From: a virus
Length of the DNA stretch: 64,000 nt
Direction: 5' to 3' (one strand)
Virus record (IMG/VR): IMGVR_UViG_3300025168_009799
Span: 1-64,000 of that record
Shown: positions 1 through 64,000 of the stretch, in pieces
Position numbering within the stretch: the first letter of the stretch is position 1
Layout of the letters: each line of letters opens with the position of its first letter
Position numbers and translations under genes: made by a program
The notes under the pieces: generated by a model
Databases searched by the model: none
Told to the model about the DNA's origin: nothing
The model's input: only the letters and a program-made list of their open reading frames with translations

Positions 1-68
1 TATCCGGCTTTAGCCCAAGAGTTCAAAGCTTTTCTTTGTTCTTGCGTTTTGTTATTATCTGTCTTCAT
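1..68 (-). CDS. Probable superfamily 2 helicase, N-terminal fragment
   Basis: The start codon is CAT at 66-68 (minus strand) and the frame runs off the left edge, leaving 22 complete codons. The peptide begins MKTDNNKTQEQRKALNSW. A polar start followed by a Q-E-Q-x-x-A-L-x-x-W pattern is what precedes the Walker A motif in DEAD/SNF2-like helicases of Bacteroidota phages. No Walker motif is inside the window, so this call rests on a short N-terminal resemblance plus the setting next to DNA polymerase. It would be the most downstream gene visible in the leftward replication operon. Function confidence is low; the reading frame itself is likely real because it abuts the next gene closely. Confidence 0.4.
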   Translation of the reverse strand, partial: MKTDNNKTQEQRKALNSWAKAG

Positions 69-82
69 TATTTTTTGTGTTG

Positions 83-454
83 TTACCATGATCCTCTATC
101 TAAATTTCTATTCATTACTTTAATGACCTTACCTTTACATACTCCTAATTCTTCAGCCATTTTCTGCATAGTTTGATTAGGATTCCTATAAAAATAGTCG
201 ATAATCAAAGAGTCTTCTTTATTTACTACAGTATAAATGTGCTTATCTTTCACTTTCTGTGACAAATAGGCAAGTCTTAAGTCTCTTCGATGTGTTTCTC
301 CAATACCTACAGTAGGATCAACTTCGTCTATAGTTTTGGTACTTCGTTTAAAATAATTTTCAAATTCTATTGTATTCCTCTTAAATAATTCTTTCAAGAA
401 ATTACGCTGTTTTACTTCAGCTACGAAGTTTCTAATTAAATCTTTATCTGTCAT
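83..454 (-). CDS. Small HTH-like protein of the replication arm
   Basis: A 123-residue protein not recognised as a named family. Residues about 85-115 (NPNQTMQKMAEELGVCKGKV) look like a helix-turn-helix in which the second helix follows a Gly-Val turn, so it may bind DNA. The N-terminal 60 residues are charged and helical (KELFKRNTIEFENYFKRS). It lies between the helicase fragment and the DNA polymerase on the same strand, with 34 nt separating it from the polymerase stop, consistent with one early operon. A role in replication or early transcription control is inferred from location and the HTH only. Confidence 0.6.
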   Translation of the reverse strand: MTDKDLIRNFVAEVKQRNFLKELFKRNTIEFENYFKRSTKTIDEVDPTVGIGETHRRDLRLAYLSQKVKDKHIYTVVNKEDSLIIDYFYRNPNQTMQKMAEELGVCKGKVIKVMNRNLDRGSW

Positions 455-488
455 AATATTCGTTTTAATTGGTTAATAAAAATGTAAG

Positions 489-2351
489 CTACTTTTCCCA
501 ACAGTTGCTTACGGTTACTTCAGCTTTTAACAAGCCGTTTGTTACAATCTCTAATGCAGCATCTTCCATTAGTTCTTTCATTTTAATTGTCCATGAACCT
601 ACATACTCATCTTTACATATAGTATCTATTTGATCATGAACAGTCATTACTAGTTGAACAGGAATATTAAACTCTTTAATGTAATCACGCATTAATATTA
701 AAGCGCGCTTAGTCATATCTGCACTAGCTCCTTGTATTGGTGTATTCTTTGAAGCTCGTTCAATTGTCCCAAGTTCTAACATTGAGGATTTGTTATGCCA
801 AATCTTAGGATACCAGTTACTAAACCATCTCTTTCTGTTATAAGGAGGAAATGTTTTAATGTACCCAAATTTCTTTCCATAATTACCTAGTTTATCTAAA
901 AACCCTTTAATTGCAGGAAACGCTTTGAAGTACTTATCTATTAATGTTGTAGCTTCATCCTTAGATATATCTAAAGTTGCAGCTAATTTATTTGGACCCA
1001 TACCATAAGCAAGGCCAAAATTAATAGTTTTAACATTTGTTCTCAATTTTTTATGTGAAGGGCAACTGCACTTAGTTTTACGACTAAAGTATGTGCAATT
1101 TTCCTCCCCACTATCCATCCACAGTCCACCATATACTAATTCAGCACAAGTTGAATGTAGGTCTTGACCTTCTTCTAAGGCATTCAGCCAAACTGGATCC
1201 TTAGATCCGAAAGCAATTACATTTAATTCTTGTGAACTATAGTCAGCACTAACAAAACTCCATCCCTTTGGAGCTGTAAAACAATTACGAAAAGCATTAT
1301 CTGCTGGTATTTGTTGCATATTAGGCTTGCTACTACTTACTCGTCCTGTATCTAGTATTTGGTGAAAACTGGTATGGATCTTATTATCTACTCTAACATT
1401 CTCTAAAAATTTCTCTCCATAAGAAGTCAATAGTTTCATTGCTTCTTTATAGTTTATGTAAGTATCAATTAATTCATTGTTCTTTCTAAAAGTGTATAAT
1501 TCTTTGCCATTTACATTAGTTAATGTAGGAATAGTAGTTTGAAAGACTTCTAATACTTGCTTTGGACTAGTCCATTTAATATTTACAGTTCTTAAATCTT
1601 CAAGTGGTGTAAACATATCTGCTTGTATATATTTATAAAGAAATTCTTTATATTTATCATCTTCTATCACTATATTATCTAAACATATTTCTAATGCTTT
1701 AGCTTTTAATCTACTCTTGTCTTCTAATTTTTTCCATTGCTCTTTGTCAATGTGTATTCCGTTATATTCTATGTCTGCAAAGGCTAAAACAGCCTCATTT
1801 TCTAATTTTACTGTATTTTCTAATTTATGATGTTTAATGCTATTCTCTTGCGATTTAAACAACTTTGATAGTAATTGAATGTCTTTAGCTCCATATGCTA
1901 TCTGATCGTCTGTAAATGCTCCTGTGTGATTTATGAATGATTTCTGTGTTTCTTTACTCAGTTCTATTTGTAATCTTCTCTTTACTGTCTCTTTTAAGGA
2001 TACTGATAATTTCTTACCACATGTTAGAATTCTTTCTGCTAACATTGTATCATATACATTCTCACAATTTATATTAAATTTCTTTATAAAATTAACATCA
2101 AACTTTGCGTTATGTAGTATTTTTACTATTTGTTTACTTTCTAATATATCTTTCAATGGTGTTACATCAATTTCTCTCACATCTATGATGTATTGTGTGT
2201 CTTGATCTCCAATTTGTAACATTATTATGTTATTATTGGTAAAACTTAGGCCTGTAGTTTCTGTATCTACTCCTATTTGCTGTTTATCCTTACAATACTC
2301 CACTACATTAAGTAGTGAAGTATCGGAAGCTTTATTTACTATTTTTATCAT
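489..2351 (-). CDS. polA: DNA polymerase I (family A) with 3'-5' exonuclease
   Basis: A 620-residue replicative polymerase. The N-terminal DEDDy proofreading exonuclease shows VDTETTG (D29, E31), HNAKFD (D85) and YGAKD (Y153, D157). The polymerase domain shows motif A at SADYSSQE (D370), motif B at K441-TINFGLAYG-450 and motif C at VHDQ (H572, D573), so both activities look intact. There is no 5'-3' exonuclease domain, as usual for phage enzymes of this size. Between motifs A and B an insertion at 419-433 carries C419, C428, C430 and H433, a possible small zinc site. The start at 2351 directly follows the upstream gene's stop. Crassvirales use either family A or family B polymerases; this one is family A. 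Confidence 0.95.
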   Translation of the reverse strand: MIKIVNKASDTSLLNVVEYCKDKQQIGVDTETTGLSFTNNNIIMLQIGDQDTQYIIDVREIDVTPLKDILESKQIVKILHNAKFDVNFIKKFNINCENVYDTMLAERILTCGKKLSVSLKETVKRRLQIELSKETQKSFINHTGAFTDDQIAYGAKDIQLLSKLFKSQENSIKHHKLENTVKLENEAVLAFADIEYNGIHIDKEQWKKLEDKSRLKAKALEICLDNIVIEDDKYKEFLYKYIQADMFTPLEDLRTVNIKWTSPKQVLEVFQTTIPTLTNVNGKELYTFRKNNELIDTYINYKEAMKLLTSYGEKFLENVRVDNKIHTSFHQILDTGRVSSSKPNMQQIPADNAFRNCFTAPKGWSFVSADYSSQELNVIAFGSKDPVWLNALEEGQDLHSTCAELVYGGLWMDSGEENCTYFSRKTKCSCPSHKKLRTNVKTINFGLAYGMGPNKLAATLDISKDEATTLIDKYFKAFPAIKGFLDKLGNYGKKFGYIKTFPPYNRKRWFSNWYPKIWHNKSSMLELGTIERASKNTPIQGASADMTKRALILMRDYIKEFNIPVQLVMTVHDQIDTICKDEYVGSWTIKMKELMEDAALEIVTNGLLKAEVTVSNCWEK

Positions 2352-2552
2352 TTATTTGATATCTAAAGTGTGTACTCTAATGCCACTATCAGTTTTCTTA
2401 GGTGTTCCTTTAGGTGAAGGCCATCCAAATTGCATTTCAAATCCTAAATCCTCTGTTATAATCTTAGGCATTACTATTTTATAATGTGTTCTAGTCTTTC
2501 TACCCTCTTTATCTAGGCCATAGACTGGTTTTAAACAAGTTTGTTTTGTCAT
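2352..2552 (-). CDS. Hypothetical small protein upstream of polA
   Basis: A 66-residue, basic protein (starts MTKQTCLKPVYGLDKEGRK) with no family I recognise. It contains alternating beta-type segments (THYKIVMPKII, FEMQFGWPSP) and has no signal peptide or membrane segment. Its stop is immediately adjacent to the polymerase start (TAA then ATG), so the two are probably translationally coupled. A strong hairpin lies just upstream of it, so its transcription may depend on read-through or on a promoter I could not identify. The tight junction supports it being a real gene; function is unknown. Confidence 0.55.
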   Translation of the reverse strand: MTKQTCLKPVYGLDKEGRKTRTHYKIVMPKIITEDLGFEMQFGWPSPKGTPKKTDSGIRVHTLDIK

Positions 2553-2576
2553 AAATACTGTTTTTATAAAATGAAA

Positions 2577-2598
2577 AAGGGAAGATTTCTCTTCCCTT
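2577..2598 (-). terminator. Intrinsic terminator downstream of the ssb-like gene
   Basis: A perfect 9-bp stem pairs 2577-2585 (AAGGGAAGA) with 2590-2598 (TCTTCCCTT) around a 4-nt loop. Read on the minus strand it is followed by a T-rich run (TTTTTCATTTT), the form of a leftward rho-independent terminator. It would end or attenuate transcription coming from the ssb-like gene before polA. A second hairpin with a one-base bulge lies at 2611-2630 (ATACC-GTA-GGTAT core). The remaining bases of the 2553-2758 gap are AT-rich with nothing else recognised. Confidence 0.8.
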
Positions 2599-2758
2599 CA
2601 TCATTTCTGCGACATACCGTAGGTATTGTCATCGTCAATTATTTAGTTGAATTCCAAGGTATTAAGATAAAATTATGCAAGTTTCTTTTATACTTAAATA
2701 TAACTTGGAGCAAATATAAGTAATTTGTAGATACTATACAAGTATATACTAATTATTT

Positions 2759-3388
2759 TTATATGCCCATAGTTTGATCAGTTATCTCTCCTGTTTCAAC
2801 ATTAACTTTTTCACTCTCTTTACCTGGAGCAATTGCATCCTGTTCTAATGTTTCGTGTTGAACTATTTCTCCTTCATCAGCTAATACTACTGTTGGATTA
2901 CTAAAGATGTAAAAGCTTTTATGTGTAATAAATGCTCCTTCTGCACCTTTTCTTTTAGCTGCTTTTTCTACATTCTCTGCTTGCCATTCATTTGGATCAA
3001 CTGTTTCTTTGATCTGTACTCTGAACATTTTATCTAATTCAGGATGATAAGGATTAAGAATGTTTAAAGGTAAAATATCAACTTCTCTATTTCCTACTTG
3101 ACCTGTTGTCCAGTTAGGATTTTTATCTGATACGTCAACTCCAAATAATTCCATCATTCTTTTTGGTGATGCAGTAGTCCAAGCTCTTCTTGCTTTTAAT
3201 TGAAATCTAGGATCATCTGAATTTAATGTTGCTACAGCTGATAATGCTGATCTTGAAACACTGTTTTCAAATGACTCAGCAAATTCTAAGTACATTTTAT
3301 CTCCTTTACTAGTTGGTCTACAGTTTACTAGTAAACATTGCCCTGTTTTTAGAGTGTCTAAGGCCCCACTGTTGATTTTGTTTTGCAT
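2759..3388 (-). CDS. Putative single-stranded DNA-binding protein
   Basis: A 209-residue protein whose layout suggests a phage ssDNA-binding protein. A beta-rich first part (QCLLVNCRPTS, KMYLEFAESF), central strands with aromatics and basic residues (RRAWTTASPKRMMELFGV), and an acidic tail (from about 170) resemble an OB-fold with the usual acidic C-terminus. In several crAss-like phages a protein of this type lies near the polymerase. Binding activity is inferred from layout and location, not from a diagnostic motif. It has a long A/T-rich leader (3389-3427) and its own downstream terminator, which fits high expression. An unrelated abundant early protein remains possible. Confidence 0.5.
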   Translation of the reverse strand: MQNKINSGALDTLKTGQCLLVNCRPTSKGDKMYLEFAESFENSVSRSALSAVATLNSDDPRFQLKARRAWTTASPKRMMELFGVDVSDKNPNWTTGQVGNREVDILPLNILNPYHPELDKMFRVQIKETVDPNEWQAENVEKAAKRKGAEGAFITHKSFYIFSNPTVVLADEGEIVQHETLEQDAIAPGKESEKVNVETGEITDQTMGI

Positions 3389-3427
3389 GTTTTTAAATTT
3401 AAATGTTATAATTGGTGTTAGTTTTTA

Positions 3428-3595
3428 TTAGGATACTAACATCCTGTCTATTTTCTTCTTAAGCATAGTTATTACAAATTGTCCTACTTTAGGATGAACT
3501 GAAGTTGATGTTCGTATACATTTAATAAGTCTAGCTAATTGATCTACTGATTTATTTTTTGTAGATACTCGTCTTCCTTTAATAGTTATGACCAT
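3428..3595 (-). CDS. Hypothetical basic small protein
   Basis: A 55-residue protein when started at ATG 3593-3595 (MVITIKGRRVSTKNKS). A longer frame to 3649 exists, but it would overlap the upstream gene by 64 nt. The shorter start sits inside the last codons and stop of the upstream gene (CAATGGTCATAA), a typical coupled junction, so it is preferred. The product is rich in Lys and Arg (GKRVS, KKKIDRM) and could bind nucleic acid, but no family is recognised. Confidence 0.5.
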   Translation of the reverse strand: MVITIKGRRVSTKNKSVDQLARLIKCIRTSTSVHPKVGQFVITMLKKKIDRMLVS

Positions 3596-3804
3596 TGATA
3601 CATCATTAGTAGTGTTATACATAATACTAATGAAATGGATAAACTCCATATTCTAGTTGTGTCTAATTTCTTCTCTAAATACTCAACTTTCATATTTGAT
3701 ACTTTTAACTCTTGTATGTATCTAAGTTCTTGAGTTTTCTTCATAGTTAATTGTCTAGCTAACGATGGTCCTTTCTTTTTAGGTTTAACGGTTTTTTCTG
3801 TCAT
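3586..3804 (-). CDS. Small coiled-coil protein with C-terminal membrane helix
   Basis: A 72-residue protein: a very basic start (EKTVKPKKKGPSLARQL), a charged helix from about 20 to 50 (KKTQELRYIQELKVSNMKVE), then a single hydrophobic helix at about 53-70 (IWSLSISLVLCITLLMMY). It is probably tail-anchored in the inner membrane with the basic helical part in the cytoplasm. It lies in a chain of tiny early genes. No named family is recognised; an early host-takeover role at the membrane is only a guess. Confidence 0.55.
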   Translation of the reverse strand: MTEKTVKPKKKGPSLARQLTMKKTQELRYIQELKVSNMKVEYLEKKLDTTRIWSLSISLVLCITLLMMYQWS

Positions 3805-3814
3805 TTTTTGATCT

Positions 3815-4000
3815 TTAATGGTTAATAGTTTGGTTAATGTTAGATAATACTTCTGTTGTTTTCTTTGTTAATTCTGCATTCTTTCCTATAAGTTCTCTGT
3901 TAAGTCTAACTTCAGTTGCTAAAGTCTTAGCTATATTAGATAACTCTAATATTTGCTTGTTTAAGCTGTCGATTAGATCCATGATCTCTTTATTTGTCAT
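3815..4000 (-). CDS. Small coiled-coil protein
   Basis: A 61-residue, almost entirely helical protein with heptad-like leucine and isoleucine spacing (EIMDLIDSLNKQILELSNI, then ELIGKNAELTKKTTEVL). It has no membrane segment and no motif I recognise. It lies 10 nt upstream of the membrane-anchored 72-residue gene on the same strand, so the two may be made together and could interact through their helices. That interaction is inferred, not seen. Confidence 0.5.
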   Translation of the reverse strand: MTNKEIMDLIDSLNKQILELSNIAKTLATEVRLNRELIGKNAELTKKTTEVLSNINQTINH

Positions 4001-4024
4001 TTTTAAATGGTTTAAGTAAAAGTT

Positions 4025-4100
4025 AGACTTAATAAATAGTTTATCTGTTAGCGTTAAGCTTAGTAAGAATGGATTGTCTTGCCCCTATTTATTAAAGTCT
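4025..4100 (-). other. Non-coding island with a 15-bp inverted repeat
   Basis: Bases 4025-4039 (AGACTTAATAAATAG) pair with 4085-4100 (CTATTTATTAAAGTCT), leaving one bulged A. This is a long stem closing a 45-nt interior. It fills the gap between two leftward genes (4000 and 4106), so in the leftward transcript it would fold as an RNA hairpin just ahead of the 61-residue gene's leader. The minus-strand 3' side continues as AACTTTTAC, so a weak terminator or attenuator is possible, but the large interior is unusual for one. Confidence 0.6.
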
Positions 4101-4105
4101 ACACT

Positions 4106-4495
4106 TTATGGTTTCTTATGTATATTAATTATTTTTGTACCTCTTCTATTTAACTCAAGGTAATCACCTATTTGTATTAGTGAATACTCACCAAATGTAG
4201 AATAGTATGTTGAGCCATCTTTTAATGCTATTAAATAATAATCATTTTTATCTTTAGCGATGACTTGTCTTGTATCTGTTGTTGTCCATCTAACACCATC
4301 TTCATCAATTACAGGTATTGTTCTAACAGTATTACAAGAAGAGCAAGTTATAAGTAACATAATAAATATGATTACTGGAGTTAATAAGATACACCAACTT
4401 AATGTTGTCTCAAATATGTTATATCTTTTATCTCTTTTTATTCTATCATAATTAGCTTTCATTACTTTAGGATCTGATTTGTAAGGTTCTTTCAT
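4106..4495 (-). CDS. Membrane-anchored hypothetical protein
   Basis: A 129-residue protein: a charged N-terminal part of about 30 residues, one strong hydrophobic helix at about 33-50 (CILLTPVIIFIMLLITC), then a Cys pair (CSSC) and a soluble beta-rich domain of about 75 residues with repeated Tyr (DYYLIALKDGSTYYSTFGEY). The topology suggests a type II inner-membrane protein with the domain in the periplasm. The helix is too far from the start for an ordinary signal peptide, and the Cys region is not a good lipobox. It starts with an ATGA overlap with the upstream gene, showing translational coupling. Function unknown. Confidence 0.6.
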   Translation of the reverse strand: MKEPYKSDPKVMKANYDRIKRDKRYNIFETTLSWCILLTPVIIFIMLLITCSSCNTVRTIPVIDEDGVRWTTTDTRQVIAKDKNDYYLIALKDGSTYYSTFGEYSLIQIGDYLELNRRGTKIINIHKKP

Positions 4496-4680
4496 TTCTT
4501 ACTTGTTAATTTCCAGTCAAAGCCAATTGATAAGCCTAACATAGTTATTGCTAGTCCATCTCTTAATTTGAATCCTATCATTAGTAAATCTGCTTGACTA
4601 GAAGCAAATTCAATTTTAAAACAGATATTAAATCTATTCATTAGTGTTATGGAACACCACTCCTTAGCATAATTCTTCAT
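4492..4680 (-). CDS. Hypothetical small protein
   Basis: A 62-residue protein (MKNYAKEWCSITLMNRF) with a moderately hydrophobic centre (DGLAITMLGLSIGFDW) and a basic end. Alternating residues and C-terminal strand-like segments could be beta structure or a weak membrane segment. It overlaps the next gene as ATGA. Its leader contains three tandem copies of an 11-bp repeat immediately upstream. No family recognised. Confidence 0.5.
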   Translation of the reverse strand: MKNYAKEWCSITLMNRFNICFKIEFASSQADLLMIGFKLRDGLAITMLGLSIGFDWKLTSKK

Positions 4681-4689
4681 ATTTATTTG

Positions 4690-4722
4690 TTTAGTTAATG
4701 TTTAGTTAATGTTTAGTTAATA
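4690..4722 (-). repeat. Three tandem 11-bp leader repeats
   Basis: TTTAGTTAATG occurs at 4690-4700 and 4701-4711, then TTTAGTTAATA at 4712-4722. On the transcribed minus strand the unit is CATTAACTAAA. The array lies directly before the ATG at 4680 and abuts the inverted repeat at 4721-4841. Because Bacteroidota translation favours A-rich, unstructured leaders, the array could be a translation enhancer or a protein-binding site. The same unit recurs before the gene at 4847-5098. Confidence 0.75.
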
Positions 4723-4841
4723 ATAACAGGTAAGCAGCGTTTATTAGCAATATCGCGGGTTATCCCATACTGACTACTTGTTCGACACCAAATCTAGATA
4801 GTTATCACTAACCTTTGGGCTTATTGTTACACCTGTTATTA
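4721..4841 (-). other. Non-coding structured island (11-bp closing stem)
   Basis: Bases 4721-4731 (TAATAACAGGT) pair perfectly with 4831-4841 (ACCTGTTATTA), enclosing about 99 nt. Further complementarity lies inside: AAGC 4732-4735 with GCTT 4819-4822, GGTTA 4758-4762 with TAACC 4809-4813, and a local GGG-TTAT-CCC hairpin at 4757-4766 as an alternative. No open reading frame fits. The island fills the gap between the genes at 4680 and 4847 and would be part of the leftward transcript. It could be a small RNA or a cis-acting leader; no known RNA family was recognised. Confidence 0.55.
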
Positions 4842-4846
4842 AGTTG

Positions 4847-5098
4847 TTATTGCAGAAGAAAGCTAATGACTCTTCTTAAATCTCTTTTTATATCTTCATT
4901 AGCCTCTACACCATTAGCATCTTTATAATCATTAATTATAGCATGACATGTATTTAATGTGTTGATTACAAATGGTGCTTTCATTCTTTCTTTTAAATCA
5001 GCAAGTTGTGACAATAGTATTGTATTGTGATTTAATGCTTTAGTTATCTCTAAGTTTTTGTTTAGAATCTTAGTATCTAATTCAATATTCTTTTCCAT
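4847..5098 (-). CDS. Hypothetical helical protein
   Basis: An 83-residue helical protein (MEKNIELDTKILNKNLEITK). The first half has heptad-like hydrophobic spacing (LNHNTILLSQLADLKERM); the second half is mixed charged helix ending RDLRRVISFLLQ. There is no membrane segment or recognised motif. Its leader has two copies of the 11-bp repeat. It may be a small early takeover factor, but nothing in the sequence identifies the target. Confidence 0.5.
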   Translation of the reverse strand: MEKNIELDTKILNKNLEITKALNHNTILLSQLADLKERMKAPFVINTLNTCHAIINDYKDANGVEANEDIKRDLRRVISFLLQ

Positions 5099-5107
5099 GA
5101 TTTAATG

Positions 5108-5129
5108 TTTAGTTAAGGTTTAGTTAATG
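5108..5129 (-). repeat. Two tandem 11-bp leader repeats
   Basis: TTTAGTTAAGG (5108-5118) and TTTAGTTAATG (5119-5129) match the units at 4690-4722, again immediately upstream of a small leftward gene (start 5098). The shared position suggests a common leader element rather than chance low complexity. Confidence 0.65.
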
Positions 5130-5137
5130 TTTAAAGT

Positions 5138-5298
5138 GTTACTATGTGTTATACTATACAATACGACTGTAATGTAAGTTATGTGAATGTAGTGTGAAAG
5201 CTGCGAATACACAGTCCTTCGTGCACTCACTCGTAACGTAACCCTTAGTTAATACTCAATCCGTTTGACGATGACATAGGTGGATTATTCCTACGGAT
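5138..5298 (-). other. Non-coding island with several inverted repeats
   Basis: The gap between the genes at 5098 and 5306 is less AT-rich than its surroundings and holds no plausible gene. GTTAC 5138-5142 can pair with GTAAC at 5233-5237 or 5238-5242. ATCCGT 5259-5264 pairs with ACGGAT 5293-5298 just after the stop of the leftward gene at 5306. A GTGT/ACAC pair brackets a GCTGC-containing loop near 5195-5215. The pairings are shorter than in neighbouring islands, so this is a weaker case for structured RNA. Confidence 0.35.
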
Positions 5299-5305
5299 GT
5301 GGTGG

Positions 5306-5554
5306 TTACTCAACTTCGCCACCTACTAACCATTTGAACTCAACAGTCTTCTCAGGATTATCTTCATCGATAACCGTTGATGTTTCAAACTTAGGATTAG
5401 TAATGACAACTGTATCTCCAACATTTAAAGAGAACTCACTACCTTTGTGAACAAAGATAGGCTCTCCCTTAGTGATGAACTGTCCGTTACCGAACTCCAT
5501 ACTACGAGTGAGTAAGATACAAGTGTCATACAACTTAGTAATTATGTATTTCAT
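5306..5554 (-). CDS. Hypothetical small beta-rich protein, first gene of the leftward arm
   Basis: An 82-residue protein started at ATG 5552-5554 (MKYIITKLYDTCILLTRS), which follows an A/T-rich leader. A longer frame to a GTG at 5635 exists, but its extra 27 residues look like translated leader. The product has alternating strands (GEPIFVHKGSEFSLNVGDTVVITN) ending with an acidic segment and WLVGGEVE. The NVGDTVVI pattern is common in small barrel folds, but no family is recognised. It is the gene nearest the divergent control region and so probably the first expressed leftward. Confidence 0.6.
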   Translation of the reverse strand: MKYIITKLYDTCILLTRSMEFGNGQFITKGEPIFVHKGSEFSLNVGDTVVITNPKFETSTVIDEDNPEKTVEFKWLVGGEVE

Positions 5555-5666
5555 AGTTAAAAAGTTTGATATAGGGGATACTCCCAAATATCGATTTAAC
5601 ACTGGGGTCGTTGACAAGGAGGTCCGCACGCTCACAAATAAAGGTTAAAAAAATTTTTTTTATTTT

Positions 5667-5698
5667 TTGTTGTTTATTAAATATTTTTAGTATTTTTG
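5667..5698 (+). promoter_or_regulatory. Bacteroidota-type promoter (rightward, before the structured RNA)
   Basis: The -7 box TATTTTTG at 5691-5698 matches the Bacteroidota sigma consensus TAnnTTTG. A TTG-containing -33 element (TTTTTTGTTG) lies at 5663-5672, giving roughly the usual spacing of about 19 bases. Transcription would begin near 5703, exactly where the structured region starts. The upstream bases are almost pure A/T, as expected for an UP-like region. Confidence 0.65.
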
Positions 5699-5702
5699 CA
5701 CC

Positions 5703-5956
5703 GCAACAATATCATCCCTCGGTAACCAAAAAAGGGATTAGACATCGGATTGGTAGTTCTAAATAAGAATGAGATTTTCTCCGGTAGTTGCAAAAGAGTA
5801 ATGTATAAAATCTAATTAGGATACATGGCACATAGGTAGGTGCGGTGAATTAACACCAGTTTTAGTATCCTTTGGTCTCCGATGAGGAAAGCACTATTAG
5901 AAAGAAATCATAACTTGAAAGAATCAAAAACCTAGGGGGAAAGTTATATACTTTTT
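5703..5956 (+). ncRNA. Candidate structured non-coding RNA in the divergent control region
   Basis: No gene fits here, and the bases are less AT-rich than the flanks. Perfect helices are: 5714-5719 with 5733-5738 (ATCCCT/AGGGAT); 5743-5749 with 5878-5884 (CATCGGA/TCCGATG), a long-range closing stem; 5772-5778 with 5807-5813 (AGATTTT/AAAATCT); and 5818-5824 with 5865-5871 (AGGATAC/GTATCCT). The last encloses two arms, GCAC 5828-5831 with GTGC 5840-5843 and GGTG 5844-5847 with CACC 5854-5857. GCAAC 5703-5707 can form a pseudoknot with GTTGC 5787-5791. The 3' end has stem 5910-5916/5941-5947 followed by CTTTTT. It could be a free ncRNA or the leader of the late operon. No known family was recognised. 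Confidence 0.65.
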
Positions 5957-5981
5957 AGAAATTTTAAAAAAAAATTTATTT

Positions 5982-6015
5982 TTTAGTATTTATATAAAAA
6001 ACTTTTATATTTTTG
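5982..6015 (+). promoter_or_regulatory. Second rightward Bacteroidota-type promoter
   Basis: A second -7 box TATTTTTG lies at 6008-6015, with a weaker TTTTAG at 5982-5986 in the -33 position. It is 23 nt before the groES start codon, giving a short A-rich leader. It would drive the rightward operon independently of the RNA upstream. The -33 match is imperfect, so confidence is moderate. Confidence 0.5.
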
Positions 6016-6038
6016 TCAAGAAATTAAATAATTAAAAT

Positions 6039-6317
6039 ATGAAAGTGACTAAACCTAACTTTAAACCCTTAAGGGATTGGATCTTATTACCAGATCCAAG
6101 AAAAACAAAAACAGAAAGCGGGATAATATTATCTGAAGAAGCTGCTGATAAAATGACAACTAATATACTAGAGATTCTGGATGTAGGTCCGGATGTTAAA
6201 TCTGTTAAAGCTGGAGATACTGTAATGGTAGATCCTAGCGTAGCAGGTAAAATTATAGTAGTAGATGATGTATCATTTGTATTAGTAAGTGAATTCCATG
6301 TATTAGGAGTACTGTAA
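6039..6317 (+). CDS. groES: GroES-type co-chaperonin (Cpn10)
   Basis: A 92-residue protein with Cpn10 features in order: KPLRDWILLPDP at about 8-19 (the first barrel strand and PxxDxxL/I-like start), a mobile-loop segment with SGIILSEEA at about 27-35, VLDVG-like ILDVGPDVKSVKAGDTVMVDP at about 46-67, and a terminal SEFHVLGVL. Length fits bacterial GroES (about 95). It would cap host GroEL to fold phage proteins, as T4 gp31 and other phage co-chaperonins do for capsid protein. It is the first gene of the rightward operon, right after a promoter. The hydrophobic mobile-loop IIL is retained, so GroEL binding is plausible. Confidence 0.88.
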   Translation: MKVTKPNFKPLRDWILLPDPRKTKTESGIILSEEAADKMTTNILEILDVGPDVKSVKAGDTVMVDPSVAGKIIVVDDVSFVLVSEFHVLGVL

Positions 6318-6661
6318 TGAAAGCTGAAGATCGTAGAAGAATAACTATTAAGGCTGATACTACCTTAAAGTATATCCAAGTATGGAACGGGATATTCAAT
6401 TTAACTAATAAAGAATTAGAGGTATTAGCATTATTTATAGATATCCATAAGACAGTGGATATTAAGAGTATATGCCATAATAAAATAAAACAAGTAGTTG
6501 CAGCTAAATTAGATATTAGAGATGCTAACACATTGAATAACTATATTAAGAAATTAAAAGATAAAGGCGCTTTAAGAAAAAATAAGAATCTTTATGTCTT
6601 AACACCTATTCTTAATCCAAATATTAAAAGAGTTGAGGTCAATATCAATAGCAACAAATAA
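6317..6661 (+). CDS. Winged-helix-like DNA-binding protein (putative)
   Basis: A 114-residue protein beginning in a TAATG overlap with groES, so it is translationally coupled. The middle reads as a helical HTH (FNLTNKELEVLALFIDIH, then LDIRDANTLNNYIKKLKDKG), with a recognition-type helix before a basic turn and strands (ALRKNKNLYVLTP) that would be the wing. Similar small winged-helix proteins occur near the start of the late block in crAss-like phages. It may regulate transcription or take part in packaging or replication initiation. DNA binding is inferred from the fold-like pattern; the specific role is unknown. Confidence 0.6.
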   Translation: MKAEDRRRITIKADTTLKYIQVWNGIFNLTNKELEVLALFIDIHKTVDIKSICHNKIKQVVAAKLDIRDANTLNNYIKKLKDKGALRKNKNLYVLTPILNPNIKRVEVNINSNK

Positions 6662-6806
6662 TATATTCATTGAGGAATGGTTATTACTAGAAGGAGAATA
6701 CGTAGTGATAGTTATAATAGGATATGATTATGAAGGAAACTGTATTAAATTAAAAATAGAACATGAGCCAATCAAAGAAAAAACCGTTAACCACTTTATT
6801 GAGTAA
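6633..6806 (+). CDS. Small acidic protein, overlapping gene (TTG start proposed)
   Basis: A 57-residue frame that fills the otherwise empty 6662-6762 gap. It reads IFIEEWLLLEGEYVVIVI, then a GYDYEGNCIKLKIEHEP region, and stops at 6804-6806. The amino-acid pattern (acidic, alternating strands, Trp and Tyr) looks coding. No ATG is available in frame; TTG 6633-6635 is the best start, after AAAAGAG. It overlaps the upstream gene by 29 nt and the downstream gene by 44 nt, which is large for this genome. Function unknown. Confidence 0.45.
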   Translation: MRSISIATNNIFIEEWLLLEGEYVVIVIIGYDYEGNCIKLKIEHEPIKEKTVNHFIE

Positions 6807-7029
6807 TTTTATTAAAGAAGGAACTAAGTATGTTCAGCATGGTATGCCGCAAGTATCACCTGAAGAGTATACAAAAAGATTAAAAATTTGTTATGAATGT
6901 GAACATTTACGAGAAGTGAGTACTTCTTGTGGATTATGTGGCTGTGGTATGGAGATGAAAGCTAAATGGGGAACATCTACGTGTCCAGATAATCCACCTA
7001 AATGGGAGGCTACGCATGGTAAAGGATAG
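6763..7029 (+). CDS. Zinc-ribbon-like small protein
   Basis: An 88-residue protein with a Cys pattern typical of a structural zinc site: CYECEH at about 45-50, then CGLCGCGM at about 58-65 and a final C near 75 (TSTCPDNPPKW). The N-terminal half is a basic amphipathic helix (LTTLLSNFIKEGTKYVQHGM) followed by SPEEYTKRLKIC. This arrangement (SPEEYxxRLxIC then CxxC) is common in Bacteroidota phage genomes just upstream of the terminase block. It probably binds zinc and may bind DNA or a partner protein; the exact role is not known. Confidence 0.65.
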   Translation: MSQSKKKPLTTLLSNFIKEGTKYVQHGMPQVSPEEYTKRLKICYECEHLREVSTSCGLCGCGMEMKAKWGTSTCPDNPPKWEATHGKG

Positions 7030-7246
7030 AGAAGAGATTATTTATTATCTATCTAATAAATATGAGGTACCAATATATTTAGTTAGAGAGATTGTTAATT
7101 ATCAATTTAAATTTGTGTCAAAGCAAATAAAAGAGGGAGATTATGATGCGATACGTTTACCATATTTTGGTAACTTTTCTGTAAATAAAAATAGAGTTAA
7201 ATATATAACAAAATTAAAAAATGAAAAAATTATTAAAGACCTTTAA
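7016..7246 (+). CDS. IHF/HU-family DNA-bending protein (crAss-like type)
   Basis: A 76-residue protein with the HU/IHF layout: two N-terminal helices (EEIIYYLSNKYEVPIYLVRE, then IVNYQFKFVSKQIKEGD) and the conserved turn-strand IRLPYFGNFSV at about 46-56 in place of the HU motif with GFGxF. The C-terminal part is short and basic (KNRVKYITKLKNEK), so the DNA arm is reduced. Short IHF-like proteins are a hallmark of crAss-like phages and lie near the terminase, where they may bend DNA for packaging or transcription. It overlaps the previous gene by 14 nt. Confidence 0.8.
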   Translation: MVKDREEIIYYLSNKYEVPIYLVREIVNYQFKFVSKQIKEGDYDAIRLPYFGNFSVNKNRVKYITKLKNEKIIKDL

Positions 7247-7361
7247 ATTTTTACATTATATAGGGTTTCACAATAAAGATTGTAGAAGAAGGGATTTTAC
7301 AACAAAAAATAAGTATATTTGTCTTCGAACAGGTAACTTACATAAAAAATTTACATTATGA
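7221..7361 (+). CDS. Tiny basic protein between the IHF-like gene and the next gene
   Basis: A 46-residue frame from ATG 7221 to TGA 7359-7361. It begins inside the end of the IHF-like gene (26-nt overlap) and ends in an ATGA overlap with the next gene, so it exactly bridges what would otherwise be a 111-nt gap. The peptide is very basic (MKKLLKTFKFLHYIGFHNKD, then CRRRDF and KKFTL) and has two Cys. The perfect coupling at both ends is the main support. It may bind nucleic acid; function unknown. Confidence 0.6.
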   Translation: MKKLLKTFKFLHYIGFHNKDCRRRDFTTKNKYICLRTGNLHKKFTL

Positions 7362-7564
7362 GTTTAAGATTAGTATTAAAAAAACAAGGAACTGTAAGAG
7401 GACGTAGATGGATTATTAAAAGAGATAATAATGATAATATTATAGAGGTTAAGTGTATCTTTAAACCTGAAGAATATGTAAAACAAAAACGAGCTAAACC
7501 TATGCTTGGTGATAGACAATTCATCATAGAGTTAGATAAAGAATATGAAAAAGAAAATAAATGA
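7358..7564 (+). CDS. Hypothetical basic protein
   Basis: A 68-residue basic protein (MSLRLVLKKQGTVRGRRWI) with strand-like segments and a long Lys/Glu-rich C-terminal helix (FIIELDKEYEKENK). ATGA overlaps at both ends (7358-7361 and 7561-7564) show tight coupling within the operon. No family recognised. The repeated RGRR and KRDNNDN stretches suggest nucleic-acid contact, which is inference only. Confidence 0.6.
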   Translation: MSLRLVLKKQGTVRGRRWIIKRDNNDNIIEVKCIFKPEEYVKQKRAKPMLGDRQFIIELDKEYEKENK

Positions 7565-8085
7565 CTGAGTTATTAAGTATAGCAGATTATAAAGCGGTAC
7601 CTTCTCCATACGCTCTTTCTATAGAAGAGTTTAGTGTTATTGCAAGTAGAAAAGTAGGTATGAAAGAATTAGCGTATGTTTATTATATGTGTAATCATAA
7701 TTCTCCCTTTTATGTTTATGATCACGCAGAAAGACATACACAAGTTAAAGATGCTTTGTTTAAAGATGTAAAGTGGAGTCCAGACCCAAAACTTAAAGGA
7801 TGTATGGATCTGTATAATAGGTTAACGGAAACCTCAGCAGTTAAGTTACTAAAAGCTGCAAAAACATCAATAGCAAAATTAGAAAAATATTTAAGGGTTA
7901 TTGATTTAACCTCATTAGATGATAATGGTAAACCTATCTACACAGCAAAAGATCTTATTTATAATTTAGAAAAGATGGGAAAAGTTGTAGAAGGATTATC
8001 TAAACTAGAAGAACTAGTTAGAAGAGAAGAAAAAGTAGGCAATAAAAACCGAGGAGGAGTAGAAGTAAATAAATATAGTATGTAA
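7561..8085 (+). CDS. Conserved pre-terminase protein, possible small terminase
   Basis: A 174-residue, largely helical protein. The first part holds several aromatic-rich helices (IASRKVGMKELAYVYYMCNH, DLYNRLTETSAVKLLKAAKT); the last third is a coiled-coil-like segment (LEKMGKVVEGLSKLEELVRR) with a basic end. It lies two genes before the large terminase, where a small terminase (TerS) would be expected, and its size and helical character fit TerS proteins. No clear HTH is visible, so the assignment is positional. It could also be a packaging or head accessory factor. Confidence 0.5.
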   Translation: MTELLSIADYKAVPSPYALSIEEFSVIASRKVGMKELAYVYYMCNHNSPFYVYDHAERHTQVKDALFKDVKWSPDPKLKGCMDLYNRLTETSAVKLLKAAKTSIAKLEKYLRVIDLTSLDDNGKPIYTAKDLIYNLEKMGKVVEGLSKLEELVRREEKVGNKNRGGVEVNKYSM

Positions 8086-8086
8086 T

Positions 8087-8347
8087 ATGGATTTTTTAGA
8101 AGATTTAGAACTTTATAACCAAGCTATGGAGAATGCATATTTAGTTATTACTAATAAACTTGATGTAGATGAGATATTAGTAGATCTAAATAATGATGAT
8201 CTAGAAGAGTTTTCATTACCTTTTAATCCGTTCTTACACGATGATATCTCTAATGAAGAGATTGATGAAGTGATAGAACACTTTACAGGATTAGAAGAGT
8301 ATGAAAAATGTGCAGAATTGGTAAAATGTAAAGTAGAGTATGTTTAG
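8087..8347 (+). CDS. Small acidic protein preceding the large terminase
   Basis: An 86-residue, strongly acidic protein: DVDEILVDLNNDDLEEF, then LPFNPF followed by NEEIDEVIEHFTGLEEYEKC. The closing EYEKCAELVKCK pattern recurs in small proteins found immediately before the terminase in Bacteroidota phages, as far as I recall. It overlaps the start of the terminase gene by 8 nt, indicating coupled translation and possibly a physical partnership. DNA-mimic or chaperone roles are possible guesses from the charge. Confidence 0.6.
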   Translation: MDFLEDLELYNQAMENAYLVITNKLDVDEILVDLNNDDLEEFSLPFNPFLHDDISNEEIDEVIEHFTGLEEYEKCAELVKCKVEYV

Positions 8348-10304
8348 GGACATCAATCGTATTAGGCCATCAGCTGTAAGATTCTTAGAGCATGGTTATT
8401 ACACTGAGGCCATTCCTGGAACAAAAGAGTATTTTGACTTTTGGGACGAAGAACGGAAGAGATGTTTATATGGCTATACTATAGATGAACTTCATGTTAC
8501 GGGATTTCATTATTTTTATTTAAACTATTGTCCTATTGATAGAGCTGTAGACGAAGAGCTTCCAGACGGTTCTGTACAATCTAATCGTGAGCGTACATTT
8601 CCTGCTTTTTATGATGGGGATTGGGAATACTTCCAAGAAGTAGATAAAGCTAGGTCAGAGAATAGACATATGATTGTATTGAAAGCTAGACGTAAAGGGT
8701 ATTCTTATAAAGCAGGCTCTATGATCGCTAGAAATTATTTCTTTGTAAAGAACTCTAAAAACTTTGTATTTGCTGCACAAAAAGAATATTTAATTGGGGA
8801 TGGTTTACTTTCTAAAGCCTGGGATTTTTTATCTTTTATAGATGATAATACAGCATGGGCACAACCTAGATTAAGAGATAGAGAAATGAGTAAGATGTCT
8901 GGATATAAAAAGAAAATAAATGGTATTGAAATAGAGATGGGTATGAAGTCTCAAATAATGGGAGTTTCATTAAAAGATGCACCCGACAAGGTAAGGGGAA
9001 AAGCGGGAGAACTAGTTTTCTTTGAGGAAGCAGGTTCTTTCCCTGGCCTCCTGAAAGCGTGGGAGGTGACTATGCCTACCATGCGTCAGGGTAGCAAAAC
9101 ACTGGGACTGATGGTAGCGTTCGGAACGGGCGGTACGGAAGGAGCAGATTTTGAGGCCATGGAGGAGATATTTTATAATCCTGCAGCTTATGATTGTATG
9201 GCTTATGATAATATATGGGATGAAGGAGCATTAGGTACTCAGTGTGGATATTTTATTCCTATACAAAAAAACTTAGATGGATTTATAGATGAACAAGGTA
9301 ATTCTCAAGAAAAAATTGCTATAGAGTATGAGAAAGAAATGAGGGAAAAGAAAAAGGGTGCAGCCGATGCCAAATCACTAGACCAATACATTGCAGAGCA
9401 CCCTTATTCCCCTCAAGAGGCTACATTACAAGTGACGTCTAATTTATTTGATGTAGCATCTTTACAAGAACAATATAATCTAATAAAAGTTAAAGGATTA
9501 AATATTGTAGGTACTCCTGGACGCATGTATCAAGATACAGAGGGTAAACCAAATTTCAAACCTGATTATAGTAAAAAACCGGTTGATAGATACCCACATA
9601 GAAAAGAAAATGATAATAGTGGATGTGTTATTATTTACCAATCACCTTATAAGAATGTTGAAGAAGTTACACCTCATAATTTATATATAATTTGTCATGA
9701 CCCTTACGGACAAAATCAATCTGCAGATTCTACATCATTAGGCGCAGCTTATGTAATAAAAAGACCTAATAATTTATCACAACCAGATGATATGATTGTA
9801 GCATCTTATGTAGGTAGACCTGAAACTTCTGACGAGTTTAATCGTAATCTGTATTTATTAGCTGATTATTATAATGCTAAAATAGGATTTGAGAATGATC
9901 GAGGTGAAGTTATTGCGTATGGAAAAAGGCACAGAAAACTTCATAGATTACAACAAGAATTCGAGATGTTAGACAAAAAAGAATTGCAGTCTAGGAACGT
10001 AAAAAGGCAATATGGCATGCATATGACGGAAGCTAGGAAGCTCCAAGGTGAGATATATATAAGGGATTGGCTTAATTCAGTACGTACTATAGACGAGAAT
10101 GGAAAAAAATTACTAAATTTGCATAAAATCTATGACTCTGCTTTAATACAAGAGTTGATTAAATTCAATCATAAAGGTAACTTTGATAGAGTTATGGCCT
10201 TTATGATTGGTATGTATCATACTCGAGAATTATATAACGCAGAAGTTCAAGATATATACAGCGATCGATCAACGGATGATTGGTTTGATAATAATTATTA
10301 TTAA
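8340..10304 (+). CDS. terL: Terminase large subunit (TerL)
   Basis: A 654-residue packaging motor. The ATPase domain has a Walker A-like KARRKGYS at 115-122 and a Walker B hydrophobic strand ending in acidic residues (ELVFFEE, 224-230) followed by a coupling AGSF. The C-terminal RNase H-like nuclease shows ICHDPYG (D454), FENDRG (D520) and FDRVMAF (D616), the usual three acidic positions. It would pump DNA into the prohead through the portal encoded next (2 nt downstream) and cut the concatemer. Walker A uses Arg-Arg-Lys-Gly-Tyr-Ser in place of GxxGxGKT, as in many crAss-like terminases. Confidence 0.9.
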   Translation: MFRDINRIRPSAVRFLEHGYYTEAIPGTKEYFDFWDEERKRCLYGYTIDELHVTGFHYFYLNYCPIDRAVDEELPDGSVQSNRERTFPAFYDGDWEYFQEVDKARSENRHMIVLKARRKGYSYKAGSMIARNYFFVKNSKNFVFAAQKEYLIGDGLLSKAWDFLSFIDDNTAWAQPRLRDREMSKMSGYKKKINGIEIEMGMKSQIMGVSLKDAPDKVRGKAGELVFFEEAGSFPGLLKAWEVTMPTMRQGSKTLGLMVAFGTGGTEGADFEAMEEIFYNPAAYDCMAYDNIWDEGALGTQCGYFIPIQKNLDGFIDEQGNSQEKIAIEYEKEMREKKKGAADAKSLDQYIAEHPYSPQEATLQVTSNLFDVASLQEQYNLIKVKGLNIVGTPGRMYQDTEGKPNFKPDYSKKPVDRYPHRKENDNSGCVIIYQSPYKNVEEVTPHNLYIICHDPYGQNQSADSTSLGAAYVIKRPNNLSQPDDMIVASYVGRPETSDEFNRNLYLLADYYNAKIGFENDRGEVIAYGKRHRKLHRLQQEFEMLDKKELQSRNVKRQYGMHMTEARKLQGEIYIRDWLNSVRTIDENGKKLLNLHKIYDSALIQELIKFNHKGNFDRVMAFMIGMYHTRELYNAEVQDIYSDRSTDDWFDNNYY

Positions 10305-10306
10305 AT

Positions 10307-12586
10307 ATGGCACAAAACGAAACTACTAGTAGAATACCACAACAAAGATTACCAGCCTCCAAGAAGACAAAGAAATGGAGAGAAGCTTGTGTAGAAGGGT
10401 ATATAGCATTATCAGATATTCATAGTGTAAATGGAGACTCAGATGTAGAAAGATTTTATAGATATTATAACGGCGATATAGATGACTCTGATTATAAACA
10501 TGTATTAAAACCTTACGGAAAAACAAGAAAAAATTTCCCTTCTGAAATACGAAATTTTCCTATTATTAAACCTATTATAGATTTATTATTAGGGGAAAAA
10601 TCTAAGAGACCTTTAAATTATACTGTGACTGTACAAAATGCAGATGCTGTATCTATGAAGGAAGAAGCTAAAATGGAAGCTTTATATACAAACTTACAAC
10701 AACGTTTTATACAAGATGTAGGAGATGAGGCTATGTCAGAAGGTATACCTCCAGAAGAATTAGAACTGCCTGAGAATTTAATGAAAAAATTTGAAGATAG
10801 TTATGTAGATAATAGGGCTATAATGGGAGAGAAGGCAATGAACTATCTATTTCAAAAATGTGAAATGTATGATAATTTTCAAAAAGCTTGGTATCACTTC
10901 TTAGTAGCAGGAGAGTGTTATTCTCATAGAGGAGTAAGAAATGGGGAACCATTTTATGAAGTATTAAATCCTATGGATGTTGATTATGATAAAGACCCAG
11001 ATGTAGAATTTGTAGAAGATGGAGATTGGGCATTAGTTAAAAAAGCAATGCATGTCTCTTCAGTTATAGATCACTTTGGTACTCATTTAACAGATGATCA
11101 AATATTAAATCTAGAAGATCCTACAGGAACAAATGTTGATATTGCATTTTCATCTATATCTGATGGTAAAATAAATAAAAACGCATTGATTGAAGTAGTA
11201 ACTGTTTATTGGAAATCAAGAAAAAGAATTGGATTTATGCAATATGTAGATCCAGCTACAAACTCACTTGAAGAAATGACTGTAGAAGATGGATATCAAG
11301 TTACTCCTGAAATGAAAGAACAAGGAGCTAGAATTAAATGGGAATGGATTAATGAAGTATGGGAAGGTACAAGAATAGATGACAAACATTATGTAAATAT
11401 ACATCCCGTAGTAAATCAAAGAACATCAATTGATCATCCTTCAATATGTAAACTTCCAATTAATGGTAGAGTTTATTCAACAAATCCTTCTAGTAATATG
11501 TCTATTGTAGGTATAGGTGTGCCATATCAACTTACATATAATATTTATAAGTATAGATTAGAACTTGCAATAGCTAGAAGTAAAGATATTATTGCTCAGT
11601 TTGATATTAATATGATCCCTAAAAAATGGGATATGGATAAATTTATGTATTATGTCGAAGGTACAGGTATTGCTTGGGTAGATTATAATAAAGAAGGAAT
11701 ACAATTAAATCCACAACATCAATCTGTTATGGACATGTCTATTAAAACTATTCAACAATATATTACTTTATTAGAAAGTATAGTAATAGAATGGGAAAGA
11801 GTATCAGGAGTAAATAGACAACGTCAAGGACAAGTAGGCGCGTATGAAGGAAAGGCTACTTCACAACAAGCTATTATGCAATCGTCACATATAACTGAAG
11901 ATTTATTTAGACGATTTGCAAGATTTGAACAAAGAGATATGCAAGCTTTATTAGATTATTCAAAAGAGGCTTGGTTAACTGGAAAGAAAACTACATATGT
12001 TATGCCCGATGGTACAACAGAATTTTTAAATGTAGATAGTATGAGTCATATGGAATCTGAATATGGTATTTTTGTATCAGACTCTGGAAGAGATCAAGAT
12101 AAATTAGAGCAAATTAGACAACTTGGATTAAGTATGATCCAAAATGGTATGCCAATGTCAACAGTTGTAGATGTAATGGAATCTGAATCATTTATAGGAA
12201 TTAAATCTAAAATGAAATCAGCTGAAAAAGCTCAACAAGAATTACAAGAAGCTCAACAACAACAAGCAATGCAAGAGAAACAAATGGCTATTCAAAGTGC
12301 TGAACAAATTGCTCAAGCTCAAATTGAGAATGAGAATTTAAATAATGAGAAGGATCGCCAAACTAAAATTGATGTTGCTTTAATTAATGCAGGATCTAGA
12401 GCAGATGGAGATGTAGTGAAGCATGCTACTCAAGAAGGGAAAGATAGAAAAGATCAGGAATTAAGAGAAAGAGAGATAGAATTAAAAGAAAGAGGACAGA
12501 GAGAATCAGAACGAGCAAATATCTCTAAAGAAAATATAACTAAAGAAAAGAATAAGAACGATGCCAAAAAACAAAACGACAAATAA
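10307..12586 (+). CDS. Portal protein
   Basis: A 759-residue protein directly after TerL, in the place and size of the crAss-like portal. The N-terminal part (about 85-330) has the portal-core style of PIIKPIIDLLLGEKSKRP and long helices; a large helical section at about 490-600 (YITLLESIVIEWERVSGVN, QAIMQSSHITEDLFRRFARF) would form stem and wing. The C-terminal 110 residues are a Gln/Glu-rich coiled coil (QQELQEAQQQQAMQEKQMA), the long barrel/crown helix. It would form the dodecameric ring through which DNA passes. The end overlaps the next gene by 26 nt. The N-terminal poly-basic start is unremarkable. Confidence 0.85.
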   Translation: MAQNETTSRIPQQRLPASKKTKKWREACVEGYIALSDIHSVNGDSDVERFYRYYNGDIDDSDYKHVLKPYGKTRKNFPSEIRNFPIIKPIIDLLLGEKSKRPLNYTVTVQNADAVSMKEEAKMEALYTNLQQRFIQDVGDEAMSEGIPPEELELPENLMKKFEDSYVDNRAIMGEKAMNYLFQKCEMYDNFQKAWYHFLVAGECYSHRGVRNGEPFYEVLNPMDVDYDKDPDVEFVEDGDWALVKKAMHVSSVIDHFGTHLTDDQILNLEDPTGTNVDIAFSSISDGKINKNALIEVVTVYWKSRKRIGFMQYVDPATNSLEEMTVEDGYQVTPEMKEQGARIKWEWINEVWEGTRIDDKHYVNIHPVVNQRTSIDHPSICKLPINGRVYSTNPSSNMSIVGIGVPYQLTYNIYKYRLELAIARSKDIIAQFDINMIPKKWDMDKFMYYVEGTGIAWVDYNKEGIQLNPQHQSVMDMSIKTIQQYITLLESIVIEWERVSGVNRQRQGQVGAYEGKATSQQAIMQSSHITEDLFRRFARFEQRDMQALLDYSKEAWLTGKKTTYVMPDGTTEFLNVDSMSHMESEYGIFVSDSGRDQDKLEQIRQLGLSMIQNGMPMSTVVDVMESESFIGIKSKMKSAEKAQQELQEAQQQQAMQEKQMAIQSAEQIAQAQIENENLNNEKDRQTKIDVALINAGSRADGDVVKHATQEGKDRKDQELREREIELKERGQRESERANISKENITKEKNKNDAKKQNDK

Positions 12587-14198
12587 TTTAGACAACCTTT
12601 CTTTTAATCAAGCTTTTAGCCAGAGTAGAAATGCTCTTGGTGCTGGTAAAGTTTTTAAATGGAAAGGTAGAAGATTTACAACTAATTATAAAGAGGAAGA
12701 AAATAGAGCTAAAACTGTACAAGATGAAGTAGTTAAAGCTTCTAATGAAAAATCTGAAATTGAGAGTCCTGACCAGAGACAAAAAGTTAATACTGCATTA
12801 GATTTACAGGAGCAGATTGTTAATACTGACGATAAAACATCTAGTATTACAAGAAGTAATGACATTACTACTCAAGTTAAGGACGCTCAAGATGACCCGC
12901 AGACTTCTTTTTTTAAAGGACAAGAAGGTCTTATTCCAGATGAGGTTGAAAATTTCTTTAAAAAAACTACAGGTATCGGTCAAGACTTAATTAATAAAGC
13001 TGGAGAATTAATTAATTTTGATAATGATTTAATTAGCCAAACGGTTGAAAGTGGTAAAAAAGGATATAATAAAGCAAAAAATATTTTAACAGAAGTTGCT
13101 GATGATTTACACGATGTAGCAGATGATACTATAGAAGCTCAAAAAATTAGAGCAAGAAATATTAAAAATAAAGTAACTGACTTAACAGAAACTGTACAAG
13201 AGTCAGCAGAGAGTGAGTTAAATAAATTTAAGAATAAACTTAATGATGGTTTTTTAAATGAAACTTTATTACCATTTATTCAAAAAAATATTCCTTGGGG
13301 AGATGTAGATGAGAATACTAGAAAAGTTATTGAAGATCCTAATTCTACAACAGAAACCTTAACTGATAACGATAAGACAAATTTATATGATATATTTACA
13401 AATAAAGTGTTGCCTCAAGTTACTAAGATGAGTGATGATGTTCAAAATTATGTAGGTGATATGGTAGAAAACGTTAAAGATAAAATTCCAAATTCCAGCA
13501 GAGAATTTTTAAATGACGATCTATATCCATTTGTTAGAGATAAAATGTTTAGAGGTTTACCACGTCCTATTCGTCAAATGCTAGTTCAAAGAGCTAATGT
13601 TAGTAATGAAGGTATGACAGATGATGAGAAGTTAGGATTATACATGGCATATAAAGAAGCAGTAAAAAGAGGAGATAATATGGTTAAGTATAAAGATTAT
13701 GGTAGTGATAGAGATTTATGGGAACAATTTCAAGGAGGGGAAGAATCTATAATAGATGCTGGTAAACATTATTTTGCTTCGTCTGATGTAGATAAAGGTG
13801 CTTATAATATGATGATGACTATTGGTGGAGAACATTTTAGAGAAGAAGATGGTAATGTTATATTTGATCAAGGCTATTATGACTTTAATAAACCTGGCGG
13901 CCCATATGATCCTGATAAAGAATTAAGTTCTTATGGTAAATTAAGAAATTATATGAGTGAAGTAGGCGTTACAGAAGACGATCCTAACAGAGCTAACATT
14001 AATATCTCATTAAATCAACAAGAAATGGAAGATCAATTAGCGCAGCATAATCAATCTAAAGCACAAGCACATGATAATGCTCCTTTTATATATCAAAATA
14101 TTCCTCAAAATATAATACCTTTGTTAACAAAAGGACGACAATTTATGGGAATGAGAAACGGAGGACCAAGAAGAAAATTTCCAACTAAAAATATATAG
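12561..14198 (+). CDS. Probable virion structural protein with internal duplication
   Basis: A 545-residue protein starting with FNQAF-S-QSRNALGAGKVFKW and GRRFTTNYKEE, a signature I associate with Bacteroidota phage virion proteins, followed by a long charged helical region (about 80-225). Two related segments follow: FLNETLLPFIQKNIPWG at about 229 and FLNDDLYPFVRDKMFRG at about 314, each ending with a T-D-x-D-(K/E)-x-x-LY helix. The C-terminal domain (about 350-480) holds AYKEAVKRGDN and YKDYGSD. It ends NGGPRRKFP, a motif shared with other virion proteins here. It probably acts with the portal or inside the head; exact role unknown. Confidence 0.6.
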   Translation: MPKNKTTNNLDNLSFNQAFSQSRNALGAGKVFKWKGRRFTTNYKEEENRAKTVQDEVVKASNEKSEIESPDQRQKVNTALDLQEQIVNTDDKTSSITRSNDITTQVKDAQDDPQTSFFKGQEGLIPDEVENFFKKTTGIGQDLINKAGELINFDNDLISQTVESGKKGYNKAKNILTEVADDLHDVADDTIEAQKIRARNIKNKVTDLTETVQESAESELNKFKNKLNDGFLNETLLPFIQKNIPWGDVDENTRKVIEDPNSTTETLTDNDKTNLYDIFTNKVLPQVTKMSDDVQNYVGDMVENVKDKIPNSSREFLNDDLYPFVRDKMFRGLPRPIRQMLVQRANVSNEGMTDDEKLGLYMAYKEAVKRGDNMVKYKDYGSDRDLWEQFQGGEESIIDAGKHYFASSDVDKGAYNMMMTIGGEHFREEDGNVIFDQGYYDFNKPGGPYDPDKELSSYGKLRNYMSEVGVTEDDPNRANINISLNQQEMEDQLAQHNQSKAQAHDNAPFIYQNIPQNIIPLLTKGRQFMGMRNGGPRRKFPTKNI

Positions 14199-15817
14199 TG
14201 AGGAATAAAAAATCATATAAACAACCAGTTGTTATTCGTGAACAGGCCACTTTAGATTTGCCAGATTTTACGAATTTAACAAATTCTTATAAATTTAAAA
14301 ATGGAGGAGTCAAACAATATAATCTTGGAGGGGCTGATGAGAATGAAGGTACTGGAACTGATCCAACATCAATTGATCAGCAGTGGGCTGATTTTCTAGA
14401 TAACAATCCAGATTACGTTATGGGAGGTGGAGGTAAATTTGTATTAGGTGCTAGTGGACAATGGATAAAGAATCCAACTTTTGTAAGAGATATTCCTATT
14501 AGAATAGATCCAGATACTGGTAAGCAGATAGATTATGATATAGATGCTTATATTGCAGAACAAGATGAGACATTACAGAATCAATTAAAAGAAATAAATT
14601 CTCATGATGCGTTTTGGAGATCAGAACAAAGAAGAATGCTAGCTGCTTCAAAAGGCCATCCTACAAGTCCAGGGTGGAATCCAGGATTGAGAGTAGGTCC
14701 GTATCAGGTTACTCAAGGAATGGAGCAAGACAGATTAAATTCTATGCCTACTTTTCACCCCCAATATGATGCAGGAAAGACTGAAAGTTATAATCAATAT
14801 TATTCAGATTTATTAGATAAAAAAGACAAGCAACAAGCAATAGGTCGTAAATCTATGGCTGAATCATCTACATTTGCAAGTAATCTAATTAAGAGTATTA
14901 TAGATCCTTTTTGGAATGCACCAGCAAGACTCGTTACTTATGGACTAAATGAAGCGTTTGGAGATGGTACACAAACAGTTGACTGGAGATCACCAATGTT
15001 TAGAAACAACAGTTATGATGAGCATGGAAATATGATAGATAAAAATCCAAGTACAGCTCAAGTTATTCCGGGATACGAAAATAGAAATAGCTTTGCAAAC
15101 TTTCTATTAAATGCAGCATCAGATCCTTTGTCATTTTTAGGAGGACGTGGGGTTTATAAAAATCTACCGAAAGCATTTCAAACAACTATTAAAAACGCTC
15201 CTAGAACTTTAACAACGAAAACGTATAACCTGGGTAAGAATACTCTAAAAAGTAATAAAGATGGGTTTGTTAAAGGCACAAATCAGATATTGAATAGACA
15301 GCAAGCGAAAGGATCTTATTTTAATCCTTGGTCTCGTACTGCTGCAGGGCTTGGAAATACAGCGTATTATGGTGCTAAAACATCAGCTGTGCCATCGGCT
15401 TTTATATCAACTGCAGATTTTATAAATCGAGGAATGTTCAGTAAAGATGGAGTAACTGGAGATGATGCTTTAAATACTACATTTGATGTACTAGACGCAG
15501 GAATGCCATTTAGTAGTAGTATACGAGATATGTGGAAAGGATCTGTAAGAGATTATCAATCAGGTTCATTATTATCATCTGAGGCTACTCCCTATTATAT
15601 AAGTGGTCTAACAAAACATAGACTTATTAACCCTCTGGCTAAAGGATATAGAACTGTTTCTGGTTATCTAGGAAATCCATTTGCGGATGACGGAAGTATA
15701 CGATACTATAATGGTTCAGAAGACGAAGAATTCGAGATACCAGCTGATAATACACTTATAAATGGTACGGATGGAGGTGAAATACCTCTATCTAACACAC
15801 AAATACCTACCCTCTAA
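14198..15817 (+). CDS. Probable virion protein (GTG start)
   Basis: A 539-residue protein starting at GTG 14198-14200 inside a TAGTG overlap with the previous gene. The N-terminus carries NGGVKQYNLGG (about 36-46), the Gly-Gly/basic/Tyr motif also present in other head proteins of this phage. The middle is soluble and mixed; around 225-330 are hydrophobic, Phe- and Ala-rich helices (NFLLNAASDPLSFLGG) that suggest membrane or core interaction. The acidic tail ends GSEDEEFEIPADN. By location between portal and scaffold it is likely packaged in the head. No family name is certain. Confidence 0.55.
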   Translation: MRNKKSYKQPVVIREQATLDLPDFTNLTNSYKFKNGGVKQYNLGGADENEGTGTDPTSIDQQWADFLDNNPDYVMGGGGKFVLGASGQWIKNPTFVRDIPIRIDPDTGKQIDYDIDAYIAEQDETLQNQLKEINSHDAFWRSEQRRMLAASKGHPTSPGWNPGLRVGPYQVTQGMEQDRLNSMPTFHPQYDAGKTESYNQYYSDLLDKKDKQQAIGRKSMAESSTFASNLIKSIIDPFWNAPARLVTYGLNEAFGDGTQTVDWRSPMFRNNSYDEHGNMIDKNPSTAQVIPGYENRNSFANFLLNAASDPLSFLGGRGVYKNLPKAFQTTIKNAPRTLTTKTYNLGKNTLKSNKDGFVKGTNQILNRQQAKGSYFNPWSRTAAGLGNTAYYGAKTSAVPSAFISTADFINRGMFSKDGVTGDDALNTTFDVLDAGMPFSSSIRDMWKGSVRDYQSGSLLSSEATPYYISGLTKHRLINPLAKGYRTVSGYLGNPFADDGSIRYYNGSEDEEFEIPADNTLINGTDGGEIPLSNTQIPTL

Positions 15818-15893
15818 GTGTTATATAATAAAGGAAATATAAAAATAGAAACTAAACATAAAACTAACTAAATAATTAATTAAATTTGCAACT

Positions 15894-17006
15894 ATGGAAA
15901 ACCCAAATGAGAAACTAAATTTAGACGATATCACCTTTGATGATTTTATTGGTGAAGGCGTCAACGTAACTCCTGAAGAACAGGAAATTAAAGAAGAGCC
16001 TAAAGATGAACTTCAAGAAGTAGAAAAAGAAGACACTTTAGAAGAGATAATACCAGAATCTAAATTAAAAGATAATGATTTAGATGAGGACGCTAAACTG
16101 AAAGAAGATGGGGTAGAAGAATCTACTACAGATGTTATTAATGAAGATACTGAAGTATCAGATGATGGTACAGTTGTTGAAGAAGTTTTATCAAAACTTG
16201 GATACGAATTTGATCAAAACTTTGAAGACACACCTGAAGGATTAACAAAAATGACACAAGCTGTATCAGAAAAAATGGCTGAAGATAAAATGAATGAAAT
16301 GTTTGAATCATTTCCTTTAATTAAACAACATTTAGAATATGTATTAAGTGGAGGAGACTCTCAACAATTTATGACAGCATATTCTCCAACACAAGATTAT
16401 GGTAAATTAATCTTAAATGAAAAAGATGTTGCAATGCAGAAAGCTGTATTAGTAGAATACTTTAGACAAAAAGGACATGAAGATACTTTTATCTCTGAAA
16501 TTTTAAGTGATTATAACGACGGTGAAAAACTATATGGTAAAGCTAAACAAGCTAAAGAAGCTTTATCTAAACTACAAAATACGGAACGTAGTCAAATGCT
16601 GGAAGAACAAAAGAAAGTTCAAGAAGAACAAATGCAAGAACAAAAACAAATGTGGGATGAGGTTTATACTAAAGTTGATACCGCAGAAAAATTTGCAGGC
16701 CTTGATGTTCCAAGCAGAGAAAAGAAAAAATTCTTTAAGTATATATCTAACCCTGTATCAAAGGAAGGATATACACAAAGAGATCTAGATCATATGAATG
16801 CAGATATGGATGTTAAATTAGCTATAGACTGGATGATGTATAATGGTTTTGATCTTAGTAAAGTAATAGATAAAAAAGCAAAGACTAAAAGTGTACAAAC
16901 TTTGAAAAATAGAATTAAAAATCATGAAGATAAAGTTAAATCTACAAGAAGTAGAGCATCTTCAAGTCGAAGCTTCGATATAGACTCTTTGGATCTGAGT
17001 CTTTAA
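15894..17006 (+). CDS. Acidic scaffold-like head protein
   Basis: A 370-residue protein immediately before the major capsid gene. Residues 1-100 are very acidic and disordered (EEQEIKEEPKDELQEVEKED), followed by helices and a coiled coil at about 215-260 (LSKLQNTERSQMLEEQKKVQ, EEQMQEQKQMWDE). The last 50 residues are basic (KAKTKSVQTLKNRIKNHE) and Ser/Arg rich. An acidic helical protein with a basic capsid-binding tail just upstream of the capsid gene is the classic scaffold pattern. No protease domain is visible here. The role is inferred from location and composition. Confidence 0.65.
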   Translation: MENPNEKLNLDDITFDDFIGEGVNVTPEEQEIKEEPKDELQEVEKEDTLEEIIPESKLKDNDLDEDAKLKEDGVEESTTDVINEDTEVSDDGTVVEEVLSKLGYEFDQNFEDTPEGLTKMTQAVSEKMAEDKMNEMFESFPLIKQHLEYVLSGGDSQQFMTAYSPTQDYGKLILNEKDVAMQKAVLVEYFRQKGHEDTFISEILSDYNDGEKLYGKAKQAKEALSKLQNTERSQMLEEQKKVQEEQMQEQKQMWDEVYTKVDTAEKFAGLDVPSREKKKFFKYISNPVSKEGYTQRDLDHMNADMDVKLAIDWMMYNGFDLSKVIDKKAKTKSVQTLKNRIKNHEDKVKSTRSRASSSRSFDIDSLDLSL

Positions 17007-17041
17007 TAAAGGATCCACTAACTTTTTAAAATAAATAAATT

Positions 17042-18460
17042 ATGCAAGTATTAAAAACGTTTTATAACGATCAGCAAATGACAGACTCGAACAGTCTGGC
17101 AAATGCGTTGATGGAAAAGCCAACTGAGCTTTCCCCAGTTATTACGCACTTAGCAGGTAAAGAAGACAGGAGGTTTCCTTTAACTATGCTTACTGAGGGT
17201 GTTGGTAACTCAAAATCGATTGACAGATACGAATACGAGTATAGAGTGAAGACTCACGAAGTTAATATCCGTCCAGTTGTTTCGAGTACGGGATTAGGTC
17301 TTGGTGGGGCTCCTTTTAAACTTGTATTTCCTGACAAATGGTTTATTTTCCCTTACACATTAATTTCTGAACAAGGTACTCAGGCAAGAATTATGTCTGC
17401 TCCTGTACAGAATGGAAGTAATTGGGAATACACTTTACAATTAATTGATCCAGATGCTACAGCTTCTTTAGTTTCTACTGAAACAGCAGCAGGTGCTATG
17501 TGGGCTCAATTATATGCTAATGTAGGATTAGACTTCTCTAGAGGTAATGCTTCTAACTGGTCAACTCCAGGATTAGTTCGTAACAAAATTGGTACAATTA
17601 GAAAATCTTACCACTTTGCTGGTAATGCTAAAGATTATGTAGCTGAATTCTCTCTTCCAACGAAAGGAGGAAAATCTACTAAACTTTGGATGGATTACGA
17701 AGAGTATCAACATATGTTAAGATTTAAAGAAGAATGTGAATTACTTTATTGGTATGGTGAGAAAACTTACGATAACAATGGTGTAACTTCTATGAAAGAT
17801 GAGAATGGTCAGCCAGTAATTACTGGTCCTGGTATTCTTCAGCAAATCATTAATAAAGATACATATTCAACTATGACTGAAGCAAAGTTGAAAAATGTAA
17901 TCGGTGATTTATTCTATGGAATGACTGATGCTACTACAAAGCAAATTACGCTTTATACAGGTATTGGTGGTGCTAGAGAATTTGATGAAGCATTGAAAGC
18001 ACATACAGGAGGTTTTGCACAATCAAACTGGACTGTTAATGCGGACAGTAAATTCATTACTGGATCTGGTAGATCATTAGGTATGAGTGGCTACTTTACT
18101 TCTTATGACCATATTGATGGGCATGTAGTAAATGTTGTTAAAGTACCAATGTTTGACCATGGACCAGTTGCACAAGCTAGAGCTAAACACCCTGTTACTG
18201 GATACTCTATGGAGTCTTACAGAATGGTGTTTTTAGACCAATCAAATTATGATGGTCAATCTAATGTGCAAATGATTAACAAAAAAGGTCGTGAGTATTT
18301 AAGATGGGCAGTTTCAGGATCTGTTGCTCCTAAAGGATTTGATCAATCAGATTCTAGAGCGTCAGATATTGATGGTGCATCTGTACATATGCTTAAGACT
18401 GCAGGTATAGTGTTGAGACGTTTCGACACTAGTTTGGATCTAAGTTGCGTTGCAGTTTAG
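17042..18460 (+). CDS. Major capsid protein (HK97-fold, crAss-like)
   Basis: A 472-residue protein in the capsid position: after portal and scaffold-like genes, before a strong terminator and connector genes. The N-terminal segment (LANALMEKPTELSPVITHLA, then TMLTEGVGNSKSIDRYEYEY) resembles crAss-like capsid proteins; the middle has the E-loop/P-domain style of alternating strands (LGLGGAPFKLVFPDKWF) and a long spine-like helix (MDYEEYQHMLRFKEECELLY). Codon and base usage is a little less AT-rich and more regular than in its neighbours, as expected for a very highly expressed gene. HK97 fold is established for this capsid family; here it is inferred. Confidence 0.85.
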   Translation: MQVLKTFYNDQQMTDSNSLANALMEKPTELSPVITHLAGKEDRRFPLTMLTEGVGNSKSIDRYEYEYRVKTHEVNIRPVVSSTGLGLGGAPFKLVFPDKWFIFPYTLISEQGTQARIMSAPVQNGSNWEYTLQLIDPDATASLVSTETAAGAMWAQLYANVGLDFSRGNASNWSTPGLVRNKIGTIRKSYHFAGNAKDYVAEFSLPTKGGKSTKLWMDYEEYQHMLRFKEECELLYWYGEKTYDNNGVTSMKDENGQPVITGPGILQQIINKDTYSTMTEAKLKNVIGDLFYGMTDATTKQITLYTGIGGAREFDEALKAHTGGFAQSNWTVNADSKFITGSGRSLGMSGYFTSYDHIDGHVVNVVKVPMFDHGPVAQARAKHPVTGYSMESYRMVFLDQSNYDGQSNVQMINKKGREYLRWAVSGSVAPKGFDQSDSRASDIDGASVHMLKTAGIVLRRFDTSLDLSCVAV

Positions 18461-18479
18461 TCTATTATTTAGTTTCCTT

Positions 18480-18523
18480 GGTATTGGGGTTGGAGCTTTG
18501 GCTCCGCCCCTAAATACCTTTTT
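18480..18523 (+). terminator. Intrinsic terminator after the major capsid gene
   Basis: A long GC-rich stem: GGTATT 18480-18485 with AATACC 18513-18518, GGGG 18486-18489 with CCCC 18507-18510 and GGAGC 18492-18496 with GCTCC 18501-18505, ending in TTTTT at 18519-18523. It is the strongest hairpin seen in the window and would cap transcripts of the capsid gene. The remaining 18524-18580 bases are a leader for the next gene; no TAnnTTTG box was found there. Confidence 0.9.
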
Positions 18524-18580
18524 ACACCCGGGGAGTTATTCTTTACACCCACCTAATTTAAACTTTAAAAGAACGATATT

Positions 18581-19390
18581 ATGAAAAAAACAATAACATT
18601 AAGAAGAAAAGAACTTATGAATCATTTACCTAAAGAAGTAAGAGTAACAGCTAAATCTCGTTTAGGTAGTGTATACGTAGGTAGACAACCTTTAAAAGGT
18701 GTCAAAGGTGATGCAGAAAAAGCATTACTTAATGGAGTATTAGATGTTGAACCAACACATAGTGATTGGCCAAAACATTCTAAAAAATTCTGGTCAGAGA
18801 TGAATATTAACGTACCCTTTGAAGGGGTTATATTAGATGTGTCGTTAGATGCAGATAATAACCCTGTACAATTAGATGATTATATTAAGTATACATTTAT
18901 TAAAAATCATCCACACGTAGCTAAGAGTAAAGAAGAAATGACTGCGGCACAGCGTTTTTATATTTTTGATCAAAATAGAGAAACCCTTAAAAAACATTTA
19001 AGTATCCAAAAAAGAAAGGATGCGGATAAAGAATTTATTAAGGTTACATCGGATGTATCTAAGTTGAGGAATGTATTAAGAGTACTTAGTCCTAATGATG
19101 GTGCTAATCCAGATAAATTAAACAACATACAAGCAGAGAATGCTTTATATGAATTGAAAGAAAAAGATCCTGTTAAATTTATTAAAGTAGCAACGGATAA
19201 AAATCTAAATGTAAGAGCAGAAATTGAAGAATTAATATCTGCAGAAGTACTTAGAAAAATTGGAAATCAAATTATATATATAGATGATGTCATTGGTGAA
19301 GATATGGCTGACGCTATAGTATATTTGAAAAATAAAAAGAACTCTGGTGTATTAACTACATTAAGAGCTAAACTTAAAGAATTAGTATAA
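18581..19390 (+). CDS. Head-completion region protein of unknown function
   Basis: A 269-residue protein. The start is a basic MKKTITLRRKELMNHL, then a compact mixed domain with RLGSVYVGRQPLKGV. The second half is helical and charged (SKEEMTAAQRFYIFDQN, YELKEKDPVKFIKVATDKN), ending in a helix that reads VYLKNKKNSGVLTTL. It lies between the capsid gene and a connector-type gene, a position where crAss-like phages encode a conserved virion-associated protein. I do not recognise a named domain. Only 1 nt separates it from the next gene, so it is in the same operon. Confidence 0.55.
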   Translation: MKKTITLRRKELMNHLPKEVRVTAKSRLGSVYVGRQPLKGVKGDAEKALLNGVLDVEPTHSDWPKHSKKFWSEMNINVPFEGVILDVSLDADNNPVQLDDYIKYTFIKNHPHVAKSKEEMTAAQRFYIFDQNRETLKKHLSIQKRKDADKEFIKVTSDVSKLRNVLRVLSPNDGANPDKLNNIQAENALYELKEKDPVKFIKVATDKNLNVRAEIEELISAEVLRKIGNQIIYIDDVIGEDMADAIVYLKNKKNSGVLTTLRAKLKELV

Positions 19391-19391
19391 T

Positions 19392-20300
19392 ATGACAATT
19401 GCAGAAATGCATACAGCAATTAACTTGGGGGTGCAAAAAATTGCATCTTTCCAAGTTGATTTATTTTTATCTACTGAGATAGATCTAGAAATTAATAAAA
19501 ATATTGATAGATTTACTAAGCAGAGGTATAATTCATTGGGTAATAAATATACTCAAGGGTTTGAAGAATCTCAAAAAAGAATAGATGATTTACGAACTTT
19601 AATTATAGAAGAATCAGTAAGCACTACCTTTAAGGGACAAATCGATGATAATATATACATTGATTCAGCAGCTATTCCTGTAGGAACTGAAGCTGCTAAA
19701 AAATATATGTTTTTATTAAATGTAAGAGCCTTAGTGTCATATAAGAATTGTCAAACTATTGATTATGCAATTGAACATGAACCAGCTTTTTGTGTGTGTT
19801 CAGACCCACAATTTTCAACAGAATTCGATTGTGTAGATAATGCAGAAACTTGGAATTGTGCTTATGTTAGTTTAGGTAACAGAATTGTAGGAAATTATCA
19901 AGTAGATGCTAATGGAAGTTTTGTTACAGATGCTAACGGAGAGTTAATTCTATTAGCTGATATACACAAGAACACAAGTTCACAATGTAAATTTGTTCAA
20001 TTAGACGATGTCTATGCATTACTAGACGATCCATTTAATAAAACAACATATAATAAACCACTTTATACAGTGGTCGACGAGAATTTAGACTTTTATACGG
20101 ATGACACATTTTTAATAAGTAAAGTTAAAATGACTTATTTGGCTCATCCTACAGAAGTTAGCTTAGCGAATAGCACGGCTTGCGACCTGCCTTTTCATAC
20201 TCATCAAGAAATTGTAGATATGACGGTAAATAGCATCCTCGAGGGGATTTCAGATCCTCGGTACCAAACTAGTCAAATTGAGGTACACAAATCTGAATAA
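19392..20300 (+). CDS. Putative head-tail connector or ring protein
   Basis: A 302-residue protein beginning MTIAEMHTAINLGVQKIASF and ending with a signature helix LPFHTHQEIVDMTVNSILEG followed by DPRYQ. That C-terminal pattern is what I associate with the conserved connector/ring protein after the capsid gene in crAss-like phages. The middle is beta-rich and Cys-containing (CVCSDPQF, FDCVDNAETWNCAY), with strands that would build a ring. It would join portal to tail. The family association is from memory of the pattern; the precise ring is not resolved. Confidence 0.6.
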   Translation: MTIAEMHTAINLGVQKIASFQVDLFLSTEIDLEINKNIDRFTKQRYNSLGNKYTQGFEESQKRIDDLRTLIIEESVSTTFKGQIDDNIYIDSAAIPVGTEAAKKYMFLLNVRALVSYKNCQTIDYAIEHEPAFCVCSDPQFSTEFDCVDNAETWNCAYVSLGNRIVGNYQVDANGSFVTDANGELILLADIHKNTSSQCKFVQLDDVYALLDDPFNKTTYNKPLYTVVDENLDFYTDDTFLISKVKMTYLAHPTEVSLANSTACDLPFHTHQEIVDMTVNSILEGISDPRYQTSQIEVHKSE

Positions 20301-20326
20301 ATTATTAATTGATAAAAAATAAAATT

Positions 20327-21259
20327 ATGTCAAAATTAACATTCATTTCAAACACAGAAGCTCATATTGCATCAGGTGCTATTACGGCAGCAGCGGCAGG
20401 AACAACTGGGATTTGGGATCTAGGTGCATCAGACTGGCAAGGTGCAGCAGCTTTATTAGCAACAGATACGGTACAAGTAGTACAAGGAAGAGGAGCAGCC
20501 GCTTATCCAATTTTTAGTCAGATATTTACATTGTCAGGTGTAGTTGCTACATACACACCTTACGTTAGAGCGGTAAAACAAATTAACACTGTCACAGTAG
20601 TAGCTGTTGGTGGAGCAGGAACTATTCACTCTTTTAAATTAGTTAGACGTGCTACAGATATTGGGTACGACAAAGTGGTTAATGGAGGGTCTAGCGATTT
20701 TTCTTATATCGATAAAATTGTAACTGTTGAGTACGTAGAAGTAACTGGTGATACTATTGCTACAGTATGTGATGCTTTAGAGGTAGCTGCAAACAAACTA
20801 GGAGCTGCTTATGGGTTTAGTGCTACTTCAACTGCTACAACTGTTATAATTACAGCTGCAGAATTTGGTCACGACTTTGATTGCGTAAACTTTGCAGGAA
20901 CTACAGCTAATACATTAGCAGTTACTGCTAGAGTAGAAGGATCAGGTAATTATCACCAAGTTCTTGCTGCAGAGAAAGAAACTCAAGCTATGCATGGATA
21001 TCACGGAAGAGCAGGATCATTCCTAAATACTCCAGACACTTACACGAGCGCTGCTATTGCACCAGTTGCAACTTCAGCTACACTTGGGTATGATGCTATA
21101 ACTTTAGTAATTCCAAATAGTACTTCTGGAAATGCTGCTGGCGATGCTAGCGCTTCTACATCGTTAACGATTTACTTTGATGGTGTAAATGCAAACATGG
21201 ACAACTTTAAAGATATGTTTGGTCTTACAGCTGGAACAGCTAAAACAATCATATACTAG
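20327..21259 (+). CDS. Abundant-type virion protein (decoration or fibre-base candidate)
   Basis: A 310-residue protein when started at ATG 20327-20329 (MSKLTFISNTEAHIASG) after an A-rich leader; the in-frame TTG at 20309 is less likely. The sequence is Ala/Thr/Val/Gly-rich and beta-type throughout (VATYTPYVRAVKQINTVTVV, AVGGAGTIHSFKLV) with FGHDFDCVNF in the middle, and regular base usage like the capsid gene. It is followed by a terminator, so it can be regulated as a high-copy product. It may decorate the head or form part of the appendages. No named family is certain. Confidence 0.6.
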   Translation: MSKLTFISNTEAHIASGAITAAAAGTTGIWDLGASDWQGAAALLATDTVQVVQGRGAAAYPIFSQIFTLSGVVATYTPYVRAVKQINTVTVVAVGGAGTIHSFKLVRRATDIGYDKVVNGGSSDFSYIDKIVTVEYVEVTGDTIATVCDALEVAANKLGAAYGFSATSTATTVIITAAEFGHDFDCVNFAGTTANTLAVTARVEGSGNYHQVLAAEKETQAMHGYHGRAGSFLNTPDTYTSAAIAPVATSATLGYDAITLVIPNSTSGNAAGDASASTSLTIYFDGVNANMDNFKDMFGLTAGTAKTIIY

Positions 21260-21274
21260 ATTAACATTGAAAGA

Positions 21275-21304
21275 AGGGGGTGTAAAATCCCCCTACTTTT
21301 TTTA
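21275..21304 (+). terminator. Intrinsic terminator before the fibre genes
   Basis: AGGGGG 21275-21280 pairs with CCCCCT 21289-21294 around TGTAAAAT, and TACTTTTTTT follows. This is a clean rightward rho-independent terminator separating head genes from the host-recognition block. No TAnnTTTG box was seen between it and the next start at 21326. Confidence 0.88.
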
Positions 21305-21325
21305 ACTTTTAAAAAAATATAAAAA

Positions 21326-21880
21326 ATGGCGTTAGAACTTTCTTTATCATCAGATTGTAAAACCCTTACTATAAGCGGAGGGACTGCAAACTCAGATGTA
21401 GAATTACATATAAATAATATATTATGTCCAATGATAGTTCCTCCAGGAACTATTAATCCTGTAACGGGATTAGTCAATTCTTCAGGAGTAAATGAAGATA
21501 TTGAGATATTGGATGCAACGGGGGGATTAATATTAACTAATATTAATATACCTTGTTCGTCTACAGAACAACTGAATGGAGTAATTAAAGTATTAGTTTC
21601 AGAACCTACTGGTAATGAAACACTAGGCGTTATAGGATTATGCGCTTTAGAATGTTGCTTATCAAAAAAAGTAAAAGAACTTTTAGAGTGTAAATGTAAA
21701 GATTGTATTGAATGTACATCATTATTAAATGATGTTACTTTAATATATTTATTTATGCAAGGAATGCAAGTAAATATTGCTGGCTGTGTACAAACAACAG
21801 CTTTATATACTAAAACCGCAGATGAATACGCTAAAGCTATTGAACTTTGTGGATTAGAAAATTGTAATTGTAATTGTTAA
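21326..21880 (+). CDS. Cys-rich fibre-associated protein
   Basis: A 184-residue protein. The first 100 residues are beta-type (ALELSLSSDCKTLTISGG, then NPVTGLV). The rest is helical and extremely rich in cysteine: CALECCLSKK, LLECKCKDCIECTSLL, AGCVQTT and a terminal CGLENCNCNC. A helical Cys end of similar layout also closes the giant fibre encoded next (10 nt downstream), so it may form a docking or adaptor module for the fibre. Metal binding or disulfide packing is possible. No named family recognised. Confidence 0.6.
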   Translation: MALELSLSSDCKTLTISGGTANSDVELHINNILCPMIVPPGTINPVTGLVNSSGVNEDIEILDATGGLILTNINIPCSSTEQLNGVIKVLVSEPTGNETLGVIGLCALECCLSKKVKELLECKCKDCIECTSLLNDVTLIYLFMQGMQVNIAGCVQTTALYTKTADEYAKAIELCGLENCNCNC

Positions 21881-21890
21881 TATTTAATAT

Positions 21891-24800
21891 ATGCCAACAA
21901 CTCAACCAAATGGAGGTATAAGCGCTGCTTCTAAACAACATACACCAGAACAGACTGGATATAGTTATACAATTAACTTAGTAAACTGTGTATCAGGGAG
22001 GGGATCTGGACCCAATGCAGGCTCTTATAGAATTTTTAACACTAGTTGTGATTTTTTTGAAAGTTATTATGACGCTGCTAATACTATGAATGATCCTAGT
22101 TTAATTGGCGATGGAGATGTAAGACCTCAATTTGTTGTTATTTCAATATATAATGATGATAAGAATAGTTGGCTTGAAGGTCAATTAAACTCGGGAAATC
22201 TTAGATTTAAATTAAAAACTCAGGGTTCAAATCATCCGTTTAATGTTAATAATATGACCCTCGCATATTCAGAAATAGCTGATGGTATATGTTTACCTAT
22301 TACTAATAGTTACTTTCAGACGGCAGCATCTAATCCATATAATGATAAGATGTTTGTTGATAATGTAAATTCTACAAATCGTAGTGCAGATGATTTGCTA
22401 GCTACTCAAATGCATCCAGGACAAAAATCCAGTTGGAATAGTACTAATAGAACATGGGCAAAGAGACGAACCTTTGTTTCTAAAACTCCTGCACTTGGGG
22501 CAGTAGTGGATCCTACAAATGGGACTGGGACCGGGATTGAAGAAGTAAGATATTTACAACTTAAACTTCAATACTACGATGCCTTCCTTACACAGTGGTC
22601 AGACTTAGGTCCTTACCAAGAGCATGCAGTTCTTATTAATAATTTTGTTAATAGTACTAAACAACTGGCGTTAGGAGGCGATAATTATGACTCTCCAATT
22701 GAGCGAGGAGCTTATCTAGCAAAACATATAGATTCTAATCAAGGATGGTTGCCTGGTGGTAATAATGGTACTTGGGGAGAAACTTTATTTAATAATATAT
22801 CAAATTTTGAAAATGTACAAGTCTTTGCTTATAATGGTGTAAAGAGTGAAAGTAGTCCTGGCTCATCGGCGCATATAGATGAGATTAGACAGCATACGAT
22901 GGAGGGATGGAATGCTGGTTATGGCACAAGCTGTTTACAATGGGGTATAGGCGGTAGTGCAATTGGAGGATATTTAGACAAAATGCATGGCTCGCAAGGA
23001 CAAGCTAGTAATTCAATATATACGGTAACTTCAGGTGATGTATCGGTGGCTTCTAGTATGTTTTCTGCTGAAGGTATTTATAACCAATTTGGTAGTTGTA
23101 CACAAGGAACAAATTTTAAAAGTAATGAAACTGGAACTAATAAACACAATCTTATATCGCTTGATGATTTTTATATGTGTACAGAGCTTATACTAAATGT
23201 AATAGATGATACTCAGTTTGGTGGAGGAGTAGGAGCAGGAAATACTCAGTTTGGTAGTAATCCAATAATTTATAATTCGCCTAAGTGTCCACATCAAAAT
23301 CAGTGGTCTCAATATGTAGATTTAGCTATAATACCTGCACCAACAAATAATTTTGCTGCCCCAAAATCAGAGCTTTGGTTTATGACAAAAGTTGGTAATC
23401 CAGGGGGCTGGGATAAAATGTTTATTTATAATAATGGTAGCGCAACTCCAGCTCTGAGTATGGCAGGTAATGCCTATTTTTATAACGGAAATTTAATGCA
23501 TGTAGGTACCAATTCAAATTGGGAATTTGTAGAACCAAGAGCTTTATGTGTTCAGCAGATAAAAAACCACAAATCACTTTATGGAGTTGATATAACTCAA
23601 TGGCAGCTTAATGGAACACATGCAACTTGTAATAGTGATGGTACATTAAAAGTAGAAATAGTTTATAATTATGATCCGAACTGGGCAGCTTTAGGACCTA
23701 CTACTTGGTCGATTCCTATTGAGTGTGAAATCTGGGATGTCACTAACGCTACGTGGTATACATCAATATTTATAACATTAACAGAGGGTCAAGGCGGTGG
23801 ACCACAAAGTGCAACTATAACTGGAGTACCTCCAGGAACATATACTTTTGGTGGTGCAAGCGCTGGTCCTGTAACATCTACTGAATATTTTAATGAGACT
23901 GGAGATGTGTTTGACGGAGAAGGTCAAATACAAGCTATTCTTACTCCTTCTACTTACTCATTTACAGTAAATAGTGGAGCTACAACTTTTACACCTTCAA
24001 TAACATCTACGAATGTTACATGTAATGGCGGTCAGGATGGAACAATTACAGTAAATACTAATGGTGCAGGATTTACTAATCCTGTAACAGTAACATGTAC
24101 TCCGGGATCTCTTGGAGTTGGGTCTACTGTAATAGGACCGTCGAATGGATTTAATTTCTTATTTACTGGACTAAATGCTGGAACTCATGCATTATCTTTT
24201 CTTGATGGTGCTGGCTGTACACATACAGATAGTATAACTATAACACAACCTTCATCTTTATGGAGTGTTACAGATGCAGCTACTGCTCCTACAACATGTA
24301 TAGAATTAAATGGATCAATAACACTTACTCCTAGTAATGGTACAGCTCCTTATTCGGTTACTTGGACTGATCCTCTTGGAGTTGTATATGGGCCTACTTC
24401 TTCTCTTACAAAAACGTTTCCATGTAGAGATGGATTATGGACATATACTATAACTGATAGTGGTGGATGCCCAGGTATAACTCAAACTGTTACGGTTCCT
24501 GCAGCAGCTACTTCAGGAATAGGAAATGTACTTAGTTGGACAGATCCTACTTCAGTTGGAGGAACAGATGGAACTCTAGATATATTTACTGCTGGTCAGA
24601 ATCAGGTTATATGTAATATTGGTACAAATAACCCAAGTGTTACTTGGACTACAACATCTGCAGCAGGTAATCAAGGAGCAAGTGATACTAGTTGTAATCC
24701 GTGGAGTCCAACAAATACACTATTACAGTATACTGGATTAGCGGCAGGTACAATAACAGTCACTTCTTGTTTTAATGGGTGTTGTGAGACAAGAGATATA

Positions 24801-27800
24801 GATATAGTAAACCCTATAGCTTTAACATGCACCGCTACTGCATCTATAATTGCTTGTGGTACTACCACAGGTACAGTAACAGCAGATACTCCTACAGGAG
24901 GATCTACTGTTAATTTTGATCATTATGAATATTATTTGTGCACAAATTCAGCTATGACAACTGGGTGTATTGGACCTCAAGTAAGTAATGTGTTTAGCGG
25001 ATTAGCTGCTGGTACGTATTATTTAACTGTTACAGATTGGTTTGGACCTGGTGGAACTATTATAGGACAAACGTCAGCTCCTGCTACTGCTACAATAACA
25101 ACTCAACAAAGTCCAGCTGCAGTATTCTCAGCGACAAATGCTTTATGTAGCACATTAGACGGTAAAATAACATTAGACAGTGTAGGTGCAGGAACACCTC
25201 CATATCAATATTATACTACACCTGCTAGTACAGGATTTCAAAGTGGTCCTATACCATGGATAGTAGGAACTTTTATAAATCTACCTGTAGATTCATATAC
25301 TATTATAACAGAAGATGCAAATGGATGTATAGATACGGATGTTGTTGCTATTACAGCTCCAGCTACAATAGTTATTGGGACATTAACTCCTACAGATGCA
25401 ACTTGTGGATTAAATAATAATGGAACACTCGCATTTACTGCAGCATCAGGAGGTACAGGAACATTAACTTATAAAGTAATAAACGCTGGAGGTTCAGCTA
25501 TAGCTACCCAAACAACTACTACTACAATTACAGGATTAGCTTCAGGTACTTATACATTTGAGGTTTCAGACGCTAGTGGGTGCTCAGAGTCGATTTCATT
25601 TATTATCGGAATAACATCATTAACACTTACTACAAGTAAAAGCGATCAGTCTTGTAATCACCCTCCAAGTAATGATGGGTCTATTAATCTTACAGTTGCT
25701 GGTGGGGCTCCAACATATACATATGCTTGGACAGGTCCTAGTGGGTATACAGCGTCTACAGAAGATATTACAGGATTAGCGGTTGGAACATATAATGTAA
25801 CTGTCACGGATTCTAATGGATGTGTAGGAACAACAACTGTAGATATTTTATTAAGTAATGATACATTAGAAAATTTAACTCTAACTGAAATTCTTTCCGC
25901 ATGCCCAGGAGGATGTGCGGGAGTTGTTGTAGATGTAAATGGAGGAGACTTTCCTTTATATTTAGAAATTTCTGAAAATTCAGGAGCAACATGGACACGA
26001 GTTTCAACTGTAGCAAATACAGGGGCAGCACAGTTTAATGAGAATACTCCAGCACCATTTTTTGGAGCAGGTATAACTATCAATAGTGCAAATTATTTTA
26101 AAGAAAATACTCCAAATAGATTTTGTTTTACTAATGGTACTACATATCAATTTAGAACTCTTAGTGTAGTTAATGGATGTCCTTCATATGTTTCAAACTT
26201 TAGCCCAAGCGCTTCTAATTATATTCCTCAAACATTAACTGAAACTTTAACTCAAGCTACTTGCTGTGCTTGTAATAACTCTTCATGTAATGGAGCTATT
26301 AATGTTGTTATTACTAATGGAGTTCCAATTGCTCAAGGAGCTGGAGGTTCTCCAGGAACATTATCATTTGATTGGATACTAAAGAAAGATGGAATTGATA
26401 TAACGTCAATAGTTACTTATGCAGTTTCTTGTAATGGCGGATGTACTAATACAGAATATAATGAAATAGACTTTACAGATTTATATCCTGGGGATTATGA
26501 ATTTATATCTACAGATGATTGTGGAGAAGTTATGACAGAGACTTGGACAATGATAGATCCTAGAGTTTATATTACAAATATTGTAAGTTCAGATCAATTA
26601 TGTGCTAATGGATGTGCAGACGGAACAATAACTATAACTGCTACGGGAGGTACAAGCGGTATACTAGAATATTCTATTGATGATGGAATAACGTGGTCTT
26701 CATCTAATGTATTTACTGGTGTTGGACAGGGAGTTTGGAGAGTATGGGCTAGAGATCCTATGTGCGCAACACAAATACTATTTGATCCAACTGATAATGT
26801 GTTAACTAACGCTAATGGCTGTTATAGTGATTACATCGCTGGTATATGGCCAGCAGGAACTTCAATAAGTGTATCGTCTGTATCTGCTTTAGATTTACAA
26901 CATATTTCAACAACTCATAATTCTTTACCAGGTTCAACAGATGGAGAGATAGTAGTAAACATTACAGCAGGTACTGCTCCTTATGAAATTTCTGTAGTTA
27001 CTGCAGCAACATCTACACCTTTTGATGCTTGTACTGCTCAAACTTCCGGTGTACTTACACCAGGATTATCACAATATATAAATATAAATGGGGGACCTGT
27101 AGATGTTAGTGGTATAACTGTTTTGTCTGCGGGTGGAACTGTTACATTAGATAACTTATCTGTTGCTCAAAATTGGAATAGCGCTGCTTTAGAAGCTTGG
27201 TATAGAATAACTGTAAAAGATTCAACTGGATGTATTTCTTCTATTGAGTCAATGGTTGATAATGGAACTTTAGGAATCATAGGAATTTATTCAGCTACAG
27301 ATTGTGATTGTAATTGTCCAGAAGGATACTCTTTAATTACACCTGCACCAACTCCTCCAGCATTACCTTGTGCAGGGTTAATAGATGTAGCTCCGATAGA
27401 TCATGGACTAATGGACGCTCCGGGAAGTATACAACAATTTGGAGGTGCTAATGGATGGACAGCACAATACGGAAATCCTAACGGAGGAGTTTTATATGTT
27501 GATAGTGTATCTAATAACGCTACAACTTTTATATCTACAGCTGATACTTTTTATAAAAGTGTAGGAGCAGGAACGGCTCCATATAATATGCAATTTGCTG
27601 GAACTTCTACTGTTTTAATACCAGCACTTGATTCTAACTCAAATGTAGTACAATACGGTTCAATATTTAGCACAAGATTATTTGATATAGGAATTTGGTT
27701 AAACCAAGGCCAAACAGTTCCTGCCTTACCTATTAATGAGTGGATAGGAATACCTATAGAAATAAACTTCGCTAGTCAAGCTAAAGTAATTTTAGGAATA

Positions 27801-28583
27801 GCAGCTCATGGAAACTATAGAGTTAGTTTAGATTGTGCTTTACTTTTTACATCAGAAACGTTAGGAGGAACTCAGTCACCAGCAGTTGATGCTAATAACT
27901 ACTCAGAGTATTCTATGTTTCCTATAGCTATGTCAGCTGGAAAACATACTCTTTTAATTGAAGTTAAAAACTCTACGGTTAATAATGCAAATTATGCTGG
28001 CGGAATAGCGTTTGATTTATTCCAAGGTGAACTATCAAATGGTTTATCTGTAACAAGTGTATTTTCTACTGCTACTGTACAAGCTACTTTAGATCCTTAT
28101 CTTTTAGCAGATATAAATGGTAACCCAATTACTAGTAGAGATATTAATGGGGCAATGCATCATCCGTTTCAGTTTGGAATTACTGACGGTTATGAATGTG
28201 CGAGCGGATGTGCTAGAATAAATGGAGGAATTATTACTTGTCAAAGTGATGATACTGCTACTTGTGATTTACCAATCAATTGTCCAGAGTATTTGATTGA
28301 CTTAGTAGAATGTGTGGGTACTTTATCAAATGAAGTACACGCAAAAATGATCTCTGGATTATTAGGTAATAATCTATCAGTTAAAGAAGTGTGGCTGGTT
28401 ATGATTATAAAATATTTAATTAATCATCTAAACCCTTGCATATCTATGCAGGACTTACTATCTTGGACAAAATTTTTAGAAGACATCTGTCCGGACTGTG
28501 AATCTAGTACAAACATAACTGAAATACCTGAAGATCAGGGAACTCCGTATGGTGGAGGCAACTTAACAGAATTCGATTTTTAA
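21891..28583 (+). CDS. Giant tail fibre/adhesin with SprB-type repeats
   Basis: A 2230-residue protein. Residues 1-650 form a fibre-base domain rich in Gly, Asn and aromatic residues. From about 700 to 1750 come repeats of about 80-130 residues of the SprB type: an entry such as TCNGGQDGTITV (about 710) or SCNHPPSNDGSINLTV (about 1252), a GGAPTYTYAWTGP middle, and an exit such as GLAVGTYNVTVTDSNGC. At least eight copies are recognisable. The final part has a Gly/Ser beta domain and a Cys-containing helical end (NPCISMQDLL, ICPDC). SprB repeats are known from a flavobacterial gliding adhesin; a phage fibre with them probably touches or mimics host surface proteins. No signal peptide is present, as expected for a virion part. 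Confidence 0.8.
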   Translation: MPTTQPNGGISAASKQHTPEQTGYSYTINLVNCVSGRGSGPNAGSYRIFNTSCDFFESYYDAANTMNDPSLIGDGDVRPQFVVISIYNDDKNSWLEGQLNSGNLRFKLKTQGSNHPFNVNNMTLAYSEIADGICLPITNSYFQTAASNPYNDKMFVDNVNSTNRSADDLLATQMHPGQKSSWNSTNRTWAKRRTFVSKTPALGAVVDPTNGTGTGIEEVRYLQLKLQYYDAFLTQWSDLGPYQEHAVLINNFVNSTKQLALGGDNYDSPIERGAYLAKHIDSNQGWLPGGNNGTWGETLFNNISNFENVQVFAYNGVKSESSPGSSAHIDEIRQHTMEGWNAGYGTSCLQWGIGGSAIGGYLDKMHGSQGQASNSIYTVTSGDVSVASSMFSAEGIYNQFGSCTQGTNFKSNETGTNKHNLISLDDFYMCTELILNVIDDTQFGGGVGAGNTQFGSNPIIYNSPKCPHQNQWSQYVDLAIIPAPTNNFAAPKSELWFMTKVGNPGGWDKMFIYNNGSATPALSMAGNAYFYNGNLMHVGTNSNWEFVEPRALCVQQIKNHKSLYGVDITQWQLNGTHATCNSDGTLKVEIVYNYDPNWAALGPTTWSIPIECEIWDVTNATWYTSIFITLTEGQGGGPQSATITGVPPGTYTFGGASAGPVTSTEYFNETGDVFDGEGQIQAILTPSTYSFTVNSGATTFTPSITSTNVTCNGGQDGTITVNTNGAGFTNPVTVTCTPGSLGVGSTVIGPSNGFNFLFTGLNAGTHALSFLDGAGCTHTDSITITQPSSLWSVTDAATAPTTCIELNGSITLTPSNGTAPYSVTWTDPLGVVYGPTSSLTKTFPCRDGLWTYTITDSGGCPGITQTVTVPAAATSGIGNVLSWTDPTSVGGTDGTLDIFTAGQNQVICNIGTNNPSVTWTTTSAAGNQGASDTSCNPWSPTNTLLQYTGLAAGTITVTSCFNGCCETRDIDIVNPIALTCTATASIIACGTTTGTVTADTPTGGSTVNFDHYEYYLCTNSAMTTGCIGPQVSNVFSGLAAGTYYLTVTDWFGPGGTIIGQTSAPATATITTQQSPAAVFSATNALCSTLDGKITLDSVGAGTPPYQYYTTPASTGFQSGPIPWIVGTFINLPVDSYTIITEDANGCIDTDVVAITAPATIVIGTLTPTDATCGLNNNGTLAFTAASGGTGTLTYKVINAGGSAIATQTTTTTITGLASGTYTFEVSDASGCSESISFIIGITSLTLTTSKSDQSCNHPPSNDGSINLTVAGGAPTYTYAWTGPSGYTASTEDITGLAVGTYNVTVTDSNGCVGTTTVDILLSNDTLENLTLTEILSACPGGCAGVVVDVNGGDFPLYLEISENSGATWTRVSTVANTGAAQFNENTPAPFFGAGITINSANYFKENTPNRFCFTNGTTYQFRTLSVVNGCPSYVSNFSPSASNYIPQTLTETLTQATCCACNNSSCNGAINVVITNGVPIAQGAGGSPGTLSFDWILKKDGIDITSIVTYAVSCNGGCTNTEYNEIDFTDLYPGDYEFISTDDCGEVMTETWTMIDPRVYITNIVSSDQLCANGCADGTITITATGGTSGILEYSIDDGITWSSSNVFTGVGQGVWRVWARDPMCATQILFDPTDNVLTNANGCYSDYIAGIWPAGTSISVSSVSALDLQHISTTHNSLPGSTDGEIVVNITAGTAPYEISVVTAATSTPFDACTAQTSGVLTPGLSQYININGGPVDVSGITVLSAGGTVTLDNLSVAQNWNSAALEAWYRITVKDSTGCISSIESMVDNGTLGIIGIYSATDCDCNCPEGYSLITPAPTPPALPCAGLIDVAPIDHGLMDAPGSIQQFGGANGWTAQYGNPNGGVLYVDSVSNNATTFISTADTFYKSVGAGTAPYNMQFAGTSTVLIPALDSNSNVVQYGSIFSTRLFDIGIWLNQGQTVPALPINEWIGIPIEINFASQAKVILGIAAHGNYRVSLDCALLFTSETLGGTQSPAVDANNYSEYSMFPIAMSAGKHTLLIEVKNSTVNNANYAGGIAFDLFQGELSNGLSVTSVFSTATVQATLDPYLLADINGNPITSRDINGAMHHPFQFGITDGYECASGCARINGGIITCQSDDTATCDLPINCPEYLIDLVECVGTLSNEVHAKMISGLLGNNLSVKEVWLVMIIKYLINHLNPCISMQDLLSWTKFLEDICPDCESSTNITEIPEDQGTPYGGGNLTEFDF

Positions 28584-28594
28584 AATTATAAACA

Positions 28595-29932
28595 ATGGCA
28601 AACATAAGAAAATTAACAAGTAAAAAATTATCAGAATTATCCCTATCGAATAATTTTTTATATTTACAGAATACAGCTACAGGGATTGAAAACAAACTCT
28701 CACTTAGTGAGCTAGTAAATAAAGCTTTATCGGTAGGAGTTGGAGTACCTGTTTATACCGGACTTTCTGGGAGTACTCTTAATTTTAGAAGTTTATCAGC
28801 ATCTTTACCATTAACGGTTGAATCTAGCTCAACTAGTAATGAAATAAATATTGAATTTCTTACCTCTAGTTTAGATTTAGGAGTTTGTGATAATACGTCA
28901 TCTTTATTTTTATCTACTGTTAATTTAACAACAAATGTTGGTGCAACTATTTTACCTGTAGCTAATGGTGGAACAGGGGCTGCAACTTTAACTGATGGAG
29001 GTATATTGTTAGGGAGTGGTACAGGCGCTATTACAGCAATGGCAGCTCTTGCAGCTGGGACTATTATACAAGGAGATGGAACTACGGATCCTACAACTTT
29101 AGCGATAGGAACGGCTGGGCACGTATTAACTGTTAATTCAGGAGCAACAGCAGTAGAATGGACAGCAGCTGGGGTAGCAGATAATTTAGGGAATCATACA
29201 GCTACTACTACCCTAAACATGGCTAGTAATAATATTGACTTAGGAACAGGTGTAATAAACTATACAGGTGCAGATGTTTTAGGGTTATCCTTTGACTCAA
29301 ATAATAGAGGACATTTTATTCCAACTGGAGCTACAGCTACGGGCGGAACAGGAGCTTTAAACTTATCTGGAAGTATGCATTTAAAAGGAGATGTTGCTAG
29401 ATCAATATCTATGTTAGCACCAGCTTCTGGTACTGGACAAACTTTAGGTATTTATGGAGCTACCGCAGGAACAACGTCATCTGACGGAGGTGCGATTGTA
29501 CTTAAAGCAGGAAATACTACAACTGGTACAGGAGGAGATTTGAAATTATATGGAGGAGACTCAACCGAAGGAAGTAATGGAGATGTTACACTATATACTG
29601 GGACTACTGCTGATACTACGTTCCCAATATTAAGAGTGACTCCAACTAAGAGAGTTTCTATACAAAATAGCGCAGCAGAAGTTGCTCCTACATCATTATT
29701 AGATGTAAGACAATTAGAAGCAGCTGGCGCGATTACAACATTAAGACTGCAACAAGCTGATCAAGATGTGGCATTTGCGCACTTTGAAGGAACATCAGCA
29801 GCAGATAGTACAACAAATATTTCTACATCTACAGCTGTAGCGGCTGCTAAGAGTGGAGCTTTAAAAATAACTTTCAATAATGGAGGTGAAGTAGTAGAGG
29901 CATGGTTAAGGACCTATGCATCTGCAGTATAA
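28595..29932 (+). CDS. Tail fibre protein with Gly/Thr repeat shaft
   Basis: A 445-residue protein with a short helical start (SKKLSELSLSNNFLYLQNTA) that resembles an attachment region, then PVANGGTGAATLTDGGILLG and GHVLTVNSGATAVEW, a motif pair very common in trimeric phage fibre shafts. After about 210 come triplet-rich beta repeats (GSGTGAITAM, GGDLKLYGG). The C-terminal part ends with an acidic, Ala-rich trimer-like tip (AAKSGALKITFNNGGEVVEA). It would be a receptor-binding or side fibre. No intramolecular chaperone is visible; the small helical protein encoded next may serve. Confidence 0.75.
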   Translation: MANIRKLTSKKLSELSLSNNFLYLQNTATGIENKLSLSELVNKALSVGVGVPVYTGLSGSTLNFRSLSASLPLTVESSSTSNEINIEFLTSSLDLGVCDNTSSLFLSTVNLTTNVGATILPVANGGTGAATLTDGGILLGSGTGAITAMAALAAGTIIQGDGTTDPTTLAIGTAGHVLTVNSGATAVEWTAAGVADNLGNHTATTTLNMASNNIDLGTGVINYTGADVLGLSFDSNNRGHFIPTGATATGGTGALNLSGSMHLKGDVARSISMLAPASGTGQTLGIYGATAGTTSSDGGAIVLKAGNTTTGTGGDLKLYGGDSTEGSNGDVTLYTGTTADTTFPILRVTPTKRVSIQNSAAEVAPTSLLDVRQLEAAGAITTLRLQQADQDVAFAHFEGTSAADSTTNISTSTAVAAAKSGALKITFNNGGEVVEAWLRTYASAV

Positions 29933-29967
29933 AAGGAAAACTAAATTTTAATTAAATAATAACAAAC

Positions 29968-30426
29968 ATGACAACAACAATTTTAGAAACACCAAACACA
30001 ATGAACAAAACGTCTTATACATACACTGATTTAGCAAACTTGTTAACAGGTTTATCAGAAGTAGAAAATTTAAAAGGAGTTAAATTTGCTTTAAAAGTAT
30101 CTAAGAATATTAGATTAATTAGAGCTGAGTTAGTTGAATTAGAAGAAGCAGCTAAACCTTCAGCTGAATTCTTAACGTTAGCGGAGAAGGTTCAAGCAAT
30201 TGAAGCAGACCCTTCAAAATCTGACGAAGTAAAGAAGTTAGATGTAGGAAAATTAGAAAAAGATAATAAAGAATTGGTTACAGAAAGAAAAGATCAAATT
30301 GCAGAATTTCAAAAAATGATGCAAGATACAACAGATATATCTTTATTTAAACTTTCAGAAAACCATTTACCTTTAGAAATTACAGCTAAACAATTAAATG
30401 ATATTAGTTTAATAATAAAAGAATAA
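29968..30426 (+). CDS. Small helical accessory protein (possible fibre chaperone)
   Basis: A 152-residue, mostly helical protein; the start MTTTILETPNTMNKTSYTYT is probably flexible, so a start at ATG 30001 (MNKTSYTYTDL) is also possible. It holds LKVSKNIRLIRAELVELEEA and a Lys/Glu coiled coil (KLEKDNKELVTERKDQIAEF). The arrangement of a leading helix pair with a conserved end (HLPLEITAKQLNDI) resembles a family of small phage proteins found with tail or fibre genes. It may help fibre folding, but this is inferred only from position and structure. Confidence 0.5.
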   Translation: MTTTILETPNTMNKTSYTYTDLANLLTGLSEVENLKGVKFALKVSKNIRLIRAELVELEEAAKPSAEFLTLAEKVQAIEADPSKSDEVKKLDVGKLEKDNKELVTERKDQIAEFQKMMQDTTDISLFKLSENHLPLEITAKQLNDISLIIKE

Positions 30427-30430
30427 TAAT

Positions 30431-30844
30431 ATGAGTGCAAAAGGAAATAAATTTCCAGATAATTTGGTAAAAAAACCAGATGATATACGAACTAACGAAG
30501 AACAGTTATTAAACGCTCCTTATGGACAACAAGGAGCAGTTATTCTTTGTGAAACTTCTAATGTTTGTGATGGGTTGCAGTCTCAAGTAGTAGGAGATTT
30601 TTATTGTATTATAGCAATAAAAGATGATGTAATGTTATATGCTTGTCAAACTGAAGTTAATTGGGATCAGAATGAAGATGGAATAGTAATGGGTCAACAA
30701 CCACAACAGCAACCGAATGGATGGGAGAAAGATTTTATGATGCCTGTAGGATTACCATTTTATGGGAATTTTACAAAGGTAGGATTAAAAACAGTTGTAG
30801 GAGAAGTTGCAGGAGATCCAAAATTAATAGCATATTATAAATAA
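30431..30844 (+). CDS. Small fibre-region protein
   Basis: A 137-residue protein: a polar start (FPDNLVKKPDDIRTNEEQLL), then beta segments VILCETSNVCDGLQSQVVGD and FYCIIAIKDDVMLYACQT with three Cys, and a Gln-rich linker (MGQQPQQQPNGW) before MPVGLPFYGNFTKVGL. The layout suggests a compact beta domain that may sit at a fibre tip or base. It overlaps the next gene by 1 nt (TAATG). No named family recognised. Confidence 0.5.
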   Translation: MSAKGNKFPDNLVKKPDDIRTNEEQLLNAPYGQQGAVILCETSNVCDGLQSQVVGDFYCIIAIKDDVMLYACQTEVNWDQNEDGIVMGQQPQQQPNGWEKDFMMPVGLPFYGNFTKVGLKTVVGEVAGDPKLIAYYK

Positions 30845-31113
30845 TGGGAATAACACAAAATGCATTAGGAATAAGTCTTGTAAGGTTGCGCGCACATGTT
30901 GTCGCAGCTTTAGGGACATTTCCTCATTATCCTGATTGCTTTTTTGAGCATACATTATTAGCAGATGAATTAATGCCTCAATTAACAATTGTAGATTTTT
31001 GTGATACTTTTGATTTAGATAGTAATGGAGATATAATGCCAGAAGTTAATCCATATCCGTCCGGACATTTTGATACAGATGCTAATGATGATATACAACC
31101 AGAACCATATTAA
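30844..31113 (+). CDS. Small protein with two calcium-loop-like repeats
   Basis: An 89-residue protein. The start is helical and mildly hydrophobic (LVRLRAHVVAALGTF). The second half holds two loop-type repeats, FDLDSNGDIMPE and FDTDANDDIQPE, that match the D-x-D-x-N/D-x-D/I pattern of EF-hand and dockerin-like calcium loops. Copies are 19 residues apart. It may be a small calcium-stabilised fibre accessory, which suits a marine host, but binding is inferred only. Overlap with the upstream gene and an 11-nt gap before the next show it is part of the fibre operon. Confidence 0.55.
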   Translation: MGITQNALGISLVRLRAHVVAALGTFPHYPDCFFEHTLLADELMPQLTIVDFCDTFDLDSNGDIMPEVNPYPSGHFDTDANDDIQPEPY

Positions 31114-31124
31114 AATAATAAGAT

Positions 31125-33146
31125 ATGCCAACAAAAAAATTAGTACCAAGAGATAATAATGAAGGAGGTTTAGGAACTGCCGCTAAAACGTGGGGAGCTT
31201 CATGGCTACAAAATCTAGTTATAACTAATCTTCAAACTACTACTTCATTAAGTGTGCTTGTAGAAACGGCAGGTAATGTAGAAAAAAGAAGTGCCGGCAG
31301 TTTATGTACTAATGTTACAGATACAGAGAGTGCTACAACTTGGGTAGGGTTATATGAAGCAGCTACTGGGTGTTTAATGCCATTTACAGACGAACAATTT
31401 CGTTTTGATGCCTCTACAGGTAAACTATATCTTGGGGGAACAGGAGCTCTTGACTCTTTAATAGTATGGAGTCAGAATATATATTCTCATGCAGACTTTG
31501 TAATTGAATCAGGAAATACATCAAGTATTACACTTTCTGCAACTGAGGGTACTACATTCTTTACCGGTATTGGAGGAGCTGCAACAATGAAGATAAACGG
31601 TAACGGTTTATTTATTAATAATATCCCAACTGAAGCTACGCCAACACATATGTTAGTAGATAATACTACTACTGCTGGATTAGTAAGTAAAGCAGCAGTT
31701 GGTTCTTTAGGGATTAATGTAGCAGACACGGAAGATACAACTTGTTTTGTAGGACTTTGGGAGGCTGCTACAGGTACGTTATTACCTAAAACTGATGAGC
31801 AATTTCGTTTTGACGCACAAAAAGGAATTCTTTACATAGGAGGAACGGCACCTGCTGACTCTTTACTGATACAAAAGCAGCTTATAAAAGCGTATGCAGA
31901 TACAATTATCGAAGCATCTAACGGATCTTCTATAACTATTGATTCTACATTTGGGGAGACGTATTTCTACGGAGGTGTTTTCGGACTACTAGGAAGTATA
32001 TCAAATACAGGATTATCTATTAGTAACATACCAGTTGAATCTAGCCCAGTTAATATATTAGTAGATAACGTTGCAGCTCCAGGATTAGTTAGTAAAATGC
32101 CATTATCGACATTACCTACAACATTAATAAAAGTTTTAGACACAGAAGTTACTACATGTTTTGTAGGACTATGGGAAAGCGCTACTGGAAATTTAGCACC
32201 TAAAACTGATGAAGGATTAACATATAATGCTCAGACAGGATCTGAAGTTCTTAGTATTGCAGGAGATATACTAATGGGAGATGGGACACATAATGATCTG
32301 GCTACTATCGATGTAAAAGTTGGTAATGCTGGTATTGGTGGTAATCGACTTGTGTTAAATGCAGGAGATTCTGGAGCCGGTACAAACCTAACTTGTGGAA
32401 ATGTACAACTTACTACTGGTTTAGGTACAGGTACAGGTAATAATCCAATTATTGATTTCGTTGGGACAAAACAAGTAGCTTCTGGAACAGGTCAACAGGC
32501 TACTCAAACTATGGCATATTTTCAACATTTTGGAGATGGAGGCGCTTCGTCTTATAATCATTTACGAATTGTTAGTCCTCAAGATGGAAACGATTTATTT
32601 GATGTTGCTACTTATGCAGACGGAGCTACTGTAATTAAAACACAGGATAATGCTGCAGCTGCGGCTCATTTAGTTTTAGATTCAGATGGAGATACAAGTT
32701 TTAAGAAAACAGGTACTACATTAGCAACAGTTGAATCTTTAAGAACAGAGTCATTCTTATTAGCAGCTTCTGATGAAAGTACACTTTTAGTTGCAGGACT
32801 TAGAAAAGTTAGATTTAGAATACCTTATGCATTTACATTAACAAATGTAAGATTAAGTTGTAATGAAGCTCCTACAGGATCGGATATCCTAACAGTAGAT
32901 ATAACTAAGGACGGAGTAAGTATTTTTGATGATGGTACAAATAATGGTGTTAGACCTACAATAGCTGCTTCTGCATTGACTTCTGTTGGAGGTACTGCAC
33001 ATGTTTTTGCAACAGGTGGTGGAGCAGTTACATCTACAGTTGCTATTGCAGACGACTCTATTATAGGAGTAGATCTAGATGTAATAGGAAGCACACTTGC
33101 AGGAAGAGGATTAAAAGTTACATTAATAGGACATAAAACAGTATAA
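31125..33146 (+). CDS. Tail fibre with tandem domain repeats
   Basis: A 673-residue fibre. Its first half contains three homologous units about 136-140 residues apart, marked by TTWVGLYEAATG (about 70), TTCFVGLWEAATG (about 206) and TTCFVGLWESATG (about 342); the first two also keep TDEQFRFDA. The middle has parallel-beta style segments (GNNPIIDFVG). The C-terminal 130 residues contain KVRFRIPYAFTLTNVRLSC and LTVDITKDGVSI, a tip domain seen at the ends of many phage tail proteins. It would be a trimeric fibre with a variable receptor-contacting tip. The tandem units suggest growth by duplication. Confidence 0.72.
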   Translation: MPTKKLVPRDNNEGGLGTAAKTWGASWLQNLVITNLQTTTSLSVLVETAGNVEKRSAGSLCTNVTDTESATTWVGLYEAATGCLMPFTDEQFRFDASTGKLYLGGTGALDSLIVWSQNIYSHADFVIESGNTSSITLSATEGTTFFTGIGGAATMKINGNGLFINNIPTEATPTHMLVDNTTTAGLVSKAAVGSLGINVADTEDTTCFVGLWEAATGTLLPKTDEQFRFDAQKGILYIGGTAPADSLLIQKQLIKAYADTIIEASNGSSITIDSTFGETYFYGGVFGLLGSISNTGLSISNIPVESSPVNILVDNVAAPGLVSKMPLSTLPTTLIKVLDTEVTTCFVGLWESATGNLAPKTDEGLTYNAQTGSEVLSIAGDILMGDGTHNDLATIDVKVGNAGIGGNRLVLNAGDSGAGTNLTCGNVQLTTGLGTGTGNNPIIDFVGTKQVASGTGQQATQTMAYFQHFGDGGASSYNHLRIVSPQDGNDLFDVATYADGATVIKTQDNAAAAAHLVLDSDGDTSFKKTGTTLATVESLRTESFLLAASDESTLLVAGLRKVRFRIPYAFTLTNVRLSCNEAPTGSDILTVDITKDGVSIFDDGTNNGVRPTIAASALTSVGGTAHVFATGGGAVTSTVAIADDSIIGVDLDVIGSTLAGRGLKVTLIGHKTV

Positions 33147-33148
33147 AT

Positions 33149-33841
33149 ATGATAAATTCTCATCTACCATATTACGCTCCATTTTTAGAAGGTTCTGATT
33201 TAGTGCTTTGGTTAAATTTAGATCCTGATTATAGAACTACAGCTACTACTGTAAACGATTGGAAGAATTATAAGAAAGTCTCTGATGTATTTTCTCAATC
33301 AAATGCTTCAAGACGTCCTACAGATAACGGTACACATATAACATTTGATGGAGGCGATAATTTAGCATGTAATGTAGATAGAGTTTTAGATGTTAGTGCT
33401 ACAGGATGGACTGTATGTTCGAGATACACAGAAACTGATTGGACATCAAATTCTACGCTAGCCTCTGATAACGATACTAATAACTCATTTATAAAAAATG
33501 TAGGTAATAGTATTTCAGTAAAAGCAACTGGTACTAGTGGAACACAAACAAAGGTTATAAATTTTGATGCTCCTACAAATTTAGTAGATAGTCAAATTTA
33601 TAATATAGCAGTAACATGTACTACTGCAGGACTGTTAACAGTTTATATAGACGGAGTAGCACAAGCAGATACTGCTACTTTTGGTGATGATACTTATGAT
33701 ATAACAATGTCAGAAGTAGGAGGAAAAAACGGAAATAGCTGGATGATGGTAGGAGATATACAAGAAATAATAGTGTATCATCGGCCTTTGTCTCAAGCAA
33801 ATATTACAGATCTTAACACATATTTAAATAATAAATTTTAA
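33149..33841 (+). CDS. LamG/concanavalin-like fold protein
   Basis: A 230-residue protein with the features of a laminin-G-like jelly roll: a start PFLEGSDLVLWLNLDP, HITFDGGDNL, a central set of strands with WTVCSRYTETDW, and the closing GDIQEIIVYHRPLSQANITD, the hallmark end of such domains in bacterial surface and phage proteins. These domains usually bind carbohydrate or protein ligands, so it is probably a receptor-binding accessory of the tail. It starts 2 nt after the previous fibre stop. The ligand is not predictable from sequence. Confidence 0.72.
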   Translation: MINSHLPYYAPFLEGSDLVLWLNLDPDYRTTATTVNDWKNYKKVSDVFSQSNASRRPTDNGTHITFDGGDNLACNVDRVLDVSATGWTVCSRYTETDWTSNSTLASDNDTNNSFIKNVGNSISVKATGTSGTQTKVINFDAPTNLVDSQIYNIAVTCTTAGLLTVYIDGVAQADTATFGDDTYDITMSEVGGKNGNSWMMVGDIQEIIVYHRPLSQANITDLNTYLNNKF

Positions 33842-33860
33842 TAACAATAAATAAAAAACA

Positions 33861-34301
33861 ATGGCAAATTTAACAGTAAAAACAGTTTTATCTAGTGCAG
33901 ACCTTCTGGGAATTCCTTTAGATATACACTCTAAAATATCTCTTTCAGGTAATGGAAAAGGTAAATCGTTTAGTAAATTTACTACACAGACTGCTACGGG
34001 CACACCTGTTGCATTACCAGCTAGTGCTTTTTCAAGTACTGATAAAAGAGTATTTATCTATATAAAAAATAGCGGTGTAGATGCTACCCATTATGTTAAT
34101 CTTTGGGTTAAAAATACATTATCAGCTGCAACATTAAATGCTACTGATTGTACTAGTTGTGGAGATTACACTCAGTATATACAGATAGCAGAAATTCCAG
34201 CAGGAGGAGTAATTTTATTACCTTTTGCAGGGCATGATTATATATATATAGATGCAGCTGCAGGAACTCCAGAAGTAGAATACTTAATAATGGAAGAATA
34301 A
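33861..34301 (+). CDS. Small beta-sandwich virion protein
   Basis: A 146-residue protein with a beta-type pattern, including KRVFIYIKNSGVDATHYVNL and IPAGGVILLPFAGHDYIYID, which resembles small phage head or tail decoration proteins. A pair of Cys (DCTSCGDYTQ) lies in a loop. It has no signal sequence and ends acidic (VEYLIMEE). It is the last gene before the envelope-directed cassette. Exact place in the virion is unknown. Confidence 0.55.
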   Translation: MANLTVKTVLSSADLLGIPLDIHSKISLSGNGKGKSFSKFTTQTATGTPVALPASAFSSTDKRVFIYIKNSGVDATHYVNLWVKNTLSAATLNATDCTSCGDYTQYIQIAEIPAGGVILLPFAGHDYIYIDAAAGTPEVEYLIMEE

Positions 34302-34304
34302 TAT

Positions 34305-35390
34305 ATGAAGAATTTCTTAATATTTTTATTACTAGTATGTTCAACTAGTTTATATTCTCAAGATGTAGATTTTAAAGAGCTTATTAAAAAGCAATTGAAA
34401 TTCTCTACGGTTTATGGGGCTGTAAATGGAGGAACTTCTGTATCAGATGTTAATAGATTTTCTGTTTTAGATGGGCTACAAACATCTATTATAGAGACTC
34501 CTTATGATTACTCTGTTACTTTTGGATTAAGAAAAATAGCAAGATTTGGTTATGAGAATAAAGCACAAACATTTTATGATGGTACAGAGTCTAATTATAG
34601 TGATGCTGCTACAGTAGGAAAAGTAAGAGGATTTGAATATTTATTTGAGATAGATTACGCTAGACAACAAGGGGTAGATTATATAGATCAGCATCATTTT
34701 ATTAGATATAGCTCTGATGATGATTGTGAGGGTCCTTATTGTATAGATCATTTTGCAGCTAAAGCAGAGTATTTAAAAGACGGATTTGCTGATATAGAAT
34801 ATTTTGAATTATCAGAAAGGTATAGAATAAAAAGAAATAGAGATTTAGCAATTAGTATAGGTGTAACACATAGATTAGCAGAACCATATGGGTACAACCC
34901 TTTAGATGAATGGATGTTAAGTAATGGTAATTTACACTATACATATTTAGCTATAGAAGAAGGATATACAATAGATGTACGTGCAAATGAATATAAAGAC
35001 CCTGATGGGAATGTAGTTGCTAATAGCGCAGAAGTATGGAAGGAAGTAGTAGTTCCACAAATACTATCTGACTATACTGAAAAGAAAAGAAATGAGTTAA
35101 AAAATATTATACAACATTCTCTTGTGATAGGATTTGATTATTATAAATATAATAAAAAAACATGGTTACATGCTTGGGGTAATTTAATGCCTTGGCATTA
35201 TAATGACGGTAACGAATTTTCATACCATAATTATATAACTGACGACCAATGGTATGATTATTCTGCTGGACTTATATATGGTATAAAGCATAGTAAAAAC
35301 TTAGGGTATTTTATTGAAGGAAAATATAATAAGTATTGGAATAGAGAATGGTATGATTTTAAATTAGGAATTAATTACGTAATATTTTAA
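34305..35390 (+). CDS. Predicted exported outer-membrane beta-barrel protein
   Basis: A 361-residue protein with a clear Bacteroidota-type signal peptide (MKNFLIFLLLVCSTSLYSQ, cut after SQ). The rest contains amphipathic, aromatic-rich strands (RYRIKRNRDLAISIGVTHRL, SAGLIYGIKHSKNLGYF) and ends with a strand closing in Phe (LGINYVIF), the usual outer-membrane barrel signature. Such a product would go through Sec and the BAM complex to the host outer membrane. It is not a normal virion part. It is encoded between fibre and lysis genes, so a late surface-modifying or superinfection-blocking role is a reasonable inference. Barrel assignment is from pattern only. Confidence 0.65.
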   Translation: MKNFLIFLLLVCSTSLYSQDVDFKELIKKQLKFSTVYGAVNGGTSVSDVNRFSVLDGLQTSIIETPYDYSVTFGLRKIARFGYENKAQTFYDGTESNYSDAATVGKVRGFEYLFEIDYARQQGVDYIDQHHFIRYSSDDDCEGPYCIDHFAAKAEYLKDGFADIEYFELSERYRIKRNRDLAISIGVTHRLAEPYGYNPLDEWMLSNGNLHYTYLAIEEGYTIDVRANEYKDPDGNVVANSAEVWKEVVVPQILSDYTEKKRNELKNIIQHSLVIGFDYYKYNKKTWLHAWGNLMPWHYNDGNEFSYHNYITDDQWYDYSAGLIYGIKHSKNLGYFIEGKYNKYWNREWYDFKLGINYVIF

Positions 35391-35401
35391 AAATAAAAAA
35401 A

Positions 35402-35506
35402 ATGAAAAAGAAAATTTGTAAATGGGTTCAAGCTATAACATTTGGATTAATATGTTTTGGTTGGTGTGTATGTGAGTGTGGTAAAGATAATTGTTGTCAA
35501 GCGTAA
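35402..35506 (+). CDS. 34-residue Cys-rich membrane peptide
   Basis: A short frame starting MKKKICKWVQAITFGLICFG and ending with seven further residues of Cys-rich tail (CVCECG, DNCCQA). A basic N-terminus plus a hydrophobic segment at about 8-24 suggests a membrane insertion or signal segment; the lipobox match is poor. The stop overlaps the next ATG as TAATG and it fills the gap after the barrel gene, which supports it being real. It could be a tiny regulator of lysis or an envelope peptide. Confidence 0.5.
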   Translation: MKKKICKWVQAITFGLICFGWCVCECGKDNCCQA

Positions 35507-35748
35507 TGAAAACTAGTGTGAAAGACGAAATAATATTAATGGAACATAGAATGAATTCAATGGAAGATAAAATGGATAAAATAGATTCTAAGTTGGATAT
35601 GCTAACTGAAAAATTATTAGACCCAGATTATGGTGTAACAGCTAGAGTAAACAGAAATACTACTCATCGTAAATTAATGAGTAAGGCTTTATGGGTTATC
35701 TATGCTGTAGTAATAGGTGTAGTTATTAAATTGGTATGGAATGGCTAA
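35506..35748 (+). CDS. Small membrane protein with coiled coil (XhlA/holin-like)
   Basis: An 80-residue protein started at ATG 35506 (MKTSVKDEIILMEHRMNSM), coupled to the preceding stop; an in-frame TTG at 35491 is unlikely. A charged coiled coil (EDKMDKIDSKLDMLTEKLL) is followed by GVTARVNRNTTHRKLM and a single C-terminal membrane helix (ALWVIYAVVIGVVIKLVW). This order matches XhlA-like hemolysin/holin-associated proteins of phages. It may assist lysis or anchor partners at the inner membrane. It overlaps the next gene by 8 nt. Confidence 0.6.
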   Translation: MKTSVKDEIILMEHRMNSMEDKMDKIDSKLDMLTEKLLDPDYGVTARVNRNTTHRKLMSKALWVIYAVVIGVVIKLVWNG

Positions 35749-36052
35749 AGAATTAAACGAAAATACAACATTTAATATGAGTGTGAAAACAATGCTAGCT
35801 TTAGGGTTTGGCATTGCTACTTTAATAGCTGGGTGGTATTCATTAATGGCTGAGATACAAGAAGCTAAAGAAACTCCAACTCCAATTACTATTGAAGAAA
35901 TAATTAAGGAGATACCAGAGGCTGAAATAACTAGAATGGAGTTTGATATGAAAGATCAGATGATTAGACAAACTATTATGACAACTCAATCTGATGTCGA
36001 AGAAATGAAAAAAACTCTTGAAAAGATAGAGGATAAACTTTATAATAGATGA
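35741..36052 (+). CDS. Small membrane protein with periplasmic coiled coil
   Basis: A 103-residue protein with one membrane helix at about 15-32 (TMLALGFGIATLIAGWYSLM), then an acidic segment with ITIEEIIKEIPEAEIT and a charged coiled coil ending KKTLEKIEDKLYNR. By the positive-inside pattern the coiled part could be outside the inner membrane, like a spanin-type or holin partner protein, but no lipoprotein partner with a clear lipobox was found. It overlaps neighbours on both sides (8 nt and 4 nt), so it is tightly coupled. Function unknown. Confidence 0.55.
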   Translation: MAKELNENTTFNMSVKTMLALGFGIATLIAGWYSLMAEIQEAKETPTPITIEEIIKEIPEAEITRMEFDMKDQMIRQTIMTTQSDVEEMKKTLEKIEDKLYNR

Positions 36053-36408
36053 AAGACAAGATTACATGGAAGATGTTTACTCTGTATATGTTAATTATTG
36101 CTTTCATGTTAGTATGTAGCGGAGCGTTTGCTCAAGTTCAAGTAGCATATTTTAATGCTAGTTGGAATAACGCTAATGATGTTAAATGGGTAAATAAGTT
36201 AACTGATGTAAAAACTTTTAACTTTATAGATATAAGTAACGATACAGAACTACAGAAGAAGCATAAAATAGCAGTTGTACCTACTATTATAGTATTTAAA
36301 GATAATGTAGAAGTTGTTAGGTTTCAAGCTGATTTAAGTTTTAAAATGGTAGCAACAAGAGAAGAAGTACAAGAAGAAATAGATAACCAATTAATGAGTG
36401 ATTTTTAA
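36049..36408 (+). CDS. Exported thioredoxin-fold protein lacking catalytic cysteines
   Basis: A 119-residue protein with an N-terminal hydrophobic export segment (about 10-29, ending SGAFAQ). The mature part follows thioredoxin order: VAYFNASWNNAN strand and active-site turn, then NFIDISNDTELQKKHKI, then VPTIIVFKDNVEVVRF with the cis-Pro at P78. The WCGPC active site aligns with W39-N40-N41-A42-N43, so both Cys are replaced by Asn; redox activity is therefore not expected. It may act as a binding or scaffold module in the periplasm. Families of redox-dead thioredoxins exist, but a phage-encoded exported one is unusual. Confidence 0.7.
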   Translation: MKDKITWKMFTLYMLIIAFMLVCSGAFAQVQVAYFNASWNNANDVKWVNKLTDVKTFNFIDISNDTELQKKHKIAVVPTIIVFKDNVEVVRFQADLSFKMVATREEVQEEIDNQLMSDF

Positions 36409-38769
36409 ATGAGAAAAATATTATTATTATTATTATTACCTATAATAACTTTTGCACAAAAAGAAGTTGTTATACATGTAACAACAGATAATTATCCATC
36501 TGAAACAAGGTGGGTATTACATGCTGATAGTTTTCAAGGTCCTATACTAGATGAAGTAGCTTATGGATATTATGATTCTTCTAGTACTACTTATACGGAT
36601 ACAGTTTATATCCCAGATAGTATAACTAATATTTCTTGGGTTATATACGATCAATATGGCGATGGTATGCCAGGAGGGAGTTATTATGTTTCTATATGTG
36701 GAGATACTATAGTTAATTATCCTGTACCTACATTTACAAATGGGTTAATACACAATAGAGTAGTTCCTCAATGTATGCCTAATCCACCACCGTGTGTACC
36801 AGCTAAGGTTATAATTAACTTAGATCAATATCAAAGTGAGACATCTTGGGACATAAAAGACACAAATGGGATAATTTATGCAGAATCAGTTACATACGCA
36901 GGAAATCCTGACTATGCTACTATTATAATACCTGTATGTGTACCTAAAGGAGACTTAATTTTTACTATATATGATAGCTATGGTGATGGGTTAAATGGTT
37001 CTTTATGGCAAGGGCAAGACGGTTCTTATTATTTAACACAATGTAATGACACATTAATATATGGTACAGATCCAGCATTTGGTTCTGATACAACGCATGT
37101 ATTTGCATCTGATTCATGCCCTCCTATATTAGGATGTACTGATCCAGCTTATACAGAGTTTAATCCATTTGCTAATTTAGATGATGGGTCTTGTTCTATA
37201 TTAAAGATATTTGGATGTATTGATATATCAATGTACAATTTTGATCCTACTGCTAATACAATGGATATGATTGATAGTTGTGATTACACATTAGTATTAC
37301 ACGATTTAATGGGTAATGGATGGGTTGGTTCTTCTTTAAAGATATATGCTGATGACACAACAGAATATTACAATGCTGGTGGATTTGATGATATTTACAG
37401 CGTTAGTTTAAGGGCTCCGGAATTAATAAGTATACAATTTTTTATTAGTTCTCAAGCAGCTTTAACAACAATAGAATGTGGTTTTACTTTAATTAATCCA
37501 GAAGGTGATACATTAATAAGTGTTCTACCTCCATTCATACAACCTTTATTTGTTTATAATGTAATAACAGATTGTGGTAATACTTGTATCGAAAAGATAT
37601 ATGGGTGTACAATCTTAACAGCAGTAAATTATGATCCACTTGCAAATACAGACGATGTAAGTTGTTATTATGATCCTGGATGTACTAGCCCTGCATTTTT
37701 AGAATATTATACTCAAGGGTTTGTAGCTGATTACGACGATGGTTCCTGTGCTACACAAGCTGTTTGGGGTTGTATTGACAGTACAGCATTTAACTACGAC
37801 CCATTAGCTAATATAAGTAATGGAGGATGTGTACCTGTTATTATAGGGTGCATGCAACCTTTAGCATTTAATTATAATCCTAATGCTAATACTTCTGGGC
37901 CTTGTACTCCTATTATATATGGATGTATGAGCCAATTAGCTATTAATTACGACTCATTAGCTAATACAGATGATGGAAGTTGTATAGGAATAGTGTATGG
38001 ATGTACAGATACTTTAGCTTTTAATTGGGACCCTAATGCTAATGTAGATGATAGCTCATGTGTGCCTGTTATATATGGGTGTATAAATCCAACTATGTTT
38101 AACTATTGTGATAGTTGTAATACTAACGATGGAAGTTGTATAGAAATATTATATGGGTGCACTGATAGTACAATGTTTAATTATAATTCTTTAGCTAATG
38201 TTGATAACAGTTCTTGCATACCTTATATTTACGGTTGTACTGATCCTAGCATGCTTAACTATGAACCAACTGCTAATACAGAAGACTTTAATTGTATTCC
38301 TTTTGTTTATGGGTGTATGGATAATACTGCTATTAACTATGATACGTTAGCTAATACTGACAATGGTTCTTGTATTGAAGCGATTGCAGGATGTAGAGAT
38401 CCAAATGCGTACAATTATAATCCTCTAGCAAATATATTAGCACATGACTCTTTAGGGTGTTTATATGCCGCGGATTGGTGCATAAATGGATCTGGTAACC
38501 CTTTCTTTTTAAACGACGAGTGTTATGCTTGGGTAATATCAGTAGATGATTATTGTTGTGAAAATGAATGGGATAGTATCTGTCAATTAACTTATAATCA
38601 TTGTGATGATAATTGGACAGGGTCTATACCTTCTAGATTAATGGTTACAAGTAAACGTACTTTAATAACTATTGTAGATGTTTTAGGTAGAGAAATAAAA
38701 GAAGAAACTAATCAGCTTCTATTCTATATATATGATGATGGAAGTGTAGATAAAATAATAAAAGAATGA
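36409..38769 (+). CDS. Exported repeat protein with T9SS-type C-terminal signal
   Basis: A 786-residue protein starting with a signal peptide (MRKILLLLLLPIITFAQ). Two N-terminal domains of about 100 residues each carry IYDQYGDGMPGG and IYDSYGDGLNGS. From about 241 to 680 there are 13 repeats of GC-x-D-x-x-(A/M)-x-N-(Y/F)-x-P-x-A-N-x-D-(D/N)-x-SC (for example GCTDTLAFNWDPNANVDDSSC). The end, RTLITIVDVLGREIKEETNQ followed by LLFYIYDDGSVDKIIKE, matches the type A sorting domain of the type IX secretion system, established for Bacteroidota surface proteins. It would go through Sec, then T9SS to the outer surface. It is unlike virion proteins and is probably host-derived or made to change the host surface. 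Confidence 0.8.
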   Translation: MRKILLLLLLPIITFAQKEVVIHVTTDNYPSETRWVLHADSFQGPILDEVAYGYYDSSSTTYTDTVYIPDSITNISWVIYDQYGDGMPGGSYYVSICGDTIVNYPVPTFTNGLIHNRVVPQCMPNPPPCVPAKVIINLDQYQSETSWDIKDTNGIIYAESVTYAGNPDYATIIIPVCVPKGDLIFTIYDSYGDGLNGSLWQGQDGSYYLTQCNDTLIYGTDPAFGSDTTHVFASDSCPPILGCTDPAYTEFNPFANLDDGSCSILKIFGCIDISMYNFDPTANTMDMIDSCDYTLVLHDLMGNGWVGSSLKIYADDTTEYYNAGGFDDIYSVSLRAPELISIQFFISSQAALTTIECGFTLINPEGDTLISVLPPFIQPLFVYNVITDCGNTCIEKIYGCTILTAVNYDPLANTDDVSCYYDPGCTSPAFLEYYTQGFVADYDDGSCATQAVWGCIDSTAFNYDPLANISNGGCVPVIIGCMQPLAFNYNPNANTSGPCTPIIYGCMSQLAINYDSLANTDDGSCIGIVYGCTDTLAFNWDPNANVDDSSCVPVIYGCINPTMFNYCDSCNTNDGSCIEILYGCTDSTMFNYNSLANVDNSSCIPYIYGCTDPSMLNYEPTANTEDFNCIPFVYGCMDNTAINYDTLANTDNGSCIEAIAGCRDPNAYNYNPLANILAHDSLGCLYAADWCINGSGNPFFLNDECYAWVISVDDYCCENEWDSICQLTYNHCDDNWTGSIPSRLMVTSKRTLITIVDVLGREIKEETNQLLFYIYDDGSVDKIIKE

Positions 38770-39377
38770 AATATTATAGAGAACAGATTCAAAAAGTAAT
38801 GTTAGAGAAAGGATACAAATATTTTACAAATGATAACTATGATGTAAATATTATAGGTATTAGGAATTCTGATACCCACGGTAAAGTTACAAATGCATTT
38901 GATGATATAATAACTATAACATTTAAAGATGAAGAGGGTAAATGGCATTATAATGAATATGAGTGTACTACAGATCCTGGTACCTCTTATATGGATAATC
39001 CAATATTAGAAAATACAGGATGTGCAATATTAAAACCGGGGCAATATAGAGGATCTCATAAATTAAGATTGCATGCAGGTAAATATTTAGCATTAGGTCA
39101 AAAGAAAAATGTTACAGTGTATAGAGATAATGATAGAGACGATAAGTATGATCTAAATGAATCTAATACTGACACAGGATTATTTGGCATAAACATACAC
39201 AGAGCAACTGGCAGATCTGGCAAGACCTCTACTTATGTAAACAAGTGGAGTGCAGGGTGTCAAGTAATAGCAAGTAATGATGATTGGCATGAATTCTTAG
39301 ATATATGCCAAACAGCTAGAGAAGTGTGGGGAAATAGTTTCTCTTATACATTATTAGAAAGTAAAGACATTATATAA
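38766..39377 (+). CDS. Endolysin with L,D-transpeptidase-like signature
   Basis: A 203-residue protein. A start MKYYREQIQKVMLEKGYKYF is followed by NIIGIRNSDTHGKVTNAFDD. Later segments include TTDPGTSYMDNPILENTGCA and KPGQYRG, and the closing INIHRATG (H145) with WSAGCQV (C165) match the His and Ser-x-Gly-Cys pattern of YkuD/L,D-transpeptidase folds. This type is common as a lysis-region protein in Bacteroidota phages and should act on peptidoglycan. It has no signal peptide, so release would need the holin encoded next. Hydrolase rather than transpeptidase activity is inferred from the role. Confidence 0.68.
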   Translation: MKYYREQIQKVMLEKGYKYFTNDNYDVNIIGIRNSDTHGKVTNAFDDIITITFKDEEGKWHYNEYECTTDPGTSYMDNPILENTGCAILKPGQYRGSHKLRLHAGKYLALGQKKNVTVYRDNDRDDKYDLNESNTDTGLFGINIHRATGRSGKTSTYVNKWSAGCQVIASNDDWHEFLDICQTAREVWGNSFSYTLLESKDII

Positions 39378-39392
39378 ATTAAAAATAAAATT

Positions 39393-39785
39393 ATGAGTAT
39401 ATTAACAAAAATATTTAGTGGTGGTGCAACAGAACTAGTAAAAGGTGTAGGCGGTGTAATAGATAATTTACATACATCTAAAGAAGAGAAGCTTGCTGCT
39501 ACACAAAAAATACAAGAGCTTGTAGCTAGCTATGAGACTCAGATGGAAAAAGAAATCTCATCAAGGTGGAGCGCAGACATGAAGTCTGACTCTTGGTTGA
39601 GTAAGAATGTTAGACCTTTAGTTTTAGTATTCTTAGTTGTATGTACAGTATTAATGATATTTATTGATGCTGGATCTATTAAATTTGTAGTAGAGCCTAA
39701 ATGGACTGACCTATTACAATTAGTATTAATAACTGTGATCGGTGCCTATTTTGGAGGTAGATCGCTAGAGAAGACAAAAAAATAA
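39393..39785 (+). CDS. Holin (3-TM, GTA_holin_3TM type)
   Basis: A 130-residue protein: an amphipathic N-terminal region (FSGGATELVKGVGGVIDNL), a charged helix with SRWSADMKSDSWLSKNVRP at about 57-75, then hydrophobic helices LVLVFLVVCTVLMIFID and LLQLVLITVIGAYFGG before a basic tail (RSLEKTKK). The SDSWLSKNVRPL turn and the GAYFGGRS end are characteristic of the 3TM holin family found in gene transfer agents and phages. It lies right after the endolysin. It should form membrane lesions that release the endolysin. Confidence 0.85.
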   Translation: MSILTKIFSGGATELVKGVGGVIDNLHTSKEEKLAATQKIQELVASYETQMEKEISSRWSADMKSDSWLSKNVRPLVLVFLVVCTVLMIFIDAGSIKFVVEPKWTDLLQLVLITVIGAYFGGRSLEKTKK

Positions 39786-39791
39786 AAAACT

Positions 39792-40106
39792 ATGGGATTA
39801 ACAGGGACAATAACACCAGAAATGGGTATAGCTATTGATGGCGCATTCGTACAATTACGAGATATATATGTAAACAAAGCACTAACGGCTTCTTGTACAG
39901 CAGATATTTTTAAAGATTCTGAAACGGCAGCAACTCCATCGAGATTAATAGAAACAATAAAATTTTCTTTTACATATAATAAAGCAGGAGAAACTAATTT
40001 AATTGCACAAGCACAAACTGCTTTAAAAGCGTTGACTTCAGTAACACTAGTAGATGGTACTGTAAGAAGTTATAATCTTACTGGATTTGAAGAGAGTGCA
40101 GCTTAA
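39792..40106 (+). CDS. Hypothetical small virion-region protein
   Basis: A 104-residue protein (MGLTGTITPEMGIAIDGAFV) with beta strands (FVQLRDIYVNKALTASCTAD) and helix AQAQTALKAL. The pattern of strands with a helix pair resembles small phage connector or tail accessory proteins. It starts 6 nt after the holin and precedes the ring genes, so it belongs to the late tail block. No named family. Confidence 0.5.
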   Translation: MGLTGTITPEMGIAIDGAFVQLRDIYVNKALTASCTADIFKDSETAATPSRLIETIKFSFTYNKAGETNLIAQAQTALKALTSVTLVDGTVRSYNLTGFEESAA

Positions 40107-40124
40107 CTATTAAAATATTAAACT

Positions 40125-40814
40125 ATGACACTTAATGAAATAGCGTATAACTTACTAAATTTAATCCGAGGGGGTAAATCTCATCATCATGAGGATATCT
40201 CTTTAGAACAAATAAAATTTAATATACGTTATTATAGAGCTATGTTAATCAGAAGAGATTATGCTAAAAATGGAAATATTACTAGGCATTTAGAACAAGA
40301 TCTTGGATGTCTTAATTTAGAGATAGTTAACGGGTCTAAATGTTGTGGGTTAGAGATTGATTGTGAAGTAGCTAGAACGGTTCTAACAATACCAAAAACA
40401 GTTAGGTTCAATTTTGAAGACGCAATTACTTTTGTAGGAGCAGGAGATGGATTAACTAGAATTCCTTTAATCAGTCCTCAAATAGCTAAATTTGCTCAAT
40501 ATGAAAAGTATACATCACAAAATCAGAAAGCATATATGATCGAGGATTATTTATATATTATGAATCCAAAAGGTCTTGAGTTTGTAAATGTGCGAGGGGT
40601 CTTTGAAAATCCTGAAGATGTTGCTAAATACGAGTGCCCGTCTGGAATATGTTATGATTCAAATTCAGAATATCCTATCCCTATGGATATGGTAGAAGCT
40701 TTAACAAAAGGTGTATTAGGCGGAGAGTTACAATTGCTAGTACAAACAATTAATGATTCAGAGAACAATGCAGTGCAAGACGAACAAGCAGCTCCAAGAC
40801 AGTCAAGAGAATAA
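40125..40814 (+). CDS. Tail ring-type structural protein (crAss-like)
   Basis: A 229-residue protein whose start, NEIAYNLLNLIRGGKSHHHE then QIKFNIRYYRAMLIRRDYAK with EQDLGCLNLEIV, matches the conserved crAss-like tail ring protein pattern as I remember it. The middle is beta-rich with FEDAITFVGAGDG and a PQIAKFAQYEKYT helix turn; the end is a Gln-rich tail. In crAss-like virions such proteins stack beneath the portal. It overlaps the next gene by 1 nt (TAATG). Ring assignment is by family pattern, not structure. Confidence 0.65.
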   Translation: MTLNEIAYNLLNLIRGGKSHHHEDISLEQIKFNIRYYRAMLIRRDYAKNGNITRHLEQDLGCLNLEIVNGSKCCGLEIDCEVARTVLTIPKTVRFNFEDAITFVGAGDGLTRIPLISPQIAKFAQYEKYTSQNQKAYMIEDYLYIMNPKGLEFVNVRGVFENPEDVAKYECPSGICYDSNSEYPIPMDMVEALTKGVLGGELQLLVQTINDSENNAVQDEQAAPRQSRE

Positions 40815-41287
40815 TGGAATATACGATAACAAATATATATAACGACTATATAAATAATCATGAGAATATTGATAAGAAACTATTTATTGATATTTGCTCT
40901 GATTTTAATATACTAGTTGTAGAACATTTACTTGAAGGTAGAAAACTTAAATTAGGAAATAACTTATCCTATATACAAATTGTACGAATGGACAGAGATC
41001 CTAGATCCCCTAGAGTAGATTGGGTAGAAAGTAACAATTATAAAAAAGAACTTATAGATAAATCTATTAAGTTATATGATAAAGAAACAGGAGAGGGCCA
41101 GAAATGGCAAATTTATTATACAGATGAGTATTATTTTAAATATTATTGGAACAAAGGAAGTTGTAGAGTACCTAATAAATCTGTATATAAATTTACAGCT
41201 ACTAGGGGATTAAAAGGGAATAAAGAAAAGTTAACTAATCTTTTGAAGTCTGATGATTTAGCATATTTAAAATTTAAAAAATTATAG
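40814..41287 (+). CDS. Conserved crAss-like protein of the ring region
   Basis: A 157-residue protein with LGNNLSYIQIVRMDRDPR, VDWVESNNYKKELIDKS and the pair KWQIYYTDEYYFKYYW and NKSVYKFTATRGLKGNKE. This combination is a typical conserved unknown located among ring genes in crAss-like genomes. It is basic and aromatic, which suits a protein bound to nucleic acid or to ring surfaces. Whether it is in the virion is not clear from sequence. Confidence 0.6.
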   Translation: MEYTITNIYNDYINNHENIDKKLFIDICSDFNILVVEHLLEGRKLKLGNNLSYIQIVRMDRDPRSPRVDWVESNNYKKELIDKSIKLYDKETGEGQKWQIYYTDEYYFKYYWNKGSCRVPNKSVYKFTATRGLKGNKEKLTNLLKSDDLAYLKFKKL

Positions 41288-41291
41288 AAAT

Positions 41292-42161
41292 ATGGCAATA
41301 TATAAACACGTATCAAGTAAAACAATAATAAGAAAAATCTTTAGAGATTTAAATGTATCTGGTGATAATTGGATAGAGGATTCTATTGAATGGATGGGAG
41401 AAGCTTTAGAACATATTGGAGCTAGTCCTCAGTTATGTCAGAAAGGTACTACAATATCTATAGCAGATTATACTGGAGCATTGCCATCTGACTTATACTA
41501 TATAAACCAAGTGGCTGTAAATAATACTGTAGGGTCTGCTACGAAGTCTGAACTAACAGATGTATTAGCTAAGATTAAAGTTATAGAAAATAAACTATCG
41601 GCAGATCCTAATCAAAATTTTTCTACAGATTTAAGAAAATTAAATGAAAGAATGTTAGTACTGCAAAATATTTATCTAACTGGCAGTCAAGGAAGTTTAG
41701 TACCTATGGCTTATTCAACAGATACATTTCCTACAGCATTACATTGTGACGATTGTGTAAATGAAAAAGCTATAAGTGATGATACATATTTTATTAACTC
41801 TGGGCATATAAAAACGTCTTTTGAAAAAGGAACAGTTTGTTTAAGTTATACAGCTTTTCCAATAGATGATGATTGCTATCCTATGGTTCCAGATGACATT
41901 AGTTTTAAAGAAGCTTTATTTTGGTATATAGTTAAAAAATTAGTATTGAGAGGTACGAGACTACCAACCCAATTAGGGTATGAAATGGCAGAAGGGCAGT
42001 GGAAGTATTACTGTTCTCAAGCAAGGAATGCAGCTAACTATCCAGATATAGATAGAATGGAATCATTTATGAATCAATGGGTTAGATTAATCCCAGAAAT
42101 TAGTCGTGCAGATAATGGATTTAAACATTTAAATGTACGAGAAAGTTTAGATAGAAGCTAA
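41292..42161 (+). CDS. Tail ring/adaptor protein (crAss-like)
   Basis: A 289-residue protein beginning MAIYKHVSSKTIIRKIFRDL, with WIEDSIEWMGEALEHIGA and SIADYTGALPSDLYYINQV. These are the entry features of the conserved ring/adaptor protein directly upstream of the muzzle gene in crAss-like phages. A C-terminal helix set (FKEALFWYIVKKLVLRGTRL and a Trp/Tyr-rich part) matches the same family layout. It would join the connector rings to the tail barrel. It overlaps the muzzle gene start by 1 nt. Confidence 0.65.
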   Translation: MAIYKHVSSKTIIRKIFRDLNVSGDNWIEDSIEWMGEALEHIGASPQLCQKGTTISIADYTGALPSDLYYINQVAVNNTVGSATKSELTDVLAKIKVIENKLSADPNQNFSTDLRKLNERMLVLQNIYLTGSQGSLVPMAYSTDTFPTALHCDDCVNEKAISDDTYFINSGHIKTSFEKGTVCLSYTAFPIDDDCYPMVPDDISFKEALFWYIVKKLVLRGTRLPTQLGYEMAEGQWKYYCSQARNAANYPDIDRMESFMNQWVRLIPEISRADNGFKHLNVRESLDRS

Positions 42162-45100
42162 TGAAATATCTTAAGGGAATAAATAGAGACGTAGGACCTA
42201 CAGCCCAACCAGAGGGAACTTATAGATTTGCTAATAATGCAGTTCTTAAAAAAGATTATGGCGCTATAGCTAATGAAAGTGGTACAAATGAATTTCCTTC
42301 GACAGTTTATATTATTGGAGAATGTAGTTTAGATAATGGAGATTTTATATTATTTGAAGCAGACCAAGATCCTACTGGAGATCATTATATAAATAGATAT
42401 GATAAAAATGGAGTTTTTTTAAATACAGTACTGCATAGGAATGATTTAAACTTTTCTACTCTGTTTCCTATTAAAGCTGTTTCTAAAAGAGTTGCAGATG
42501 AGTATATTGTTTATTGGACAGATAATAATAATAAACCTGCAGTTTTAAATATAGCTAGGCAAGAGACTGCAAATACTACAGTTCCTTTTAATGATTCATT
42601 AATATACGGAAGTATTATTAAGGATATTAATAATTTATCTTTAATGAGCTATTCAGGTTCGGTTCCAGTTATTACAAGCGCAACTGTGGAAGAAGGAGGT
42701 AATTTACAAACAGGTACATATTATTTAGCATTAGCTTATATGGGATTAGACCGGGTTACTACAAATTATGTAACTATTTCTAATGCTGTATATGTACCAG
42801 GATCAAAAGATACTTATGCATGGACAAATATAGTAGGATCCCCAAGTGGTATTCCTTCTAACAAACAGATAGTTTTTCATGTGGGTAATTTAAATACAAC
42901 CTTTGAGTTTCTACAACCGGTCATATTAAGACGAGCAGGGGGTGGATATGATGCGTTTAAACTAACAGTACAAACAATTGAGGCAGCCGTAGATATAGTT
43001 ACTTTTTCAGGATCTGAAAATTACTCTACAGCATCTCCAGCAGAAGTCATTATAGATTATCCAGTATATGATAAAGCAAAAGCGTTAGAGATTGTTGACA
43101 GTGTTTTATATCTAGGAAATTTAGAAGGCTCTTTAGACGTTGGGTATCAACCATATGCAAACGCAATTGAATTAGAAGCTACAACTAAGATTATTCACAA
43201 TTACGAGGACATAGATTTTGTTGAATCTACCTTAGAAGATAATGTAGTTAAACCTTTAAATAAAAATTCTTATCGTCACGCTCATATGAGTTATATGTAT
43301 AAAGGTTATACTAGAGAGGAGGTATATGCTTTTTATATTGTATGGGTTTTAAAAGACGGAAGAGAGACCTATGGGTATCATATACCTGGTAGAACATCAT
43401 CAAATAATGATAATGAGTTAGACTTAGTAACCAACCCTACAACTGTATTAGAAAAACAAGTTCCTAATGTTTTTAATTTCCATATGAATTCTTGGATAGA
43501 TAATAGTAATTATGTTAATAATATGGGATATTGGGAAAATCAAGATGAACGGTATCCTATTTCTGATAATTATGAAACTTTGGATGTAAGTGTTGTTGGT
43601 AATCCAATTGCTTCATCTAAACCAGATTTAGCAGGAGAGGCAGTTAGACATCATCATTTTCCAAGTAATAATACGTGTGACGATAATACAAATGATTTAA
43701 ATCCTATTATATCTAATAGTGTTTCTAGTTCATTCACAACAGGTGTAGATATTGTAGATGAAGTAGCGCCTGTAAATTGGAATTATGCAGCAGACCCAAC
43801 AAATATAGACGTAAGAGATTCATTTGGACAAACTCCTCCAATGGGTAATAGAATAGAAATATCTACACTTGATGGATTAATATTTTTTGAGCCCAGAAAT
43901 ATTGCAGACGATGCTACAGGAGCAACGCCTTATTATAGCGGTCCACAACTTCCTCCAGGATCTTCAACTGATTGGGGTACCAGATTAGCTGGACAAGATT
44001 GGATAGAATTTTTTGATTGGCAAACGGGTAATGCAAGTCCTACAGCAGATGAAACAAATTTTTTGAATGCAATGAATGCAGTTGGCCCTTTTCATTACGG
44101 AGGATTAAGTGGGAGCACTCCTCCTGGAAGTGGTCCTTTGCAATGTAATTCTTTTGTACATGGGTGGACTGATCCTTATGGATTTATGTATTCAGCACCA
44201 GGTACAACACCAGCTCAAATTGTAGCTAATCCACAGCCTCACCACTGGGCATTGAATGCATTGGGATCTGCTTCTTGGTGTGCTCCTGGTGCTTGGGGTG
44301 TTCATACTCAAGGGTTTGCGTATAAACCAGGAGTAAATGATCATAATACTTGTAGTTGGGGAGGTGGAACTATGAATGGCCTTTGGCCCTATGGTGTCCC
44401 TAGTTGCCCAGTTGTTTCAGCTCCGCCGTGTGCTTGTGGGTCTCCTACTAGTGGTACTCCATACCATGGAAGAAAAGAAAAAGCAATATATTATAAACAG
44501 TGGTATAATGGACCAATGCCTAATTATCTACAATATGATATTTCATTTAAAATTAGATGGGTAGGGTCTGGGGTAGCGCAAACATCTACTACTTACACTA
44601 GTCCTGGACCAGCTCCTTCGGATTTAAATATCTTAGGATTTCATTTGAATAACGTTAAAGTGCCTTCAGATATTGCAGATACTGTTCAAGGGTTTAGAGT
44701 TTATAGAGCAGAAAGAGATTGGAAAAACAAACGAGTATGGGGACAAAGCCCTGCTATTTCGATGAGAGCAGTAGGAGGGTATGACCCTAATCAAGGTGGT
44801 GGTAGTAATGTAGGAGTAGTATCACCCTGGCCAAAAGATGAAACGCAGACAGATTTCATTCCTAGCGCTGCTGGAGGAAATACGATGTTGCCATATAAGA
44901 CTTCAGGTTCACCGCCTAAAGGAGCCGAGTATGGAGATATGAGAACAGTTTGGGTTAGAACAGCTAATCCTGAAAGTCTTGAACAAACGTATCAATCAGA
45001 TAAAGGGAATCCTACATTCTTTGGTGACCCTGCACAGTATGATATAAAATATCCTAACGCTGGATTTGCATTATATGATTTTACATTATTAAGACAATTA

Positions 45101-47524
45101 AAAAATATTAGACCTGTAAGTTATTTAAGTCTTGTACATTATACCAGGAACCAAGTATTTTCTACTATGCATAATTTAGGGGTTGTACATAATACTGCCC
45201 ACTGTGCTATGGAATTTATTCCATCTGAAGAAAATAGAATGATTAGAAATAGGGCTATTACTTATCAGGGAGCCGCTGATTTAATAGGAGCTAAAGGACT
45301 AGGATTTACACAAGAAGATATTATAGGTAGTGGATTTGATAATGAAGCTATGGGTAAAACAAATGCTGGTTATACTTCTATAACTTGTCAAATTTCTCCG
45401 AATGGTACAGAAAATTCTGGGTCCGAAATTTATTTTACACATCCTTCTACGGGCCAGTGTAAAGGTTGGGAAGAACATCCAAGTTATAATCAGGATTGGT
45501 TAGCTTACAATACATGGAGTTTTGATCCTTATACTAGAAATTATCCAATGATGTTTTCACAAACGCTTCAAGCAAATGGTGCTGAATCTATGACTCCAAT
45601 AGTTAATCTATCTAGTTTAAAATATAATGTTTATTCAAGATGGAATACGCAAAAATTAATTCAGACTGGATATTATTGCCCTATAGATAATTTTGATCCT
45701 AGAAATCCTACAGCTACATTTAGTACGAAAGATATTTATCCAGACGGTATATTTGGAGGAGACACATTTATATGTAGAGTTGGGTATAGAGCAGGACATA
45801 TGGATAATTATGGAGAGGCATACGCAAGAACTACCGGTTCTAATGTTATTAGAACTAACATCTACTCTTCTTTTTCTGCTTCACATAAGAGAGATAATCC
45901 ACCTCCTTTACAATATAAGGCATTATACTGTACTATGGCTGAAAGTACGGATAATATCAATTTTAGATATGAGCATTATGATAACTCTAATAACTTATAT
46001 AAAGCTTGGCCTGCAAGTTCTGCCCAAGCGGTAGTGAATCAGCCTTTAACTTTTGATTTAAATAATCAAGTAGGACATGCTTATGATGAAGTTTATTCAG
46101 CAGATAATGATGTAAGGTATGCGATAGCGTTTCCATTTATAGATGATACAATGGATAAGTTCCCAAACAGAATTATCAAATCAAATGTTGATGCTCAAAC
46201 TAAAATAGACGCTAATAGAGTATTCTTAGCGAATGATTATAAAGATATTAGTACTAGTAAAGGTCCTATTAATGAGCTTTTAAATTTATCTAATTTGTTA
46301 TATATACATTGTGATAGAAGTTTATTTGCAACTAAAGGTAAACAGACGGTTCAGCTTACTGATACTTCAGAAGCATTTATTGGAAGTGGTGATATTTTTC
46401 AACAAGAGCCTCAAGAAGTAATATCTGTTGATCATGGATATGGAGGAAGACAATCTATTTTTGGAGGAGTCTCTACACGTTATGGATATTTCTTTATGGA
46501 TAAAGAAGCTGGAAAAGTATTTCAGTTTGATGGAGAGTTAAATGAGATTAGTAAATTAGGATTAGAAAAAACATTTAAGGAATTAGCAGGAAGTCCTTTA
46601 TCTGTTTATGGAGTTCCAGCAGATAGTCCTCTTAGGGGCTTTGGAGTTTCTTTAGGATGGGATCCTAAATATGATAGACTTTTAGTTACTATAAATACCG
46701 TGTCTCCTACTGCAACATTTCTTACTGGCATATCATATAATGGACCTCTTGGTCCTAATAATGGAGACGGCGCTATAGCCTATTATCCTCCCACTGGGTA
46801 CTTTCGTGTATTTAGGAATGATGGTGGAGTTCCTAATTGGATTACTTTAGAATATTCTAATACTGGATATTTTAATCAAGATCATATAACAATCTCTTAT
46901 TATCCAGAATTTAAAATGTGGGGATCTTTTCATGATTACCATCCTTTTATGTATTTTAATAACTACACAAAATTCTTTAGTCATCCTGGAGTATCTGGAT
47001 CGTTCTTTGATCATTTAGCTGATACTATCCCTGGAAACTTTTATGCAGGACAAACACCTGCTGTTCAAGGAATATTTGAGTTTGAATATGTAGTTAATCC
47101 ACAACCAGAACAGAGTAAATTATTTTATAATGTGCATTATGATGTACAAGTAAAAAATTCAGCAAATAATCCTGAACATGATTCTGGATTTGACAGTTAT
47201 TATGTTTATAATTCTAAACAAATCTGTCAGGAGACACAAATTTTACACTTAGTAAATGCTAGAGTTGTAGACACTTCTGTTATATTAAATCAGTTGAGAG
47301 ATGATACTGATTTTACTACTGGAAATCTACCAAATTTTACCATGTTTACTAATAATTTAACTGGAGCTATAAACAATTCTTATATAGATGCAGCCAAAAC
47401 AGATCTTAATCGTAGTCGTTTTGTAGATAAATATTTAATTATACGATTAAAATATAGTAATTCTACAAATAATTTATTAAATTTGTACTCTGCAAATGCA
47501 GGGTATCGTCAAAATCACAGATAA
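42161..47524 (+). CDS. Muzzle-like giant tail protein
   Basis: A 1787-residue protein that starts YLKGINRDVGPTAQPEGTYR, then NAVLKKDYGAIANESGT, IGECSLDNGDFILF and YIVYWTDNNNKPAVLNIAR, the classic start of crAss-like muzzle/stabilisation proteins (beta-propeller-type). Residues about 590-800 form a Gly/Pro/Trp/Cys-rich insertion (for example CSWGGGTMNGLWPYGVPSCP) that looks like an added host-contact domain. The C-terminal half returns to beta-rich tail features (GYGGRQSIFGGVSTRYGYFF, MDKEAGKVFQFDGELNE). It would close the tail barrel and take part in ejection. Length is large for the family, mainly through the insertion. Confidence 0.75.
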   Translation: MKYLKGINRDVGPTAQPEGTYRFANNAVLKKDYGAIANESGTNEFPSTVYIIGECSLDNGDFILFEADQDPTGDHYINRYDKNGVFLNTVLHRNDLNFSTLFPIKAVSKRVADEYIVYWTDNNNKPAVLNIARQETANTTVPFNDSLIYGSIIKDINNLSLMSYSGSVPVITSATVEEGGNLQTGTYYLALAYMGLDRVTTNYVTISNAVYVPGSKDTYAWTNIVGSPSGIPSNKQIVFHVGNLNTTFEFLQPVILRRAGGGYDAFKLTVQTIEAAVDIVTFSGSENYSTASPAEVIIDYPVYDKAKALEIVDSVLYLGNLEGSLDVGYQPYANAIELEATTKIIHNYEDIDFVESTLEDNVVKPLNKNSYRHAHMSYMYKGYTREEVYAFYIVWVLKDGRETYGYHIPGRTSSNNDNELDLVTNPTTVLEKQVPNVFNFHMNSWIDNSNYVNNMGYWENQDERYPISDNYETLDVSVVGNPIASSKPDLAGEAVRHHHFPSNNTCDDNTNDLNPIISNSVSSSFTTGVDIVDEVAPVNWNYAADPTNIDVRDSFGQTPPMGNRIEISTLDGLIFFEPRNIADDATGATPYYSGPQLPPGSSTDWGTRLAGQDWIEFFDWQTGNASPTADETNFLNAMNAVGPFHYGGLSGSTPPGSGPLQCNSFVHGWTDPYGFMYSAPGTTPAQIVANPQPHHWALNALGSASWCAPGAWGVHTQGFAYKPGVNDHNTCSWGGGTMNGLWPYGVPSCPVVSAPPCACGSPTSGTPYHGRKEKAIYYKQWYNGPMPNYLQYDISFKIRWVGSGVAQTSTTYTSPGPAPSDLNILGFHLNNVKVPSDIADTVQGFRVYRAERDWKNKRVWGQSPAISMRAVGGYDPNQGGGSNVGVVSPWPKDETQTDFIPSAAGGNTMLPYKTSGSPPKGAEYGDMRTVWVRTANPESLEQTYQSDKGNPTFFGDPAQYDIKYPNAGFALYDFTLLRQLKNIRPVSYLSLVHYTRNQVFSTMHNLGVVHNTAHCAMEFIPSEENRMIRNRAITYQGAADLIGAKGLGFTQEDIIGSGFDNEAMGKTNAGYTSITCQISPNGTENSGSEIYFTHPSTGQCKGWEEHPSYNQDWLAYNTWSFDPYTRNYPMMFSQTLQANGAESMTPIVNLSSLKYNVYSRWNTQKLIQTGYYCPIDNFDPRNPTATFSTKDIYPDGIFGGDTFICRVGYRAGHMDNYGEAYARTTGSNVIRTNIYSSFSASHKRDNPPPLQYKALYCTMAESTDNINFRYEHYDNSNNLYKAWPASSAQAVVNQPLTFDLNNQVGHAYDEVYSADNDVRYAIAFPFIDDTMDKFPNRIIKSNVDAQTKIDANRVFLANDYKDISTSKGPINELLNLSNLLYIHCDRSLFATKGKQTVQLTDTSEAFIGSGDIFQQEPQEVISVDHGYGGRQSIFGGVSTRYGYFFMDKEAGKVFQFDGELNEISKLGLEKTFKELAGSPLSVYGVPADSPLRGFGVSLGWDPKYDRLLVTINTVSPTATFLTGISYNGPLGPNNGDGAIAYYPPTGYFRVFRNDGGVPNWITLEYSNTGYFNQDHITISYYPEFKMWGSFHDYHPFMYFNNYTKFFSHPGVSGSFFDHLADTIPGNFYAGQTPAVQGIFEFEYVVNPQPEQSKLFYNVHYDVQVKNSANNPEHDSGFDSYYVYNSKQICQETQILHLVNARVVDTSVILNQLRDDTDFTTGNLPNFTMFTNNLTGAINNSYIDAAKTDLNRSRFVDKYLIIRLKYSNSTNNLLNLYSANAGYRQNHR

Positions 47525-47525
47525 T

Positions 47526-48902
47526 ATGAAAACAAAAAACTTTAAATATGAAAAAGGAGGCGCAGGTGCAAGCATGTCTAGATATAAGAAACCTAAAAAA
47601 TATCAGACTGCTGGAGTATATGGCCAATCTCAACTAAATCTAAACCCTAATAACGCTGGTACTCAACAGTTTAGGTATACTTCTCAAGATCCCAATGCTA
47701 TGGCTCTTGCACAACAAGGAGCCGATCAAGCAGGTCAAGACTATGATCAAGGTATCCAAGAGCATGATATGCAAATGGAGCTAGACGCAAAGAAATCTCA
47801 GATGGCTAATACAGCTGTTGGTACTGGATTAACCTTGGCAAATAAAGGAAATATGACAGCTAATTTTGCTGCTCAGAAGGCTTTTAAACAGCAAGTTTCT
47901 GATCAAATGGCTACAGGAATGTCAAAAAAGATGGCAACTGACGCTGTACTACAAAGCGGTGCAACAAAACCAATGGCTCAAGGACTATTAGGTACAGGAA
48001 CAGCTACAGTAGGTATGTCTAATGCTATTAATGTAGGTTCTTTAATTGGATCTGTAGGAGGAAACTACTTAGAAGGAGCTTGGTCAGATGATGATGCTAC
48101 TACTTATACTACAAAAGAAGGTATAGCAGGAGCTATAAAGACTGGATCTACTTGGGCTGGATACGGTAATATGATATTACCAGGAGTAGGAGGACTAGTT
48201 GGAGGTGTAGCAGGAGTTGTGTCTAGTATCTTTACTGGTAAAAGTAAAGCAAGAAAAGCTAAAAAAGAGCGTAAAAGACTAGAACGAGAGTTTAAAGATA
48301 GACAAGGGCAATTTACGCAGAGGATAGGACAACTTAGATCTCAGGGTCAGCAGCAAGTTGGAGCTATGATGGGTAATAAATTAGGAGGTCCTAGACAATA
48401 CGCTCATGGAGGACGTAGATTATATGGAAATGGAGGACCACCAATGGTATATGGAAAGGGAGGAATGCAAATGGTATATGGAGATGGAGGACCCCCAATT
48501 GATCCACCACCAATGGAGCAAGATACCACTCGTGTTGAATTAACAGCACAGCAAGAATATCAGCGATGGTTAGAAATGCAAAGACAGTTAGAGATGCAAA
48601 AATATATGGAATCAACAATGAGGCAGACTGCTGATAACGAAAGGCTAATGCCAATGCCAATGCCTCCTCCTGCTGCCGCAGATAATACTTATGTACCACC
48701 ATCAGCTGAGGAGTTAATGGAGCTGCAAAAGTTGTATCAGATGCAAAAGACGACGGGTCAGTCAGGTAAGATGCAACTTGGAGGAATTCAAGCTATACCT
48801 GAAGAACAAATGGTTACAATGCAGCAATATCAACAACCTATGCAAGGTATGCAACCAATGAATACTATGCCTTTTCTTAGAGGAGGATTTAAAAGATATT
48901 AA
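47526..48902 (+). CDS. Internal virion (cargo-type) protein with Gly-Gly/basic/Tyr motifs
   Basis: A 458-residue protein. The start at ATG 47526-47528 (MKTKNFKYEKGGAGASMSRY) is preferred over an ATG at 47496 lying within the previous gene. After a polar start it has hydrophobic Gly/Ala segments (about 190-240, MILPGVGGLVGGVAGVVSSI) and a Lys/Arg coil. At about 286-320 repeats occur: LGGPRQYAHGGRRLYGNGG and VYGKGG. The C-terminus is Met/Gln/Pro-rich (QQYQQPMQGMQP) and ends RGGFKRY. The hydrophobic stretch suggests a membrane-active ejection protein; its place among the giant proteins supports cargo status. Confidence 0.6.
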   Translation: MKTKNFKYEKGGAGASMSRYKKPKKYQTAGVYGQSQLNLNPNNAGTQQFRYTSQDPNAMALAQQGADQAGQDYDQGIQEHDMQMELDAKKSQMANTAVGTGLTLANKGNMTANFAAQKAFKQQVSDQMATGMSKKMATDAVLQSGATKPMAQGLLGTGTATVGMSNAINVGSLIGSVGGNYLEGAWSDDDATTYTTKEGIAGAIKTGSTWAGYGNMILPGVGGLVGGVAGVVSSIFTGKSKARKAKKERKRLEREFKDRQGQFTQRIGQLRSQGQQQVGAMMGNKLGGPRQYAHGGRRLYGNGGPPMVYGKGGMQMVYGDGGPPIDPPPMEQDTTRVELTAQQEYQRWLEMQRQLEMQKYMESTMRQTADNERLMPMPMPPPAAADNTYVPPSAEELMELQKLYQMQKTTGQSGKMQLGGIQAIPEEQMVTMQQYQQPMQGMQPMNTMPFLRGGFKRY

Positions 48903-48903
48903 T

Positions 48904-51528
48904 ATGAATACTAAAGCATTACTAAAAATACTAGAGAAAAGACTTAAAGAGAAAGAAGTTACTAAACTTCCTGGAGGAGAAATGAAAACGATTCCTGGTT
49001 CAGACGCTGTAGAGTTTAAAGGACAATCACATGAGCAGGGGGGTATTAAATTAGACAAACTTACTGAAGTAGAAGGAGGAGAAACTATGGATAAAGTAGT
49101 TTTAAAAGATGGTGTTCCTAATGACTATTTCTTTTCAAAACATTTAAAACATAACGGTAAGAGCTTTGCTCAATTACATAAAGAGATTTTAAAGTTTGGA
49201 GGTGCAAAATCACAGCAAAAGATTCAAAATTTAGCTAGGCTTCAAGAGCAGAGAGCGGGCCGAGATGTGAATATAGTTTTAGGTGATAAAGTTATGTATG
49301 GTAATGATGCAGGAAAGTATATGAGTAATTATGTAGCACGAAAAGGAGGAGTAAGAAAATACCATATGGGAGGTAAAAAAGAACATGGGGTGAATACACC
49401 TATGCCTCTACTTCAACACACGCATACAAGTTATAATAAGAATCAGACAGACACAGAATGGGAAGAAGGGTCATCTCTTTATAATGGAGAATCAGCAACA
49501 GAATCTATTATTCTTTCTAGACCGGTATCTATAGATGATTTACAAAAGTTTTCAGAGGCAGAACTAAATGAATTTATAGAAAAGGAAGGTAAGTGGGTTC
49601 CAAAAAGATTTGAAGCAAAGTACCCAGAACTTACTCAAAAAATATTAGACGGAAAAAGAAAAGCTCGACAGGATGCAATAGACTATAATTTTAATCAGGA
49701 TATGCAAAGAACTCAAGCAATGAGTGTAGCGCAAACAGATAATACTACAGTGGTTAATAATCAACTTTATCCGGATGGTCAGGGTGGTTATACTAGCATG
49801 AATGACGACTATGAGGAGCCGTCTTATAATCATATAGAAATTCCTCATCAAAATGTAGATCTAGATTACAATCCACTGCAAAATGCTACTCTTGTACTAA
49901 AGAATGCTCAAATTAGAAATAATAATATTAATAATAAGAATAATACTACAAAAAAGAAAAATTCTGGAAGTGGAAGTGGGAGCGGAAGTGGAAGTGGAAG
50001 TGGAAGTAATAATAACTCTACTAAGAAACAGGATTATAAATATACAGGATTTGAGAATAGAGCTGATGGTAATAGATTTAGAAACTGGTTAAATTTAAAT
50101 TATCCAGAATTTGCTTCAGAAATTGATTTAGATAAAAAAGGAAGTCATACTAATAAGTATATTAAAAAGGGTTTAGAAAAATATGGAGATGAGTATACTG
50201 CATATTTATCTAACGAAGATAATTATGGAGGAGATACTTTTGATGTAGATGAAAATAGAGACGGAGATGATCTTAAGGTTAATCAGTTTGGATATACTCA
50301 AGACGAGTGGTATAACTTACCTATGGCAGAAAAAAATGCATACTTCGCTGGAATAGATAATGAAAGGGTTGCAGAAGATGAAAACTATATAGAAGATGCT
50401 AATAAAGCTTACCACTTAGATAAGTTTGATCAACAATCTAATTTATCTAATGATTGGGTAGACGTTGTAATGAAAGACGGTAGAAAAGTTAGAGTCCCTC
50501 GAGATAAGAAAGATGCTTATGTAGGTAATGATAATTATGATGAGGCTGCTTCACATTGGACTGATAACTTATCACAAAGAGAATCGGTCACTGGATTAGG
50601 TGAAGGGAGTTACACAGATGACGAAGGAAACTTGTGGGAGAAAGACAAAGCAGGTAGATGGAGAGTGAAGTATTCAAAACCAGGTACTGAGTTTGGAGAC
50701 GATGAAAAAGTTTTAGATGATGACTGGACAACACTGGAAGCTAGAAATTATCCAGGAGAAATGAATTTAACTCCTATGGGAGATCAAACTGATGGTACAA
50801 ATGATAAAAAGGGTAAAAATAGTATGTGGCAAAAAACTAAAAACTTTGTTGGTAATACAGATATAAAAGGTTTATTAGTTGATTTAGCACAATTCTTACC
50901 AGTACATATGGCAATGAAAGATAAGCCAGGGCATATGAAACAATATGCTCCAATGCCTGAAGTAAGACTAAATAGAGTTAAATTTAATGAAGCTAGATCT
51001 AAGAACTCTGCAGATTTTAATGCATTAAATTTAGGTATAGATAATGCAGGACATGATCCTAGTTCTTTTGCTAAAAAGATGGCCTTATATGGTAAATCAC
51101 AACAAGCTGATTTAGCTATTGATGGGACAGAAGCTAGAGAGAATGCAAAAATAGACGCAGCTGAAGCAGGAACAAACGTCGGTATTAGATCAGAAAATCT
51201 TAAAAATAGATTATATGTAGACGAGTTTAACTTGGCTTCTGACTCTGCTACATTTGATAGAAAGTTAAATGCTATGAGCTCAGCAGTTCAGAATTTAGGA
51301 TTGCTAAGAGAAAGAGCGTTACAATATAAAGGACAAAAATTAATGGCGGATGCTGTTGGTAGAGACGGTATTAATACAAGACAAAACTTACGTGGAGACA
51401 TGTTAACTAAATATTCACATAGAACTATTAATGGTATGAAATTCTCTGAGATGAATGACGCTGATCAAAGTTCTTTTATTGCTAATGTAACTAACAATAA
51501 TCTGAATGTAATGGATTTGTTCGATTGA
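48904..51528 (+). CDS. Large internal virion (cargo-type) protein
   Basis: An 874-residue protein. The N-terminal domain carries LPGGEMKTIPGSDAVEFKGQ and SHEQGGIKLDKLTEVEGGET then NDYFFSKHLKHNGKSF, a recurrent domain of Bacteroidota phage virion proteins, and GGVRKYHMGG at about 150. A (Gly-Ser)n linker at about 355-370 separates it from a middle domain. The remainder is charged and mixed (FENRADGNRFRNWLNLNYP) with a helical C-terminal section (AAEAGTNVGIRSENLKNRLY). It is probably packed inside the head and ejected. No enzymatic motif was recognised. Confidence 0.6.
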   Translation: MNTKALLKILEKRLKEKEVTKLPGGEMKTIPGSDAVEFKGQSHEQGGIKLDKLTEVEGGETMDKVVLKDGVPNDYFFSKHLKHNGKSFAQLHKEILKFGGAKSQQKIQNLARLQEQRAGRDVNIVLGDKVMYGNDAGKYMSNYVARKGGVRKYHMGGKKEHGVNTPMPLLQHTHTSYNKNQTDTEWEEGSSLYNGESATESIILSRPVSIDDLQKFSEAELNEFIEKEGKWVPKRFEAKYPELTQKILDGKRKARQDAIDYNFNQDMQRTQAMSVAQTDNTTVVNNQLYPDGQGGYTSMNDDYEEPSYNHIEIPHQNVDLDYNPLQNATLVLKNAQIRNNNINNKNNTTKKKNSGSGSGSGSGSGSGSNNNSTKKQDYKYTGFENRADGNRFRNWLNLNYPEFASEIDLDKKGSHTNKYIKKGLEKYGDEYTAYLSNEDNYGGDTFDVDENRDGDDLKVNQFGYTQDEWYNLPMAEKNAYFAGIDNERVAEDENYIEDANKAYHLDKFDQQSNLSNDWVDVVMKDGRKVRVPRDKKDAYVGNDNYDEAASHWTDNLSQRESVTGLGEGSYTDDEGNLWEKDKAGRWRVKYSKPGTEFGDDEKVLDDDWTTLEARNYPGEMNLTPMGDQTDGTNDKKGKNSMWQKTKNFVGNTDIKGLLVDLAQFLPVHMAMKDKPGHMKQYAPMPEVRLNRVKFNEARSKNSADFNALNLGIDNAGHDPSSFAKKMALYGKSQQADLAIDGTEARENAKIDAAEAGTNVGIRSENLKNRLYVDEFNLASDSATFDRKLNAMSSAVQNLGLLRERALQYKGQKLMADAVGRDGINTRQNLRGDMLTKYSHRTINGMKFSEMNDADQSSFIANVTNNNLNVMDLFD
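49965..50008 (+). repeat. GGAAGT-type hexamer microsatellite coding a Gly-Ser linker
   Basis: A run of about seven imperfect GGAAGT/GGGAGC units inside the 874-residue virion protein gene encodes alternating Gly-Ser. As units are multiples of three, copy-number change would lengthen or shorten the linker without breaking the frame. It looks like an inter-domain spacer flanked by Asn/Lys-rich sequence (NNINNKNNTTKKKNSG). Confidence 0.85.
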
Positions 51529-51542
51529 TAAAATAATTAAAT

Positions 51543-54125
51543 ATGGCAACTAAATATAGTAAAATAGGTATAGTAAAACCTTATGTTCCTCGATTTGTAG
51601 ATGACGGGTCTGTAAAGATAAACACGTTATTATCAGAAAGATATGACAATGCAATTGCAAATGAAAGTCTTTTAGAAGACGCTTATAATCAAATGCAAGT
51701 GGCAGACTTTGAGGGCGATCAAGAACTAGCAGGAGAACTAAGAACTAGAGTAGATAAAGAATTAAATTCATATAAAAGCCGAGGTGATTATGAAAATTTA
51801 GGTAGAGCAGTAAACAGGTCTGTTCAAAATTTTAAAACAGATTATAAACCTTTAATGGATAATTATAGTGCTTGGTCTGGATATAAACAAGAGTTACAAG
51901 GAAGAGAAGATTTAACTCCAGCTCAGAAAAGTAAACGAGTACAAGCTGCTAAAGACGTGTATAGTAAAACTGATGGTTTAAAAAAAGATAAAGACACTGG
52001 TTTATGGGAAGGATTCTTTAGTGGTAGACAATGGGCTAAAGGGTTAGAGCTTACAGAAATGGCTGGTGATATTGCTAAAGATTTAAAAACAGAGTTAGTA
52101 GCTAGCGAAGGTTTTACAGAAGACCCTGCTACAGGCATTCTTATGAAAGTAGGTACTAGTAATGAATACTTAACTCCTCAGATGATTTATGATAGAGCTA
52201 TGATTATGTTATCTGGTAGAGAAGATGTTAAAGCATTCTTACAAGATGAAGCATATATAACTTCTTCAGAATATACTCCAGATATGAAAGATGCTTTTGA
52301 AGGAGAGTCTTTAACAGACTTTAATAGCACAGTAGCACAATTAATGGAGAATGGAACATTTGAAGATCAGACTGAAGCAGAGGCAGCTGTATACGGACAA
52401 TTAGCTTCACAAGGAATGTTAGACACAGCACTAAGAGCTGCAGGTGAGGTATACCAAGTTAAGAAGTTTAAACAAAGTATAGACGCACTTCCAGAATATA
52501 TGCAATATGCTCATAATAGTAAATACGCTCAAAGTAGAAATGTTATCTCAGCTACTACAATATCTCAAGATGAATTTGTAGATTTAGGATTAATACAAGC
52601 TGCTAATAGTGAGTCTATGGATTTAGCGGAGAATACAGGAAATATTTTAAATTTAGCATTAGAGGAGTTTGGAAAAGATACAGGCTTAGATGCAGGTACT
52701 GCTAGATTAGTTTTAGAGAATTATAATCAACTAATGATGAGTAATCCTGAGTATACTACAGCGCCTCCAGAGGAGATAGCTGGAGTTATAGGAGTTACAC
52801 CTCAACAAGTGTATCGTATACAAGAGTATGCTCCAGACATAAATAGATTGATTAATGATCACGCAACGTATCAAAAAAATGCATCTCAAGGTAGTAACTA
52901 TCAAAATGAGTTATTTACTTTAGCTAAAGAGAATGGATTTGATATAGACGGTTACATACAAGAAATGTGGGACAGTACACCATCTACTTGGACATCAAAT
53001 GTGTTTGGAGAATCGAACAGTAGTGGTTTTGATATGCGTAAAGCAGAAGGAGCTGATATAGGGTGGTTAGGTACATCTATGCCTTGGAACTGGGACGAGT
53101 TAGAAAAGATGGAGTATGAAGATTTTAGAGAAATAGTTCTAACTGGAAAGTTACAAGATGGTCATGATTTAGGAGATGGAGGGTGGAATGAAGGAGACTT
53201 AGGTATGCTTAATCAGAAACTAACTACAGGTGAGGGAGTTGCTAGAGATATTAGATATAGATTAATGAATAAAGTTAATGAGATAGTACAAGCTAATCCA
53301 GACGCTTTATCAGGATCTGTGATTACTAATGCAGATAAGAAATCTCCTCTTAATAAACTTAATGTAGATATAACTACAGCTTTTAATGCTAATAAAAATG
53401 GATATACAGTTAAAGATATATACGGTAAAGATATTACTTTTGCAGATCACTTAGTAGAGAATGGAGTATTAAACGATTATGGAGATATTAATAAGTGGGA
53501 TATGGAAGAAGCATGGCCTGCTACTGGAGGATTTGTAAGTGATAATCCTTTAATGATGGTAAAGCTGAAAAATAATGAGAATGGAGAAACCATGACTACT
53601 ACTATGCCTATGCAGCAATTACAAACTGAAACTTATAAAAGTGCAATGATTACAGCATTAGATCATGAGAGTAATCCTGTAAGCAGACAACGTATGTTAC
53701 AATCTTATGGACATAACATGGTTAATGTAGGAGGACAAAATGATTTTAATAATAGTAATAAATTAAATATTAGTACTTTCTTTAATAGCGCTTTTCAACC
53801 AGATGTAGGAATTCAAAATGAAGTGGGCGTAACTTCTGAGCGAGCTTTAAAAATTGATTTACCTATATTTAATGGTGGAGCAAGTTTAAGAGTAGGTAAA
53901 AGGAAAATGCAATCAGGTCAGATGTATTATGATATTAAGGTAGCAGATCATAATACGGGAGAGTTTTATGATCTAGGAGATCAAAGTGCTTTAGGCCCGG
54001 AAATAGTACAGTCATTACAGATGTTAGATAATAGACTATTAAGTAAGTCGTATAACAATGAAGCAATGTTATATGAGTTAGTTGGAGCATTAAATTATAT
54101 TTCTGATAAAGGAATAATTAGATAA
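51543..54125 (+). CDS. Large internal virion (cargo-type) protein
   Basis: An 860-residue protein starting MATKYSKIGIVKPYVPRFVD, with the helical LSERYDNAIANESLLEDAYN and QELAGELRTRVDKELNSYKS, a start pattern shared by proteins in the cargo region of crAss-like genomes. The middle is helical and acidic (DFNSTVAQLMENGTFEDQTE). Later parts are mixed alpha/beta (FFNSAFQPDVGIQNEVGV, LPIFNGGASLRVGKRKMQ). There is no membrane segment or catalytic motif. It lies between two larger virion proteins with 5-14 nt gaps and is likely co-packaged. Function unknown. Confidence 0.55.
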   Translation: MATKYSKIGIVKPYVPRFVDDGSVKINTLLSERYDNAIANESLLEDAYNQMQVADFEGDQELAGELRTRVDKELNSYKSRGDYENLGRAVNRSVQNFKTDYKPLMDNYSAWSGYKQELQGREDLTPAQKSKRVQAAKDVYSKTDGLKKDKDTGLWEGFFSGRQWAKGLELTEMAGDIAKDLKTELVASEGFTEDPATGILMKVGTSNEYLTPQMIYDRAMIMLSGREDVKAFLQDEAYITSSEYTPDMKDAFEGESLTDFNSTVAQLMENGTFEDQTEAEAAVYGQLASQGMLDTALRAAGEVYQVKKFKQSIDALPEYMQYAHNSKYAQSRNVISATTISQDEFVDLGLIQAANSESMDLAENTGNILNLALEEFGKDTGLDAGTARLVLENYNQLMMSNPEYTTAPPEEIAGVIGVTPQQVYRIQEYAPDINRLINDHATYQKNASQGSNYQNELFTLAKENGFDIDGYIQEMWDSTPSTWTSNVFGESNSSGFDMRKAEGADIGWLGTSMPWNWDELEKMEYEDFREIVLTGKLQDGHDLGDGGWNEGDLGMLNQKLTTGEGVARDIRYRLMNKVNEIVQANPDALSGSVITNADKKSPLNKLNVDITTAFNANKNGYTVKDIYGKDITFADHLVENGVLNDYGDINKWDMEEAWPATGGFVSDNPLMMVKLKNNENGETMTTTMPMQQLQTETYKSAMITALDHESNPVSRQRMLQSYGHNMVNVGGQNDFNNSNKLNISTFFNSAFQPDVGIQNEVGVTSERALKIDLPIFNGGASLRVGKRKMQSGQMYYDIKVADHNTGEFYDLGDQSALGPEIVQSLQMLDNRLLSKSYNNEAMLYELVGALNYISDKGIIR

Positions 54126-54130
54126 TAGAT

Positions 54131-57100
54131 ATGAGTAAAATAGATTTACTAGGAAATGTAGATAATACTGCTGAGTTAGTATCATCTGCTACTAAGAATA
54201 ATTCAACAACCCCTAAAGGACCTAAGATGGACTTATTTGGGGGCGTTAAATCTGCATCTAAAGCAGCTGAGTTAGGAGAGCTTCCTACTTGGGATGCTTC
54301 TGGAGATTTATTTAAACGATATAATAATTTAGATTTAGATAATTACAAAAAATATTTTACAGTTGATGGGCAAGTAGAAATTCCTGCAGTTAATTTAGAC
54401 GCTTTAAATGAAGGACGAGCTCGACATCAAAGTACGTTGGCTCAAATTGGTAATGGTCTAGGTAAAGCAGGGGTTACTTTTGTATCTGCTGTAGGAGAAA
54501 ATACAGTAGGATTAGTTAATGGTACTTTATCAGCTCTGTATAACTGGGATATAAGTAAACTTTATGATAATAATGTAAGTAATGTATTTCAGGGTATGCA
54601 AGACTGGGCTCAAGAATCAATGCCTAATTATAATACTCGAGAAATGGAACATGCTAATTTCTTTGAGCAGATGTATAATCCAGGTAAAGGAGTTGCTAAC
54701 TTTTGGGCAGATAAGTTTGCTAATGGATTTGCCTATACATTAGCTTCTGTAGCTACTATTATAGCTACTGGAGGATATGGGTCTATAGGAGTTGCAGGAA
54801 GTTTAGGTAGAATGGGATTACAAGCAGCAGCTCAAGGAGGTAAAAAATTATTATTTCAAGCCGCTAAAGATGCTACTAAGAAGACTGTTAAAAAAGGTAT
54901 AAGAACTATGTTTAAAGAAGGTATGAAACGTAGTGGATCTAGTATTAATAGTGTTAGGCAGGGAGTACAAAATATAGCTAAAGGTAATGTAAATGCACAA
55001 GCTTTAAAAACTTTAGACGCTGGAATGTCAATGGCTTGGGCAGAATCTTCGATTGAGGCTAGAGATACTTATGACACAGCTTACGGTTCATTAGTTCAGC
55101 AGTATATGGATGAGAATGGATTTGTTGATGAAAGGCAAGTACCAGAACAAATTAAAGAAAAACTTAGCGGAGAAGCTCAGGCAGCTTCGAATGTAAATTT
55201 TGCTGCGAATTTAGCTATTGTAGGTACTACTGATGTTTTAATGTTTGGTAGAATGATTAATGGTTATAAACCTAAAATTAAATTCAATCCTCTTTCTGGG
55301 ACAGGTAAAGCTGCTGTAGATGCTACTCTAATAGAAGGTAGTAAATTATCTAAAATGAGAAGGATATGGAGAAATACTAAAGCTTATTCAGCAGCTGCGG
55401 GTACTGAAATGACCCAAGAGGGTCTGCAATATGTATCTAATAACTTTGTAACAGATTATTATTTAGATAAGAATTCTGATTCTGGACAAGCTGATATGGT
55501 AAATTCATTAGGAAATGCTTTCACTGATTTATTTGGCACTAAAGAGGGTAAGGAATCTATGTTACTTGGATTTTTAACAGGAGGAGTATCTACTATTAAA
55601 GGTACGAGTAAAGCATTGGCAGAGCAAGATGCTAATACTGAAAGTTTAATAAACAGAGTTCATACAGGATTTTTAAGTGAAACAAGAGCAAAATTGGAGA
55701 AGAAAGAAGCTAGTGGTAGATATACATATTTAATGCAGCAAGCAGAACAAGAAGGAGATTTAGAAGCTTTTGAAGAAGCTCATCAGGCTTTAATACAAAA
55801 TGAAGTAATGGCTTCAATTCAAGAAGGTACTCTAGAGGAGTTTAAAGAAAGAGTCGCAGACGCAGCAGAAATGTCAGATGAAGAATTTTCTGAAACGTTT
55901 GGAATTGATTTAGATGCTGTAAAAATAGATAAATCTAGCTATATAACTAAGCTTCTTAAAAAGGCTGAAAGAATAGAAGCTGTATATCAAGAAGCTTCCC
56001 AAGCATTTCAAGTTCAAGAACGTAAAGGTTTATATAGATGGGCAACTGAGAAAATGGCACCTGAAGAGTTAAAGACGATGGAGGTAAGAAATGAGAATAT
56101 GAATATTTTCAGATCTCAGTATTTTAACTCTGTTATGCAAATGGATAATCTTGATGCTAAAGAAAAAGAGAATGCAGATTTATTGTCAGACTTAACTAAT
56201 GGAGAAGTTAACTATACAGGTATGAGAGACCTTATAGAAACTACTGAACAAGAAGAAGCACTTGATGATCGTCAAATGGACCTTAAGAGACGTATAAACG
56301 AAAATTTAGATGATACTGGACAACCTAAAGATCCAGCATTACATGGACAGCTTGTAATGGAATCAGAGCAGTTAAACATACAACGTGCAAACTTACTAGA
56401 TAAATTGTCTGAGCAGCATGAAAAAACATTAAAAGGAGAATTTGATAAACAATTCTCAGCGTGGTCAACTAAAGTTCAAAAACAAAAAGGTAGAGTAGAT
56501 CTTATCGACAAAGCTTCTAAAGCTAAGATAGAACTTGATTATGCTAGGGGCCTTAGAAACCAAGCTGTTCAAGCATTTAATGCGTTAAAAACAGAAGATG
56601 GAAGAACGGCACTACTTGAAGATATAGGTAGAATAGAAAAGCTTAGAAGAAACGATAGGCATAGTGGTGTTCTTATGAGAGAGGCACAAGAGATGGGTAT
56701 GTCAGAATATACTTATGCAAAGCTTTATGCAATGTCTCAAATGCCAGGGTTAAACGACAAAGCACGTAAAGCTATACGTAAGAAACAAGCTGATTTAATG
56801 AAGATGGAAAAGAGATATAGAACTATGTTCCGTAATATGTCTGATGAACAATTAGCAGAAGCATTAATAAAATATAATAATAATTTTATTGTAGGGCTTG
56901 TAGGGGAGGAGCTTCTGACCAGATCTGAACAAAAAAGAGTGGATCTAGATGAGGAACGTCAACGTATAGAAGAAGAGCAAGAGAAACAAAAAGAACAGGA
57001 TGAGAAAGTTAAAAGGGACGAAGAGGAAAGGCAAAATGATATATTAGATAAAGAGAAACAGTTAAGGGATAAGCCTGAAACTGAAGAGAATATAGATGAT

Positions 57101-59533
57101 ATACAAGTTATAAACCACACTGACTCTAAGTTAATAAAGATTGACCAGAAGATAGCAGAATTAGAAAGGGAAATTGCAGCTCAAAAACTAATTGTAACTC
57201 CTGAAGTTGATAGAATAACAGCTTTAGATAAAACTCTAGATGAGTCAGGTAGGGCTTTTGTAGATCTCATGAGAGAGAAAGGCAAGGATCAGGGTATGAT
57301 TGACGCTAAGATAAAAACTGAAGCTAGAAAAACTGCAGCAGGGAATCAATTACTAACAAAATATAAAGCTGAAGATACATTACAAAATCCAGAAGGAAAG
57401 AAATTAGCTAAACTAGTTGCTGCATATAGTTTATTATACACAGATAGATATATACCAGAAACTACAGTTAATAATACTTTATATTCATCTCCTGATTTAA
57501 GAACTCAAAATTTAGGCAATACTGCTTCAAATTACGGAGTTCAACAAGCTCTCCTTGGTTATGAGGCGTGGGCGGAAAGAGGTGAGACTCTCTCTAATCT
57601 TAAAGGGCAAAGAATAGGAATCATAGCTCAAAACAAAAGTAAGACAGAGGCTGTACCTAAGAATCCTAGTAATGAAACAGGTAGGAAACAAGGACAAGTT
57701 ATTAGTAGAAATGGACAATATATAAACGAAGATCCTCAAGATAGGTCTCCAAAGTTTGATGAAAATTTTAATCCAACTAACCATAGATCTAGTGTTACTG
57801 TTAACGGGCAAGAGATTAAAATACATAGAGAGCTGTTAACTGATCCTGATCTAGCTTCAATGGATACAGAGGTTACGTTAAGAGTGTTACCTACAGATGA
57901 GTGGGTTAAATTAGCAGCTGATCCTGGAGCTCCAGAAAAAAAATACCCAGACTATTCAACTATTCCAGTAGGAATATTTTTGGAGATAGAGAATTATGAC
58001 GTTCTTGTAGGAACTTTAGGATATCATCAAGGTAATGCAGAATTTACTGTTGAAAGACAACGTATCTATAATAATTGGAAGAAGGGAAAAGATACTAGAG
58101 CTGTTATTAAAAGATATGAAACTGATAATATAGGAATTGATTCTGCTCCAGGATACAGCAGTAGTAAACTTACTAGTAATGGAGATATTCAAAATTATAG
58201 AGATAAGGACGGACTAGGAGTACAGAAATCTGTTTCAGAGATTTTTGCGTTATCGGAACAAGGCTATGGGCAGCCCGTTATTGCGGTAGTTGCAGGTAGT
58301 CAATTTTCTCCGGAAGGTCTTAATATTACTCTTGGATTAAATGCTCCTGAATTAGACTTAGATAATATACCTGTTCCAAAGTCTCAGATAGCAGGGTCAG
58401 TAGGTATGATTGTTCAGGACCCAAATGGTTATGATTTGTTCATACCTTTACAAACTAGATTCTTAGGAGAGAACGCTATTAATACAATAATAACGAATGC
58501 TGTAGCTAATAACGTAAAAGATATTGAACAGACTACTTATGCTGATTATTCGTTACAGGATTTAGAAGATTGGGGATATAGAGGAAGTAGTGTACCTGTA
58601 GATTCTAGCTCAGGGTTAGCAAATAATTTTTATAAAATTTTAGCTAAAAAAGATTCAGAGGATAACTTCTTAGACAGTACACATCTTTTTTACACTCCTT
58701 ATAAAGATAGTATGGTTCTAGTAGGAGCATCTAACAAGGCTCTTAAAAATCAAGGACCAGTTAAAATGTATGAAATAACTGAACAGGGTCTGAAAGTTGT
58801 ACCGCAAGATAAACAACCGTCTGGATTACCAGATGCTGAGACAGCGATGAGAGACATGCTATCTAGAAAAAGATATCAAGTAGATGCTAGTAAATTTAAT
58901 AATACTAATCTTCAATATAAAAGTCCTGTAACTGGTATAACGCACCGTAATTACCAAGAATATTTGATGTCTGAGCAAGAGGCTAAGACTGAAGGAGGGG
59001 AGGTTCAAGAAAGACGTAATGGTGCTCCAGGAAGTAGCTCTGCTATTATCGCTTCAGATGTATATGTAAGAAGAATGGAGAGACCTCTCGCGGGCCCTCA
59101 TCGTAGTATACATGCGAATGTAAATATTGCTATGAGAATTCCTGAGTTAGATAATTTTAAAGGTCAGGAGTCTAACACAGATTTAGCTGATCCTATTACT
59201 CATAGCGAGGTAATTATAGAGCAACAAGAAAAATTATTAGAACAACAGGTTGCAGATATGTTAAATATTCCTAACTTTGACCCCTCTCAAATAGACTTCA
59301 CTGGCGGAGTGATCCCAGGTGCTAGTGATTTAAATAAAATTGAGGAAGATATAGTTAATAAAGAGGCTAAAAGATTTAAGAATGAACAAGAAAATAAGGA
59401 GGTAGATCCTATAAAAACTAATGAAACAAAGTCTGAAACTTCCACAGAGGAATTATTAGATAATAGTGACGAGGATATTCCTGATACAGATGCAGAAGAT
59501 GATGGTATTGTTGGTAACGAAAAAGAATGTTAA
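54131..59533 (+). CDS. Giant internal virion/ejection protein
   Basis: An 1800-residue protein. The first 130 residues are charged, then hydrophobic, Gly/Ala-rich helices at about 115-135 (VTFVSAVGENTVGLVNG) and 195-225 (FAYTLASVATIIATGGYGSI) look membrane-active. A second hydrophobic stretch lies near 480 (LLGFLTGGVSTIKG). Residues about 925-985 form a strong coiled coil (EERQRIEEEQEKQKEQDEKV). From about 1200 the sequence is beta-rich (SVTVNGQEIKIHRELL, GIFLEIENYDVLVGTLGYH). The C-terminal 60 residues are acidic. The mixture suggests an ejected protein that forms part of a periplasmic conduit. Its stop directly abuts the next giant gene. Confidence 0.65.
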   Translation: MSKIDLLGNVDNTAELVSSATKNNSTTPKGPKMDLFGGVKSASKAAELGELPTWDASGDLFKRYNNLDLDNYKKYFTVDGQVEIPAVNLDALNEGRARHQSTLAQIGNGLGKAGVTFVSAVGENTVGLVNGTLSALYNWDISKLYDNNVSNVFQGMQDWAQESMPNYNTREMEHANFFEQMYNPGKGVANFWADKFANGFAYTLASVATIIATGGYGSIGVAGSLGRMGLQAAAQGGKKLLFQAAKDATKKTVKKGIRTMFKEGMKRSGSSINSVRQGVQNIAKGNVNAQALKTLDAGMSMAWAESSIEARDTYDTAYGSLVQQYMDENGFVDERQVPEQIKEKLSGEAQAASNVNFAANLAIVGTTDVLMFGRMINGYKPKIKFNPLSGTGKAAVDATLIEGSKLSKMRRIWRNTKAYSAAAGTEMTQEGLQYVSNNFVTDYYLDKNSDSGQADMVNSLGNAFTDLFGTKEGKESMLLGFLTGGVSTIKGTSKALAEQDANTESLINRVHTGFLSETRAKLEKKEASGRYTYLMQQAEQEGDLEAFEEAHQALIQNEVMASIQEGTLEEFKERVADAAEMSDEEFSETFGIDLDAVKIDKSSYITKLLKKAERIEAVYQEASQAFQVQERKGLYRWATEKMAPEELKTMEVRNENMNIFRSQYFNSVMQMDNLDAKEKENADLLSDLTNGEVNYTGMRDLIETTEQEEALDDRQMDLKRRINENLDDTGQPKDPALHGQLVMESEQLNIQRANLLDKLSEQHEKTLKGEFDKQFSAWSTKVQKQKGRVDLIDKASKAKIELDYARGLRNQAVQAFNALKTEDGRTALLEDIGRIEKLRRNDRHSGVLMREAQEMGMSEYTYAKLYAMSQMPGLNDKARKAIRKKQADLMKMEKRYRTMFRNMSDEQLAEALIKYNNNFIVGLVGEELLTRSEQKRVDLDEERQRIEEEQEKQKEQDEKVKRDEEERQNDILDKEKQLRDKPETEENIDDIQVINHTDSKLIKIDQKIAELEREIAAQKLIVTPEVDRITALDKTLDESGRAFVDLMREKGKDQGMIDAKIKTEARKTAAGNQLLTKYKAEDTLQNPEGKKLAKLVAAYSLLYTDRYIPETTVNNTLYSSPDLRTQNLGNTASNYGVQQALLGYEAWAERGETLSNLKGQRIGIIAQNKSKTEAVPKNPSNETGRKQGQVISRNGQYINEDPQDRSPKFDENFNPTNHRSSVTVNGQEIKIHRELLTDPDLASMDTEVTLRVLPTDEWVKLAADPGAPEKKYPDYSTIPVGIFLEIENYDVLVGTLGYHQGNAEFTVERQRIYNNWKKGKDTRAVIKRYETDNIGIDSAPGYSSSKLTSNGDIQNYRDKDGLGVQKSVSEIFALSEQGYGQPVIAVVAGSQFSPEGLNITLGLNAPELDLDNIPVPKSQIAGSVGMIVQDPNGYDLFIPLQTRFLGENAINTIITNAVANNVKDIEQTTYADYSLQDLEDWGYRGSSVPVDSSSGLANNFYKILAKKDSEDNFLDSTHLFYTPYKDSMVLVGASNKALKNQGPVKMYEITEQGLKVVPQDKQPSGLPDAETAMRDMLSRKRYQVDASKFNNTNLQYKSPVTGITHRNYQEYLMSEQEAKTEGGEVQERRNGAPGSSSAIIASDVYVRRMERPLAGPHRSIHANVNIAMRIPELDNFKGQESNTDLADPITHSEVIIEQQEKLLEQQVADMLNIPNFDPSQIDFTGGVIPGASDLNKIEEDIVNKEAKRFKNEQENKEVDPIKTNETKSETSTEELLDNSDEDIPDTDAEDDGIVGNEKEC

Positions 59534-62500
59534 ATGGCGAATTGTATAAATAGTATAGATAGTTTAGTTGAAAGAAGGGTACAAATGTTATCCTATATTC
59601 AAAACAGATTTGGTAAAGATGTTTCTGTTACTATCAATAATTATGTTAAAAGGGTGGGTAATGAGAATGTACATGGTATGTTTAAAAACATGGCATTTAC
59701 TTTATCTACTTTAGGTGAACCAGGTGTAGAGTATCATGAAGCTTTTCATGGATTCTTTACTATGTATTTAACAGATGGACAGCGCGCGTCTTTATTAAAA
59801 CAGGCAGCACAAAGATATGGAGAGCCTAGCCAAGTAGAGCTAGACGCTGTAAATGGAGTAAGAGAATTAGCTCTAGAAGAAAAAATGTCAAATGCATTTC
59901 AAGAGTATTCATTAACTGAAGACCCTAAAGGTATACCTGCTAAGATAGCTAAGTTTTTTAAAGACTTATGGAATTTAATTAAGAGTATGATTTCTGATTC
60001 TATAGGAATTAATCAAGCATTTTCTATATTAGAATCAAATAATATTCCTATGAAGTTCAAACGGAATATGCACATGTTTAGAGGAGGGAAGCCTGCTATG
60101 TACTTAAAGAAACGTGTGGATTATACAACACAAGAAACTAAGGATACAACTTTATTTATTAGATCTAGATTTATGAATTTCTGGAGGTCATACCAACAAC
60201 AGGCTAAGCAGGATCCATTTAAGGTAGCTATTAATAGACAAATGGATAAAGTTAGAACAGCATTTCCTGCTATGACTAGATCAGAATCTTTAGTTAAAGT
60301 TTTAACGTCTCATACTAAGAATACGTTTTTAAGAAACGCTTGGTCATATACTGAGAAAGCTGAAGGAAAAGATGCTGGAACTAAAATTGATTTAAAGCAA
60401 GCAAGAGAATTACACGGACTAAGAAGAGAAGGAAAGACGGATGAGTATATGAATAAACTTTCAGAATATGGAATTCAAGAGCGTGCAGCATTTGGGTGGT
60501 CTCCTAACCCAGGTAATAGAGTTAGAATGGATAAGACTACTACTAATTTTCAACACTTTATTGATATATATGAAAATTGGGGAGATACTATTCAGACCGC
60601 TGAAATTACAGATGATAACGGAAAGAAGAAAGAAGTTAAGATTAATACTATAGACCAAGGATGGTGGACTGGGGTAGAAGAACTCTTACCAGATGTAGGA
60701 TTAAAGATTAGACATAGAGAAGTAACTGAGGGATTAGAAGAACTACCATTGGACCCAACTGAGACAGACTCTCCTAGTCCTGAAGGAGGAGAAAGGATTT
60801 ATGAATTAAGCCATTATGAACAAGATAGTTGGAAAGGTATGTCAAAAGAGTTACGTATGTACTTTGAAGATATATTAGATTACTCATCAGAGATTCCAAA
60901 CCATTTACAAGTACATAGACCTCATGGAGGTAAACATGTATATGAAGTATTAAAATTAGCTTTATCAAATACTACAAGTTTTACACAAATGAAAGACGTG
61001 CTAAAAGAGAAAGCTACATTACATGGTCCTAATAGTATTTATGGTATAATGTTTTCTCGTGTTACTGGCATAGGATTAGAAGGACGAGTAGAGAATATTA
61101 CTATGCAGCTTCCTGCTACATTAGTATCAGATTTTCATGGATTATTTAGAAATACTACTAAAGAATTTAAATCGGTAAAGGTAAATAGAAGTAAGCGTAA
61201 AGACGCGCAAGGCATGTTGCCTGCACCTGAAGTAGTAGTTTATAACCCAGATCAGAATTCAATTATTAATAATTTAGTTAATAATCAATATAGAAAAAAT
61301 ATTATTGATGTAACTGGAGTTAAAACTGAAAGAGCTTTATACAATAAGGCTGTTACTGTAGAGCCTGGAACCAAAGATCAGAGTATAGAATATATACCTA
61401 TTAGAGAGAATCTACAAGACTTTCAAGCCCACGTTAAAGATTTAAATTCTTTAACTTCAATGCGAGGAGAGCTTAATGAGTCCGAGCTGGTTGAGGCTAC
61501 AAGAGCCTTTAGAAAAATAGTAACTTATTTAGGAGTTGATTTACCAGGTATATCTCCACAAGACCAAGATACTGTTCTTTACGATATAGTAAATCAAGGG
61601 GTATCTATACCAAATAGATTTGGTAAGTATACTACATATCAAGGCAAAAACTTTTTTAGATATTTTTTAAAAGGAAGCAAGACAAAATCAAAATCTAATT
61701 TATTAACTGTAAGTGCGCAGATTATAGATCAAAAAGGCGAACCTAAGAAGCCTACGTTTGAGCCATTTTCTAAAGGAGCCTCAAGAGGACTCTTAATGAA
61801 TTTAGCAGCTTTTCAAAAAGCTTTAGGTATAAATGGAGAACCTAATTATGTTAATGAGTTTGGTAAATCTATTTATAAAATTAACATGCCTACTGCTTTT
61901 GATAATACTGTGAATAGAATTAAGAGTGGTAAAATATTTGATGCAGACCCTAACAATATAGAATATGGTAATTTAGACAAAGATCCTTTGTTCGTACCAG
62001 TGCAAAAACCGGTTGACGGTACAAGCTCTTGGGCTAATTATGTAAGCCCTTTATATATGTCTATGATTAATAACACTGACGGTTTAAGAGAGAAGTTAAG
62101 TCTAGAAAATATTAGTGCTTTTACTTTAGATTCAAATAGAGGATATAGTGATTTTGGCCAGATGAGTGAGAGCGATGAATATTTATTACGTTTATTTCTA
62201 TTTCAAAAAGGTACTCATTCGGATAACTTAACTAATATGATGATCGATACTCAAGGGGATAGAGGAGTATCTAGTACTATGGGATTACCTAGAGTAATAT
62301 TAGAAGGGGAAGGGACTAGAAGCCTTGATAATTCTATGTACGGCTCTAATGGATTTAAAACTCTAACAGATTTTAGTAATGCTTATATTATTCAGGATAT
62401 CGTTAAGATGCAACAAGCTGACTCGCATGTAGAACTTGCGGAAGATGGCGAATCTTTATTTGATACTTATCATTATACTAACCCTAGTGATAAAAAAGCT

Positions 62501-64000
62501 AAAGATGGTAAAGCATTTAAATTTACGCAATTGCCTTTTGCACAAGACATGCTAGAGCGTGGGGACTTAGACTTATCTCCAGGTATAAACTTAACACAAA
62601 TTAATGTAGAAGATTTTGTTAACGGTGAACAGAGTATTAGAACTAATAACTATATAGAAACTGAACAAGAAACTGTTAGCAGAGATAAAGTTATAGCATT
62701 GCTAGATAAAATATCAATGGAGTTTGGAAAAAACATAGATAGGTATACAGATCAATGGGTGTCTGATATGAAAAAGATGAAAGTCTGGGATAATAATATA
62801 TGGGTAGATACTGATTTTCTAAAAAAGATACACGGAGGAAATGCAGCGATCAATGACATAACAAAGAAATATCTAATTAAAAATTATATCGTTAATGATG
62901 TAATTAATAGATTAGAAATGAAAAAGATATTACGTATTACAGATGATTTCACAAACAATACGGAGATAGCAGCTAAGAGATTTGGACTTGGATCTACTCC
63001 AGGACTACAATTATTAATGAAAGGTCAAAATTTAGCGGACCCTTCTTGGGGAATGACTCCTACATTTAGTGAATTAATAATTGAAGATTTATATAATATA
63101 CAAGCAGATAGTGGAAGACATGAAAGGTTTGCAGAATCTCTTAATACGTTAGGGGTACCTTTAAAGTTAATTAATCAATTTGCTTCTCAATATAGACCAG
63201 GACAATCTAATAAGACAGACGCTTCTGGATGGATGTCAGTACATGCTTGGCGTAACAGATTACAAGGCCAACCTAATGGATGGACTAATGCACATGAGAA
63301 AGCATATAACAATTATAAGCAGTCTGGCGTATGGGGATTTTATAAAAATATTTATAATTTTAAAGAAGGTAAAACAGAACAAATTCTAGTACGTCCTCCT
63401 GTATTACCTATTAAAGAGTATTATGAATCACATGAATTGTATCAAGGTAATACTTTAGCAGTTAATAATACTAAGAACTCTTATTTACCTTTATTAAAAG
63501 AGACAACAGACATAGCTGGTCAAGGCCTAGAGCTTATTAGATTAAGATTAGAAGGGAAGGAATTAAACGCTGCGGATAAAGCGGCAGGGAAAACTCAATT
63601 TGCTACACATACTCCTATAGATGTAGCTAATACAGTAAGCGCTAAAAAACTTGCTAGACTTAACGTTATAAAATTTCAAAATAATGATGGTACTTTTAAT
63701 ATATCAGGATTAGTTACTGCTAAACCTGTTGTTTTAAATTCTAATGGAATAAAGATTCCACAAATTAAACCTTCTACAGCAACTAAGAAATTTACTATTT
63801 GGGGCACACAAGTGAAGAGAAATGCAATTGCTAATGTACAAGATGATACTCAATATACTCTTCCTCAAGGTAATAAATTATCTGGAAGTATGGTAAAATC
63901 TTTATATCATAAAGCTGCTCAAGCGAATATGGATACTAGTATTGAGAAGTTAGAGAAAGCTTTTGGATTTTCAAGATTGAAAGGTTTAAAACTTGGAGAC
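59534..64000 (+). CDS. Giant virion protein with zincin motif (partial, runs off the right edge)
   Basis: The frame starts at ATG 59534-59536, immediately after the stop of the 1800-residue gene, and is open to the window end, giving at least 1489 residues. Near the start, YHEAFHGFF places a zinc metallopeptidase HExxH at H68-E69-A70-F71-H72; a glutamate-rich segment (RELALEEKMSNAFQEY, about 112-127) could provide the third ligand. The rest is mixed alpha/beta. In crAss-like phages giant proteins here carry such zincin-like domains and are thought to be ejected or to process virion parts. No RNA polymerase DxDxD-type motif was noticed in the visible part. Confidence 0.75.
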   Translation, partial: MANCINSIDSLVERRVQMLSYIQNRFGKDVSVTINNYVKRVGNENVHGMFKNMAFTLSTLGEPGVEYHEAFHGFFTMYLTDGQRASLLKQAAQRYGEPSQVELDAVNGVRELALEEKMSNAFQEYSLTEDPKGIPAKIAKFFKDLWNLIKSMISDSIGINQAFSILESNNIPMKFKRNMHMFRGGKPAMYLKKRVDYTTQETKDTTLFIRSRFMNFWRSYQQQAKQDPFKVAINRQMDKVRTAFPAMTRSESLVKVLTSHTKNTFLRNAWSYTEKAEGKDAGTKIDLKQARELHGLRREGKTDEYMNKLSEYGIQERAAFGWSPNPGNRVRMDKTTTNFQHFIDIYENWGDTIQTAEITDDNGKKKEVKINTIDQGWWTGVEELLPDVGLKIRHREVTEGLEELPLDPTETDSPSPEGGERIYELSHYEQDSWKGMSKELRMYFEDILDYSSEIPNHLQVHRPHGGKHVYEVLKLALSNTTSFTQMKDVLKEKATLHGPNSIYGIMFSRVTGIGLEGRVENITMQLPATLVSDFHGLFRNTTKEFKSVKVNRSKRKDAQGMLPAPEVVVYNPDQNSIINNLVNNQYRKNIIDVTGVKTERALYNKAVTVEPGTKDQSIEYIPIRENLQDFQAHVKDLNSLTSMRGELNESELVEATRAFRKIVTYLGVDLPGISPQDQDTVLYDIVNQGVSIPNRFGKYTTYQGKNFFRYFLKGSKTKSKSNLLTVSAQIIDQKGEPKKPTFEPFSKGASRGLLMNLAAFQKALGINGEPNYVNEFGKSIYKINMPTAFDNTVNRIKSGKIFDADPNNIEYGNLDKDPLFVPVQKPVDGTSSWANYVSPLYMSMINNTDGLREKLSLENISAFTLDSNRGYSDFGQMSESDEYLLRLFLFQKGTHSDNLTNMMIDTQGDRGVSSTMGLPRVILEGEGTRSLDNSMYGSNGFKTLTDFSNAYIIQDIVKMQQADSHVELAEDGESLFDTYHYTNPSDKKAKDGKAFKFTQLPFAQDMLERGDLDLSPGINLTQINVEDFVNGEQSIRTNNYIETEQETVSRDKVIALLDKISMEFGKNIDRYTDQWVSDMKKMKVWDNNIWVDTDFLKKIHGGNAAINDITKKYLIKNYIVNDVINRLEMKKILRITDDFTNNTEIAAKRFGLGSTPGLQLLMKGQNLADPSWGMTPTFSELIIEDLYNIQADSGRHERFAESLNTLGVPLKLINQFASQYRPGQSNKTDASGWMSVHAWRNRLQGQPNGWTNAHEKAYNNYKQSGVWGFYKNIYNFKEGKTEQILVRPPVLPIKEYYESHELYQGNTLAVNNTKNSYLPLLKETTDIAGQGLELIRLRLEGKELNAADKAAGKTQFATHTPIDVANTVSAKKLARLNVIKFQNNDGTFNISGLVTAKPVVLNSNGIKIPQIKPSTATKKFTIWGTQVKRNAIANVQDDTQYTLPQGNKLSGSMVKSLYHKAAQANMDTSIEKLEKAFGFSRLKGLKLGD

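Follow-up and report, generated by a model that had tools for sequence, protein, structure and literature searches.

Can a phage send one of its own proteins through the type IX secretion system (T9SS) of its host? The question is raised by an open reading frame at positions 36409 to 38769 of a viral sequence, which a sequence-only reading took to encode a T9SS substrate with a signal peptide, 13 Cys-rich repeats, and a C-terminus that closely follows the type A sorting domain. We refer to the whole stretch of DNA analyzed, 64 kb of an 89,749-base IMG/VR virus record, as the window. We conclude that the product of the gene is very probably T9SS cargo, made by a crAss-like phage that infects T9SS-bearing Flavobacteriales. 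The proposal of a phage-encoded substrate of the host system is supported by comparison, namely by a model of the tail, by the host context, and by the exchange of tails among relatives.

The virus and the candidate cargo gene

The terminase and major capsid protein of the window phage have their best matches in crAss-like phages, at approximately 40% and 32% identity, respectively, and its portal matches phrog_6547. Matches to CrAss_Ring_1 and CrAss_Ring_2, as well as a weak match to the muzzle protein, agree with a crAss-like assignment. Together, the terminase, major capsid protein, portal, and ring proteins mark the phage as a Crassvirales-like member. The best explanation is that it is a crAss-like virus whose hosts are T9SS-bearing Flavobacteriales, a placement that names the host group rather than the host itself. 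Most of the viral contigs used in the comparison are fragments. Elsewhere in this virus, an 874-aa ORF with a low-complexity Serglycin match lies at 48904-51528, and a block of very large ORFs past the muzzle gene includes one of 2796 aa (G000, 59534-67924).

The features of the gene and its surroundings are as follows.

34305..35390, + strand: cassette gene 1, 361 aa, signal peptide and predicted 12-strand beta-barrel of the outer membrane (AlphaFold; PDB folds)
35491..35748, + strand: small transmembrane (TM) protein, accessory cassette member (13 of the 80 best loci)
35741..36052, + strand: cassette gene 2, 103 aa, with a single TM segment at the N-terminus and a tail resembling a coiled coil (found close to gene 1 in 76 of the 80 best loci)
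36049..36408, + strand: cassette gene 3, signal peptide and thioredoxin-like domain without CxxC (present in 74 of the 80 best loci)
36409..38769, + strand: putative T9SS cargo gene, 786 aa, ATG at 36409, stop ending at 38769 (108 distinct 3'-complete relatives in viral contigs)
36409..36456, + strand: signal peptide, residues 1-16 (sequence; relatives)
36457..37566, + strand: three predicted N-terminal beta-sandwich domains, residues 17-386 (AlphaFold)
37132..38460, + strand: 13 Cys repeats GC..(x)..NY..AN.DDGSC, residues 242-684 (translation)
38458..38622, + strand: conserved C-terminal Cys domain (NPFFLNDECYAWVISVDDYCCENEWDSICQLTYNHC) (alignment of relatives)
38641..38766, + strand: putative short T9SS sorting tail with motif D (IVDVLGRE) and motif E (LFYIYDDGSVDKIIKE) (bacterial-only tail model; alignments)
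38766..39377, + strand: endolysin-like protein (phrog_33083 endolysin, E 2.3e-13)
39393..39785, + strand: holin (phrog_3427 holin, E 3.3e-31; PF11351; 21 of the 80 best loci)

The cargo ORF is intact and encodes 786 aa. Its N-terminus, MRKILLLLLLPIITFAQ, is that of a typical flavobacterial signal peptide, and all 95 of the 5'-complete relatives have a signal-peptide-like start as called by a pattern rule rather than by SignalP, which bears out this part of the earlier reading. By a simple hydropathy rule, such a start is found in only three of the 79 phage ORFs, namely those for the barrel, the thioredoxin-like protein, and the cargo.

The remainder of the protein consists of a head, a repeat region, and a conserved C-terminal portion. 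AlphaFold modeled residues 17-234 and 290-386 with pLDDT values mostly of 70-93, and Foldseek returned C2 and galectin folds; because these matches are weak, we claim no binding partner. The head part is exchanged among relatives, which carry MAM, TDxYPxETxW, DTCMYGYA, or FDFYAP types, with the MAM domain PF00629 found in three of them (L283, L302, and L315). The predicted number of 13 Cys-rich repeats was recovered when GC...C units were counted by eye; a simple regular expression catches 11 of these and also the beginning of the C-terminal domain. The cargo contains 43 Cys residues in all. Relatives carry 9-20 repeats according to a loose pattern, and the repeats are modeled poorly in the full-length AlphaFold prediction (pLDDT <50). 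Large ORFs upstream in four other loci (L259:1-2820, L262:1-2808, L282:1-2613, and L275:3-4115), which are probably structural, match the cargo, partly through similar Cys repeats.

The short tail and the type A sorting domain

The C-terminal words quoted in the sequence-only reading are present in the protein. Nevertheless, a search of Pfam and NCBIfam with the whole cargo and with its last 66 residues gave no match, including to the type A models PF18962 and TIGR04183, and PF18962 had zero matches over the whole virus record. Among the NCBIfam models without a match to the window tail are those for the type C (NF033708) and type B (TIGR04131) domains. A poor type A profile score for the last ~60 residues had been named in advance as a result that would refute the proposal, and this is literally what was obtained, with zero matches to PF18962 and TIGR04183. 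The test is insensitive, because bacterial tails of the same kind are also missed by these models: PF18962 catches 0 of 40 bacterial short tails, and TIGR04183 catches three of 40 with E values of 0.047 or worse.

A model built from 39 bacterial tail sequences, with the window row excluded, gave a different result from the type A models, matching residues 746-783 of the cargo at 63.1 bits (E 6.6e-20). Among the other phage ORFs, the lowest E value was 0.24, and none of 7,900 shuffled phage proteins scored above 8.6 bits. The resemblance of the C-terminal tail is beyond chance. By alignment, the short tail corresponds to type A motif D (DVLGRE) and motif E (FYIYDDGSVDKIIKE), including a conserved Lys near the C-terminus. 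D..G[RKQ] is found in all 100 viral short tails, PNP is found in none of the 100, and motifs A-C are lacking. In a profile-profile comparison (hhalign), the alignment of the short and canonical tails was limited to the D..G(R) strand (P 0.0012, probability 19%). The claim that the C-terminus closely follows type A thus needs correction: neither type A model matches the tail, a single strand aligned, and the correspondence is to motifs D and E with their Lys. Because the profile match is weak, the assignment of homology rests on tail exchange, genomic context, and motifs.

The short tail and the type A domain (PF18962, TIGR04183) share their C-terminal position, the D..G(R) strand, and the near-C-terminal Lys; both are paired with a Sec signal peptide and are exchangeable in orthologs. 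The short tail is ~40 aa in length compared to ~72-75 aa for type A, lacks PNP and motifs A-C, and falls below the detection limit of both type A models. Tails other than type A have a precedent on T9SS substrates, namely the type C domain of ChiA (NF033708) and the type B domain (TIGR04131). In addition, the last 22 residues of the HBP35 domain, comprising motifs D and E, are reported to be enough for the export of GFP, and the lysines of motif E to be required (reviewed in PMC10202324). An almost invariant Lys near the C-terminus stands out in translocon structures (PMC10994853). The use in nature of a tag of ~40 aa in place of the full type A domain would bear on what the translocon needs for recognition.

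Short tails are also found in bacterial genomes. A degenerate DNA pattern for YIY(D/N)DG(T/S)..(E/D)K, for which we estimate ~0.2 chance matches in 257 billion bases, matched at least 120 stretches. Among the matches listed, nearly all belong to records with Flavobacteriales, Cryomorphaceae, Crocinitomicaceae, or Bacteroidetes in the title, the stop codon lies 14-18 residues past the motif start in ~122 of 126, and most of the bacterial proteins have signal peptides. The proteins ending in short tails, again among the matches listed and with names assigned by eye, are unrelated to each other, and include esterases, chitinase-like enzymes, M43 proteases, and cyclophilin-like proteins. Where these bacteria are labeled marine, the label comes from the titles of bacterial genome records and not from the habitats of the viral samples. 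Twelve small Flavobacteriales genomes (G001-G012) have 18-51 short tails each, together with 29-62 canonical type A tails each. In these draft genomes, PorV and a PorU-type C25 peptidase were each found in 12 of 12, and SprA in nine of 12. As expected for a mark of T9SS substrates, the short tail is a C-terminal domain common to unrelated secreted proteins of T9SS bacteria. Of 198 genomes sampled from the class, only 10 have it. SprA was detected in all 29 genomes tested, so its presence separates nothing within the class sample. Because PF18962 and TIGR04183 miss the short tag, T9SS secretome counts for these 12 genomes would fall short by 18-51 proteins each.

Orthologs that differ in tail type bear on what the tail does. 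M43 protease orthologs with ~50-65% identity to the query were compared across 119 genomes of the class. Four have the short tail (three of them from the pattern scan), and the other 3'-complete orthologs have canonical type A tails (23/23). In the phage cargo family, the 108 distinct 3'-complete members comprise 100 with the short tail, eight with the canonical tail, and none without a tail. Six of the eight canonical phage tails were scanned, and these scored 31-46 bits with TIGR04183 (cut-off 23) and 34-46 bits with PF18962 (cut-off 27). Both types join the cargo at the same junction, after the CYAWVI.VD.YCCENEWD domain. When mapped onto a tree built from the pre-tail region, tail type switches seven times, with at least six switches forced by well-supported branches, although recombination in the repeat region could have inflated these counts. 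Judged by this comparison of orthologs in bacteria and phage, the short and canonical tails are equivalent.

An alternative interpretation is that the tail marks some other export or anchoring route of these Flavobacteriales. This would be in keeping with the blindness of the models to the short tail and with the confinement of its type A similarity to part of the domain. We find this interpretation unlikely, given that the tail is exchanged with canonical type A in both bacterial and phage orthologs, that it has motif D, motif E, and the invariant Lys, and that PorV and PorU are encoded in the same genomes. A second possibility is that the tail is a passive relic of a captured host gene, carrying an inactive tag; similar tails are common in hosts, and capture would bring one along. 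Universal retention of the tail, in 108 of 108 complete relatives despite wide divergence elsewhere, led us to reject this explanation as very unlikely. The replacement of one tail type by another at a single junction also argues against a relic, as does the distribution of the pre-tail Cys domain, which is absent from 51 of 52 host-family genomes and in the remaining one is found on a phage contig only.

The envelope cassette

The cargo gene is part of a cassette whose other members are predicted to encode envelope proteins. The AlphaFold model of the first product has 12 strands (pLDDT 71.6, pTM 0.65), and its top PDB matches, NanC, NalP, and FapF, are all outer-membrane barrels. On this basis, we predict with moderate confidence that 34305-35390 encodes an outer-membrane beta-barrel. 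It appears to be specific to phages, as it was not found in 51 other host-family genomes. For the TM protein encoded at 35741-36052, a spanin-like role was considered. The product of 36049-36408 matches TIGR01068 (E 0.0015, 18.7 bits compared to a cut-off of 96.8) and PF00085 (E 0.0043, also below cut-off), and CxxC is present in four and absent in 70 of 74 relatives. Lacking both the active site and a score above cut-off, it does not qualify as a thioredoxin; this thioredoxin-like protein may act on the Cys-rich cargo as a chaperone or adaptor. A small protein with a Laminin-G/ConA-like lectin domain (PF13385, E 1.1e-8) is encoded upstream of the cassette at 33149-33841.

Relatives of the barrel are encoded by 436 viral stretches in IMG/VR, and relatives of the C-terminal part of the cargo are found in 503. 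In 51 of the 80 best loci, the stretch retrieved includes a cargo with a tail, and many of the others are cut off at the stretch edge. Gene order varies to some extent, with the barrel gene located 3' of the cargo gene in several relatives. In L279, which is on the same contig as L004, the cassette has a copy of the barrel gene on either side (237-1367 and 6001-7077). The resemblance of the cargo to secreted host proteins could be taken to mean that a bacterial gene was joined to a chimeric viral contig by an assembly or binning artefact. Most of the best 80 loci share both the cassette and its gene order, and the terminase family of the window was found on 39 of 44 cassette contigs tested. 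We therefore rejected bacterial contamination, the probability of which we consider negligible.

The cassette may not be confined to one phage lineage. The window barrel is 83% identical to that of L016, compared to 53-62% for the virion and other genes of this pair. Furthermore, a 43 kb phage contig (L422-L423; G277:C32, 43,296 bases), binned in a host-family genome, contains the whole cassette, with a cargo that ends in a canonical type A tail. This contig encodes a phage DNA polymerase and helicase, and its other ORFs in the 40 kb read have no match to the window virus. It also bears a Nol-like carbamoyltransferase gene. The presence of the cassette on a contig without the crAss-like backbone of the window virus suggests that the cassette moves between phage lineages.

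The location of the cargo gene between tail and lysis genes would also fit a virion component, such as a tail fiber or decoration, whose signal peptide and sorting tail would be incidental or would aid in extracellular assembly. Consistent with this, the upstream large ORFs of L259, L262, and L282 match the cargo, in part via similar Cys repeats. To our knowledge, however, proteins of the virion are put together in the cytoplasm and carry no signal peptide, whereas the signal peptide and T9SS tail are conserved here without exception. The neighbors in the cassette are envelope proteins as well, and a role in the virion seems to us improbable.

Proposed role and comparison with known systems

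We favor a model in which the cargo is exported by the host T9SS and displayed during infection. An endolysin-like gene and a holin gene lie downstream, and expression is probably late, as inferred from the place of the gene beside tail and lysis genes. Late in infection, the cargo would be made with its Sec signal peptide and cross the inner membrane. The SprA/PorV translocon of the host would then recognize the tail through motifs D and E of type A and carry the cargo to the cell surface or outside. Acting with the phage-specific outer-membrane barrel, the small TM protein, and the periplasmic thioredoxin-like protein, the exported cargo may remodel the host envelope.

The purpose of such remodeling can be guessed at from the architecture of the cargo, in which head domains vary among relatives on a constant stalk and base. 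Our first guess, which is tentative, is that a displayed stalk with exchangeable heads blocks re-adsorption or superinfection by relatives. After exclusion, adhesion of infected cells or debris is our guess for the next most likely purpose. We see even support for and against a broader proposal, that hundreds of crAss-like and other Flavobacteriales phages carry a four-gene envelope module that installs a barrel and exploits T9SS to present a stalk with exchangeable heads on the surface of infected cells. Such a module would be a new kind of surface takeover; the minimal tag on which it would rely, composed of motifs D and E, is overlooked by current annotation of both phages and bacteria. The window phage would offer a concrete case in which T9SS, described elsewhere as an export machine of bacteria, is used by phages.

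A tblastn search with the cargo, barrel, and thioredoxin-like protein against 50,697 phage records gave no match, and a host-surface module that is widespread in this virus group has thus escaped description. We found no mention of the short tail or the cassette in the open-licence literature. Phage-encoded outer-membrane proteins that alter the host surface include Lom, Cor, and the T5 protein Llp. The window barrel is similar to these in kind, as a phage protein put in the host outer membrane; the comparison concerns the way they work rather than their sequences, and they are not known to make use of T9SS.

The closest precedents are phage proteins that themselves have T9SS sorting domains. 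Cryophage has T9SS type A cargo genes, whose products were proposed to use the host system (PMC7468147, 2020). As in the window phage, the proteins in question are phage encoded and carry T9SS sorting domains. The Cryophage cargo proteins are an endoglucanase, a GH39 enzyme, and a PA14 protein located in variable islands, and their type A domains were recognized by annotation; unlike the window phage, Cryophage is described in the relevant passages of that report without such a cassette. In crAss-like phages, BACON proteins with a T9SS sorting domain have been described, with one protein carrying both (PMC6949934, 2019). These resemble the window cargo in being crAss-like, in having a T9SS sorting domain, and in lying near structural genes. 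They contain BACON repeats rather than Cys repeats of the window type, and the passages on them do not pursue mechanism. As far as these two accounts go, phage-encoded T9SS cargo is already known (PMC7468147, PMC6949934), and it is the combination of a short tag with an envelope cassette that appears to be new.
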